NCBI GenBank assembly: GCA_028554795.2
Contig: CM068825.1
Coordinates: 151,936,053 to 152,000,052, forward strand
Length of the DNA: 64,000 nucleotides
Reading direction: 5' to 3'
Origin: Sinohyriopsis cumingii
Lineage: Eukaryota; Mollusca; Bivalvia; Unionida; Unionidae
The translations under genes and the position numbers were made by a program. Of the stretch, positions 1 to 64,000 are shown piece by piece; position 1 is the first letter of the stretch; each line of letters opens with the position of its first letter. The notes below the pieces were generated by a model. It ran no database searches. It worked only from the letters and a program-made list of their open reading frames with translations, and was not told the DNA's origin.

Positions 1-1060
1 TGAATATTATTTATTTAATTATTTTAAACGATTTACGTATCTTAATTTTATCATTACATTTTTCTTGTATTACCAGATACTATTAAATACATGTCATTTT
101 ACTGTCTCTAGATCAATGCGCATACAAAATTTATTACTCAGCATAAGCATCGCATATTTGTCTCGATGCATTAAAAAAAAACGTCAAGATAGTGACATCG
201 CGTTTATTTAACATTAAGAGACGATAATTAATTTGAGCTGTTTTTATTTTCCCTTGAAATCGGAATTGCCTTTTATCTCCAAACAGAACGGATTATTAAG
301 GGGAAAACATTGTATACATATCAAATGCATCACAAATTATCTTAAGTTTGTATTATGACATCATGTTTGTAAAAATTGCCATTTTGTCAGACTACAATTT
401 TAATCACGTTGAGAACATTTTCCATGACAAGGTACGGTGTAGATGTTGACCTAATCATCTAATAAATGACGTAACTTTCAGATGGATAAAACATAGTTTT
501 AACGAGCAAAAACGCTTCTAGCTGCAGTATCCGACCAGAAAGGGTTTTACTTGCGTTGCTTTGTGCTGTGAATCCACATTTATCTTTTAAAGTTCGTACG
601 CTTCTGCTAGAATTGCTAGTAGATGAATTTGTGAAGTCGCAATCCTAAATTCGAAGCTATGTCAATATCGTTTCAATCGGACCTTCACTTCTTTGAAGTC
701 GACGTTTTCAATCTTTAAGTATTATTCTTCGATCGAGAATAATCCCGATATCGAACACGTGTGATTATTTTTGAATCAATCGCTGTAACCGATGAAAGCA
801 AAAGCCAATTTAACACTTCTCGATTTATCCAGTTCAGAGTTTTATTTTGCTCATGTGGACTAAGTGTCATGTGTTTTAAATTTTGTCTTCATGGATGATT
901 CCTAAACGTTCAAAACAATCTCATTTCTTAAACACACTATACACGCAAACATGCTTATATACTGGGCGGATTTGGTTTATAGAATTTTTGGCAATCAGTT
1001 GAGGTGTATGACATATTTAACCATAACTATTATCACACTTTTACAGTGGTACGAGTCTAT
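1..1060. other. AT-rich stretch without recognised gene
   Basis: Both strands were read; no conserved protein, RNA gene or clear repeat was recognised. The right border meets the first LTR-like repeat copy at about 1062. Confidence 0.4.
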
Positions 1061-1061
1061 C

Positions 1062-1951
1062 CCCTTAAAATAAGTAACAGAAAAGAGTGAAGACAACAAG
1101 ATTTGTAAAATTTAATAAATAATTTAGTTCCCTTGAATACAAAGTAAAAAATGAGAAGAAAAAAACTTACGGTATTGTGAATTAAATCCCCAAATAATCC
1201 AAGAATTAAAGACACAAGTCCTAGTAATAAAAAGTCCTGAATAAAACTCAGTTCAAGTCCCGAAGAGATCCAAAATTGAAGGCGATGCCGTGTCTGTAAA
1301 TGGTCTGCGAAGTACTGATGTGTCAAAAATCTTTTGTTGAATCACAGAAATATTATTCCAGGTTTGAATTCAGTATAAATTCCAATGAATGTCTTTATCC
1401 AATAATTTTATCAGAGCACTTTTGTTTTTCCAGAGAAAATAATCACTTGAATTCAATCATTTGAAGAAAATAAAATTCAGCTCAAACTGGTCACAACATA
1501 ATCCAACTTAAAGTGCAAGATGTTAAAGCACGACTAATCCTCACAGTCAGAAGATAATGCTCTGCTTGACCCCAGGTCGCAAATTAGCATTTTCTAAAAC
1601 AACCATTACCTAACCATTATCTAATGGGGAAAAAACCTTCTAGAATGATTTAATGAGCCTTGTTTACTTACAACACAATAGCGTATAAAATTCACTTTGG
1701 AATCTCCAAACCCCTGTCCCAAATCAACATGTTTACCTGAATAATAATTCGGTTAATAAGCTCATACAAGAGAATAATGAAGCTATTATTAGTTGTTTAC
1801 ATAAATGAATTTTTTTAAAAAAAGTCAATCAGATCAAGCAGAAATGAACTAAATGCTGGATAAGGTCAAGTCCAGCAAACACTGTTATATTACAATAAAA
1901 TGTAACGGAATACAAAAATTAAAACTAACAAACAAGCAATTAAATTAAATA
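1062..1951 (-). repeat. LTR copy of a Ty3/gypsy-like family (copy 1)
   Basis: About 0.9 kb that aligns by eye along its length with 4227-5190 and 49930-50836, and in the opposite orientation with 63305-64000. On the minus strand the copies begin with TGTTATGTATAT, the TG start expected of an LTR. It lies on the 3' side of the gag and RNase H remnants at 3390-4130, so it could be the 3' LTR of that wrecked element, but a SINE and low-complexity DNA separate them. The exact right-hand border of the repeat was not resolved. Confidence 0.6.
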
Positions 1952-1964
1952 TACATAACACGAC

Positions 1965-2292
1965 CGCTCCGGTGGCCTAGTCGTTAGAGCGTCCACCCCG
2001 GATGCGGGAGGTCGTGGGTTCGAACCCCGGCCGAGTCATACCAAAGACTTCTAAAAATGGTACTAAGAACTGCCTCGCTAGGCGCTCAGCATTTAAGAGG
2101 TTAGTGTTAGGACTGGTCGGCCTGGTGTCAGAATAATGTGACTGGGTGGAACATCATGTTACATGTCTGCGTCATGATGCCCCATTGCTAGACATCACTT
2201 TGAACTGCCACAATGCAGACATCGTAACGATATGACTGGAAAATTGTTAAAGCTACGTCAGAAATCTAAATCACACACACACACACACACAC
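1965..2292 (+). mobile_element. tRNA-derived SINE, family 1
   Basis: The head carries a pol III A-box-like segment (TGGCCTAGTCGTTAGAGC) and a B-box-like segment (GGGTTCGAACCCC). The acceptor stem does not pair, so this is not a working tRNA gene. The body at 2085-2250 is shared with 7962-8155, and the element ends in a CA microsatellite. It sits directly against the LTR copy at 1951. Confidence 0.75.
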
Positions 2293-2569
2293 AGATTGAA
2301 AATTATTGGCCTTAACAAGGACGAAGACCTCATCTGTGATGCATAACTTATTTTCTTTATATCTCGTCAACGTCTATGGAAGATTGTGTTACATAAGTGT
2401 GACCGTTATCAGTCTCGAACAGAGCACTTTCCTTTCTCTGCATAACTACCGTTCTTTCCATCTTATTTAATGTCTATAGAAGACTAATACGAAATTTTTT
2501 ATCTTTCTCGAACATAACATTTTACTGTCTCTCTGTCAGTCTTAGGGTTGGGAGAACAAATGTTTTAAT

Positions 2570-3050
2570 CAAAGCAACATCAGAACTAAAAATTTAAAAT
2601 CAGAATTGAAAATGAAAATTAAGAAATTAAAATTGACAAATACAAAATTTGGAAATCAAAATTAAAAATGATAAACTGAAAATGAAAATTTTTCAAAGAT
2701 GAAATTTGATAAGAAAAATTTGTTAAAACATAATTTTTAAAATCAAAATTCAACTTAAAATTAAATTTTAAAAATAAAATATGTGAAAATGAAAAATATA
2801 AATAAAATAAAAATTAAAATTGATTCGAAAATGAAAATCGAGAAAGAGATATCCAAAACTAAAATTTTAAAATGGAAATTTTGAAGAAAGAAATTTTTGA
2901 AAAACGACCTGGAAAGGAAAATAATAAAAAATGATCAAATTAACATTGAAATCAAACAAAGGAAAATAAAAAAAAGAAATTTGAAATAGAGAAAAGGAAA
3001 TTTGAAAACCTTAATTTAAAAATGAAACTTAAAAGTGATAAAATAAATTA
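2570..3050. repeat. Degenerate A-rich low-complexity tract
   Basis: About 480 bp made almost only of permutations of GAAAATTAAAAATG-like words with no fixed period. No coding potential is seen. It ends at a short inverted match to the LTR family (3047-3120). Confidence 0.7.
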
Positions 3051-3120
3051 TTTGTTAAATTTTTGAAAGCTTGTTGCTTTCACTCTTTGTTTTGGTTAAT
3101 GTTTATTAGAGCCTAAACAC
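3047..3120 (+). repeat. Inverted fragment of the gypsy-like LTR
   Basis: The reverse complement of this about 75-bp segment matches the left part of the LTR copies at 1070-1130 and 4235-4305 (shared words around CAACAAG and ATAATTTA). It lies opposite in orientation to the flanking LTR copies, pointing to a rearrangement or a second truncated insertion. Confidence 0.5.
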
Positions 3121-3389
3121 GTATCATAAGACGTGGATATAAGGGAATCCGGGGTCAAACATGGCATAAAATGATATTTTTCACAACTGTTATTAATAAT
3201 GCCGGACTAGAAATGACTATTCTGACTTATGTTGGAGTAATACAAATAATGTGGCAGTTTAAGTAGTAATCCTGTTGGCAAGCAAAATGAGGGAGGTATT
3301 CCCAAACGGAATTCAGTCTATCAAGGCATTCCCCATGTAATATTTCTGAGGTGAGCTAGAAATTAGCTACAGGAAATAATAAGTATTTC

Positions 3390-3700
3390 TCGTTAGATTG
3401 TCCTAAGGGGCGTATATCGGAAAGTGAGAGAGATTCGACTTCATAGGTGGGTACTAATCTCAAATAAGTCGCATTTACATACAGTGTGTTTATTGATGTA
3501 AGTTTATAATTACTGTATTGCAAAGCCAATATCAATGCCAAAAATTCTTTCTCGATTATGCAATAATTTACCAGGCGCTTGTTTAATTAATTATAAAAAT
3601 AGCACACTGAATAATCTACACCATTTCTGTCTTCTTGAATCAATACTGCACCAACACCAACATCACTCGCATCAATAGTAATTTTAAAATTATTGACTTA
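3390..3700 (-). pseudogene. Ty3/gypsy RNase H domain remnant
   Basis: Minus-strand translation, spanning frame breaks, gives a typical Ty3/gypsy RNase H start: a stretch reading TIDASDVGVGAVLIQED, then YSVCYF, then IEKEFLALILAL. These match the conserved DAS...GVGAVL.Q and EKE.LAL.LAL motifs of the family. It is truncated and interrupted by stops, so it cannot make a functional enzyme. It lies directly 3' (minus sense) of a gag-like remnant, with the protease and reverse transcriptase parts missing. Recognition of the RNase H motif is strong; assignment to a clade is not possible here. Confidence 0.8.
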
Positions 3701-3729
3701 AATTTGGAGCTAAAAGAGGTGGCACACTC

Positions 3730-4130
3730 TTAAGTATGGTCTTTAACTTATTTCTCTTGCAACATGAGTTTGACAGTTTCTTTCTGTGTAGTTCGTAAAC
3801 TTTTGTTGGTAAGCCTCAGGTACCAACTCACAATCCTTCGATATACATTCCATAACCAGATCATAATCATCACTTTGATGTACTGACAAGGAAGTGTAAA
3901 TGTTACGAGCTTTACCAAAAGGTACACTTTATAATAACAGAGTCCAATGCTCACTTTTACATTTTCAGCAGCTTTTTTCAAAATTAGGAAAATATTTATC
4001 TACTTCTTTCTCTTTTAAATGTGTCACCAACCTACTATCTTTGGTAACATCAAAACTGTAATTTGAGTGTAAAGTGAGGATGTGCTTTTCAATTTCCAGC
4101 CTTACTTCTTTTAATCTAAAAGGAAATTAT
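3730..4130 (-). pseudogene. Ty3/gypsy gag-like remnant
   Basis: Minus-strand reading gives pieces such as VPFGKARNIYTSLSV, then YDLVMECI and ELVPEAYQQKFTNY, which resemble the SCAN-like capsid region found in gag of many animal Ty3/gypsy elements. Frame breaks and stops show it is dead. On its 5' side lies a CT/AG microsatellite (4157-4188) and a putative primer-binding-site region next to the LTR at 4227. The junction at about 3700-3730 joins gag directly to RNase H. Confidence 0.65.
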
Positions 4131-4157
4131 CTTTCTTCTTTTTATCTTTCTCTCTGT

Positions 4158-4190
<33 letters not shown>

Positions 4191-4195
4191 TTTTC

Positions 4196-4226
4196 ACACG
4201 AGCGCCAAATTTTCCGTTACGACTCT
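4196..4226 (-). other. Putative primer-binding-site region of the gypsy remnant
   Basis: On the minus strand, just inside the LTR, the sequence reads AATTTGGCGCTCGTGTG. TGGCGC directly after the LTR is a common primer-binding-site start in Ty3/gypsy elements. Its position between the LTR and the gag remnant fits, but the matching tRNA was not identified. Confidence 0.45.
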
Positions 4227-5190
4227 GTGTTCTTAAAATAAGCAATAGAAGAAAGTGAGAAGCATCAAGTTTTCTAAAACTCATTAAATAATTTATTTCC
4301 CTATTACAAAAGTAAAAAATATAAAAAGGACTTACGGTATTGCGGAATAAATCCCAAATAATCATAGAATTTCTAACACAAGTTCTAATAAAGTTCTGAA
4401 TAAACTTTAGTGTTAATCCAAAATAAATCAAACGATATGCAAGTATTGATGTGCCTGTGATGACACGAGTCGGTGATGTGCAAACGGTCTTTTGTTTAAT
4501 AATAAGAATGCACTTCAAGACTATACCCGGATACGAAATTTCACAATAAATTCAAGTCTTTATTTGCAATAATGCTATTCTGAGCACTTTGTATTTCCAG
4601 AGAAAAATCACTTGAATTAAATAATTTGAATACATAAATTCCAGCCAAAATGAGATGCTAGACACAACCATAATAAAACTGACATTGCTAAGATCGTAAA
4701 GCATGAACGAATAATTTCTAGAAAAACAAGAGTATAAAGTCCTCTACTCGACCTCAGGTCACAATTAGCATTTTCTTTATAAAAAAAGAAAGAATATTAC
4801 CATGTGGAAAATTTCATTTATAAAGGTACCAAATGTTTACAAGATACAATTTTAGTTATTATTAAAATCTCTGTTACTAAAACTATAACATAGAATGTGG
4901 AATACAGGCTAGGTATATATATTAGGGAATTCCAATAATCTAGACCCAGACCCAAATAAATGTTTACGTCTATTAATAATGATCCTAATATTATAACCAT
5001 ATTCATAGAGAAAATATTGGCTGTGTCTTAGCTTTTTACTGAATTAAGAAAATCAATGATTCAGATCAGGCAGAAACTGAACTTGATTTTGGACAAGGTC
5101 AAGTCCAAAATACTATTATCCTTGGTATATAATGAATAAAAAAAGAACTAAACAAATACCTAACAAACAATGCATAATATAAATATACAT
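4227..5190 (-). repeat. LTR copy of a Ty3/gypsy-like family (copy 2, likely 5' LTR)
   Basis: Aligns with 1062-1951 and 49930-50836 in the same orientation. On the minus strand it precedes the putative primer-binding site, gag remnant and RNase H remnant, so it is placed as the 5' LTR. The word GACAAGGTCAAGTCC near 5092-5106 recurs in the other copies. Confidence 0.65.
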
Positions 5191-5636
5191 AACAATAACA
5201 ATATTTAAAAAAAAACGTGATACACATTGGGACATAAACTACTTTTTAAATTTAACAGTGTGACTGTAAACCGTTATTCTAAATTCTGTGGAAGTCACTC
5301 TCTGGGTAGCTGGAATAGGAGAGAATATAATCTACAGTAGCTTCGGAACGACTTTCTTTCTTTGCTGATCTTGACTCCAGTAAAGGTAGCAGCAGTTGGA
5401 TATGGGACAATCAGATCTGTTTCAAAATCGCTAGCACAAACTTTTGTAACCTGATTAAAGTAAGATCTCCACTGTCCTATGTGAAAATGTAGTGTTTGGA
5501 TTGTAATAAAAAAATCACGTGCTGTATAGTGCTCCAATAAGAGGTGTCGGTTGGATAGTTTCTAAAACTGTTAACATTGCATTTCCCTTACGACCACAAC
5601 ATGGAAACGGTCTATAACAATTAAAGTCATATTTTC

Positions 5637-5850
5637 AGTGGCCGCAAGTGGCTGAATGGACTAAAGCGATCGCTTTTACCCATTATTACTATCTTATATC
5701 TGTCCACTTGGGTTTGAGCATCGCGCTTGGCTTATGTTTATATGTGGGAAAGCTGCCTGTAGCTTCCGTGGGTCGGTAGTTCTTACCCGGTTTCTCTCTG
5801 GTTCTTTCTCCGTCAGCTACGCTGACCACCATGCCTATCAACATGGTAAA
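5637..5850 (+). mobile_element. Diverged tRNA-derived SINE, family 2
   Basis: Begins with GTGGCCGCAAGTGGCTGAA, a diverged form of the head of the SINE at 37696 and 54175. The later parts (GAAAGCTGCCTGTAGCTTC, TCTCTCTGGTTCTTTCTCC, ACCACCATGCCTATC) follow the same order as in those copies. No clear target duplication is visible, so this is an older insertion. Confidence 0.65.
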
Positions 5851-6378
5851 AACCTCCCAACCCACCCTTATAAATGCAACATTTCGTTTTCAATTGTCCC
5901 TATAACACTTTTGACCCTATTTAAACGTTTAGCCCATAATACCATTCCTGTATTAAAACTCTGGACACATTTAACACATGATTTCCTGTATGACCCAATA
6001 AACACTTTTGTTTCTATATTACCACATTCCCATGTTAAACCTATGGGTAACGATAACATTATTTCCAGTAAGTACATATAGTGACGCATATTTAAGTAAA
6101 CTTTATCAATGTTATTCAATGTTCCAATCAATAGTTTATTATTGTAAGCATTTACTTCCTTATACAATACATATTACAGAGTTGTAATGCATTATTCCAG
6201 TCTGCCAGAAAATAATATGTAACCCTTTGTTTAAAAATTGGAATAAACTTGGATCAATTTACAAAATCAGGGAAAATATCCACACTTCACCAAATCTAAA
6301 TATGTTTCAAGTCTCTTTTAGGAGTGCTATATAAACCCATGGCTGATAAATCAGCTCCTCACCCGTGACATTGATTTT

Positions 6379-6380
<2 letters not shown>

Positions 6381-6446
<66 letters not shown>
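6381..6446. repeat. (AT)n microsatellite
   Basis: About 66 bp of perfect AT dinucleotides. Confidence 0.95.
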
Positions 6447-6448
<2 letters not shown>

Positions 6449-6745
6449 TTAGACCCCAACTCCACCCCGAAGATTGAGGACTGTGTTTTAATTTTTCACC
6501 AGAAAATAAAAAATCTTAGCTTGTTATCATTGCGTAAGGAATATAACAAATTTCATTAAGATAGATCTTTTCTCGTGAAACGTATCATTAAGCTTTTCGT
6601 GAAATCCTTGTTTCGATTTAAGAACATCGATAATGTTTTGCACGCATTCAAACATACTTTACTTTCCAAACTCTGTACTTACCTGTGTTAAGATTCATGC
6701 GAGCTAGCAGTATGAAAAGGGATTGAAACAATCTTTCATGTACAA

Positions 6746-6890
6746 CCAATGGAAATGCTTGAATATTAACCAACCAAATAGTGAGTAGTGCTTCCTCCCA
6801 ACCAATGAAGTATGCAGTTTATTAACCAATGAGATTTGATAACATTGTTTATCTACTATCCAATCATATTGTAATGTTTTGATGACGTCG
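6746..6890 (+). promoter_or_regulatory. Putative H3.3 promoter: four CCAAT boxes and a CRE-like site
   Basis: CCAAT occurs on the plus strand at 6746-6750, 6802-6806, 6826-6830 and 6860-6864, followed at 6883-6890 by TGACGTCG, one base from the CRE/ATF consensus. This lies shortly upstream of a candidate noncoding first exon with a strong splice donor at 6974. CCAAT plus CRE arrangements are known in animal H3.3 promoters. The transcription start was not determined. Confidence 0.6.
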
Positions 6891-6909
6891 TGATTTGTAT
6901 TATCCCATA

Positions 6910-6973
6910 ATTTTACTACAACCGAAGTTCATTGCAAATTGTGCGGCAAATTCGCTTCAGTCAGTCAACGAAG
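6910..6973 (+). other. H3.3: Candidate noncoding first exon of the H3.3 gene
   Basis: Inferred 5' UTR exon ending in AACGAAG followed by the consensus donor GTAAGTA at 6974. The partner acceptor is GCATTTCAG ending at 9639, eight bases upstream of the H3.3 ATG. A 5' UTR intron is usual in animal H3.3 genes. The start coordinate is approximate because the transcription start cannot be read from sequence. Confidence 0.5.
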
Positions 6974-7559
6974 GTAAGTAAAATGAATTTCAAACAGTTA
7001 AATGTAAGATAAGATAAATGAAAAGTTATTTTATATATCTATTTTTCAAAAACTGATAAGTTCTAAATTCGTATCATTCGTATGTAACTGTTTTCCATTG
7101 ATGATTGCTCGACGGTACTATATAGATAGTGGCAAAAAAAAAGGAGAAAATGGCCGCCATTGTTAGAACTGTTAAAATCTATGTTATTTTCTAAATTGAA
7201 TTATTTATTGTATCTACTTAACGTCACTACATACGTCTGAAACTCAGTTTTGATCACGACATGAAGCTAAATGCCATATATTTTCGTGTAGAAACTTGTT
7301 TTTACAAATTTGAATTGGTGGGAAACGTACCTTGACGATGAAGCCTCCATTCCGAGATGTTTATTCTTCCGGTTACACAGTGATTAGCTTATTACGCTTG
7401 AACACTTTTGCAGGTTAACTTGAACATATTGACAGGCGATGCGTGATTTCCTGTTTATTTAAATTTATTTCGGTTCACCAGTTACATAATCTAATCTTTG
7501 GTGCCACAAATCCTACATGTAAGACCTCGATGCTGTTTGTTTTGGGGTCAGGGACTTGG

Positions 7560-8460
7560 AAACTGAGCAGTGTAGCGTGTTTTGATGTCGACTAACATCG
7601 TTACGAAAGTCAGGAATATCACACAACTGGCAACCAATAACAACCCTTTTGTTCAAAGTAAAGAAGTTATGTTTTAGTCGGACTTTACTTACTCTGGTGT
7701 CTTTTCACTAATAAATTTAAATTATTACAAAACAAATGGACCCGTTTTCCAGTTTCGTTGGCCTACACTTCAGTTTGGCTGGAAAGAGATGAAAGCCAAG
7801 AATGGCGAAATCGAGTTAAGTTGAAATACTATTCCTAAACAAAACGAATTAAATTTACATTATGCCCATTATTCAAACTTAACAATTCATGTGAACAACA
7901 TTTCATTTCGTTCGAAAATATCCCTTGCACTGAATGAGACCAAAAGTTGTGCCAAAGAAAAATTGGTACTTGGCTTAGTGCTCAGCATTAGGAGGTTAAT
8001 GTTAGCAGTGGTCGGCCTGGTGTCGGGATAATGTAACTGGATGGGACATCGTGCTACACGTCTGCAGCATGATGCCCCAGTGCTAGACATTACTATAAAC
8101 TGCAGCGATATGACCGAATTTTTTTTAAGCTTCGCTAGGAATCCAGATCACGCGCACATGAACTTAGTTCAGTTTACCTAGACTACAGTTGCATTTCAGC
8201 AAATTAAAATGTGTCAAATGTGTCCATTTGCTAGTGTCAGACTTTGATTACATCAGGATAAAAGCAGCACAGTAGCTAGATTAATTTCGTATCATTTTGT
8301 AGAAGTGTCCATATGGGCTGCCAGGTGCGTGAGATATATTCCTGAAAATAGTTCCATTGTCAACCAACATAAGAATACACTATACAAGGCCATTATTTGG
8401 GTAGTATGATGTAGCACAAAATCATATATAACGTGATCATCTTACATGTAGGACTGGTAC
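7560..8460. mobile_element. Long-inverted-repeat MITE-like element (copy A), with nested SINE
   Basis: The left arm near 7612 reads CAGGAATATCACACAACTGG and its inverted counterpart ends near 8345 (GGCTGCCAGGTGCGTGAGAT). The body at 7675-7860 aligns with 20875-21140 and 56385-56660. The homology runs past the inner repeats on both sides, so the inverted arms are at least 100 bp. A family 1 SINE body (7955-8160) interrupts it. No transposase is seen. Confidence 0.6.
7955..8160 (+). mobile_element. SINE family 1, headless copy
   Basis: Shares the central body with 2085-2260 (for example GTGGTCGGCCTGGTGTC and GCATGATGCCCCA), but lacks the tRNA-like head. It is inserted in the long-inverted-repeat element, whose body resumes after it. 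Confidence 0.7.
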
Positions 8461-9639
8461 CACATGATCATTAGTCTCCGATCTTGGCCAAAAGTATTTA
8501 ACATGCGAGTCCTTAGATCAACAGGTATGTTTTTCAGACAGCAGAGGCCATTGTTGTCTGGCAGTAGTCCATACTGAAGATTTATGCAGTGTTAACCTCG
8601 CATCAGCTCACTTATCATTAATAAATTTATTTTGACTGATCTTGGTTTGCGTATGGCAACTAAAATCCCTTTTCTTTTGATCTGTGGTGTCAAATCCTTA
8701 TGCAGAACAATGCTTTTTAGTAATAATCCCTGTCGTAACAGAACAACCATGTATACATCTATTAATGACCTTATATTTAAATTGCTGACACGTGGAAAGC
8801 AGCATCGGCCCAAGGCAAGAACAACGGTTGGAAACCATCTAGCGAGGGGTATATTACACGGAACTGACTAATGCGTGGGATGGAATGGCGGTTAGGTCTG
8901 GTTGGCACAGCAAAATTTTGAGGCATATGTCGAAAATTCAAGATCTAAAGAATGACAAATTTTAACACGAATTGTAACTGTGATGATATTAAGAATAGTA
9001 ATAATAACAAACGGTGTGTATCGTTATTTAGCTTAGCTTAACTGCTTAGTTTTGATTTATTTTTATTCCCTAGATCTTGAATTTCCCTATTATACTAGGT
9101 AGTGCTGTTAGGTCTATGTCCAAACAATGTCCACGCACTTTGACCAGTGATTTTACTGTATGTACATCTTATGGCATGTAAATTTTTTACTGTATTTACA
9201 TCTTTTGGCATGTAAATGACCTACCAACTTTTACGATTTTGCCACAAGTCTTGTGAAAAAGTTGAAAATCAACGCAGAAGAATAGAAAGGATTATTGAGA
9301 TTGTGGTGGGAGATATGATTGCCGTCATCATGTGAAATGGACAAGAATTTCCAAGAATTACGTAAAGTTGAGAGATAGCAACAACCATTGAGCTGCATAG
9401 GGCTTGGAACTGAGTTTGAAACTACTATTGGTAAATAAAGTCAGTATATCTTGAACTGTTGTTTTAGTTTGCTAGACCAGCTAGTAAGCGGTTACCCCTG
9501 CCTACACCCCCAACTTAAACGTCCAATTTTTAAAAATGGGGTGGCAAGGGTCGGAGGAAACCGACTAGCAATAATCTTGATGGCATATACTGAACATTAA
9601 ATTCTATTCAGTCTAAATGTAGGTTTCCATGCATTTCAG
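8461..9639 (+). other. Remainder of H3.3 5' UTR intron
   Basis: No coding sequence recognised. It holds a short tandem duplication at about 9155-9225 (GGCATGTAAAT recurring) and, at 9390-9470, a segment resembling 15420-15510, a low-copy dispersed repeat. The acceptor CAG ends at 9639. Confidence 0.5.
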
Positions 9640-9644
9640 GATAA

Positions 9645-10612
<968 letters not shown>

Positions 10613-10809
10613 GACCATAGTAGCATACTCTCTACTAGTTGGCATTTTTTTTTTAGTAACTTGTCCCCATTTAAAATGTGATCCACAGATGTGTTAAATA
10701 TGCTTGTCTATTAACATCAGTGTTGCTTTTAACACCAAATTTGACCTAGGACTCGGGATTGTGGGGTAATTGGTTCTCCATAGATTTTGTAAAGGTGATG
10801 GGACAATGT

Positions 10810-10892
10810 TTTTTTCTTTTGTAGTTTTGTTAATTGACACAAGATTAGAGTTTTTTCTTTTGTAGTTTTGTTAATTGACACAAGATTAGAGA
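10810..10892 (+). repeat. 41-bp tandem duplication
   Basis: A 41-bp unit ending in TTGACACAAGATTAGAG is present twice in direct tandem with almost no difference, implying a recent duplication in the H3.3 intron. Confidence 0.85.
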
Positions 10893-11144
10893 CATACATC
10901 ATGGCTCTTCTGCTTCACCAAATGTCTCCATAAAATTGACCGTACATTAGAAACGTGGAATGGTTGTAAAATCTAGTTGATGTGTTGATTACAGTATTTG
11001 CAGTACTTTCTCCATTTTGTCCTTTAGTTGACTGTAGTCGGATATTTGTTGTTGAATTAAAATAGAAAGATTAGAGTAATGCGTTTGCCTAATTCGTGAA
11101 CTCTATAACCCCTGGTGCCATGTTTATGCGTTTTTAGGTTGTAC

Positions 11145-11665
11145 CCAACTTTAGATCTCTCTAGTGTCGGCAGTAAGATGCACCTAAGTAGTTGGTAGGT
11201 ATTGCAGAAAAGTAGACAACTGTAGCTCTACTATGATGCCAAATCTGGACTTCTTACTTGCATTACAAAATATAAAACTTTTAGATCTGGTTTTTATTCA
11301 CTGAAAATTTACCCATTGTCAGAATAGATTTGTGTCAGGAGTTTAGACATTTTGGTCTGATGCCCAAGTCAGACTTGTGTGAACAGCACATGGACAGGTG
11401 ACCCTTTGCAAGAAGCATGTTACATTTGGGGATTTGGCCAGGACACAAATATCATAGGTCTGATAAACTTAATCACAAACTTGAAATATACCCAACTGTA
11501 CATGCACAAGTGAAGTTGCCAATGAAAAATGAGATTTCTGACAACTAGGCATCGTGTTAAAACAAAATGTGTCTTGGAAATCTCTGTATTTGGATGTATT
11601 CATAAGTAGCACCCTAAAATGCATTTCCTACTCCCACTTTGGGTAAAATTGTGGAAAAATCGGAT
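11145..11665 (+). repeat. Diverged second copy of the H3.3-intron MITE body
   Basis: Follows the same order of words as 10030-10600 (for example TAGACATTTTGG..., GACAGGTGACCCTTTGCAA, ACAACTAGGCAT, GTATTCATAAGTAGCACCC) at clearly lower similarity. The terminal TTAA and inverted repeats are not convincing, so it is older or truncated. Confidence 0.6.
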
Positions 11666-12526
11666 ATGAATGGGTGAATTTGGATGTCAATGACTGAATA
11701 TTCCTTGCATATTATATCATTTGTGCATCAACATAAATTACAATTTGTAAAAAATTACCAAAATCCTAGTCATTAATTTTGATGACATAACCAAATTTGA
11801 ATATTTTTTGTGTATTGGATCATTTGTGCATTGGTATTTCTCATAAATTATGAAATTGGCCATTCCTTGACATAATGTAAGAAATTACCAAGAAACTTCT
11901 TAAAATGTGCTAGCAGCATGACAACAAAAGATGGTGATTGTTCAGAGCTTGTCTTTAGTGAGAGGAATGTTAAAGAGCATATGGGTACTGATTTAGTTTG
12001 CAGAGAATTCCCAAGGCTGTTCCAGCAATTAAACAACGAACTGGTTTTGTTTGCTGTTGGGGGAAAAGCAAGATCTGCCAGTTATAAACACAAGTAGAGG
12101 AAGAATTACAACTTGTCAAAACTAAAGGTGGAATAAATGCGGAAATGTATATTCTGACCTGGCTCCTCCCCTACAAATGTTTCTATTTCACTGGTTTTAA
12201 AATAGGTAGACAGTTTTGTTTATTTTTAAACATTACATATAGTATAGATAATGTACTAAGCACTTCAAGTACTGGGCTAAACTAGTTGCACAAATCAATA
12301 TGATTCTTTTGTAAAGTTTAATTTTTTTTAACAAGGGTGGGGTGTAAAATGTGCAGATTTATCTACTTGCATTTTTTTCCACCTGCTATGTACATGAGAC
12401 CTTCTGTCAGGAAAGGTGCTTTGAAGGCTTGTTTCAAAAGAACATTTATGAATTTCTTGAGAAACTTTTTCTAATATTAAAACTTAATTTCATAGACAGT
12501 CCTTTTGAAATTTTGTTCTGAATTAA

Positions 12527-12679
<153 letters not shown>

Positions 12680-12970
12680 GTGAATATTCAGGAAGCTAGA
12701 CACTAATATCTAAGACTTGTCTTTAAACAAAACACGAAGCATCAAAGATTTCACCATTGTAAAATCATCTCTGAAAATTTTAGAAGACCATTAAGATTGA
12801 CATTATCATAAAGACCGTGTAAAACATTTTGGTACATTTTATTTGTGTCCATTCAGACTATAGTCTTCTTTTTTCTCTATTTTGTGTGTGTCTTTTGTGT
12901 TATATTTTACTCGATCATGTGAACATTTTATCCACAATTCATTCTGGGATTTTATCAGGTATTTTGTCAA

Positions 12971-12976
12971 AATAAA
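12971..12976 (+). terminator. Poly(A) signal of H3.3
   Basis: AATAAA 292 bases after the stop codon; the following bases include GT-rich sequence (TTGGTTTGTTTAATG). It is the first canonical signal after the stop. Confidence 0.6.
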
Positions 12977-12979
12977 TGT

Positions 12980-15690
12980 AGTACTAAATTTAATCTTGGT
13001 TTGTTTAATGACTTGGTTATCCATCTTTTTAAAAGGATGTCTAATGAAAAGTGAACAGACAGCAATGCATATTCTATGTGACTATTAAGGAAAAGGCTTG
13101 AATTGTGTAACAGTTCCACTGATATAAGAGTTTTGATGATGCAATGTTGAGATACAATTGCCAGAAAATGTAATTATAGTTAATCCATGTGCAGTACAAT
13201 GCCAGTTACTTTTCTGTGGATTGTATTTTCTTGGAGCAATATAACATCTTTTCCAGTTTCCTTTTATATGGACATTCAGTGGTACTGGCTGTCATATACT
13301 TTTCTCTAACCAGTTACGTACAGGATTGCCTTGACTCTAATTATAAGGAAACGCAATGGACTTGTTAAATAATAGAAAACATTATGGTTAAGAACAAAAT
13401 AAAGTTTGCAGAGTCTGTCAAGAATATAAAATATTCCATTTACAAAGGTTTGCACAGGGTGACCTGTCCTTAAAAGGCTCCAACTTAGGCTGAACATGGC
13501 CTTACAGCAATTGTAATCCTACATTAGAAAATTTCTAGAGACAACATTATCGAGTTGTGGAAAATTATGTTCAGATATTATTAAGACCAGTTCCCAAATT
13601 TGATTACATTGGCTGATATTACCAACAGAAGATTGAGAGGTGATTTTGTTGATAAAAGTCTTCTTCAGATCATGAATATTTAGATAACCACAGGGTTAGA
13701 TGTGTATTGATACTTTTGCTGAAATGATGCACACATCAAAACAAGGGGGAGAATAGATACAAAAATGATGTCATGTATGCTTTTGAGTTGTGATTCTGTA
13801 AAATAATTCATCTTAAACTTGCAGTCACAGACACTCAGTTTTATTAGCAAAAACGAAAAAGATTTGAGAATACCCACTCGCCATCTGCAAGTGAATACAA
13901 AAGTGATATGGTTCGTAATATCACCCACCCACCCCATTGAATGCTCGTCTTAACCCAGCAGTGTGTTCAGCATATACTATACATTCCAAACGTGTTCCAC
14001 GTTTAATAAAGTACTTCACTCATCATTTAATAACCATTTTCATGTTATGTTTCTACTTTGTATTGTATCTAAACTCCTTTGGTCAATTTGAAAGATGCGC
14101 TTCCCTTGTACATTGAAATATAATGCATTTAATTCTAATTTGTGGTTATTGCTTGTTCTCCTCTAGGTTAAACAATAACCACCCATTAGAAATCAATGTA
14201 GCTTATTGTCTGCATAACAAATGTGAACTATCACATGCTTGGAGAACAGTGAAAAGCTTGAACACCTGTGAATTTGTTGAAAGTAACTCATTTTTTAAAA
14301 AGTTAATCAAATTAGCCCTGTGGAATAAGATAAGGGTTAAAAAATGAAATTAAGAAGTAAAGATATTTGTTAATACCTCCATCTGCACAAGCAGTGACGG
14401 ACTAAATACCCTTGCACACCATTATGGAACATAAGAAATTTGGCAGAGTAGTCGGTAAACTATTGATTTAACAAAGGAAGTTATGTTGGTGAAAAATATT
14501 TTGGAGCAGATGTATCCAAAACATAATGGTCTTGGGGGGGAAAATTGCACATAACCATTGCAAAGTTCAGTTTCCCCAACATATGCAAGACGACAAAGCT
14601 AGCTATGTACATGTCCCTTCTTAATACAAAGAAAAGGAACAGAGTATGCTCAGAAGTAATGAACAGATTAATACTTGTACAACTTGAGGTGACATCTGTC
14701 AAAGATGTTGATTTCATTAGAACTGTAAGAAACTGGAGCAGGAAGAACGAGTGACATGTATTGAAGTTTAGATAAATATTGACCGATGACCATTTTATCC
14801 CCTCTAAACTAGCAAAGATTGAGCTACAGGGCAGATTTCAAACTGCTCAAGTTCATCACCTTGTTAAAAGAAATTGAAGAATAGGACGGTGTAGTCAGTA
14901 GTTTTCCTTGTTCACTTACAAGTACCTGTGGCTGGTAATAAACCTTGTTCCCATGCCTGCACGAGGAAATTGCATTATTTCTTCAGTTTTGGAGATAACC
15001 TCATAATATCGTCCAAGTGTAATTTAGACACAAAATTGGTAATGTTTTCAAATCATTCATGTTGTACGAAACAAACGGAGTTAATGGAGACACATTTAAA
15101 TGGCTTAAAACGTTGGATAAAACTGCAACCGTCAGATAGTCTTTTTGAAAGTGTTATCTTCTCATCGGTGAGAATTACATATAAATATGATAACTATATG
15201 TCTATCTGTAGTCGGCATACAACCAAGACTGTTAACACAGCAAAAGGGCACCATCAACCTTCCAAATCAGACTGCATATCATGAATAGTACTGATACATG
15301 GCACAAGCATATCGTTTCACCCCTAGCATATACATTGGCCATTTTCCCCTGCCTCCTCTGAAGACAGGTGTGTGTGTGTGGGGGGTCATCCTTACAGCAT
15401 CTCTGAAGTTGAGATGGAAAGAAGCCATTAAGCTCCATACGGGTTGGAACTTAAGTTTGTGACATTACTGTTGGTAATAAAAGCATGTGTGTACTTTACA
15501 AACTTTTTAGTTTAACAAGTTTACCATTGCTGCAACTCTGGTTACACTTTTAATATGCATGTTTTCCAACTCTTGACTTTTATTACACCTTACTGAAAAT
15601 TTGTCTGACTTAGCAAGGTCATATAGAGTTGGTAGAAATCAAAATGGTGCCACAGTGGTCACACTGTGAAAATCTTGCTACTACTACATA
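12980..15690. other. Intergenic sequence downstream of H3.3
   Basis: No gene recognised on either strand; the ORFs here are short and lack family resemblance. A segment at 15420-15510 resembles 9390-9470 in the H3.3 intron, indicating a dispersed repeat. Confidence 0.45.
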
Positions 15691-16814
15691 GCTGCCAACC
15701 CTCACGAATTTGGTGTGAATTTCACGACTTTTTCAGCGATTCACGGCGCAAGCCAAAAATTCACGAATTCTCCAATCCTCAATTATTTTAAATCTTTAAT
15801 AAAATAACCGATTTCCCGTTAAGCGCTAGTCGTGATATTCGCAGTTGCCGAAACGGTCCAGTACTGCTGGACGCGATATTAGTAGATCTACAGCTGATTA
15901 GTACAGTTGGCCCGGTAGCAAGCATTTTAGCGTATTTTAATCTGTATGTATAAGAGTAGTTTTACAAATGCTTTTGAGAGAAACCAGGGCGTAACCAGAA
16001 TTTTGCTCTGTCACCAACACTGATTTGAGTTACGGTTCAGCATCGCATGTACGATTTTGAAAACGTCTTCACCACTAAGAAAAAAGAACTCTATTACACA
16101 AAAAGTGAAGTTTAATTTGGAATAAATCAAAAATTGGCTGTGCATTCTGCCATTAAACATTGATATTCATCATGCTTTTTGCACTCAGTGCGCCATCGCA
16201 AAGACGATGTGAGGAAGCACGTCGGTTGCATAAAACACATAGAAGTTGGGAAAATTAAGAATTCGCATATTTCAGCTCCGGAATATTTTAAACAATTGGC
16301 GGAGGAAATGCAGGCTACCAACACTGAAGCATTATTTGTGAGTTTTTTTGTCGAACACAATCTACCTTTATCAGCTGGAGACCATGCTAAACATTTGTTC
16401 TGACAAATGTTGCCAGACTTGAAAATCGATTCCAAATTTTCCTGTGGAAGGACCAAAAGTGCTGCAGCTCCTGTGCATTCCTCACAGCAACAGTGCAAGC
16501 GAAGTGTATTTTCTCTTGTGAGGAAACATAAGACTTTAGCCGGCAAGAAGTCTGAACTGTTTAGAAAACAAGTTTACGATCAAGCAGTTGAGGAAGTTTA
16601 AGTCTGTCACAGTATCATGTCTTGATAAATAAATATTTCTGCATATATGTAGTGTTTTAATTTTATATTGCGAACTTGATATAGTGTAGTATTGACGGTC
16701 GGAGTGGTCAGAGTGGATGGAGTTATTGTCATGGTATTTTTCACGAATTCTTGTCTAAATTCACGACTTTTTATCCCTACTTTCACTAATTGTGAGCCTG
16801 GAAGGTTGGCAGCT
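15689..16814 (+). mobile_element. hAT-like DNA transposon remnant
   Basis: Terminal inverted repeats TAGCTGCCAACC at the left and GGTTGGCAGCTA at the right bound 1.1 kb. The words TTCACGAATT/TTCACGACTT recur near both ends as subterminal repeats. The interior carries the N-terminal part of a transposase (16170-16460). Flanking target duplications are not clean. Confidence 0.7.
16170..16601 (+). pseudogene. hAT-type transposase N-terminal remnant
   Basis: One plus-strand frame reads RHRKDDVRKHVGCIKH, a finger-like His/Cys segment, then FVSFFVEHNLPLSAGDHAKH and, after an in-frame TGA at 16401-16403, MLPDLKIDSKFSCGRTKSAA. The FLVEHNLPL..ADHA..LF..MFPDSKIA.KYGCGRTK pattern is familiar from animal hAT-derived transposases with zinc fingers. 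The catalytic core is absent; the later part (to 16601) does not resemble the family. Nonfunctional fragment. Confidence 0.75.
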
Positions 16815-16819
16815 ATGCT

Positions 16820-17240
16820 ACTATTCCTCCTGAATGGATCATCATGGCATTATGGGGCTTTTACTAAAAGAATTCTTGTGAGATCTAGCTGGTCCTAATT
16901 ACGGTGCTGATCTGACAACAGATATGGCACCATCTTAAAAATAGTCACAACTTTGTCTTGAATGAAAAAAGGTGCCTATGGTCAACAAAGCAGCCATTTC
17001 CAAATCGTATAGCACCTTGTGAAGGAAAGTCATGTCTATATGGATGGCTGTATCAACATTGTGTTTTTGCCAGTAGACTTGGTGCCATTCATACATTATA
17101 CTGTCTTGAAAATGTATTCACTGTTACCTCAGAAAGGATGATCATTATTATGGAGTTTTCACTAAGTCCTAAAGAAAATGGTGCCTGTCATACATCACAT
17201 ATGGCTGCCAAAATCAATGTCTTCAAAATCGTGTCAGTAA
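16820..17240. repeat. Degenerate 125-150-bp dispersed/tandem repeat family (locus 1)
   Basis: Contains words such as CTCCTGAATGGATCATCATGG, GGGCTTTTACTAAAAGA, AGCTGGTCCTAA and ATATGGC that recur in the same order at 27970-28265 and 62730-63310. Confidence 0.6.
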
Positions 17241-18364
17241 TCACTTCTAATTAGATGAAAATGGAGACAAGTTGATTCCCAATATTTGTACCACAGCAGC
17301 TCGTATGAAAATTTTATCACTGAAGAATATATAGTGAAGCAGAGTAATGTTAACATTTGTATTCTTCAAACATGTTACATGCAAATTTATATGAATTTCA
17401 ACAGTTGTACTTGGTTTATAGTGAAGCAGATGTATTGGGAGAGTGTTGAAATAGAAATTGTTTTTGAAGATACAACTTTATGAAGGTTGTGAAATTTTTC
17501 CCAGATAAGAACACAAATTCATTCATTGATTAAGAAAAAGACTGAAAATGTGACGCTGCTAATACTGAATTGTGTTAAAAGATAAACACTTGCAAGAAAC
17601 CAAACATGCAAAATTCTCTACATACATATTTTCCAAGCATTCTGTATAAACAACATATAAAGGCGTCAGTTGCATGTATCCCTTACTAGGTAATGTACTC
17701 TACCTTAAAGAACTGTTTTAAAATTTGATTGGTTTTTTTGTTGCTTTTAAGGATGTTTACATGTCTAGTATACTAGTACAAATTCAAATCGTTTAATAAA
17801 ACTACAATGAGAAAATAAATTACAAGGGTTATCGAGAATAATTATAACTTCTAAAAAGTAAAACTGATGATGCATGTCATACTTAATGGTGTTGATCTCT
17901 GGGAGGGGATTATGATCAAAATATAAATTAAAACATTTGTAGACCCATTTTATTGTTCACCTGTTTCATTGAGTTTGTATAATTTTAAGACAGTTCATGT
18001 CCAATAACAGGCTAAAAAAGCTGCACTGTTATGATTGTCCACCACTGGTTTTGGTACACTTCAGGCATACACCATAATCCATACATTGATTGTGGGTGAT
18101 TATTCAAGTCCTACAGTTGGTACCTGTTTACAGCCCTATTCACTAAAATCCCAATGCTTTTCTCATGCTTACCTCCATGTGGAACACAAGATAGTAGTAA
18201 TCTGAAATTCAATGCAATAACAATAAGCGGTTTCTGATTTATTTATAACATGTTCTAGTTTAAATTTCACAAATATATCATACAGATATTGGCTTCCTGT
18301 TACAACAGATGGATCTAGACCATCTCACAAAACCAATTTAAATTCACCTTAGTTAAAAATGTTC
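17241..18364. other. Intergenic sequence between H3.3 and the UQCC4-like gene
   Basis: Nothing recognised on either strand beyond short nonconserved ORFs. Confidence 0.4.
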
Positions 18365-18370
18365 TTTATT
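18365..18370 (-). terminator. Candidate poly(A) signal of the UQCC4-like gene
   Basis: TTTATT on the plus strand is AATAAA on the minus strand, about 166 bases after the stop codon at 18536. Confidence 0.5.
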
Positions 18371-18535
18371 TACAATATCTTTATGGATGCTATTTAACTG
18401 TCAGGCTAAAAGTGCATGTCCCTATACATTTCTTGGGGTTAAATTTGCAAAATTTGACAAGCAATTTAAAATGCATTAACTATGCATCAGAAGCCATCGG
18501 TAAAATAAACAATTGAGTTCTTGTGTTTTAAGTGG

Positions 18536-18926
18536 TTATACAGATCTGTTTGCTTGCTTTCCAGCCTGAATTTCATGCAGTCTAGCTTCCAGTTCACCAG
18601 ATGGAATGTCGTGTGTTCTATTGTAATGAATTCTTTTCAAAATATCTTGTTCTTCCAAGTCAAACATCTTACTGGGCAAACTTTCATCAAGATGTTCATC
18701 CAGATCATTTTCTTCTCGAAGTATGAAAAAGTAGATCATAAACGCAACAAGACTAATCCACACACTAAACCCCTGATATGGCGGTGCTGATTCACGCATT
18801 ACGACTTCTTCGTTTATCCTGCTCTGTGTCTTTCTAACTGACATGTATGGAAGTGGCTGGTCTCTGTCAATTGCATCATGTTCTCCAAGACAAATGGCAT
18901 TACAGTGAAAGCTAGCTGCCTCTGTC
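18536..18926 (-). CDS. UQCC4: UQCC4/CCSMST1-like mitochondrial membrane protein, exon 2
   Basis: Encodes residues 24-153 of a small single-pass protein. Seen: a DQPLPYMSVRKTQ motif at 46-58, proline-rich APPYQGF at 71-77, one hydrophobic helix at about 77-92, then directly LREENDLDEHL at 93-103 and a charged C-terminal helix (DLEEQDILKRIHYN). The sequence D-x-P-[IL] ... TM ... LREENDID is what I recall of the CCSMST1 (C16orf91, UQCC4) family, a mitochondrial inner-membrane complex III assembly factor; this is family recognition, not a search. The exon starts after TTCTTTCAG (minus strand), phase 2, and joins exon 1 at 22900 by completing a CGG codon. Only this exon shows as an ORF; its apparent upstream Met (18958) lies in the intron. 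Confidence 0.65.
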
Positions 18927-20079
18927 CTGAAAGAATGAAAATCGTTTACATTATACATGCTTTATGTTACTTAATTATTCACAAGGCAGAGTCAACAGTA
19001 TGGCTATGTATGCAGCTAAAATTTTGTATGCCCCTGGGCATACAGTGTGTACTTTTGTCCTGGCTGCTTCATGTGCTACAAATAGCATGGAGTTTACATT
19101 GTACTTGCTGCTGATGATATTTTCTGTGCTGACAAAGGATGGTATGGTTTTAAATTTGTAAGGTATGAATGGATTAAGCAGTTCTGAACTGTCACTGTGC
19201 CTGCAGGGCTTTGGAAATTGTCTTCAAAACAACAGCAAATGAGCTGCAAGAGTTACTCTTCACTTCTTATATTCTTACTAAAGAACTATGTACCTGATGC
19301 CAGTTCAATACAAAAATGTGTCAAACTCGTACAAATATGTTCTAATGCATGGCCCCATAGATAAAATTGAGTTCAACATTTTATCTGTTTGACAGTGTTA
19401 TGCACACTCCAGATCATCAGTGTTTGTAAGACTTGGAACTAGATTAATTCATGTTAACAATGAAACAAAAAGATGCTTTAGGTATTTCTTTAAGTATGCA
19501 ATTACCTTTCACAAGATGAAGAATTCCAACAATCTCAATTTCCACCAATTCAGGTACTATGTAAACGACTTAGTCAAACCTCCACTACATAGAGCTAATA
19601 AGAGAAGACCTCTTAAATATCCCAAGAACTACTCAAACTACTAAGTAGTCATAAAAAGCACTTGTTATGGGTAAAAATAATTTTTCCCATGATACCAGCA
19701 ATTCCAAAATCAACACAAAGACATCGGTTTATATGCAACATGTTAAAACTGCAAGCATCATCTGTGGGAGTTTTATTGGTTTTTGATTCATCATCATCAT
19801 CACAAAAATCCAGTCTTGTCATAAAAGAATCTGAATTGCTTTTATAAGCATTATGTTATGGCTGGATATTCTGAATTTCGTGGCAATATTATGATCCCAG
19901 TTAAGTCACTGATTCTACATACATCAGTGATGAGTAATCATCTCTTAGATTTCTCTGTGTTCATACCACTGAATGCAAGCAAAAGTGCAATTCATGTGAC
20001 TAGAATCATATGGACAAAAATGCAGTTCTACTAGTTCTGGTTAAAAAAAATAATTGATTTTCATATAGCTTTTATTCTT

Positions 20080-20660
20080 TTAGACCATGAAATTTTGCTT
20101 AAAAAGATGGAAAATCATTCAATACGATGAAATCTCCCTAAACTGGTTTACTTCATTCTTGACTGATAGAGTGCAAAATGTTCTTTAATGGTGAACTTTA
20201 TATGAAAGTCAAAATATTAATTGTGGAGTACCACAGGGTTCTATCCATGGACCTGTGTTATTCATTGTATTTATAAATGTCTTACCTCTTTAGAATGGGG
20301 ATTCAATTTCTTCCACTTACCTACACTGAGTCATGTAAAACATAAATTGTACTCGTGAATAATTTACAAGATGCTCTTGACATACTTGAAGTATGGTGCA
20401 AGGAAAAGAGGATAATTATAATCACAGAAAAAACTAACAAAACCCTCCTAGTTACAATAAAACAAAAATGAACATGACTAGACAAACTCAAAGTTCTATC
20501 TGGCAATGTGAACCTTAAGGCAAAAAGTGTTTCTGGTTGGCCAAATGTTCCTGTTTCTCAAAGTGACAAAACAGAAAATCACATTAAGAGTTTATTTAAA
20601 TAATAACAAAAAATAAAACATGACCTGCTTACTCTTATGTTAAAATCAGTGCAATAGAAC
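20080..20660 (+). pseudogene. LINE reverse transcriptase remnant
   Basis: Pieces in shifting frames read DHEILLKKMENHSIR, SLNWFTSFLTDRVQNVL, ESQNINCGVPQGSIHGPVLF and then WCKEKRIIIITEKT. GVPQGS..GP.LF..FIN.LP is reverse transcriptase motif 4-5 of CR1/L2/jockey-type non-LTR elements. Multiple stops and frameshifts make it dead; both ends of the element are missing. Confidence 0.8.
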
Positions 20661-20869
20661 ACCCATTTTTTCTTGGCCTAATATGACATCTCATGATAAA
20701 ATTCTTGGTTTATTTCAACCTAACAATCTGGGGCCCCGTGTGGCCTTGTAACTTATGGCAAAAAAGAGTTGTAAGACAGGTATGCTACAATAATTTTTTG
20801 GTACCCAAATTTAATTCATGTTGTGCTTTATGATGAATTATTTTTTTTTAGGAAAAAAATATACAAAAT

Positions 20870-22642
20870 ATAGACTCTACCTACTCTGATGTCTTTCTTC
20901 GAATAAATTCAAATTCTCACACAAGCAAATGGACATGTTTTAAGTTCTTGTGACCTACATCACAGTTGTTTGAAATGTGATGGAAGTTGGGAATGCTGAA
21001 ATTGGCTGAAAGGATGCTACATATCTTGAATGACACGAAACTATCTAAACACTTTCTTCAATACATGTATTAGTATGTTTTTATTAGATTTGTTAAAGAA
21101 CATACTTCAACCTAATCAGATTTTGGCATAAATGGCTTCCATTGCATTCCATCCAGCTGAAGGGATCATGAAAATGTGTCCATTTGCAACTGTCAAATTT
21201 TGATTCCTTAACACATTAACCCCTGCTGCCTCGATAGCTCATCATAGTTTACCTCCCTCATCTCCCGAGTGCCTCGATAATGTGGCCGAGTTTACCTAGC
21301 TTGTATCCTGGGTGCCAGGTTTGAGTGGCAGTATTTGTCTAGGCCTGTATCCCGCACCATTGGTTGATTTGAAGCCATTTCCTAATTATGCAGGCAGTTT
21401 AACCAATAAAATTTTAGCTTACATAGTTAGAATGAACACTGCTGAACAAAGGGAGAAAAAAAAACTGATTTCGTTAGCAGCAGAAATAGTGAAAATATAT
21501 AGATCTGAAAATGATGCAAATTGACGAGAATCAGCCACTGGGAGCAGACTTTTACTTGACAGACACTGATAGAGAATTTTCAGGATTTTAATCAGACAAG
21601 ATTGATAAGTGACATCGAAATAGCTACTGGAGATAACAGTGGTAGTGATGAGAATGTTGAAGAGGATGGAGAAGAAGAAATTGAAAGAAGAGCTGATTGA
21701 TGGATCGTAAATGATAAAACACACATTGACAAGAGGCTATATACAGGACCAACACCAGGGCCAACAACGGATTTAGACCCTGATGCAAATAAATTTAATT
21801 TTTGGAGCTTTTTTTTCTTTTGAAGAATTGTTAAATAAATGTTTGGGAAATAAATGTTAGCATGAGTGATCATAATTCAATGTTTGTTAAGTATTTTATT
21901 AGTTGTTAAATTTTCAGTAAGAATTCTAAGGAAGAAAGGTAAGTAAAGAGCAAGGAAAATATGCCCATTTGTGTACAGTATTTACAGGATGTTAAGTTTA
22001 CAAGAGAGATGACAAGTGGAATTCCTGTGTACATAAAAAAGAATTTATTTTGTGTTGATGCTGTTAATAATTCTGTGTGAATTCATAATGGATTTTATAG
22101 ATTATTCATGGGAAGAGAAGCAAATTGGCAAGTACATCATTTGTTTTCACATTCATGCATGAGTTTTATTTCTGCATGTAGCATGAAATTTATACCATTA
22201 TGTATGTAATTTTACTGAGAACTGATGTGCCAAATTTCAGCTTAATTAAATGAATACAAATAAAATAATAACAAATTTATTGCAAGTAGCCCACTCTATA
22301 AAAATCTGCAAGCCAAGTGCTGTCAGCAAGTCTCAGGGATATAGGCACTGGTAAGGCTAACACTGCTCTAGGTGATCTCTTTAAGTATGCTGTATGGGAT
22401 TGCCTAGCTGTTTAGCTCGGGGGTTAATGTGTTAAAGACAGCAAAGTATAATCAATTAGATTTAAATTTGTGGAAGAGTGTAAATATGGGCTGCCAAGTG
22501 CGTGAGATATTCCTGAAAATATTACCTCTCGGTCTCCTGTCAGTCGACTTGGGAACATGCTACACAAGGTCGTTATTGTGGGAGTAAGACGTAGTACCAA
22601 AACAAACCAAAAATATCTCATGATACGTTTTACATTATAGGA
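20870..22642. mobile_element. Long-inverted-repeat MITE-like element (copy B), interrupted
   Basis: The body 20875-21207 aligns with 7685-8250 and 56395-56660; the right arm at 22480-22520 (TATGGGCTGCCAAGTGCGTG) matches copy A at 8310-8345. The two halves are split exactly at the TTAA of a 1.2-kb inserted element. The left end is degraded. Confidence 0.6.
21212..22431 (+). mobile_element. piggyBac-like nonautonomous element with TTAA duplications
   Basis: Flanked by TTAA at 21208-21211 and 22432-22435; the ends CACATTAACCCC and GGGGTTAATGTG are near-perfect inverted repeats. An interior piece reads DTDREFSGF followed by an acidic Ser/Glu-rich run, resembling the N-terminus of piggyBac transposases, then stops. 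No DDD catalytic region is seen. It interrupts an older element, giving relative ages. Confidence 0.75.
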
Positions 22643-22899
22643 CTAATGACCAATATGACGTTTACTATAAAAATCGACAGTTATTTATTGCTTAATAACA
22701 ATAAGTGTTACTCAGACATACAAGAATAACAAAATACAAACCTGACTGAGGTGATTTCTAAATTAAATTTGTTATGGACCGAATCTGTAACTTGTGTAAG
22801 GAGTACGACTTTCATAAATATGTGGTCACGCTAAACCATTATCATGATTGAATATCAACGTGCTATTAATTGGTCCTATGTACTGTAAGCGCTAATTAC

Positions 22900-22970
22900 C
22901 GTCTCACAGCTGCACTGAATATATTTCGGCCAATATTTCTCAAGTTCACTCCTAGTAGTCGACATGCCAT
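22900..22970 (-). CDS. UQCC4: UQCC4/CCSMST1-like protein, exon 1 (mitochondrial presequence)
   Basis: Found by reading the minus strand upstream of the acceptor at 18926. ATG at 22970 opens 23 codons plus two bases, then donor GTAATT. The residues MACRLLGVNLRNIGRN continue IFSAAVR: no acidic residues, five arginines spaced along a potentially amphipathic helix, which is a textbook mitochondrial targeting presequence. The phase matches exon 2 exactly (CG plus G). Total protein 153 aa. The context is head-to-head with TOP3A, start codons 307 bp apart. The splice and targeting interpretation is strong; the family name rests on exon 2. Confidence 0.7.
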
Positions 22971-23277
22971 CTTATGTAAATACCGCACTTAGTTCTACTA
23001 AACGTTTGCGACATTTATGTAAGAACTCATTTCTATTTTTAGACAAATGGGTAATATTAATGAATTCTAATATCATTTTTTCATTATAAATTGTTTAAGT
23101 TTGTTTTAAAAATTGCAGGTTAAACTTTCGGTTTGGCATTCGTCGTAAAAGTTGCAATTATGACCTTGACCTTTGACAAGATGGCGCCGAATTCGTTTCA
23201 CATTTCCCAAATCTCATGTGTGGTGTATCTGGATAAAGCCAGCGATCCCAACGATGAATGATAATTATGCTTTATAG
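22971..23277. promoter_or_regulatory. Putative bidirectional promoter, UQCC4-like gene / TOP3A
   Basis: 307 bp separate the divergent start codons. At 23161-23169 TGACCTTGA is the reverse complement of TCAAGGTCA, the estrogen-related-receptor half-site; an adjoining ACCTTTGAC makes an overlapping nuclear-receptor-type repeat. CAAGATGGCGCC at 23177-23188 matches the YY1 core AAGATGGCG. Both site types are common upstream of nuclear genes for mitochondrial proteins. Transcription starts cannot be read from sequence. Confidence 0.55.
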
Positions 23278-23430
23278 ATGGGTTATATTTCGTTGATCAA
23301 TGGTGTTATTAAAAGAAGATTTTCGTTATCTTTCATAAAATTCGAGATGGTGCGAATTCTAAATGTCGGAGAAAAGAACGATGCAGCAAAGTCAATTGCC
23401 GATATAATGTCAGGAGGAAGATACCGTAAG
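23278..23430 (+). CDS. TOP3A: TOP3A exon 1: targeting sequence and TOPRIM start
   Basis: Residues 1-51. The ATG at 23278 is preceded immediately by an in-frame TAG, so it is the longest start. Residues 1-23 (with K12, R13, R14, K21 and one acid, E23) look like a mitochondrial presequence. A second in-frame ATG at 23347 (Met24) starts directly at the conserved [14 protein letters not shown] segment. The first has T at -3, the second G at -3 and G at +4. The donor is AAG|GTAGTA at 23431. Confidence 0.9.
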
Positions 23431-24296
23431 GTAGTAGACTTGAATATGATGAATTGTAGAGCTGGTATCGTCAGCCATATTATAACACGATAGTACTGAA
23501 CACATAAAAAGACAATATACCCACGTAAATCCGTCAGATGGTGTAATCAGTAATTTTTTAAAGGGCAGTATTCGCTATCATCCCGGGACGGTTATGTGTT
23601 CCCTCTTACGGTCTACCTCCGGGTCCATCGAAACATCCGAAAACACGCCAAAACTTCGAGACATCCCAAGCACTCGAATCACCCCAAACGCCTCTCGTTA
23701 CATATATAAAGGAATAAAGCAAAAAATAATTTGTATAATATTTATCCAGACCAATCCAGCTGAGAAAACAATGTACTAGTAGTTTTTCTCAATGATTTTC
23801 TCTCTGAGAATTGCTTATCACAACTAGTAAAAGATGTTTTCTCAGAAAGATTTATACATTTTTAAGAAGCCAGTCCAGAACTTTCATAAAGCCACCAAAA
23901 GGCTTGACAAATTTTATTATCCTAAAATGTAACATTCATTGCTCTCTGTGAAGATTAATTTTCTGGTTCAGTTTGTGGTCACTTGGCTGTTTGTGTGCTT
24001 TTTCTGACTTTCATAGCAAGTATATGGACATAAAATCATTGTGACATAATGAGACGATATCAGCAGACTTTATAACTTGTTTATGAAAAGGAGCTGAATG
24101 GTAAAAGGTTTTTCAAATGTTTTTTTTATATCATTGACATTTGGAGAAAAATCCCTCTCCTCCGTTTAGTAAAAGTTTAAGATAAAGCATACAACTTACA
24201 AGGTCATTTTTCCCTCTAGTGATCATAGACCAGAAGAACGTTTGTTGTTTTCTGTTCATCTGTTGCTGCTCTTCCTAAAGTACATATATGTATATG

Positions 24297-24346
<50 letters not shown>

Positions 24347-25922
24347 ATACTTAGACGATTGCCGTTAAACTTTAAACATGCATTTATCCCAAGGTCTGAT
24401 TGACCCACATGAAAATGTAAATGCTCAGACATCCAGAATGATCATCATGGCAGCGATATTGTAAAGCATGTTCCTACTTCTGAACAGAAAGTGATGTTGA
24501 CATGAGGGTTGTATCAGAAGACTTCATATACCGTATTTTCCGTCCTATAGGTCGATGCGGAGTATAAGTCAAATTGACCAATTTTGTAAATTTTCCATCC
24601 TACGTCCATATATAAGTCAATTCGGAGTATAAGACGAGGCCAGGTCAATAACTTGGCTTTGTATTTTATACTAGTAACTTCCGGTTGCATGAATATTGAT
24701 GGTATCGTTGTATGATATTCCATATTACCGGCAATCGTGAAATTGCATTACCGATGCTAACATGCTTGTGATTTTACTTCTGAACTGCTATATTTTGTTA
24801 TCAATTGACTAGGGCTGTCAACGGGTACTCGGGTACCCGACCGTATTGAAAAACCCGGGTATTGAAACGTAAACGCGGGTACCCGTAAAAAAAATCGCCA
24901 CACTCGCCAACCACTTCAAACAGGTGTGACAGCTATGGCTTTAATTAGAAACCAGATCCCTGCTTAATATAAATAAACAATACATCAGAGAGTCTGTTTG
25001 GATTAATAAAATTCATTGGCATTGTGCAACAGGACAAACCGTTATCCCCGAGGCATTATATACCAAGGTTAAAACATAGCATTGTTCTACAGGTAATAAA
25101 CCTCTTTGTAGACGATAACTATTGATTGTGGGTGCTAAATGATCGGTACATTGCGTGCTCTTTTAATGAAATCCAGATGGATACCTTTGATTTCCGAACA
25201 CACAAGAAATCCCACAATTTATATTATGAACAATTATCTCCTAGACACCTTGAAATCTTCGTACACACAAACACACACACACACACACACAAAGATGGTT
25301 TTTACGCATTACTCTTGACATGTGGTAAAGCTGCTTTACACGCATGCGTGGGTAATTCAAATCTGTGGTCAAAAGCCGATGAATAAACGTGGTCTGTTCT
25401 AACAAGGACTTATACTTTAAAAAAAGGTGAGTGTTCTAAAGGATTTAACGCGGCTGATCACAGTGATCATTAAAAGTTGGATTATACCTACCATCTGTGT
25501 ACAAAGGTCATTCTAAATAAATTTATTAATTAATAGCGTGCGGTCAGATCATTCGCAGCTACATCGGTGCGGACGCATCAGACCGAGTAGTGCATTACAC
25601 GGTTAGCCTCTATCGCCATATAAAATATTAAAGAAATGGGGATAACAATTAGTTGGTCTACGGTTGTACATGTCATTCATGTGCTAACGGGTACCCGGGT
25701 ACCCGTTAAATTTCGCAACGGGTACCCGGGTTGGTTTTTCGTGATTTTTGACAGCCCTACAATTGACACAGCTGAATAAACAGTACATGCTTGTTTTATT
25801 ATAATTGAAAGCATATCCATGTTGTAGTTCATTTTATTACCTGTAGTTACGAACATAACTTATACAAACTTGCCATTTTCTATCGTAAGTTTGAAAGTCA
25901 CGGACTCCGTTAAATCGATTCG

Positions 25923-25962
<40 letters not shown>

Positions 25963-28900
25963 CTATTTTTTAAGTGTTTGTTCTGTTTGGACTTGGATAT
26001 AATTAACATTTTATTACTAATCTATTCAATGATATACGCCACTATTATCTTTATCGGCAAGTTCGAATACAAAGTAATGGGTATGATCTCTTGTCCTTAT
26101 AACAAATTTTGTATGGACAATGACTTCAATAAAATGTTGACAGATTTTCATTTCCCTAAAAAAAGCCTCATTTCCCTACTTGCAGCCTCGCTGATTTGAC
26201 CTATTCTGTTGATTCTTGCCCTCAATCTATTTTCAGTTATAACAAAAGCGCCAAGCATGTTTAATTACCATGTAAATAACACTGCATAGCCATGTGGTTG
26301 TTGTGACAATGTACATCGTAATTAAAACAAGAATGAATTGTTGATTTAGAGGTGTTTATTGATAATGGAATATAGTAGGCTCGTAATACATGAGGATTAT
26401 CACAATCGTCAGGTAACTCAAAATACCGTCTTTTTTCTCTTTGCAAAAGCTACAAATAAAGACCGCCCTGAAGAAAAGAACGATCTTGTACACGGACAAT
26501 TTTTTTCATCTCTCACTCTTTCTCTCGTGCGCACACACACAAGCACGCGCGCGCTCACAATATATCTGATTTTAGTTTAGTTTAAACCATATTTGTTTTA
26601 ATTATGATATCCATTGCAATAAGAGCCACGTGGCTGTGCATGCTGTGATTATTCCTTCCAGTTGAAATCAGTCTTGAGTGCAAGATTCAACAGATGAGAA
26701 CTTTATAAGTTCCAGCTTAAAAGCCGCTGTGTAAGACTTGCGTGATTTGACGGGAGGCATTGTTAGATAAGTTATATGATTTGTACGGGGATATTTATAT
26801 GAATGATTATGACTGAAAAGATTGATCAAAATATACCGAACTCATTAAAATGTGCCTGTACTATGGCAATGAAAACAATGCCCATGGCTAAATTCATTAT
26901 TTACATCTAGAGAAGGGAGTGGGCATCATTTCCTGTTGTACTTAATCCCATTGATATTAAAAACAGGTAGCGTAATTGATGCGGATTAATGATAAAGAAC
27001 AATGGGGAACCGGCAATATGGTAACTAGTATCGGTAGCTAAAGCCAATATCAGGGTCTAAACAATTGCGGCAACTGGCTTTGATTGTTGTTGGAAACCAA
27101 AGACCAATTTATCAACAACCGGTATAATCAAAGAGAGACACCGAATCGTCAGCTGGTTAAGAATGAATATAGGTGAAGTGTTGACATTACAATTTGCTTT
27201 AAACTGAATTGTGAAACTAAAAATCATGGATCACTGATGATCTATGAGTACTGGTAGTCCATCTATATATCTGATTTTAGTGTAGTTTAAACCTAATTTA
27301 TTTGTGAAACTTTGTCAAATACAATTAGAAACATATGATTTGGGGGATTCAGTAGAATGCATGATCTACATTATTTTATAAATAATCATAGAACGCTCGA
27401 GTTAATATGGATTACATCCCTTTGTAGGATCAATTGGATCAATCAAAAAGCTATGCCGGTAATTGCTCACGTGTGTCCAACATTATACTGGAAAATCAAA
27501 TATTAATGGACCATTTATTTCATATCTTTTTTTTTAGGAACAAACAATATGCTTTGAATTAGTACAGTACACTATAGAGTATAGACCGTAAGTGTGGTAA
27601 GCGGCCCGGTGAAGTTTTTACTGGTACGGTAAATTGTTTTCTTTTATTTTATGTTTGAGAAATAAGAAAAAACACGCAGAATGCAAAATAAATAGTGACA
27701 AAACTTACAAATATAAACGCAGTCATATTAGTTTATGACAATTTATTGACATAGTAATTTAACATGAATTTGTACTTCTATGTGACCTGTTTTCGATTAT
27801 GCCGATTATAGAGCAATGTCAATAGCATACCGGATACTGTAATCCATATATAAGTTGATGCAATTTCAATGACACAATCCATATATAAGTCGATTTGGAG
27901 TATAAGACGAAGACTGAACTTTCAAGTCAAAAAGTATCGACTTATATGCCGGAAAATACAGTAATATGTAGTTGGTTCTAAATGAAAATGATGTCAATCT
28001 GACCACCAGTATGGTTGTCATGACCACCGTCTTCAAAATCTTGACATCTTATCATTGCTTCTCCTGAATGGATCATCATTTCAACATGGGCTTTTCACCA
28101 AAAGACTTCTTAAGAAATTGAGTTGGTATTAAATAAAAATAGTTTAGCTCATATATCCTATATGGCCATCATCATGGTCATCTTGAAAATGTTTTTGCTA
28201 ATCATCCAGAAAGAATGATCATTTCACCCAAATACTTCTTATGATATCTAGATAGGCCCAAATATAAATGATGCAGATCTTTTATGTAATCAGTGTTTCC
28301 CTTTACCCTCATTTGCACTTCAGAGACCCCCAAATTTTTAATTTGACCCCCAGTTTTGATACCAAAGTTTATTTTTTACTCAGTCTGACCCCCAGTTTTG
28401 ACACGAAGGAGATTTTTGACTCTCAGTCTTGTACCCCTAGGGTATACACTGGTAATATAGCTAGCACAGATGCCATTACAGGGCTTGAATTTAACACCCA
28501 AAAAAAAAATTTTGTAGCCAGAAGGACTAGTGTACTGGGAAATTTACTAGTCCCATCCACAAAACAGTGTCACACACTTGTATTGAGATTAACAACAATT
28601 TTATTTCATAAATAGGCATTATCAGCAGAATTCCATACACCAGTTACACTGCAAAACGTTCTTTTCCTCATCATAATTCAGCCATTTCTTATCTTTTCTC
28701 CATGTCTTCTGAAACTTTCGATTGTGCTTTTCCCTATCATAAGAATTATTCCTCTCTTTTATATCATTTTCATTCAACTTTTGCTTTTTTCCAGAGGCTA
28801 AACAAATTCTATAAAACGCCACATTTTGCCTGTCTTATAAGGCCGGAATTGTGCCTTGTTTTGAAATACAAGATGTTACAGTATAGCTGATGTGAATTAT

Positions 28901-31900
28901 TTAAAGTAAGAAAAGGAATGGCACAGTGTCCTTTATATAAGAAAGTCTGAGCAAGAAACACGTTTCAAAACACGTGCCTTTGCTACCCCCCCCCCTTCCC
29001 CAATTAAATGGCCTCTCCCTAATAAAGACTTGACTTCAGCAGATGTTCTGCAGGATCAAAGCAGTGGCTATTATAAACACTGTTACAAAATATCAACATC
29101 AAAAGATTATGTTAGTTTCAGCTTGGAAAATGTGTGTTCCCATCAAACGAAGCCATCAGACTTGGCACGTTGTATTTAACAGCTCCAATTACGGTCTCAT
29201 CATTAATAGCGAAGTTTGGTAATTGTTCCTAATTAATCAGACCTCAATGTATTGTTGAAATTAATAATAAGCGGGAAAATTTTCAGATCTTAGATGACCA
29301 TGCTGAGAGATTTTAATTCCCAACAAATGTATGGCATTCAGCTTGGATATCTCCACCTGTAATTAATTATTTGTTCATTCTTGTATGGGAAAAAATATAT
29401 AAACTATTCTTATTATCATAGAAAAAGTAGTTGTATGGAAAGGATGTGTCAGTAATGTAATCATAATAAATTGATCTAATTATTATAATTATTTCGATAC
29501 AAACGTAAAATATGCAGTTTCCCGATTGTGACTGTTGGAGCATTTAGCTAGCAAGCAAAAAAAAACAAAACAACCTTAAACAAACAAACATGCAATATAA
29601 TTTCTTTGAATAGTTGATGCCATGTTCTTTTGTGTGGTATAACGCTTTGTAGTTTGTTACTGTGGTCGCGTGAATAAAGTGTGATACCAGGTTATCTTTC
29701 ATTTAATTCGCTATCAGATTAATTAGGATCAATTACCAAACTTCTGTTGTTAATGACGGGACCATAATTGGCGCTGTTAAGCGAAATGCACAAAATCAGA
29801 TGGCTTCTTGTTATAGAAACACACATTTCCGAGGCAGAAATTGATGTTATCTTCTCATGCTAATATTTTATGACTGTGTTTACAACTTTCACTGCGTTGA
29901 TTCTACAGAACATCTGCTTAAGTCAAGTCTGTATTAGGGAATGGCGTAAACAAACGCTGACTGTTGATAAACAAAACTTACTAGCCCATTGGACTAATAA
30001 CATTATGAAAGTTACTTAAGTCCGACAGGAAATCTACTAGCCTTGGGCTAGCGGACTACTGCTGATTTTGAGCCCTGCATTATACAAATCTTGTTATAGC
30101 ACAGAAACATCAAGGATGGTTTCAGCATTCAAACATTTACAGAGAAGAGATGATCTTATGGATTCCAAAACATTCTTTGAAGACAGTATACACGAGTCCT
30201 AAAAAGGGATTTCAGAAAGTGGTAAAGTATTGCTTTGGTCACAACATTGCTGGTTAAAAAATTATGAATGATTATTGAAACATTTTGGTACTCTACACTG
30301 GACCTTTTTGATTTAGCTATAACAGATCACAGTAAATGGTTGCCTTTTATTTCTAATAACATCATGTGTTTGGAATGACAGATTTGCATGAGAACTCCTT
30401 GTTCCTTTGGTTAAAAACCATGTTCTATTTCCTTTTGTTTGATGAATCACACCATATCATGAAAATAAATTATTTATAGTCTAAGTAGGTCATATAATAT
30501 GGGTTAGATATAAATTGAACTCCACCTTTGAGAAAATACTGATGTAAGAGGAGTGTCACATAGAACTAGGTGCATTGTACAGAGCAACAAATGGACCTGG
30601 AAGAATGTGAGAATAGCAGTGGAAAGAGACTTTTCTAAATTTATCTAAGTTTCAACATATGCAGATGTCAAGAAATGAATGAAGAATAATCAATAAGAAT
30701 GACGATAATGCAGTTTTCTTTATTTTTATTATATATAGGATATTCTTTAAACCTTAAATGATAGAACGTTCACACTGAAAATAATCTTGACCCTCAGTAT
30801 GTAAACAAACCATCTTTGTTTGAAAAAATGGAGGAAAAAAATCATATTCATTCTGGGTTTTATATCGAGCAAAAGTATTCTTCTAGACATGTATTTTTAT
30901 GATGGTTCTTTGCTACAGTTATCTTTTCTTTTATTTTTAGCGAGAAGGATTTTCAAGGTTTAACAAGATCTATGAATTTGAGTACGACATCCTCAACAAC
31001 AATTGCACAATGACTATGACATCAGTTTCAGGACACCTGCTCAACCTTGAATTTGTTGGACAGTACAAAAAATGGTAAGACTTGGTTACTAAGCAACTAC
31101 TAAATGCTCAACCTTGAATTTGTTGGACAGTACAAGAAATGGTGAGACTTGGTTACTAAGCAACTACTAAATGCTCAACCTTGAATTTGTTGGACAATAC
31201 TAGAAATGGTGAGACTTGGTTACTTGAATTTGTTGGACAGTACAAGAAATAGCGAGGCTTGGTTACTAATCAACTACTAAATGCTCTGTCAATATTCAAA
31301 AAGAAAATTTTGGTTGAAGTAGGGATCAAAGCATCCTGTAGAATTTTCTTTGTTTATTTAATGAGTAATGTTTTGTGATTAAACATTTTAAGCAACACTG
31401 CATTCATTGTGGCTATTAATGAATTGAACAGAGTTCTTCCTAATGTATTATTAAGGTCACTTCCTTTCCATCGACTGTTAAGAGCCATGACTTGGAAACT
31501 GCTGAAATCTCCAGTCTGTATACAGTTGTAGAGCTTGAAATGTGAATTTGTATGTTCGTACAGTGTAATGTCACTAGCTTGTACTTTACTGTTTAAAATT
31601 TGAAACTTTTGTCATACAGCATATACATCATGAATCTAAGAAAATCGACATTTACATTTCTAAGCTGTTATCCATCATGGATGTGCACAGTGGGCTCTTA
31701 TTGGACAGATTAAGTTTTGTTGCTTTTATTGGATAGTCACAACATTATAGTTATGTAATATTGAATATCCATTACATTGCATTGAACTTACCAGCTATAT
31801 GAGCTACAGAAGATGTTACAGAACAATCTTTCTTAATCTGTGCACAATGGCTTTTACTATTCAAAGACTTGCCCGCTCAAATGCAGTGATTTGCATTGTG

Positions 31901-34900
31901 AGAGATGAAAGATAAATTTCTGAGCAAAGAATCCCATGGGAAATTTGAGGCTTTTCAGTGGTTTGGTAATTTTAATAACGATGGCTGATAGAGTCTGCTT
32001 TTGAATAAACAAAAGAAAGAGAAATTACATCTAAATATTTGCCATTTGTTTGGAGAAGAAAGGAGATATTGAAACAATCTTAACACGATTGCATGGACTA
32101 TTAATTTATAAAAATAAGAAATATGGGAAATATTATTATCTATTTTCATTCCCCTAGTGATTTTACTGGATCATTTAACTTGAGTGTGGAAGATCTGTGC
32201 TTGCCTCAAAATATGACCCTCAAAATGGGTAAAATATGAGATGTTTTAACAAATTCATGTTATACATATTTTACAAATAAAGAACTTTTCTTTTCTTCTT
32301 ATCTTTGTTGGGACTTTTAAAATCAGATGCCAATTATTAAAGTTGTCAAAAAGATGTTTGTAAATAGTACGTGGAAATAGATATGTAGACGAGGAAAAGA
32401 AGAAGGGTTTGAATGCAGATATTGGTAGAAGAGTTCATTTTGTTTTGTTGGTTTTAATGGCTATTGACTAAGCTTGTTACCACTTTTGAGGATATATTTT
32501 TTGTATAAGTAATGGAATATACACTTGAATCTGTGTGATCTTGGCCAAATTATGATATGACCTTGCTCTTGATAACTGCATTTGCTACCACTCTTGAGGC
32601 CATGTTTCTGATCTGTTTTGTTCATCATTGGAATATATGATTGTATCATTAAGAGCTTGGAAAAGTTTGATAGTCAGTGAAATCCATATATATTAATTCA
32701 TTTATTTCTTATTTTGCAAACAGTATAGTGTCTGCCTTCTTTGCAGATGCATTGTCAAAAGCACTACATTTGTACAAATGTAAAGTTCTCATATTAGTAC
32801 AGTGCAACCCCATTATAACGTGAATTAGGATATAACACGGTCTTGGCATGGCTTCCGAAATTTTGTATACTCATTTGCACATGAAAAAATATTTTTTGTT
32901 CAAAGTACATGAAATAGTGTATAAAAAATATATTATCATTATGGTGATGAGATCGTGTATGAATATGAATTTAATATGATCTTGGCATTCCTGAAATTTT
33001 AAATACATGTACATGTATTATTCTCGTACCTAGAAAAATACTTTTTTTAAAGTACGACAAATAGTGTGTAAAATATTTATTATCATTTTGGGGAAAGGTT
33101 CCTGTATGAATCCGAATATATTATGATCATGGCATAGCTTCTGAAATTTAACAATATCACCAGGTTCTTGAAGTTGTATGCCAAAATAAATATTATTGGA
33201 AATGTTACTTATTACTGGTTCATGAGTAAAGCCAGTAAGTCGTCTTTGTGATTGTCTTCCATTAATTTTGTATACAATCGTTGCTCAAACAATAGCCAAC
33301 ATGTACTTCTTCTTTAGCTGCATACACAACCAAGCAGCAGACAATGCACTGGTTAACCGTTGATAAAAGATTCTCACAGTTTAATAAACATCAAAAGACA
33401 AAAGATGCCAACATGTTTGCTGGACTTGGCGGTGTTATTAGACGCAATCAGTTGACCAGTAAATAATGTCCGCTTCATTAGCTGGAAATTGAAAGGATAT
33501 AAAATTGTACATTCGTTCAGCTTTAAATTTTTAATATAAAAGTGACTCATAACCATTGCAGGTGTACTGCACTTAGTTATTGGGATTTATATGTGTATGG
33601 GTTTACTTATGAACTCGTTATTAATTTCCTATTTTTTAGAAAAATATTTTACCATTATGGAAAAGCAAGTTTTCAAACGCAAGTCATTTTCTGCACTTTG
33701 CACAATGATTAGTATAGTAGTTTTCACATGTTTCTTTTGATATTCACAAAACCTGAAGTAAAAGTTAAATGCACGCTGATTGTTAATTATTCTTGCTGTA
33801 GTCATTCAAACGAATAGTCGTACAAGCGTTAATTATTGAAAATTTGCGATGGATAAATGTACATGGAAACGCATATGAGAAAATTTTAGCAGTATGAAAT
33901 TTGTACAGACACCGTTCATGGACCCTGGAACGTAATGAACCGTACATGTGTTCCATCTTTCTTAACCTAATTTTGGTGTTAATTTTTCCAATTGAATTCA
34001 GGCACATAATGATGTGTGACAGAATTATTCAATAGTTTAAATATGTATGCAATTTTTGCAATGGAATTACATATATTATGGATTAATTGCAAGCCCCAAC
34101 GGTACGATATCAGATGGCAAGTAAACAGTGTTGATACTCTGTTCATGCTGTATATTGGACATTGAATTCAGACACAATGATCTGGGAAAAAGATTTTTGA
34201 ATATTGTAAATCTGTTTGCAAGTTTTCGATGGAATTACATGCATTATAGATGAACTGAGTGCCATGACGGCATGATAGTAAATGGTGTTGATACCCTATT
34301 CATCATGTACATTAGACATGAATATACTTGTATGTGCCAATGAGTTGTTCTCTGAAAAAAGTAAAATACTGTAAAACCCTGCATTAACTTGATCCTGATA
34401 TTAACACTAACCAATTTTTTGGACCCCAGTTGTCCGTTATAGCGGGGTTCCACTGTACTTCTGGTTAGGAAAGATGGAACAACTTGTACCCTAACCTGAA
34501 GCAAATGTACTTGTACTCATACTTGAGTACTTTAAAAATGTATCCCATTCCATGCCCATCAGTTTTATTACTTTTTGTTTTTCTTTTTTTACAGGTACAG
34601 CTGTAATCCAGTTGCACTGTTTGATGCTCAAGTACAGAAATACTGTCCAGAAAATTACATTGATATCAAGGCAAGATGTTCTGTGATTTTTATGTCATTA
34701 TCAAAATGTGGCCTTTAGTCCATGAAATTGTACATTTAAAATGGTTTAATTTGGAGAATTTTTTATTTTTTTTGCACAATCTTAATTTACACAAATTAAC
34801 AAGGCAAGGTCTGTTCTAAGGTTTGCCATTGCAGAATTTGCAATAGTTTCTAAACAATCCTGTTGTATTTTAAAGCATAACCTATATCCCTTCTATATTC

Positions 34901-37900
34901 AGGACCCCTCCTCTTGCCCCTCCCCCAGTATTTTTGTGTTAATGGTGGGAGAAATTTCCCCCTTAAATTTTCAGTTCTAGTGCAGACCCCTACAAAAGAA
35001 GATTCTTGAACATTTTAATAATTCAGTAACCCTAGATTCTTGTTTCTGGTGAAATTGTTGCCCTTGAGTCAGTTTGCCTATACATATACAAAAAATGAAA
35101 TTAACTTCACCTGCATTGATTTCACACTATTCCCACTGCAGCCATTGTTTTGGTATAATGCATTAATGAACAAAATATGTGTATGCCGTGGTTTTTTGGT
35201 CCATTTTCTTTCAAAGAGGCATTTGGAAAGTTGGAAAAAGAAATTTTCTGTTCAGTAGTCAATTTTGATCTGATTTGATGATCATAAATATAAGAAATTC
35301 CATTGCTACCTAGAGAATTTCTGTCAGTTTTCCTTATGAACATTTTGCTAATGGGTAAATACCGTACTCAGCTTGACATTTTAGGTGCAGGGATCGTCCT
35401 GGACTTTGCCAATGTCGCAAATTGCGATTTTTTTTCCTTTTTGGCGACAAAAATATCCCATCTGGCGATTTTTTTGGCGACATACTTTTTGGTTCTTTAA
35501 TTTGTACATACAATCATGGATTTGGACTGGATAAATTAAAAGGGAGAACGAAAGGAAGCCACAAACTTGACTAAGCAATGCATTGGAATCAATCTGTTAC
35601 ACAAACGATCCTTTGTTCTTATTGACAACCCCATCTTTACAGTGCATTGTTACATCATAATCTGCTTATGCTGACATCTGGGCTGAGTACTGTATGCTGT
35701 GATACAGTCAATCATGCTACCGCACTATACCTACAACTGACCGACTTCTGAAGACGCGAATAGAACAGATACAATTAATTGTATGGCTAATCCTTCTGTG
35801 TGTTTTTTGTTTGTTTTTTTTTACATATACCAATACAGTAGTTTTGCTGAACCTTCATAGAAAACTGATAACCTTTGAAATACCGACTACTGTGTATAAA
35901 TACAAAGCAAATGGAAAAAATCTCAATCACAATTATATCTGTCGCCAGTGCAGCATTTTACTCATTGATCTTTTCCTTTTGCCATCAATCCCATGTTACG
36001 GCTGCAGAGACTTAAACTCTGCAACAAGAAATAGCAACAAAAAAAAAAAGTTTTGCATAATTAATAATAATTATTTATTTCTCAAAATACAGGAGTGAAA
36101 GAATCCCTAAACTAAGTGTGAATTTATGCTTATATATACGGTTCAATATTGCCAGGTGTTGACTCGTGTAAGTTTCATTCATGGGAATGGAGATCCTATT
36201 TTGCTTGTCGAGAAAATTTATACAGCATTCAGTGATCATTTCTGGTGATTTAGGAACAATTCACTTCAAGCTTTGTGAAGCTAGCCATAAAGGGGGTGGG
36301 CTGCTGAGAGACTACTGGTGTCACCTGTCAGCACTGTGGACTGTGAATGTGGATTCAGTAAGATGAACCTCATAAAAACTGACATCAGAAATAAGCTCTG
36401 CATCTCATCTCTCGAGAATTTAATGAGAATCAGCATGTACAGATGTGAAAAATTTTACTTTGAAACTGCATTCAGCAAGTGGGCAGCCCTAAAATTGCGA
36501 CGGATCTTCATGTAACACTTTGTAACATTTTGTTAATGCTTGTTGTAATTAAAGTATTAACTAACCCATCTTGTGTAATTTTCATTGCCTGTTACATTAA
36601 TAGACTAAATTAACACTTGGAAAAATGTACACTACTTGTTTTGGCGACACTTTTTGAAAATTGGCAACAAAACATTGAGGTTGGCGATTTTTTGAGGACA
36701 GCTTTTTAAAAGCCAGGACCATCCCTGTAGGTGGTTTATATGCCGGGACATACTTCATCAGGACATGCATAAATCTGATGAGTTACACAGGGACAGTTGT
36801 TGGACAATTTAGAGGAACAATGCAAGCCATTCATGATTCTTGACAATGAAACCATGAAAATTGTTTGGATTAAACTTCATTGCATGATGAGAGCTGTTCC
36901 ATTCAAACATACTTGGTATGTAGGAAAGGCATTATTTGAAGCAAATATAGGTAATGGTGCTCTAATTACTCACAGAATCAATATGAAAATGATACCAAAT
37001 TCTAAAATGCATATGTTGGTGACTACTTCACAATAAAAATGCCTTACCAGGGTCTCAAGTATATTTTACTGAAATGGCCCTCAGCAAGCCAGATAATTTT
37101 GACAGCTCAGTTGGTTATGTTTAGTGGTGTTTGAGGTTGTGAAAACTAGAGAAAATTGAGGAAACCACGTACCCTTGGGTGGTTAATGTATTTCTTTGCA
37201 TGTGCTAGAAATGGTATCAAGCCTGGGACCACTGAACTTAACAGTGAGCGTAATGCAGCTGTATTATGCGTGCAGTTGAAGTAAAATCTTACAATGTTTG
37301 CCAGTCTCAGTGTAATAATTTTATCATGAGTTTCTGTTTGTTTTATAGAGGACTTTGGAGCGGGAGGTTCGAGGATGTTCTTACTTGATAATTTGGACTG
37401 ATTGTGACAGAGAAGGAGAAAACATTGGATTTGAAGTGATTGAAGTTTGTAAAGCAGGTACATTTTCATAAAATAAGTGTGTTTGTTAAATGAAAATGAT
37501 AAATTTGCTTATATATCTGTTTAGTGATTTCGAGCAATAGTTGATAAGGCTTGCATCTAAAGTTAGACAGAATCTACATGCAGGAGGTGGATTGTCATTT
37601 AAACATATTGTCCAATCTTAATAAGTTAGTAGTCCTTCCACCACCTCACATATCTATATTTGCCATTTAAACATATTGTCCAATCTTAATAAATCGGGGC
37701 CCTGAGTGGCCAAGTGGTCTAAAGTGCTCTCTGTTAAGGATCACTGCCATCTCACCGCTGTCTGCATGGGTTCGAGTCTCAGATTCGGCCAATGTGGGTA
37801 TGTGAGACGCTTGCCAGTAGCTTCTCACGTGTCGGTGGTTCTTTCCGGGTTTTTCCTGGGTTCTTCCTCCACCATTAATACTGGCCACCATGTATAGCCT

Positions 37901-40900
37901 ATTGCGTGCTGAAAAATGGCGTTAAACCACACAACACTAACAACACTTAATAAATCAAGACTCCTTCCACCACCTCACGTATCCATACTTGTCTTTTAAA
38001 CATATTGTCCAATCTTAATATATTTGACATCCTTCCACCACCTCACATATCCAGTTCTCTCAAGAAAAAAAGACATTAATGTCTTTGACTTGTTATTGAC
38101 ACTAAAGGTGGTGCTCTACAGTTTCGTATTTTGCATAGGGTTAGGATTTTAAAGAAAAAGAATTTCCCCGGCTTTCATCACTGGTTATACTGGCTATTTA
38201 AAAAAGACCTTGTATATCTTAGGTATAATTCAGAGAACCTTTAATTCCCTTTATTTTGGTGTATAATTGATGGGTTATAGAGTATACAGCTTGGCCTTAC
38301 TTCAGATGTGCACCTTTCAAAAAAGTGCTTGCTCTACTTTGTCATTTTCACTTCCTGAACTTCAGAGGTAAATTGTATAAAAAAGAGCAGATAACTTTTT
38401 TTACATTTTGTGTATTTGGTAATTCATTCATTGCACTTTCAGAAGCTGGTATTGTCTAGTCTGGCAAAATACATTTTCCCTATTTTAGTAGCTGCTATGG
38501 ATAGTGTACTTTAGACTAATTCAGGCTGAGTTTTTAACACAAGGGAGCAGTCATTTTAGTTAGCAGTGTGCTTAAATCATGTAAAATTTCCAAAAGTACA
38601 ATATCCAAAGAAATATCATCCACATTACATTAATGTAGCATAGAGGTATGCCAACATTCTCTCCATTGTGCATGTTTTAAATGCGAACTACTTCACCTTA
38701 CATACATCACTCTCTCAAAAGTACATATTAACTGGTGAGCGCCCCTATAAAGAGAATATAGGTATTATTATTGTATGATTTAATTATGTTTATATGGCTG
38801 AAACATTTAAGTCGCAAGCATCAAAACAATCCTTTTGAATAATTGTCCTGCCTTTCCCCCCACAGAACAGTATTTATGAGTGTCAGAGTCTCTAACAAGT
38901 CCAGCCCCTCCCCCCCCCCCCCCCCCGATAAAAAGTGAGCTTTTTTAAGAATGCACATTACATTTTGTAAACATAGCAACTAATGTTATGGTGAATGACA
39001 GGAACATGAAACTAGCCAGAATTATTTCTGAGATATCAACAATGAATTTTACAATTTGAATAGGGAGGTAACTCATCGGGTTCATAAAGGTCAAAGGTCA
39101 AAGTGTAAAATATTTGCCTATTATTTCATATGGAAGAAGCGAAATTCACTTTCTCATCATTTATTTTTTTATTTCATTGCAAATAAATGAAAAAAAACAT
39201 TTTCACCATATATTTCTTTTACTTCTTCCAACAGTTTTAAATTTAAGTTGACTCTATTCCTATATTCTAAGACTTCTAATCTCCCCATAATTAAGGTCAC
39301 TACTCACACAAACATGCCTCATGGCAAATTATGTAAGCAAGAGCAAAATGAGCATAATTAGCTTATTTTCATGCTTAACATCAATATGAATGTACCATTT
39401 ATTCAGAACATCATACATAATTGTATAAAAATAAAAAAATAATTGCAAACATTTTTATATTTGCTTTAAGGTGGCGCTCTACAGTTTCATATTTTGCATA
39501 GGGTTAGGATTTTAAAGAAAACGAATTTCCCCAGCTTTCATCACTGGTTATACTGGCTGTTTAAAAAAGACCTTGTATATCTTAGGTATAATTCAAAGAA
39601 CCTTTAATTCCCTTTATTTTGGTGTATGATTGATGGATGTACTGTGAATTATAGAGTATACAGCTTGGCCTTACTTCAGATGTGCACCTTTCAAAAAAGT
39701 GCTAGCACTACTTGGTTAGTAATATTGCAAAGGATTACTCATGCTAGAATGAAAACAGTTAAGTGAAAAAACATTGCAAAGAATTCAGATCGTCAGTGAT
39801 AGATGGTACATTGGAAGTGATAATTATTGAAGAGGTAAGGTGTGGAAAAGGCTCCTATAAACAGCCTGTGTCTAAGTGTGAGTGTGTTGCACTCTTATAC
39901 CTTCTGATTGAGCCCATGAATGGAACAGGGTGCCCATTCAGAAGGTGTAAGGGTGCAATAAATGCATCTTTGACATTAAATAATTAAATTATTGTCCTAC
40001 TTTATTAATGGTTGTAGATGCTGTAAATAGTTATATATACATTAGAATCTTAAAAATCAGTATTTGTTTCGGAAAATCAGTATTTTTATTTATAAGCAGT
40101 TAGTATTTTTGTACTTTGGGTTTGACAGCTCTGCATTAAGCCAAAAGAAAAACACTTCTGAAATGCATCATCCTAGTTTTAATAGTGGTCAATGGATGGA
40201 ATGCAGAAGCAAACTTGTCTTTCATTTGAATAATTAACGGTGATAAAAGAACATGACAATTATAACTTTAATACTCAACTATCATTTGCCTCATTTGGTA
40301 TCACTGTTTGTTATGATATAATTTAAGTGGAAACATTTAGAAATATTAAGGTTGTAACATAAAGATTTTATGTTGATGTATTATTTTGTGATAAATTTGG
40401 AAACATAGATTGAAATTTATTTATTTTCATGTGGGTTCATCTTTAAATGGAGCCTTGAGAAACAAACAATGGCTACAGTAATAACAGCTGACAATTTATG
40501 ACTTGAGAAACACTCAGTGGCAACAGTAATGATAACTGACAACTTATGACTTGAGAAACACTTAGTGGCTACAGTAATGATAACTGACAGTCTAGTTACA
40601 GAGCCTTGAGAAACACTCAGTGGCAACTATAATAACTGACAAACCTATGACTTGAGAAACACTCAGTAGCAACAGTAATGATAACTGACAACCTGTGACT
40701 TGAGAAACACTCAGTGGCTACAGTAATGATAACTGACAGTCTATGTCTATATACAGAGCCTTGAGAAACACTCAGTGGCAACTGTAATGACAACAGAACC
40801 TATGACTTGAGAAGCATTCAGTGGCAACAGTAATGACAAATGATAACCGATGACTTGAGAAACACTCAGTTGCAACAGTAATAATAACTGACAACCTGTA

Positions 40901-43900
40901 ACTTGAGAAACACTTAGTGGCTACAGTAATGATACCTGACAGTCTAGTTACAAAGCCTTGAGAAACACTCAGTGGTGACTGAATGATAACTGGCAACCTA
41001 TATACAGTGCCTTTAGAAACACTCAGTGGCAACTGTAATGATAACTGACAAACCTATGACTTGAGAAACACTCATTAGCAACAGAAATGATAACTGACAA
41101 CCTATGACTTGAGAAACACTTAGTTGCAACAGTAATAATAACTGACAACCTGTAACTTGAGAAACACTTAGTGGCTACAGTAATGATAACTGACAGTCTA
41201 TGTCTATATACAGAGCCTTGAGAAACACTCAGTGGCAACTGTAATGACAACAGAACCTATGACTTGAGAAACATTCAGTGGCAACAGTAATGACAAATGA
41301 TAACCGATGACTTGAGAAACACTTAGTGGCTACAGTAATGATAACTGACAGTCTATATACAGAGCCTTGAGAAACACTCAGTGGCAACTGTAATGACAAC
41401 TGACAACCTGTGACTTGAGAAACACTCAGTGGCAACTGTAATTACAACTGACAACCTATGACTTGAGAAACACATAGTGGCTACAGTAATGATAACTGAC
41501 AGCCTATATACAGAGCCTTGAGAAACACTTAGTAGCAACAGTAATGAGAACAAAATGTGAAAATGGGGTCATGAGGCTTCAAAAAAGGCCATGGCCTAAA
41601 AAAGGCTGGGAACCACTGGTCTAGATGGCCAGAATATGAAATATCAGTGTTTAGTTTCAGTATACAATGTGATCGCGATTTACGTGAATTCGAAATAACA
41701 TGAGATGGGTAAAAATGCGAAAAAGATCAATACTATTCAGATAACTCTTTCATACATGTAGATTGTGCCACCATCGCATGCAAACATTACCCAAAATGCC
41801 CAGCTGTTATACCCCCACCATTCTGTTTATTGTGACCTCAGTGCTGCGTGGGTATGTACATGTACAAATTGTTTGTTACAATTTTGGAACGTTCTTATTG
41901 ATGGCATCTAAAAGACGAGCAAGTGATAGTCCAAAGGGACCAAGGAAGGCTATTTCTTTAGAGGTTAAACTTGAAGTAGTGAAAAGGTACGAAGATGGTC
42001 AGAGTACTGCCATGATAAAGCACGCTTTGAACCTTAGTGAAATTACATGTAGAGCAATGCATGACAGTGCTGAAAAAATAAAAGCAAGCGTGAAAGCTGG
42101 AACCTCCCTTTTGAACCAGAAAAGTTGCAATACCCACCACAACATAATGGACAGGATGGAAAGGATGTTGGCAAAGTGGCTTTATGAACACTAGTGTTCA
42201 GTGCAGCTTTCAATTTTTAATTACATATACATATGTTCTATTGATTAAAATTTGTACTATTCAGATAACTCTCTCATACATATAGATTGTGCCACCATCG
42301 CATGCAAACATTACCCAAAATGCCCAGCTCTTATACCCCCACCATTCTGTTTATTGTGGCCTCAGTGCTGCGTGGGTATGTACATGTACAAATTGTTTGT
42401 TACAATTTTGGAACGTTATTATTGATGGCATCTAAAAGACGAGCAAGTGATAGTCCAAAGAGACCAAGAAAGGCTATTTCTTTTGAGGTTAAATTTAAAG
42501 TAGTGAAACGGTATGAAGTTGGTCAGAGTACCGCCATGATAAAGCATGCTTTGAACCTTAGTGAAATTACATGTAGAGCAATACATGACTGCTGAAAAAA
42601 TAAAAGCAAGCATGAAAGCTGGAACCTCCCTTTCAAACCAGAAAAGTTGCTATACCCACTGCAACATAATGGACAGGATGGAAAGGATGTTGGCAACGTG
42701 GTTTTATGAACACTAGTGTTCAGTACAGCTTTCATTTTTTAATTACATGTACATATGTTCTGTTGATTAAGATTCGAAATGGGAAAAACCTACTCTCATT
42801 TCGGTAGTCCATTGAGCTTAAGCTCAGGTCCCAACTTCATGCTGGAGCAGGCTCAGTTTTAGCACCTGCAGTTTCCTTCTGACCTCACTGGAGTTTTTCA
42901 ACTAACTATGTACCAGACATCTGTTTTGTCAGTTACTGTCATGGTTCCCATCCAGTCCATTCGTTTGATTGATCAGCCATTGATTGTCTTAGATCGTGGG
43001 TCAGTAGTAATGAGTCCAGCTGCAAACCAGCCAGCTGTTCCAACATATGTATTCTGTTGCGGGGGTCCATCCAGTTGGTCCATCAGTATTGCTGTCCACT
43101 GACAGTCCTGCTAGTTCTCTTAACAATCCAAGATCTGCAAGTTGCTTGTCCTTCATATCAGCATTGGGTTCACACTTAAAATCTTGACTTTTGGGCAGAT
43201 ACCAGAACGTGCTTTTGGATGATGCTACTTCTTCCTTCAGCATGCTATAGTGTTCACCAATATGGATGACTGACCTGACAAGGACACGCTTCAGTCCCAT
43301 TCCATCCCCTCCCCCCCACCCCAGTGGATCCAGGGGTGGCCTCTATCAAGGCAAGATTAGGTGTGACACTTGCAAAAGCTGTCAGGATAATCACCTTACC
43401 TACATTGCCTGGTCAATCAGACCACGCTTGAAATCTGCAGACTGGTCAGAAACTATAAATGTGTGTGACTTTGACAAAACAGTTGTACAGGCCAATGAGA
43501 GAACTTGAAAATGGTCCAATAAGAAATCAGATGTCAGACTTGCTGCTGAAGCCATCTTGGTAGTGAACTTCGTCTGTTGTAATCCCTTAAAGCTGAGAAG
43601 TTACCCATAATGAAGTAGATTCTGCATCCTTTGCTGCCATGGACCCCAAATAACTCAAGTATCACCTTCACCCATATTACTTATTCTTTCTTACATGATG
43701 TAACAGCACCGGACAGATTCCAGGACCAGTATCACCATGATACGGATGCACATGTGGACCAGCCTTAGGAAACTCCATACAGCATGCACATGCCATTACC
43801 ATTTATGGTCATCTAATACTAGATAGCTGGCACCAGACCTGTGGACCTGACAATATCTAGTCATGTATTAAATTCACAAAATCAATATGAAACCTATCTG

Positions 43901-46900
43901 TTACTCTGGACACTACTCTCACATTGCACTAACATGTCATGAAAATATGCAAGGCTGCATATCTTGAGCTGAGATGCATCAGCTCCATTCACAAATATCT
44001 TTTAGTTGATGCCATTAAAACACTTGTGTGTTCATTAGTACTTTCAAGACTGGACTGTTGTAACTCAATTCTGTTTGGTTCATCTCAATATCTACTCCAA
44101 AAACTTCAAAAAGTTCAAAACACAGCTGCTCGGATCATACTTAGAGTACCACGATCAGAGCACACCTCCCCGCTGCTCTGTACCCTACACTGGCTATCCA
44201 TTCGATCCAGAATCAAACACAAAATTTGTTCTCTGTGCTACGTTTCATTGACGGACTCTAGTCCAATATACCTATCCGACCTCACCGATGTGTACATACC
44301 AGCAAGATACTAACGCTCCTCTTCTGCCAATCGTATACTCATTGTTCCCACTATGAAAACAAAGTCATATGGACAGTGTTCTTTTGCATACCAGGGCCCA
44401 GCAACGTGGAATGAATTGCCCACTGAACTTAGACACAAAGACACAGTGATCACATTCAAGAGTGCTCTCAAAACTCACTTATTTCGACTGCAAGAACAAA
44501 CTTATAGACCTAATGTTTCCAACCTTAAATATTCTCAGCATGTTTGTTTTTTTATACTTTTTTTATAAATGTTTTCTAATTTCATGGTGTTTGTTTTTTG
44601 TAATCATATCATTATATGTTTTTTATCTTATAGGTGTTGTCTAATGTTGTAAAGCGCTTAGAGCTTCTAAAGATTAGGTGCTATATTATTATTATCTCAT
44701 CCAGTATTGTCACAACCTATGTCCAGCATAACCAGCACTTGAAATGGTGATCAATCTTCCCGACCTTCCCAGTACCAGGTTCTGTAATTGACTTTCCTAT
44801 GATACCCAGCACTGTAGTGACGATGTAAACGTACCATCACTGGGCCAGTCCATCTTTGGTCCTGGCTTTGTCATGGCTCATGCTATGTACCATCGCTGGG
44901 CCAGTCCATCTCTGATCCTGGCTTTGTCGAGGCTCATGCTATGTACCAGTGACAGTGATTTTCCTTTCTCAGATACATGGTTCCCTGACCATTGATGATG
45001 CCTAGAACCAGTCTTTTAACATTGGTACTTTATCATCCTAGACAGTCTGCTTGACCCATCTCATGAGGCTACTCTTTAGCCCCATGCCTCTGGCATAAAA
45101 AATGGACAATTGCGAGCCCTATCTTCAATCAAATGGCTTGTGAAGATCATCATTCCTTGTGTCCTCCACTTCCTGCTCTGACAGTGTTCTTCTTTTGAAT
45201 TTATTACTATTTCCTCTCCCAATGATGACTACTGTCTACTTTATCTTAGCCTTTTGGAAAACTCACTGGTTTTTCTTCCATGGTCCAGGCCACCAACAGA
45301 AACTGCTGTACTGGTCATGTCAAATCTCTTCCATATGCATTGACTGAAAACTCTTCTAACTTTGCAACAACATAACTGTTGGTTCCTTGGTTGATATGGT
45401 GTTCATAGCAATCTTTTGACAATGAGAAATTAGCCTGGATTCTATCAGTGAGACAGTAACAAACACACTAGGGAGTCAGTGTCAGTCATATGTTGTATGA
45501 TAAATAGATTAGCTCAGCACTTGGTTTCTATTTGCAAAGCTGCTACCATCAACCTTGTGGAGAGAGATGCCTTCCTGTCCACATCCAAGCTGCTTAAAGA
45601 TCACCACATAGAAACCATTTGCTTACAGCCTTTGCCTTTCTGTTGCTTTTTTTCTTTCTGTTGCCTTTTCCTGGGCAACTTAAAAGGGTCAGGAAAACAA
45701 ACTGCTAAGGAGGCATGCCTTACTGTGATCCAGTGACATAGTGCCCCACCATTGATTCCAAAATGGGACCAGGGGAATAGAAAGGACTTCTCAACAGGAA
45801 ACCCACTACCCGACATTGCTTTTTGGCAAAGGCCTAGTTTCTCATAGCAAGAGACAGCAGAATTTGGGTAGAATAAGATTGATTTTGGCCCATTTTCTCT
45901 TCCTGCCAATCTCCTTCCAGCAGAAAATGTTACCATTCTTGTGCTGACCTTTCCTGAAACTGGTGAGAGGAAGACTTCATCATTTCACTGCAGAGAGATT
46001 AAACAAAGCAATCCATCAAGCCTCTGTCCGAAACATTACTAACTCACCATTCATATAAGACCTAATTATGCTAGCCTTACAAGGCAGAATCATTGAAGCA
46101 CTGCCTTAGCCATCAACCCAAACTTATTTAAGTTCCACAACAATAAAAAAAATGATTCCCTCAATTGCATTGTTAAGTTATGGGAAGCCAGTCTTTCTTT
46201 TTGAAACCTTTGTCTTCATTGGGCTTTTTCTTGTCAGGGCATCTTCAGGACCCCATCAGAGGTTTTAAGTGGTATCTTTTTTATAAATAAGACAGGTAAC
46301 ATTGTTGCCATTCTTTTTCTTTGATTTGCAAGGTAGTGGAATGACTTCTAATGCATTATGATGAGGTAAGTATTATCAAAGAAAATTACTTGGTTTCAGC
46401 ACTGGGTATAAGACCAGTTTACACAAATGTTTGAACTATGTGGCTGTAATTTATAATGAAATGGCTTTTCACTTGTTACATACCAAAAAGATAAGATTCT
46501 TACTAGATATCTATAAAATATATAGCCCAACAAAATTATGTTTTGCAGCATCTAACTGCTCATTTTGATACCTCTCCAGCTTACCTGCCACTTTATTCAT
46601 CATTTTGTAAAATAAAGTTGCTTTTGACTTTGTTCAGATTTAAATTGCATTTAGTCCTCTGCCTCCCCTCCTCCTTTAACAGTTCAGTAGGTTACACTTT
46701 TTTATGAAATGTGTTTTTTGGTAGAGAGCAGCATAATAGTTAAACTAATCACTTCACTCTTTCTGTTTCAGTAAAACCTAATATTCCAGTCTACAGAGCA
46801 AAGTTTTCTGAGATTACACCTGAGTAAGTTCTTATTAGCTAACCTTGCCATGATGTGAAGTGACCTTGTGATGTGGCTTTGTGTCTATAATGTGTACCCA

Positions 46901-49900
46901 TCAACAATTGCTGTTTTAAACTTATTATTAAAACCACTGGACCAATTATGACCAAATTTGGCACACGACATCCTGGCTTGAATAGCTTTTAGATTTTACA
47001 AAATGATGTTGATCTGCCATCATATATGAATGCTGTTACTAAAAATCCATTATATGACGTCTTATCGAACTCTGCTGATTTGATTAGATTTGACAGACCT
47101 CTCAAATTTTACAAAGGATGCCAATCAACCCTCAGAATTGGCCACTATCACTAAAAATAGAACATCTGCTGTTATACAGAATGGATAAACCTTTAAACGA
47201 CTTCTTTAAAGCTAATGGCTATAATCTGACCGAACTTTACAGAAAGTAACCTGTTATGAAGTTCTTTAAAACTTGCCACTGTTACTAAAACTTTTCTTTA
47301 AATGAATTCTTCTCAAAAACCACGGAACAAAATTTGACCAAATTTAAAAGAAGGCATCAGGCATAGAGGGCCTTTAAATTTGTACAAAAGACGTCATCAG
47401 GTACGGCCACCTTTGCTAAAATGAAAAAAACCAACATTAAATGACTTCTCAAAAAATGTTCAGCTCAATAAGACCAAAATTTCATACTGGCATAAGGTGC
47501 TTTCAAATTTGTGAAAATGATGTTGATTTGCTTCAAATTATGGCTGCTAAGATTAGAAAAGTACTAGCCCCAAATACTGATTTCATTACGGATGATAACA
47601 GAAGATTTAGGGAATGAGTCTAGTATTGGCTCCTCAGAAAAGTTGGTGTTGGCCAACTCAACAAATGATCAAGAATGATACTGAATAATATGTTTCATTA
47701 TCTATATTGTTGTTGATAAACATTCAGTGTATTGTGCAGTAGCAATTGGAAATATGTGGAAGTTTAAGTAATGTGTGCAGCCACAACTGAAATGTCAGAA
47801 ATTATATGATGACAGTTGTAAGTATGTTCAAGAGAAGAATGGAGTAGAAAAAAGTACTAGATGTGCTGGATAAATGCTTACTATTGGCTGAAGTATGGCC
47901 CAGGAAAGGCTGTGATGTTGTGCACTTTCGGCATCAAGTATTTAGAGAATTTAGAGGATGGTGTTCTTCTTTGATGCAGGGATCGTACTGGGCTTTGCCA
48001 TGTTGCAAATTGCGATTTTGTTTTTCCTTCTTGACAACGAAATATTCCATCTGGAAGTCTTTTTGGTGGCAACATTTCTGGCTGTTAAAACTTCTATAAA
48101 CATTCTTGGGTTTGGAGTGTGGAAATTCAAAGGCACCATATAAGGAAGCTGTAAATTTGGATATAGAATGCACTGGAATTTATCGATTGTTACATGAACA
48201 AATATTTTTGTTCATACCTTTGAAGCACTGATTGTTCTGTATAAATACCAAATGGAGGAAAAAATGCTGCAATACCAAATGGGCATTTATTAATTCTCCA
48301 AAGTTGGCCTTTAATGGCAACTTTAATAACACAGCACCCTTCATTAAATCAAGCCAATTACAGTCTTCAGTAATAAAAAAAGCACCTGCCATTCCTCTTG
48401 ATGGGTGTGAAAATTTTAGTAAATCATCCCTTGAATGACATTAATGATAGTGTTCCTCAACTCACAAGACAAGAACTATAACCCAAGAGATGCCATGAAG
48501 CTGTTGCAGAAAAAAACAAATTTGGTCGTACAAGCCTGGATCGAATGATGAATCAGACACAGAAATTGAACATGAACTTTCAGTGAATCTTGTTTGTCAA
48601 ATATAGTAGTTACTGTTTGCAGTTGATGTAAATGTGTAATAAATGTTGAATTAAGAAACTGAATTTACTTCTGTTTGATTTTTGCAGAATTGGTAAAATT
48701 TAGATAGAAACAGTAAAAAAATTGATTATGGTGATCCTGTGGGTTTGTGAAAAATCTTAAATTTCAAGCCCTACTCTAAGTATGTGTAAATAATGGAGAC
48801 ATTTTGAAAAAAGTGAAGTGGTTGCTATTTGGGGAGTAAAATTTGCTGTATTGTATCGTTTAGTACAACACTTTGTTCTCATTGCCCAGTAAAAACTAAT
48901 CAAAGCCTAACCATTACCATCTAATGATGTTGTCATATTAAAATGATTTGAATATTTGAGGTTTGTTTTATATATTAAGATGGATAAACATTATTTTATG
49001 GAATTTCATTAATTAAATGCCATTAATAACGAATTATTTTAGATTTATATTATATATTTTTAGCCTTTAATAAAGCAAGAGCCCAACATGCATTTCTCCT
49101 GAAAGACGTCTGAATGTAACTACTGATATTAGTCCAAATATATCTGTTGTATGACATGTTGAATAACGCTGACAAGGTCTTTTGTCATTGGAGGGAAAAA
49201 AGGCATGTAGCCATGGTCACCATCACTAGATGGGGAGGGAATAAGTAATGAATAAAAAATCTTAGTCTTATAAACCACCCAATTTTGTTTAGCATGAAAC
49301 TGGACTGATAGACAAAAGTAGGAACTAAGTGTTCCAAACTATTGTTTTCACATCACAGTTTCATTTTATGTATAAATTTACAAGCCAATATGTTAATTAC
49401 CTAGGTGAGAAGTATTGTTCCCACTTGGCCTTCCTGTTAGCTGACATGGTCAGAGGCCAAACAGTCATATGATCTGGCCTTGCATTTGTCATTTGTCCAT
49501 TGATTGTTACCCATCTAGAGGCCACATTTTCTAACAGATTGTCATTAAATGTGGTGCATAAACTTCCAAGATCTTATATAATTTTGATTATGAGTGACAT
49601 CTATGCATATTAATAAAGCATTATTGGCTGAGCTTGGGAACATGCTGGAGCAGTGATTACCAACCTTTTTTGCTGTGACACTAAATTGGCCAGCAATAGC
49701 ACCTCCTGATGGTCAGGCTTATGATGTGATCAAATTTGTGACCCTTCTGAGAAACCCCCACCCCAACCTGATTTGGGTTGCGACCTAAGGTTGAGAATTT
49801 CAGTTCTAGAGGATTCATTTCTGAGCAGACTGATCAAGCATGGTGTGTAAGATTTATCATTGAGATTTATGATGAGTTTAATTATGAATGACAATACCCT

Positions 49901-52900
49901 TAGTAATATTTTCTTCTCATGACTATAGTCTGAAACTAAGTAATATAAAAAAGCAGAAACCATCAAGATTTGTAAAATTCAAGAAATAATTTATTTCCCT
50001 ACAATTCAAATTGAAAATTTAAAAAGACCTTACATTATTGTGAATTAAATCCCAGATAGGCCAGAAAGTTGTATCGCAAGCCCAAATGTATAATGTTTAA
50101 CTGAACTCCATTGCTAACCGAAGTAAGTTCCAATATTGAATGTGTTGATGTGCCTATAGTCTTGAGCATGGTAATGTGCCAATGGCCTGGAGTGTGATGA
50201 CGTTTTTGATGTATCACAGTAATATAGTCAAAAATTGTTCTTGTCTAAATTCACTGTAATTCCAAATTAATGTTTCTGCCCAAGAATATTATTGATGAGT
50301 ACATTGTATCATTGTATCATTGTATTTCCAGTGAATAATAATTTGAATAAATAGTTCCACCCAAATGAAAAACTGAAGAAGCAATAAGACTGATTCTTTG
50401 TCAAGATGTTAAGGCAAGAATTAGTATTTTCTCAACTAAACAGCATTATATAAAAAGCAAAGACACTAAAATAAAACCAGGATGAGGGTCAAAAGTTCAT
50501 TTCTGTAACCTTATAAATTGTCAATAGGATGAGGTGTATTACTAAAATTATAATAAAAAACATGACAGACGTCAGGTACACCCTGGTTTTTCAGTGAGGA
50601 ATACTAGTGAAGATTTAGATTAAGATAAACATGTTTACCTCCATTGATAATGATCCTAATATTGAATCTGTACTCAGAGAAATATTAACTATGTTTTACG
50701 TTGTTTAAAAAATAAATGTCCCTGGTCAGGTACACAGTGAACTTGACTTTGGACAAGGTCAAGTAGAAAATACAAATATATATTGCATATATTTATTAAG
50801 AAAAGCCAACAAATAATACTCATTAAATATACATAAACATTTCAGTTTAAGTCATGAAAATTAGGAAAATATAGGTAATCAAATGAATAATTTGTTGGTA
50901 ATCAAATGAATAATTTGTTATTTTAAACTTAGATACACTTTTAAATAAATATATATCAAGTGTTCTTTTGTGAGATAATTATGGGTATTAAATTGAGTTT
51001 GTCGTGAAATTAATTTCATGTTACCACTTATGTCATTTCAGTATGTAGTTTGACTACATGACATGACAAAGAAACTATATATTGTAAACATTTCTAAGCA
51101 ACCTATCCCCAGACAGCACTCTTGACAGAATTTTAACAAATACTGTGTGAAATGTCTCAACATGAGCAATCAGCCCACTTGGGTGAAGACTGCCAAGCAC
51201 CTGTATGTGTGATGCAATTCATTTAACATAATTTTGACAATTTGATATGCACATTAATAGTAAAGTTGAGACTTGATTCAAAAGGATACTTATATGATAA
51301 AAGGTACTTTTAATCTTCAGCAGCTATGAAAGACAATGAATATTGTAAAACACTTTATTTTTATGGGTTTAAAATTTCATCATTTGGGTAAAAAATACAT
51401 ATATACATATTATTGGGTACTTAATTTTGTGGATATATCATTTCCATAAAAAAATGATACACGTGTCTGTTATAAGTTTACTAATATTCTGACATCCGTT
51501 TCCACACACGTGCGAGCAAACAGGTTTAATCGATAATGCAGTAATTTAGCTGAGTAATTAAGTTATTCATTGCTAACATCTGGTGTAAGTGTGGAGATCT
51601 TCAAGAAAATCAAATTTTAGGTTGAGTTCTTACAATCTTAAATGAGTTTTCTTGTTCATTAAATTTTGCATTGTAATAATTTATTGTTAGTATTTGCATG
51701 TCATGCATGTATTTATCCTAATGTATATTTCACATTTTCATCACTACAGATAACCATGGTAATAAAACAAAGAAACAGCTTATGCTGTTCTGTATGTATA
51801 TGATGGGGGTGTGTGGGGTGAATCTAACTTCCAATTATCTCACTATGTTTTGATGCCTTGAAAGTGTAGTTTGTTACATTTTCTTCCAGTTCATATTGAG
51901 AAAGGCAGATTATGGTACTTAATACTCCATGTTATAAAGTTCATTTCTAAGAACATAGAATGGCAAAATTCAGAATTTTGGCTGTTTTTGAAGCAGTCGT
52001 TAGCTCCAAGCAAGATTTAAATAGGTGTAAGAATAAGCCTGACTTAAAAGAAGTATAGAGCATTGTACTTTGAATCATATGAGATGACAGATTTCACAGC
52101 ACCTCAATCAGACAGTGTTGTTGTCAGAAAGTTAAATTTGTAAATCTTGTGGAGAGTAATGTGTAACACGTGCTCTGATTTCTTGCATGCAGAAACCATT
52201 TATTTGTCAGAAATTTTACCCATTCATTATACACCAAACTTGAAATAGGTCAGGAAATGCCTAACAATGGACAACATCATAGCAGCAGCAGACGACTTTA
52301 AATTTGAAGGGAAACAAATTAAATCACTATTTTCAAAGTTCAATTTTATATGGAAAAACAACAGTAATTTGCAACATTTCAAATGCAGTCTGTTCTTCAT
52401 TCAAGTTGTACCACTTTTATAAGTGTACCTAGCAGGAGTAAAACTTAATGGAATACATTTATAAGGTATTCCTTTGAAAACCAGTATGGCTGAATAGTCT
52501 CATTCACCTGCAATAATAAATATATTTTTCTTTTTATTTAACAGGGCTATAGCCAGAGCTTGCAGAAACTTGGGTCAAGCAGACAAGAATACCAGTGATG
52601 CAGTTGATGTGCGACAGGAGCTAGATCTCAGAATAGGTCGGAGCTTTTCTCCTTCAAAAGCAGGAGTACTCAGTTGTTAAAATTATTGTTTTGTTTCTTT
52701 TTTATTTTTTCTAATTTTTTTGAGCCCAATTTTGTGGAAGTTCAGCATAGTGATAGCTCTTGCATTTGGGTGCATGTCTTTGAATTTGTCTGTACATTCA
52801 TCCACGTCCTAGATTAAGGTCAGTGTTGAAGTGTTTTACAATCGAGTGAGTGTTTTTCACTTTCTAGTGAAGTAAAAGGCAGGACCAACCAAAAATAAAG

Positions 52901-55900
52901 TCTCTTATATGAGAAATCAGTTTTATATTTCTTATGTTACTTTTCTTTTTTTTTCATTATGTTCTCAATTCCAGTACTTTTTAAAGCCAACTCAGATTTT
53001 CCCAATGCTGTATATCTAGTCAAAGAAAATAATCAGATAAATTTCTTCAGATTGATGTAGTTCATTTCCCAAACAAATGTTGAGTTCAGTCTTTATATAG
53101 AGCTCTGACCTCGGATAGTTCCAATCCATGAAGTTAAATACCCAATTTATTAAATCTTTATGTAGAGCTCTGACCTTGGATAGTTCCAATCCCTTAAGTT
53201 AAATAACCAATTTATTCAGTCTTTATATAGAACTCTGACCTTGGATGATGCTAAGACATATGATTCAGTGACATACTTAACAACCATTTGACCTTGGGGT
53301 CAAGATTACATTTTACAGCAGTGGTTTGATCATGGGCTGGACATGCAGACCCTGGCCTTGTTGTTTCTGCTCCCTTTTTTATTGTGACCAATGGCAAGGA
53401 CTATGAATCTGTATTTAGTACTCAATAAAGACACATTTATACCTGCAGGTGCTGCTTTCACTCGATTTCAAACTCTTAGGCTCCAGAAGTTATTCCCAAC
53501 AGTTCTTGGGGATCAGCTGATAAGCTATGGAAGTTGTCAGTTTCCAACACTTGGTTTTGTAGTGGAACGTTACAAACAAGTGCAAGCTTTTATACCAGAG
53601 CCATTTTGGAAGTTAAAAGGTACATGGATTTTATCATATTGGAAATGTTTATACTGTTTGGAAGTTAAAAGATACATGCATTTTATCATATTGGAAACAT
53701 TTATGCTTTTTGGAAGTTAAAAGGTACATGCATTTTATCATATTGGAAAGGTTTATACTTTCTGGAAGTTAAAAGGTACATGCATTTTATCATATTGGAA
53801 AAATTTATACTTTTTGGAAGTTAAAAGGTACATGCATTTTATCATATTGGAAACATTTATACTTTTTTCTCTCACACCCATGAATGTTGGAAAAGTATAT
53901 GACCCAACAATCTGAAATGATGAGACAGTTTCTCATGGCAAAATTTCATGGTCACACTTGTCTGAATTTATTTTTTGCATACACCCAAATCTGTCATCAC
54001 ATGATGTGCTGGCAGGGCAGATCTGGTCTCTTCAATTTGTTAGGAGTAATCTGTAGATCAAACATCATAAATACATAAATCCTGATTCGAGAATACATCG
54101 TGCAATGGCAGATCAGGGTCTGTGTTGTTTGCAGGTGGACTACTTTTATTAATGAGTATATACTGTTTATTAGAGGGGCCCCAAGTGGCCGAGTGGTCTA
54201 AAGCGCTCTCCGTTATGGATCACTGCCATCTCACCTCTGTCTGTGTGGGTTCGAATCTAGGATTCGGCCAATGTGGGTATGTGAGAAAGCTTGCCAGTAG
54301 CTTCTCGTGAGTTGGGGGTTCTTCCTCTGCCATTAATACTGGCTGCCATGCATAGCCTATCGTGTGCTGAAAGATGGCGTTAAACCCCACAACAACAACA
54401 ACTGTTTATTAGATTTTTGTATTGGCTATTTAAATTCAATATATTCTTTAAGTAAGACCTGTTTACTTGATAAGCAGGTAGTGCAATCTTGGAATCTGAT
54501 ATTAATGATATAAAATGAAACAAATGTAAAAATCTTTTAAATTTCATTAAAAGCAGTGCTCTCGATTTCAGAACAATATAAAATATATACAATAAATCTA
54601 GGTTATGTTATAAAATGGCAAATAATTGTATGTTACTGGATCTATATTGTTTTTTGAATTTTTTTTACAGTTCAGCATAAGATAGAAGATAAAGCAGTTG
54701 AGTTTGTCTGGAAAAGGTAAAATTTTAAGTTATAAAATATGATTTGAAACTATATCTGCATGAAAATGTCTGTGACATGCCAATTCCTTATGCTAGATAA
54801 TAGGGTCATAGACCAATTCATTCCTCAGAAAATGATCTGGAATGAGATTTTTCTCAAAAGTTTTCTCCTTCAGACATCAGATTAATATATAAAATGGGAG
54901 ATGCAAAAATGTTCTAATCAATGGGAGCCCCATTCTAGGTTCTAAAGTGAGATTAACCCTTGTCCTGCTAATCTGTATAGATCATGTGATTGTATTTAGT
55001 ACTTTGGATTTTTTTTCTTGTCCCATCAGCATACAATGAAGTGGGGAAGCTCGTAAGATTTATCAAGACGCAGATGTTTTGCTTTTCCCCCAAGAAACTT
55101 GATAGCTTCCAGTTCTTTGGATACTGACATTTTTCTCTTCCAACTCAGTCTTAACTTATTGGAATATACAAATTGTCCCAGTTATTTGATAGCCTTAGCA
55201 ATCCAATAACTATATTCAAATAACTTGACAACTTGATTTTATTCCTGCCAACTGGTATCTGGATACTCAGGTATCCGCCTGTTTATAATAACCTGGGTAA
55301 TAAATGAGCCATGTGGTACCTGTTTTGTTCATGTAAAGAAAAGCATGTTTCTGACTTCAGATTAATGATTATATCCAGCAGCATCAGGTCCAAGTGAGAC
55401 ACAGAATAATGTGTACAGTTCTACTACATCTACTTTCCTTATTTTCCATTTATAGTAACTGTATATGATACATTTCCAATTAAACAGATGTGTTTCTTCA
55501 GTTTGAAACTGTGTCACAGATTTATTATATTTTGATACACACTTAGGTAGTGAACCAGTCTGTATTTAAAAAAATGGTACCAGATGTGAAGTGAAACAGG
55601 CTTTATCGATGTGACTCATAATGTTACATGACTGAAAAATGTCAGAGGAGAGGAATTTTTTCAACATAAGAACATGTTGGATCATGAAAAGGATAAATCA
55701 ATATCATCTTATAAATTCTGAAAGAAGAATTCAATATTCATGTAATACTGCATTCAGATTCAACTCATTGTCATACTCATTGCAGAATTTGTGGATTTGA
55801 CTTTACGACCATTCAGCAAAAGTTAGACAATTTATTTGTGTTTGTATTCAAGTCCTAATCTAAATGGATTTAGCCAATTTGTGACAAGAATTTTAACTAA

Positions 55901-58900
55901 CTGCAGATTCAGTTAAGGAGCAAAAATAAATCTATGTTTTTCATACAGTTTCTTGTAATTAAAGCATGTATTATATAGATTACTTTTTTATGCTCAGATT
56001 GCACTTTTTGCAACTTATATTAGTAACAGTTAAGCTTATGCCTCTCTGGGGGTTAGCATGTATGAACTTACAATATAGCAGTTAATGTTCACATTTAATA
56101 TAATTTTCATTTTTTTGGTTCCCGGATAACCAGCCATTAGGATTGATAGGTACACGGTACATGTTTACTAAAATTTTGAGAGCCCCTTTCAGTAGTCCTA
56201 CAGTGTAATATGCCTCTCCTGATATTTGCTTTTAGTTAGGTTGCTGTCTTGCTGCCTAAATAATGGCATTGTGAAGCGTATTCAGAGGTTGACTAACCCT
56301 GAAAAGAAAAGTAAGATTTTCAGGAATATCTCACACTTGGCAGCCCATATCAGTGCTTTTCTACAAACTAAAGTTTTATTGCTTTAGTCAGACTTTACTG
56401 ACTCATATGTCTTTTTCTAATAATTTCGGACAGAAGCAGATAAACATGTTTTCAAGTTCTACTGACCTGCAATTCAGTTGGCTGGAATGTGTTAAAAGCT
56501 GGAAATGTCGAAATCGGTTAAAAGGATGATAATTATCTTGAACAAAACAAAGCTGTCTAAACACTTTATTAAATATTGGTAATTTTTTTATTCATTTCAT
56601 TAAAGAAACATACTTCAACCTAATCTGATTTTGGCATTCCCAGCTTCCATTGCATTCCCACCAACTAAATGTGGGAGATATATAGCTACATCAATGTGTG
56701 AGATGTATGGCTACATTGGTGTGTGAGATTTATATTTACATCAGTGTTTTACCTTTGTCAATCACACCTTGGTTAAGTTTTGCATGTGATGTTGTGCTGC
56801 AAAACACATTATATACATACATAACATACTGTGAATGGAGGAGTGTCATTTTATTCAGATAATGAATCTTTAAAGCCTATAGCTCAGTAAAGAGTTTTAA
56901 GGAATTCTGATGATTTAGCAAACATTCAGATCAGGCAGACACCACAGTATGGAGTACATAGATTCATGTGCCGATAAAAGCTCACAAAATATATCCACAG
57001 ACATCATCAGCCGAGTGCCCATCTTTCTATGGGTGTTTCGCCCTAATCTCGGAACACCCATCAGATGGTGGGGTGGCATTAGTGATCAAGTATTGCCTGT
57101 ATGTGATGGCTGCTATATTTTGTCTTCATGTCTGAGCCAGAGACACCTTGATACTCTCTCTGCAGCCATATATATACAGTGCAACCCGCTATAACGCGCC
57201 CCGCTATAACATGAATTCGGATATAATGCGGTTTGTGGCCATGGCTCCCAAAATTTTGTATATTCTTTCGCACATGAAAAAATAATTTTTGTTCAAAGTA
57301 CATGAAATAGTGTATAAAAATTTATTATCATTATGGGGAAGAGATCGTGTGTGAATTCGAATTTAATATGATCGTGGCTTGGTTCTGAAATTTTCAATAC
57401 ATGTATGTGTATATTTCTCGTAACGGGAATTTTCTTTTTTAAGTACGAGAAATAGTGTGTAAAATGTTTATTATCATTTTTGGGAAGAGTTCGCATATGA
57501 ATTTTAATATAATATGATTGTAGCGTAGCTTCTGAAATTTAACAATATGACCAAGTTCTTGAAGTGTTATGCCAAAATAAAAATTATCGGAAATGTTACT
57601 TATTACTGGTCCATGAGTAATGTCAGTAAGTCGTCCTTGTGATTGTCTTCAATTAATTCTGTATACAATCGCTGCTCAAACAATAGCCAACATTTATTTC
57701 TTCTTTAGCTGCATATACAACTAAGCAGCAGACAATGTGGTGGTTGATAAAATATTCTCACAATTTAATAAACATCAAAAAACTAAAGCCTCCAACATGT
57801 TTGCTGGGCTTGGCGGTGTTATTAGATGCAATCAGTTGACCAGTAAATAATATCCACTTTTTTAGCTGGAAATTGAAAGGGTATGAAATTGTCCATGCGT
57901 TCAGCTTACATTTTTTTTATAAAAGTGACTCGTGACCATTGCAGGCCTACTGCACTTAGTTCTTGGGTTTTACCTGGGTATGGGGTTTGTTTATCAACTC
58001 ATTATTAATTTCCTATTTTTTTAAAAAAAATATTTTACTGTTATGGATAAGCAAGTTCACAAACACAAATCGTTCTCTGCACTTTGCACAATGATTAGTA
58101 TAGTTGTTTACCAAGTTGATGACAGCTCAGAAGAAAAAAATGTCTTTGAATAATCATCCACCGTTGGTATTTTTTAATTTCTGTCAAATACATTACTGAG
58201 TCAGATTAATGTCAGTAATTAACTTCTGCTATTTCCAGAAAATATCCCCCCTAGAAAGACTAAAAACTGTTTCTTTCCTGTAAATCTATTATAGAGACAC
58301 AACAAAATAATATCTATGCAAGGTAATTTTTCCAAGATACTATTATAATTAACTTCCCTTGTAATTGCAACCATACATGTCAATCATTACACTTCTGGCA
58401 TAATCATTAAGCTCTCTTTCATTGAATTAAGTCTTGTGCTTTCCTGTATGCCTGTATCTGGATTATGCTTTTTTTTGGTATATCCCCTCCCTCATATAAA
58501 GCATGAAAATAAAGAATCATCCTTGTGTTTTGTTGTTTTTATTATCATCTCTTTATTCTCGCACATATTCTGGAAAGAAAGGCTTCTGCATAATTACAGC
58601 ATAAGAATACAGTGCTCCGTAGATTTACATGCTTTTTTTAACACTATTGTTGTGTTCATTTATAGTGGATTCATTGTTCTGATACATATTTGGTAGAGAC
58701 CCAGTCTATAGCTTTGACTACTTTAATGTTTTGGGAGGTAGCAGAAACTGATTCTTAACAATAATGTGATTGGGTAAATATTCTTTGACAAACAGTCTTT
58801 AAAATAAGAAATTCTTTTCTCTTTGCAGAAATCGCCTTTTTGATTACCTCTTTGCACTTGCATTGTATGAAAATTGTATTGAGGTAAGTTTTCTAGTTGT

Positions 58901-59924
58901 TTCTTTGTGTGTCATGGTAATATTTATTAGCATTGATTCTTAAATAAATGTTAATGGAATTATTCTTTGCAACAATCATGATTTCTTCACATGAATGAGA
59001 TATACAACTTTCTCATGTGGTCTTTGTTATGTACGTGTCTCCCTTGATAACTCGTGCACAATGGGGTCCAAAAATGTAGACTGCACTATAAATAAGGACA
59101 TGAGTTACAGTGGGATCTCAAAAAAAAAGGTGAAGTAAATTTTCACACTGGACATCTAGTAAATCACAGGTCAGGGTTGAGGGGTTGTGGTTAAATGTGC
59201 TGATAACTCATTTTATAATTGTGTAGAGAATACTTGTCAATAAAGCACTTTTTCTAATGAAGTTTTTTGTTATTCAGTATAAATTGCATTTATTTTCAAG
59301 ATGCCAAGCATCTGAAAGATCATTAACATTATTCCAACTGGTTTCAAGCAATATTCACAAGTGTATGAGAATATTTGTGTATTACGTCATTGCTTTTTGT
59401 TGTTGTTGATTAGTTTTGGTTTCCTGCTTCACAAATGACTACAAAGTTCAAAGCAGGGAATCTACCAAATAAGGACAATACTAACTGTTGATACACCACA
59501 AAACAAGCCTTTTTCCAAATCTAACGGCATTTATTTCGTGAAACAATCATCTACATCAAAACTAACTTTTGTACTGCTTGATTATTAAAATATTGATGCC
59601 GTGATTTCATTGCAAATATTAGTGATACTTCTTATCCATGAGGATATCTCAAAGTGCCAGTTCAGGAATTCTCAGAAACTCGGAAAAGAAATAAGTATAT
59701 ACTTTTACCATTTTCAAAAGAATATAAATGTGTTCCTGTCTACTATGTTAATTTAAATATTGCATTATAAAGCTTGTTTTCTGCATGCAAATTTTAAGAG
59801 AGGAACTTGTTTTTAAACAGCTTATGTAACTTTGAACATTGTATTTCAGAATCCATCTGCCTCTGTAATAGATGTTCAGAGTAAGAATAAAAGCAAATGG
59901 AGACCACAAGCCCTTGAGACAGTG
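23278..59924 (+). CDS. TOP3A: DNA topoisomerase III alpha gene, 5' portion (10 exons, partial)
   Basis: Type IA topoisomerase that passes single strands; in the nucleus it works with BLM and RMI1 to dissolve double Holliday junctions, and in mitochondria it decatenates mtDNA. Ten exons (23278-23430, 30941-31074, 34595-34670, 37349-37457, 46772-46823, 52545-52636, 53449-53619, 54671-54716, 58829-58883, 59850-59924) join in frame to 321 residues. Seen: TOPRIM Glu32 in GEKNDAAK, the metal-binding DxDxE as D139, D141, E143 in TDCDREGEN, the [12 protein letters not shown] segment (about 192-205) and [12 protein letters not shown] in exon 7. The catalytic Tyr exon (SYPRTE) and the C-terminal zinc ribbons were not seen and should lie beyond 64000. 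Introns are swollen by transposons; the gene exceeds 40 kb. Confidence 0.95.
24296..24344. repeat. (TA)n microsatellite
   Basis: Near-perfect TA dinucleotide run in TOP3A intron 1. Others nearby are at 25923-25951 (TA) and 25267-25291 (CA). Confidence 0.9.
24529..27963. mobile_element. 3.4-kb DNA transposon with TACCGTATTTTCCG-type ends
   Basis: The left end TACCGTATTTTCCGTCCTAT and the reverse complement of the right end (TACTGTATTTTCCGGCATAT) form inverted repeats that continue inward with shared GGAGTATAAG words. Flanking TA on both sides could be the target duplication. It is in TOP3A intron 1. A hAT element (24810-25759) is nested inside. No transposase was recognised in the remaining interior (25770-27840), so the superfamily is left open; a Tc1/mariner-like relationship is possible. 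Confidence 0.6.
24810..25759. mobile_element. hAT-type nonautonomous element with perfect 8-bp target duplication
   Basis: CAATTGAC occurs at 24802-24809 and 25760-25767, exactly flanking inverted ends TAGGGCTGTCAAC and TTGACAGCCCTA. Subterminal GGGTACCCG palindromes recur many times at both ends (ACGGGTACCCGGGTACCCG-like), likely transposase binding sites. 950 bp; short ORFs inside have no family resemblance. Perfect duplications imply a fairly recent insertion. Confidence 0.85.
27970..28265. repeat. Degenerate 125-150-bp repeat family (locus 2)
   Basis: About two tandem units containing AGTTGG..CTAAATGAAAATGATG, CTCCTGAATGGATCATCAT, ATGGGCTTTTCACCAAAAG and ATATGGCCATCATCATGG, in the same order as at 16820-17240 and 62730-63310. 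Confidence 0.65.
28479..30077. mobile_element. hAT-like foldback element with long internal inverted arms
   Basis: Ends CAGGGCTTGAA (left) and TTTTGAGCCCTG (right) are inverted repeats, with CTAG-rich subterminal words (GGACTAGTG, TACTAGTCC at left; CTACTAGCC, GGGCTAGCGG at right). Inside, 29011-29242 and 29712-29945 are inverted copies of each other. Flanking CATTA on both sides suggests a decayed target duplication. No transposase ORF is seen. It lies in TOP3A intron 1. Confidence 0.65.
29011..29945. repeat. Inverted repeat arms of about 230 bp with about 470-bp spacer
   Basis: The left arm 29011-29242 and the right arm 29712-29945 (reverse complement) match in order: CTAATA.AGACTTGACTT, AGCAGATGTTCTG, AAATGTGTGTT, AAGCCATC, TTTGGTAATTG.TCCTAATTA. 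Mismatches are spread throughout, so the arms are related but not recent. Confidence 0.8.
30078..30940 (+). other. TOP3A intron 1, 3' part
   Basis: Nothing recognised; ends in the pyrimidine-rich acceptor TTTTATTTTTAG at 30940. Confidence 0.5.
30941..31074 (+). CDS. TOP3A: TOP3A exon 2 (TOPRIM core)
   Basis: Encodes [16 protein letters not shown], then [15 protein letters not shown] and GQYKKW, the conserved segment that follows the EKND motif in topoisomerase III. The donor is TG|GTAAGA; the split Trp codon is completed in exon 3. The last 36 or so bases plus the donor are repeated downstream (31105-31270). Confidence 0.95.
31038..31290 (+). repeat. 67-bp tandem repeat spanning the exon 2 splice donor
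   Basis: Units start near 31039, 31106 and 31173, followed by a shortened fourth copy at about 31225. Each unit carries the exon 2 end (CAACCTTGAATTTGTTGGAC...) and the donor region: GTAAGA at 31075, GTGAGA at 31142, GTGAGA at 31209, and a destroyed site (AGCGAG) at about 31251. Confidence 0.9.
31291..32799 (+). other. TOP3A intron 2, 5' part
   Basis: No gene or recognisable repeat seen on either strand. Confidence 0.4.
32800..34455. mobile_element. Tigger/pogo-like nonautonomous element, TA-flanked
   Basis: Inverted ends CAGTGCAACCCCATTATAAC and, from the right, CAGTGGAACCCCGCTATAAC, each bordered by TA (32798-32799, 34456-34457). This terminal style is typical of Tigger/pogo-group Tc1/mariner elements. 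1656 bp with no intact transposase. A truncated relative begins at 57177. Confidence 0.75.
34595..34670 (+). CDS. TOP3A: TOP3A exon 3, followed by a GC donor
   Basis: Encodes (W)[17 protein letters not shown] then PENYIDIK, matching the family's CNP..LF.A...KYCPEN..DIK block. The acceptor is TTTTTTTACAG. The exon ends AAG|GCAAGA: a GC 5' splice site with otherwise perfect U1 complementarity. Confidence 0.93.
35388..36727 (+). mobile_element. hAT transposon remnant with dimerisation-domain piece
   Basis: Ends CAGGGATCGTCCTGG and CCAGGACCATCCCTG are inverted repeats; TAGGTG directly abuts both ends (35382-35387, 36728-36733), consistent with a target duplication. Subterminal TTGGCGAC/GGCGATTTTTT words recur near both ends. 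The interior holds a C-terminal transposase fragment at 36300-36512. A related left end occurs at 47977. Confidence 0.75.
36318..36515 (+). pseudogene. hAT transposase C-terminal dimerisation-domain remnant
   Basis: Reads [20 protein letters not shown], then [19 protein letters not shown]. The P.S.A.CERGFS.MN.IKT..RN.L....L..LMRI pattern is the conserved hAT C-terminal dimerisation region (as in ZNF862/KIAA1586-type domesticated relatives). The upstream catalytic core is not intact, so this is a fragment. Confidence 0.8.
37349..37457 (+). CDS. TOP3A: TOP3A exon 4 (TOPRIM DxDxE)
   Basis: Encodes [16 protein letters not shown], then [21 protein letters not shown]139, D141 and E143 form the Mg2+-binding DxDxE of TOPRIM domains, intact here. 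Acceptor TTTTATAG at 37348, donor GCAG|GTACAT; one base of the next codon lies in this exon. Confidence 0.97.
37600..38055 (+). repeat. About 68-bp minisatellite (3 units) split by a SINE
   Basis: The unit carries ACATATTGTCCAATCTTAAT and CCTTCCACCACCTCAC. Three units are present; the SINE at 37696-37945 is inserted within the second. Confidence 0.85.
37696..37945 (+). mobile_element. tRNA-derived SINE family 2, full length
   Basis: The head GGGGCCCTGAGTGGCCAAGT and B-box-like GGGTTCGAGTC derive from a tRNA (Leu/Ser-like). The tail GGCGTTAAACCACACAACAC is shared with the other copies. CTTAATAAATC at 37685-37695 and 37946-37956 is a perfect 11-bp target duplication. Other copies: 54175, 62077 and the diverged 5637. 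Confidence 0.9.
38107..38338 (+). repeat. Direct repeat, left copy
   Basis: Nearly identical to 39470-39712 (shared GCTCTACAGTTTC, GCATAGGGTTAGG, GACCTTGTATATCTTAGG, TACAGCTTGGCCTTACTTC). The copies enclose about 1.1 kb. Confidence 0.9.
38339..39469 (+). other. Sequence between the direct repeats
   Basis: No coding sequence recognised. Contains a poly-C run near 38911-38926 (about 16 C). Confidence 0.5.
39470..39712 (+). repeat. Direct repeat, right copy
   Basis: Pairs with 38107-38338; differs mainly by about 10 extra bases (TGTACTGTGAA) near 39637. Confidence 0.9.
40446..41547. repeat. 48-bp minisatellite with higher-order structure
   Basis: About 1.1 kb of units reading CTTGAGAAACACTCAGTGGC then AACAGTAATGATAACTGACA and ACCTATGA. 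Variant units containing TATATACAGAGC recur at intervals, forming a higher-order pattern. The 48-bp period is a multiple of three, so the minus strand shows several spurious ORFs rich in [16 protein letters not shown]. Just beyond, 41611-41624 (GGCTGGGAACCACTGG) resembles a hAT terminus. Confidence 0.9.
41658..42200 (+). pseudogene. Tigger/pogo transposase N-terminal fragment, copy 1
   Basis: Starts at a Tigger-like terminus (CAGTATACAATGTGATCGCG). A plus-strand frame from 41901 reads [20 protein letters not shown], then [20 protein letters not shown] and [20 protein letters not shown], the CENP-B/pogo-type helix-turn-helix DNA-binding region, then [15 protein letters not shown] and a stop. 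The DDE catalytic domain is missing. Confidence 0.75.
42256..42740 (+). pseudogene. Tigger/pogo transposase N-terminal fragment, copy 2
   Basis: A tandem duplicate of 41730-42215, offset by about 526 bp. The same frame begins at 42427 but a small deletion near 42590 (CATGACTGCTGAAAAAATA) shifts the frame and closes it. It shares the 5' flank (CTATTCAGATAACTCT). Confidence 0.75.
42760..43860. other. Unidentified degenerate sequence
   Basis: A 99-codon minus-strand ORF (43001-43300, [20 protein letters not shown]...) and short plus ORFs have no family resemblance that I recognise. Base composition is less AT-rich than the surroundings, suggesting a decayed coding element. It could be part of a retroelement that continues to 46.1 kb. 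Confidence 0.35.
43861..44698 (+). mobile_element. L2/CR1-like LINE 3' end, truncated
   Basis: One frame reads [20 protein letters not shown], then [44 protein letters not shown], an in-frame TAA at 44311-44313, and [14 protein letters not shown]...[10 protein letters not shown]. This is the C-terminal part of ORF2 in L2/CR1/Rex-type elements. The 3' UTR has GTAAAGCGCTTAGAGC and the tail is ATT repeats (TATTATTATTATC), typical of L2. 5'-truncated and dead. Confidence 0.88.
44699..46771. other. TOP3A intron 4, 3' part
   Basis: A 56-bp tandem pair lies at about 44833-44947 (CTGGGCCAGTCCATCT). A 111-codon minus-strand ORF (45601-45936) is not recognised. Relatively GC-richer segments at 44.7-46.1 kb look like a decayed element. 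Ends in the acceptor TTTCTGTTTCAG. Confidence 0.4.
46772..46823 (+). CDS. TOP3A: TOP3A exon 5
   Basis: A 52-base exon encoding (V)[16 protein letters not shown](E), matching the family's VYRA.FSEIT block. Donor GA|GTAAGT. Too short to be seen as an ORF. Confidence 0.95.
46920..47560. repeat. Degenerate about 100-bp tandem repeats
   Basis: Words like GACCAAATTTGG, TTTACAAA..ATG, TTACTAAAA and CGACTTCT recur in order several times. Highly diverged units in TOP3A intron 5. Confidence 0.55.
47977..48780 (+). mobile_element. Second hAT remnant sharing the CAGGGATCGT terminus
   Basis: The left end CAGGGATCGTACTGGGCTTT and the following 200 bp (TTGCAAATTGCGATTTTGTT, TATTCCATCTGG) align with 35388-35600. 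The right end is uncertain. No intact transposase. Confidence 0.6.
49651..49808. mobile_element. Short hAT MITE
   Basis: Left CAGTGATTACCAACCTTTTT and right AGGTTGAGAATTTCAG are imperfect versions of the CAGTGGTTCTCAACCT hAT terminus. About 158 bp. Flanking segments are weakly similar (TGCTGGAG and TTCTAGAG), so it is old. Confidence 0.55.
49930..50836 (-). repeat. Solo LTR copy of the gypsy-like family (copy 3)
   Basis: Aligns with 1062-1951 and 4227-5190 in the same orientation, including GAATTAAATCCC and GGACAAGGTCAAGT. No internal coding sequence adjoins it, so it looks like a solo LTR in TOP3A intron 5. Confidence 0.65.
50840..52544 (+). other. TOP3A intron 5, 3' part
   Basis: Nothing recognised apart from a short duplication (AATCAAATGAATAATTTGTT) at about 50876-50920. 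Ends in the acceptor TTTAACAG. Confidence 0.5.
52545..52636 (+). CDS. TOP3A: TOP3A exon 6
   Basis: Encodes (E)[18 protein letters not shown] then [12 protein letters not shown](G), the strongly conserved block following the TOPRIM domain in topoisomerase III. Donor ATAG|GTCGGA at 52637. Confidence 0.96.
53090..53250 (+). repeat. About 67-bp tandem repeat, 2.5 units
   Basis: TCTTTATATAGAGCTCTGACC, then TTGGATAGTTCCAATCC and AAGTTAAATA recur in order. In TOP3A intron 6. Confidence 0.8.
53449..53619 (+). CDS. TOP3A: TOP3A exon 7
   Basis: Encodes (G)[18 protein letters not shown], then [20 protein letters not shown] and PEPFWKLK. The FTR.QT and [13 protein letters not shown] segments are diagnostic of type IA topoisomerases of the III class. 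Acceptor ACCTGCAG, donor AAAG|GTACAT at 53620. The last 16 bases and donor are tandemly copied downstream. Confidence 0.97.
53604..53875 (+). repeat. 52-bp tandem repeat spanning the exon 7 splice donor
   Basis: The exon-end word GAAGTTAAAAG starts at 53609, 53661, 53713, 53765 and 53817, a constant 52-bp period. Each is followed by GTACAT (53620, 53724, 53776, 53828) except the second, where the donor is ATACAT (53672). The intron part TGCATTTTATCATATTGG is conserved in all. Confidence 0.95.
54175..54400 (+). mobile_element. tRNA-derived SINE family 2, full length
   Basis: GGGGCCCCAAGTGGCCGAGT head, GGGTTCGAATC B-box-like, tail with CAACAACAACA. A perfect 13-bp target duplication ACTGTTTATTAGA lies at 54162-54174 and 54401-54413. 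Confidence 0.92.
54671..54716 (+). CDS. TOP3A: TOP3A exon 8
   Basis: A 46-base exon encoding (V)[14 protein letters not shown](R). Phases match both neighbours (one base before, AG carried over). Acceptor TTTTTTACAG, donor AAAG|GTAAAA. Confidence 0.88.
54717..56224 (+). other. TOP3A intron 8, 5' part
   Basis: Nothing recognised on either strand. Confidence 0.4.
56225..56680. mobile_element. Long-inverted-repeat MITE-like element (copy C), right-truncated
   Basis: Left arm 56225-56345 (CAGGAATATCTCACACTTGG) matches copy A's left arm and is the inverse of the right arms of copies A and B. The body continues to about 56660 in the same order as copies A and B (CTTTAGTCAGACTTTACT, CATACTTCAACCTAATC, TTCCATTGCATTCC). 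Confidence 0.6.
57177..58110. mobile_element. Truncated copy of the Tigger-like element
   Basis: Starts CAGTGCAACCCGCTATAACG and follows 32800-33720 over about 900 bp (for example AAATTTTGTATA, GCACAATGATTAGTATAG). The right half is missing. Confidence 0.75.
58829..58883 (+). CDS. TOP3A: TOP3A exon 9
   Basis: Encodes (R)[18 protein letters not shown], matching the family's KR.RLF......LYE.C.E block. Acceptor CTTTGCAG, donor GAG|GTAAGT. Joins exon 8 to complete an Arg codon. Confidence 0.93.
58884..59849 (+). other. TOP3A intron 9
   Basis: Nothing recognised. Ends in the acceptor TGTATTTCAG. Confidence 0.5.
59850..59924 (+). CDS. TOP3A: TOP3A exon 10
   Basis: Encodes [20 protein letters not shown] then ALETV, matching the conserved V..V.SK.K.KWRPQALDTVE. 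In phase 0 at both ends; donor GTG|GTAAGC. The next exon, which should lead to the catalytic tyrosine, was not found up to 64000. Confidence 0.95.
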
Positions 59925-60060
59925 GTAAGCTGTAGAAGCTACATGTATTAATCTTTGACTTTGGCACTATTAACATAAAGAGACAATGGGGTCAGTATTA
60001 CAGTTGTGCAATGCCACTGATGTTACACTTGATACAGATATCATGAACATGCAGTACATG

Positions 60061-60594
60061 TACCTTATGTTAATTTCTCTATGAGTAATTTGTGATGGGC
60101 TTGACTGTGTCATTTCAATATGAAAGTACCTTATGTTAATTTCTCTATGAGTAATTTGTGATGGGCTTGACTGTGTCATTTCAATATGAAAGTACCTTAT
60201 GTTAATTTCTCTATGAGTAATTTGTGATGGGCTTGACTGTGTCATTTCAATATGAAAGTACCTTATGTTAATTTCTCTATGAGTAATTTGTGATGGGCTT
60301 GACTGTGTCATTTCAATATGAAAGTACCTTATGTTAATTTCTCTATGAGTAATTTGTGATGGGCTTGACTGTGTCATTTCAATATGAAAGTACCTTATGT
60401 TAATTTCTCTATGAGTAATTTGTGATGGGCTTGACTGTGTCATTTCAATATGAAAGTACCTTATGTTAATTTCTCTATGAGTAATTTGTGATGGGCTTGA
60501 CTGTGTCATTTCAATATGAAAGTACCTTATGTTAATTTCTCTATGAGTAATTTGTGATGGGCTTGACTGTGTCATTTCAATATGAAAGTACCTT
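60061..60594. repeat. 66-bp minisatellite, eight near-identical copies
   Basis: Unit starts at 60061, 60127, 60193, 60259, 60325, 60391, 60457 and 60523 (constant 66 bp), beginning TACCTTATGTTAATTTCTCT. Copies appear identical by eye. The minus strand stays open through the array because 66 is a multiple of three. Confidence 0.97.
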
Positions 60595-60599
60595 TTACT

Positions 60600-62065
60600 T
60601 ATTGCCATTAGAACAATTTTCATGTGATCTCAAACCAACAGATTTTTTTGTCAGCATAAATTTTATGTTCTTTAAGAGAATTGAAAACAGTTATTTTTTT
60701 TGTGGCCATATTATGAATTCTTTTCATAGTAATACAAAGAGCATGTTCTGAACATAAATCAGATTTAGATTCTTTATCCTCATGGCTCAGTTCCAGAAAT
60801 ATTTTGGTAGGATTCACCACTGTAAATAAAACAAAACACAATAAAGATTCATTTACACTTGAAATAAACTGGGGAAAAATACATGATGTATATATGCTTT
60901 TATGAATAATTTGTCTCAACTTTAAAGTTAATTATCTTGTAATATATTTTTAATTGATATATTTTATCCAGGGATTGAGCTTAATTTTGCGCATAAAGAC
61001 TGAAACTCTCAATGCAAATTGAGAACCTGTGCTACTTGCCTGTAGACACAAGCTCTGATAACCAAGCATTGTTGAACTTGTGATATTTCTTAGTGGGTGG
61101 TTTATTAGCCTTAGCATCAGGAGAAAGCATATACTTCTGCATTTTTACCATGAATCGAACAAAACATCTAAGAGCTGCCCTTAAATATACCTATAGAAAC
61201 ATCTTGAACAATACAGTAATAATTAAACATGACAACAACAAAAAAAATACTTACTCCTATGCATCTACCAAAATTATTTATTATGGTAGGTCTCTCCATT
61301 TTCCCTCCTGCAAAGGTTGCCGATTTTTATGAAAGGCTCACAAGTCATTGTGCCCACCTTTTATTCTTTTGTTACTTACAACACCTCAGATAATATCCTG
61401 CATTTATCCTTAAACAACCCAAATTCCAACAGTACAGTAGCCAGTTAACTGCTTGTTGTTGTGCATGTCATTTGGACAGTTCTAATGCTATTGCTCTGCC
61501 ATTAATAATAATGATAATGATAATGACTTAACAGGGTGCTTAATCGTTTGTTGAAAATAAAGCACATGCCAGCATATTGAGCTTTATGGATCCAATGACT
61601 TGTACATATACAAGTCAATTTTGGCCAGACTCTGTATTTAGTGCATTTCAATAAATAAGTTGATAGTCAGCACTCTGACATTGATTTTAAGGTCAAAGGT
61701 CATGACTTGTATTTTAGCTGTGCTTGCTTGTAATGTAGGTATGAATGGAGTCTTAGATTAATGATGGGGTTAATTCTTAACATTGAGACATTTTTACTGA
61801 CCTTCAAACAGATAAAAGGTCAAAGTCTTGGACAAAGAATTTGGTACTGCACTTACACATATCACGTGAACGTAAATGTAAGAAAATATTTTTGTTAACA
61901 AGTTTGAACAGTATCAGAGATAGTTTCAGTAGTGGTTAGAATGAATAAAATAGAAAATAAATGGACTTCCTGAAAATTAGGTATTTTGGGTAAGTAGAAT
62001 GGCATTTTGTTTGAGGGACTCTTGTTATTTTTGATTCTCACATTTGAATGGAAGACATAGTTGTT
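60600..62065 (+). other. TOP3A intron 10, no recognised gene
   Basis: Read on both strands; only short nonconserved ORFs. Confidence 0.4.
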
Positions 62066-62076
62066 ACTATTCAGGC

Positions 62077-62239
62077 GGCCAATGTGGATATGTGAGAAAG
62101 CTTGCCAGTAGCTTCTCGAGCGTCGGTGGTTCTTTCCGGGGATTTCCCGGGTTCTTCCTCCACCATTAATACTGGCCGCCATGTATAGCCTATCGAGTGC
62201 TGAGAAATGGCGTTAAACCCTACAACAACGACAACAACA
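62077..62239 (+). mobile_element. tRNA-derived SINE family 2, 5'-truncated
   Basis: Begins at GGCCAATGTGGATATGTGAG inside the SINE body and runs to the CAACAACAA tail. A perfect 11-bp target duplication ACTATTCAGGC lies at 62066-62076 and 62240-62250, so truncation happened during insertion. Confidence 0.9.
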
Positions 62240-62729
62240 ACTATTCAGGCAGTGATGGCAATGGCAGTGGCATTGACAATGTTAAGGTCGTGTTAATCTT
62301 ATGAAAGTTGTAATTAATTTTCATTAGATGCTGTATTTAACTAATATGCCAGAATTCCAGGTTCCGTATTCTTTACTGATTTTTAGCACAAAACTGAAGT
62401 TCACTCTCAAAGTCTGATAACTATGACATCCTGTGACTTTAAGTAGAATAAAATTAGAATAATAAAACTTAAATGACTTATTTTTTTCCTATTCTCACAT
62501 TTAAAGTTACACAGGTATACTCCAGGTATTATATCTGATTTTTGGGTTTCGAATTTGAGTTTGAAGCTCACAAGGTTATGAGATTACAGGGCCAGGTATT
62601 TCACTGAATTTTTGCCTCATTAGCATGTTGTTCAGAGGCAAGACATTGCATTCCATGGAAGACTTGTAGTACTCTCATTTTCAGCTTTTACATCATGGGA
62701 TGGTCTTTGCCGTCATCTGGCCCTCTGTT

Positions 62730-63310
62730 AGAAGACATTTGTTATTGTTCCTAAACTACTTTGAGCATTGCCATGAAACTTTACAAACACATTCATCCAG
62801 TTGGCGTAAATCAAAATAGTGTAGCTAGAACATTCAGTATGACCACCAGAGTGACTATCTTGAAAATCTTGTTATCACTGCTTTTCCTGAATGGATGATC
62901 ATATAAACATGGGCTTTTCACTAAAGGACTTCTGTTTAGTTGGTCCTAAATGAAAATGATGCTGATATACAGCCAAATATCAGACATCTGTGAAAATGTT
63001 ATTATTTTTGATCCTCATGAATGAAATGCAATATTGCCTGAGATCACCAGAAGAATTATGGTGATGTTTAGTTGGTTCTAAATGAAAATGTGCCAATATG
63101 ACCTACAATATGACCACCACTTTGACCACTTTGAAAAATTGTTATCACTACTCTTGAATGATTGATAATACCAGCATGGGGTTTTCACTGAAAGACTTCT
63201 AATAATGTCTTGGTGGTCATAAAATCATAATTGAAAATGGTGCCAATCTGACTTCCAATATGGCTTCCACAATGGCTATCTTGAAAATCTTGTTATGGCT
63301 GTTATGTATA
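62730..63310. repeat. Degenerate 125-150-bp repeat family (locus 3)
   Basis: About four units with CTGAATGGATGATCAT, ACATGGGCTTTTCACTAAAG, AGTTGGTCCTAAATGAAAAT and ATATG.CC.CCA, in the same order as at 16820 and 27970. Confidence 0.7.
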
Positions 63311-64000
63311 TATAATTTGCATCGTTGTTAGGTTTTTCTTCACGATTATGTTACTTGTAATTGTATTTTGGACTTGACCTTGTCCAAAATCAAGTTCATT
63401 GTGTATTTGACCAGTGACTTTATTTTTTAAACAAATAATACATAGCTGATAGTTCTCAAAGTGTGTAGGTTAAATATTTGGAATATTATCAGTAAAGGTA
63501 CACGTTTATTTGGGTCTGGTTATAGGACATTGAAATTCCCCCATTAAAAAAAACTGGTCCATCTGATGTTTACCACATTCTTTATAATAATTTTGGTAAC
63601 AGATTTTTTTTTTGTTGACAACTTAGAATTTTCTGGAAATGAAATTGTGATCCTCATCCTTGCTCTATTTTTATGTCTTAGTTTTTTCTAATAATTTGTT
63701 TAATTTATATTTTGCATTTAACATCTGAGGCTGAATCAGTCTTATTATTGTGTTCATTATTTAATTGGGTGCAATTATGTATTCAAATTATTATTCACTT
63801 GAAATACATAGTGATAATCTACAATATTCTTGGACTGGAACATTAATTTGGAACTATAGCAATTTCAGACAAGAACATTTTTGGATTATATTATTTTGAT
63901 ATATCGAAAGACTGTTTTCAAATCATCACACTTCATGCTATTGGCACATTACCATGTTTGAGACTACAGGCACATGAACACATTCAACATTGGAACTTGT
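63305..64000 (+). repeat. LTR copy of the gypsy-like family (copy 4), opposite orientation, cut by window end
   Basis: Starts TGTTATGTATATATAATTTG and includes GGACTTGACCTTGTCCAAAA, the reverse complement of the word shared by the other three copies. It runs off the window, so an internal region could follow. Confidence 0.6.

Follow-up and report, generated by a model that had tools for sequence, protein, structure and literature searches.

A 52-bp tandem array spans the exon 7 splice donor of TOP3A in the bivalve Sinohyriopsis cumingii

The window contains the N-terminal part of a TOP3A gene

The window analyzed here is a 64,000-nucleotide stretch of the Sinohyriopsis cumingii genome (GCA_028554795.2, contig CM068825.1, positions 151,936,053 to 152,000,052 of the forward strand). 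Between positions 23347 and 59924 lie ten coding exons that, spliced in phase, encode 298 residues without a stop. From residue 3 onward, this protein aligns without gaps to residues 36 to 331 of human TOP3A (4cgy_A; E value, 6.8e-140), scoring 468.6 bits against TOP3A versus 207.1 bits against TOP3B. It carries both a Toprim domain (PF01751; E value, 2.3e-14) and a Topoisom_bac domain (PF01131; E value, 2.9e-27), which, together with the closer match to TOP3A than to TOP3B, identifies the gene from its N-terminal part. Since the alignment ends at residue 331 of the 754-residue chain, TOP3A must continue to the right of the window. The enzyme is essential in mice.

Exons 7 and 8 together match residues 217 to 287 of human TOP3A (E value, 1.9e-29), and the join 53620/54671 reads K-L-K-V where the human counterpart reads R-I-K-V. 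The two exons are contiguous in TOP3A, with a single intron (53620 to 54670) between them. Across the 10 TOP3A donors, U1 pairing energies lie between -4.8 and -10.7 kcal/mol. At 34671, exon 3 of the clean gene model ends in a GC donor (AAG/GCAAGA). The coordinates of the features relevant to this study are listed in Table 1.

Table 1. Features of the two donor-spanning tandem arrays in TOP3A
Feature	Position	Strand	Remarks
TOP3A coding exon 2	30941..31074	+	Gene model; donor lies inside the 67-bp array
67-bp tandem array, four units	31038..31281	+	About 24 bases missing where units 3 and 4 meet
Exon 2 donor GTAAGA	31075..31080	+	
TOP3A coding exon 7	53449..53619	+	Gene model; 171 bases, ends in phase 1
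52-bp tandem array, 5.1 units	53604..53867	+	TRF, unit alignment; opens with the last 16 bases of exon 7
Exon 7 donor GTACAT, unit 1	53620..53625	+	Sole copy of the five with an uninterrupted reading
Unit 2 donor copy ATACAT, mutated	53672..53677	+	U1 duplex, -0.2 versus -5.6 kcal/mol
In-frame TAA	53718..53720	+	Reached by transcripts from donors 53724, 53776, or 53828
Unit 3 donor copy GTACAT	53724..53729	+	If used, 104 extra bases with a stop
Unit 4 donor copy GTACAT	53776..53781	+	If used, 156 extra bases with a stop
Unit 5 donor copy GTACAT	53828..53833	+	If used, 208 extra bases with a stop
TOP3A coding exon 8	54671..54716	+	Gene model

The exon 7 donor lies in the first unit of a 52-bp array

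Tandem repeat analysis (TRF) delimits an array with a period of 52 bp, 92% matches, and zero indels. Placed in register, the five units share 46 to 50 of 52 positions in every pair, whereas the 52-mers just before and just after the array share only 10 to 12 and 12 to 13 positions, respectively, with the units. Unit 1 contains the exon 7 end together with its donor, and all added units fall within the following intron. The donor context AAG/GTACAT is retained at four of the five donor positions (units 1, 3, 4, and 5), that is, in three of the four extra copies. Among these intact donors, bases -3 to +7 are identical, and the spacings are 104, 52, and 52 bases. An earlier sequence-only reading had described five 52-bp units starting within exon 7 of TOP3A, with GTACAT donors in all but the second, which reads ATACAT. 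The repeat analysis, a readout of the hexamers, and the 10-exon comparison with human TOP3A (counting coding exons) agree with that description, except that the array ends at 53867 according to TRF rather than at 53875. The hexamer GTACAT occurs elsewhere in the gene as well, at the exon 4 donor (37458).

Intron 7 also contains, at 54180 to 54410, an element that we take to be of the tRNA-like SINE type, with head GGCCGAGTGG and tail GGCGTTAAA. A search of Rfam gave no match for this element; its tail motif GGCGTTAAA is found again at 37918 and 62209.

A second array covers the exon 2 donor

The sequence-only reading had also pointed to a second such array with an unrelated unit in the same gene, and this array is indeed present, with a 67-bp unit, at the donor of exon 2. 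TRF reports it as two rows (31038 to 31224, period 67; 31180 to 31267, period 43), which together represent one array. Unit 1 starts within exon 2 and covers the exon end and the donor. The deletion joins units 3 and 4, leaving only the first two units whole. Copies of the donor are found at 31142 and 31209 (both GTGAGA) and at 31252 (GCGAGG). Splicing from any of these three copies would place a stop immediately at the border (KKW*), and U1 pairing of the later GTGAGA copies is close to that of the true donor (-8.1 versus -8.0 kcal/mol). The best ungapped score between the 52-bp and 67-bp units is 7, compared with a mean of 8.1 and a maximum of 13 in 60 shuffles. The units are thus unrelated, which indicates an independent origin of the two arrays.

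Only the first donor of each array is compatible with normal TOP3A

Splicing from any of the three intact downstream donors of exon 7 would run into the same TAA after 272 residues, and use of position 53672, if usable at all, would produce a stop after 259 residues. For donor 53776, the 156 added bases amount to whole codons and restore the frame of exon 8, yet translation stops after LFGS. The sequence-only reading had noted both the preserved frame and this stop, but had taken the latter for a TAG. The 52-bp array therefore yields no alternative full-length TOP3A protein. Given the clean 298-residue reading across the 10 exons, the coding donor is in both arrays the first one, and, judged from this protein reading, it is presumably also the one used in the animal.

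U1 pairing is equal for the four intact exon 7 donors (-5.6 kcal/mol), and their predicted accessibility is similar (0.009 to 0.017). Since the four copies score alike, neither property can account for a choice of the first donor; if the first donor is chosen, exon context or position must be the reason. The number of surviving copies was compared with neutral decay, in which 10 changes over 260 sites would leave a six-base donor intact in 79% of the units. Four of the five hexamers are intact, versus 3.95 of five expected. Selection keeping the donor copies is unsupported by this fit, and nothing points to selection either for or against the spare donors.

Origin and age of the arrays

Both arrays have short repeated words at their edges. 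The 52-bp array starts with TTTT, and TTTTT follows its five whole units; the 67-bp array starts with TGCTC, and TGCTC returns after its last unit. Because the starting word of each array recurs just past its last unit, the ancestral single copy was in both cases probably flanked by direct repeats of 4 to 5 bases. Slippage or short-homology duplication commonly starts from flanking repeats of this length.

Compared to unit 5, which equals the TRF consensus, units 1 to 5 show 3, 3, 2, 2, and 0 base differences. Five of the seven variable columns are altered in one unit only, which suggests that the 52-bp units are about equally old and were not recently homogenized. Half of the changes in the array (5 of 10) fall in unit columns 43 and 44, which read TG, CA, GG, AA, and CA in units 1 to 5. 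As TG and CA are the expected products of a decaying CpG, these columns suggest a mutable site, possibly a decayed CpG.

No further copy of either unit was found in the window by blastn. Of the rows returned, 57 of 63 (52-bp unit) and 22 of 28 (67-bp unit) lay outside the unit's own array, with best E values of 0.29 and 1.5, respectively. A dispersed repeat or transposon as the source of the units was likewise not seen within the window by blastn, and a search of Rfam gave no match at the gathering threshold.

Placement of tandem arrays relative to splice sites

Null models at the scale of the window stood in for a genome-wide enrichment analysis and covered the region from 23347 to 64000. Arrays with a TRF score of at least 50 and a period of at least 20 were entered after merging overlapping rows, and the short-period rows at 24284, 25263, and 25923 were dropped. 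The exon 2 array was ended at 31267, as given by TRF, instead of at 31281. This resulted in eight arrays occupying 2,532 bases (6.2%), two of which cover a donor and none an acceptor.

The nulls disagree depending on what is counted, that is, sites, whole arrays, or single units. Counted per site, arrays cover 2 of the 19 TOP3A junctions versus 1.2 expected (P = 0.33), and 2 of 10 donors versus 0.6 expected (P = 0.13). Without the 1.1-kb array at 40450, the expectations drop to 0.69 junctions (P = 0.15) and 0.36 donors (P = 0.05). When whole arrays are placed randomly, two or more fall on donors with P = 0.10 and on any junction with P = 0.15. Random placement of single units gives P = 0.004 for donors and P = 0.013 for any junction, or 0.004 and 0.014 when placements with more than one unit inside an exon are disallowed. 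These two single-unit nulls are the best models of the first duplication among those run, but their values are post hoc, as the pair of arrays had been noticed before the test.

In addition, the 50 bases around each junction were compared with all positions within 1 kb to detect direct copies, using 1,500 random positions as controls (mean score, 27 of 50). A score of 35 of 50 was reached by 9.5% of these controls. The two array donors score 48 and 42. Scores within 1 kb are 22 to 29 at the remaining 17 TOP3A junctions, no better than the controls, and 23 and 26 at both coding junctions of the histone H3 gene in the window, without a remnant array at any of them. Against the 9.5% background, the two array donors correspond to P = 0.55 among 19 junctions and P = 0.24 among 10 donors. 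The 52-bp array itself is certainly beyond chance; its placement on a donor is not clearly so.

A probable tolerated minisatellite across a splice donor

The exon 7 array is very probably an ordinary minisatellite that extends across a splice donor, has the anatomy of the amphioxus "mirages," and is tolerated because exon 7 uses its own donor. A short-homology tandem duplication that by chance straddled the exon 7 border with its donor would have given rise to the minisatellite, a route suggested by the edge repeats, and the duplicated segment would then have expanded to five units. Exon 7 would splice from its donor in unit 1, producing normal TOP3A, with the remaining units sitting in intron 7 and their donor copies acting as passive decoys. 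Splicing at a later copy would lead to an early stop, and such transcripts would be lost or useless. Tolerance could thus come from the exon context or from decay of the faulty mRNA.

The occurrence of two donor-spanning arrays in a single gene speaks against a chance minisatellite, as reflected in the single-unit P values for donors and for any junction. A duplication process in this lineage that favors exon-donor borders, as a genome-wide mirage-forming bias, would make two arrays per gene expected. Besides the single-unit values, which persist when only tolerated placements are allowed, such a bias is in line with the coverage of two donors and no acceptors by the eight arrays, with the donor count once the 1.1-kb array is left out, and with the several amphioxus genes for which such arrays are described (PMC3087553, PMC3902484). 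However, the per-site, whole-array, and direct-copy comparisons are all compatible with chance, remnants are missing at the remaining 17 TOP3A junctions and at the two H3 coding junctions, and the array pair was spotted before testing. While border bias is possible, we regard it as an unlikely explanation of the two arrays. We are equally doubtful of the broader proposition that minisatellites form preferentially across exon-donor borders in a lineage other than amphioxus, such that transcription- or splicing-linked DNA damage in animals would repeatedly give rise to mirages. The sequence-only reading had offered tolerance or a mechanism acting on exon-intron borders; coding logic favors tolerance, and a border mechanism is not evident at the scale of the window (P = 0.33 per site).

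Two other explanations have much less to recommend them. The spare donors could be used in a regulated way, with stop-bearing transcripts feeding mRNA decay to tune the level of TOP3A. Three intact downstream donors that each lead to a stop would suit such a role, but one copy is dead and the survival of the others equals the neutral expectation, so that nothing shows retention; regulated use is very unlikely. The array could also stem from the assembly, through units wrongly expanded or collapsed or two haplotypes joined. Tandem arrays are easily misassembled, and one amphioxus globin mirage was apparently misassembled in the genome draft according to the authors of the report (PMC3087553). 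False duplication of one sequence would not, however, produce units 1 to 4 that each differ from unit 5 by 2 to 3 bases. An artifact is therefore highly improbable, although the copy number could still be wrong.

Comparison with mirages and other border-spanning repeats

The amphioxus reports (PMC3087553, PMC3902484) describe mirages as minisatellite-like tandem units that include an exon-intron border and so repeat its splice sites. Examples are Adh3, the globin genes BflGb6 and BflGb9, troponin C, and PGBD5, with units of 10 to 72 bp in Adh3 (PMC3087553) and repeats of 60 and 108 bp in PGBD5 (PMC3902484). Splice signals occur in many, though not all, of the extra copies described there. The TOP3A arrays match these in anatomy and size through three sequence features, seen in the 52-bp array as follows: head-to-tail units of minisatellite size without indels, a true exon end and splice site in the end unit, and splice signals in the extra copies. 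Splicing is reported there as undisturbed, with Adh3 data and globin RT-PCR suggesting normal splicing (PMC3087553, PMC3902484). In TOP3A, coding logic suggests it, through the intact 298-residue reading from donor 53620. The systems differ in the gene involved, and, unlike the units of BflGb6, which are reported as partly homogenized (PMC3087553, PMC3902484), the 52-bp units appear equally old. On this comparison, the TOP3A arrays would be a further, mirage-like case of a known kind of repeat, and may represent mirages outside the cephalochordates. The genomic settings are also distinct: amphioxus has about 41% GC and shorter introns, compared to 33 to 36% GC and introns of up to 9.3 kb in the window. 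In the literature searched, which covered the field in part, only amphioxus cases carry the name mirage. The available text of two mollusc papers, on clam globin genes (PMC4732748) and the zebra mussel genome (PMC9210306), contains no similar case.

Tandem repeats at exon-intron boundaries are also known from humans, where variable repeats can alter splicing patterns and 27 intron modifications survived a manual check (PMC2812944). While those repeats can form new introns between recent paralogs, TOP3A shows neither a new intron nor a new exon. In potato, a tandem duplication crossing an intron-exon border created a new intron (PMC4974935). TOP3A shares the border-spanning duplication with the potato case; it differs in that only the donor side is repeated and the added units lie in one intron, whereas the potato duplication involved the acceptor side. 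Intron gain by tandem duplication does not apply to TOP3A, as the added units lie within the intron from 53620 to 54670 and exons 7 and 8 are contiguous.

The locus constitutes a natural duplicated-donor experiment, in which four donors share all nine consensus positions and only the first is compatible with normal TOP3A. If arrays do favor exon borders, TOP3A would test how the spliceosome picks among equal donors. It is also a possible case outside amphioxus for arrays that are viewed as raw material for new introns.

Other features of the window

Further tandem repeats are present in the window. The TOP3A intron after exon 10 contains 8.1 tandem copies of a 66-bp unit at 100% identity (60060 to 60594; TRF). 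This array is evidently younger than the 52-bp array and lies off any exon border of the model. The 1.1-kb array in TOP3A intron 4 (40450 to 41551) is a minisatellite whose 48-bp units are arranged in higher-order periods of 409 and 457 bp. An exact 41-bp duplication (two copies, 10810 to 10891) contains a polypyrimidine-AG stretch resembling an acceptor; it was rejected as a duplicated acceptor, since it lies inside the H3 coding intron (9930 to 12550), off both borders. The histone H3 gene, which we take to be of the H3.3 type, has coding exons at 9648 to 9929 and 12551 to 12679. On the minus strand, the protein of an ORF at 18536 to 18961 matches the Pfam family CCSMST1 (PF15013; E value, 1.4e-14). 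Finally, two adjoining and similar sets of ORFs lie at 41745 to 42716, the first of which includes a CENP-B N-terminal-like stretch (E value, 0.00084, below the curated cutoff); we assume that this region is probably a duplicated remnant of a Tigger-type transposon.
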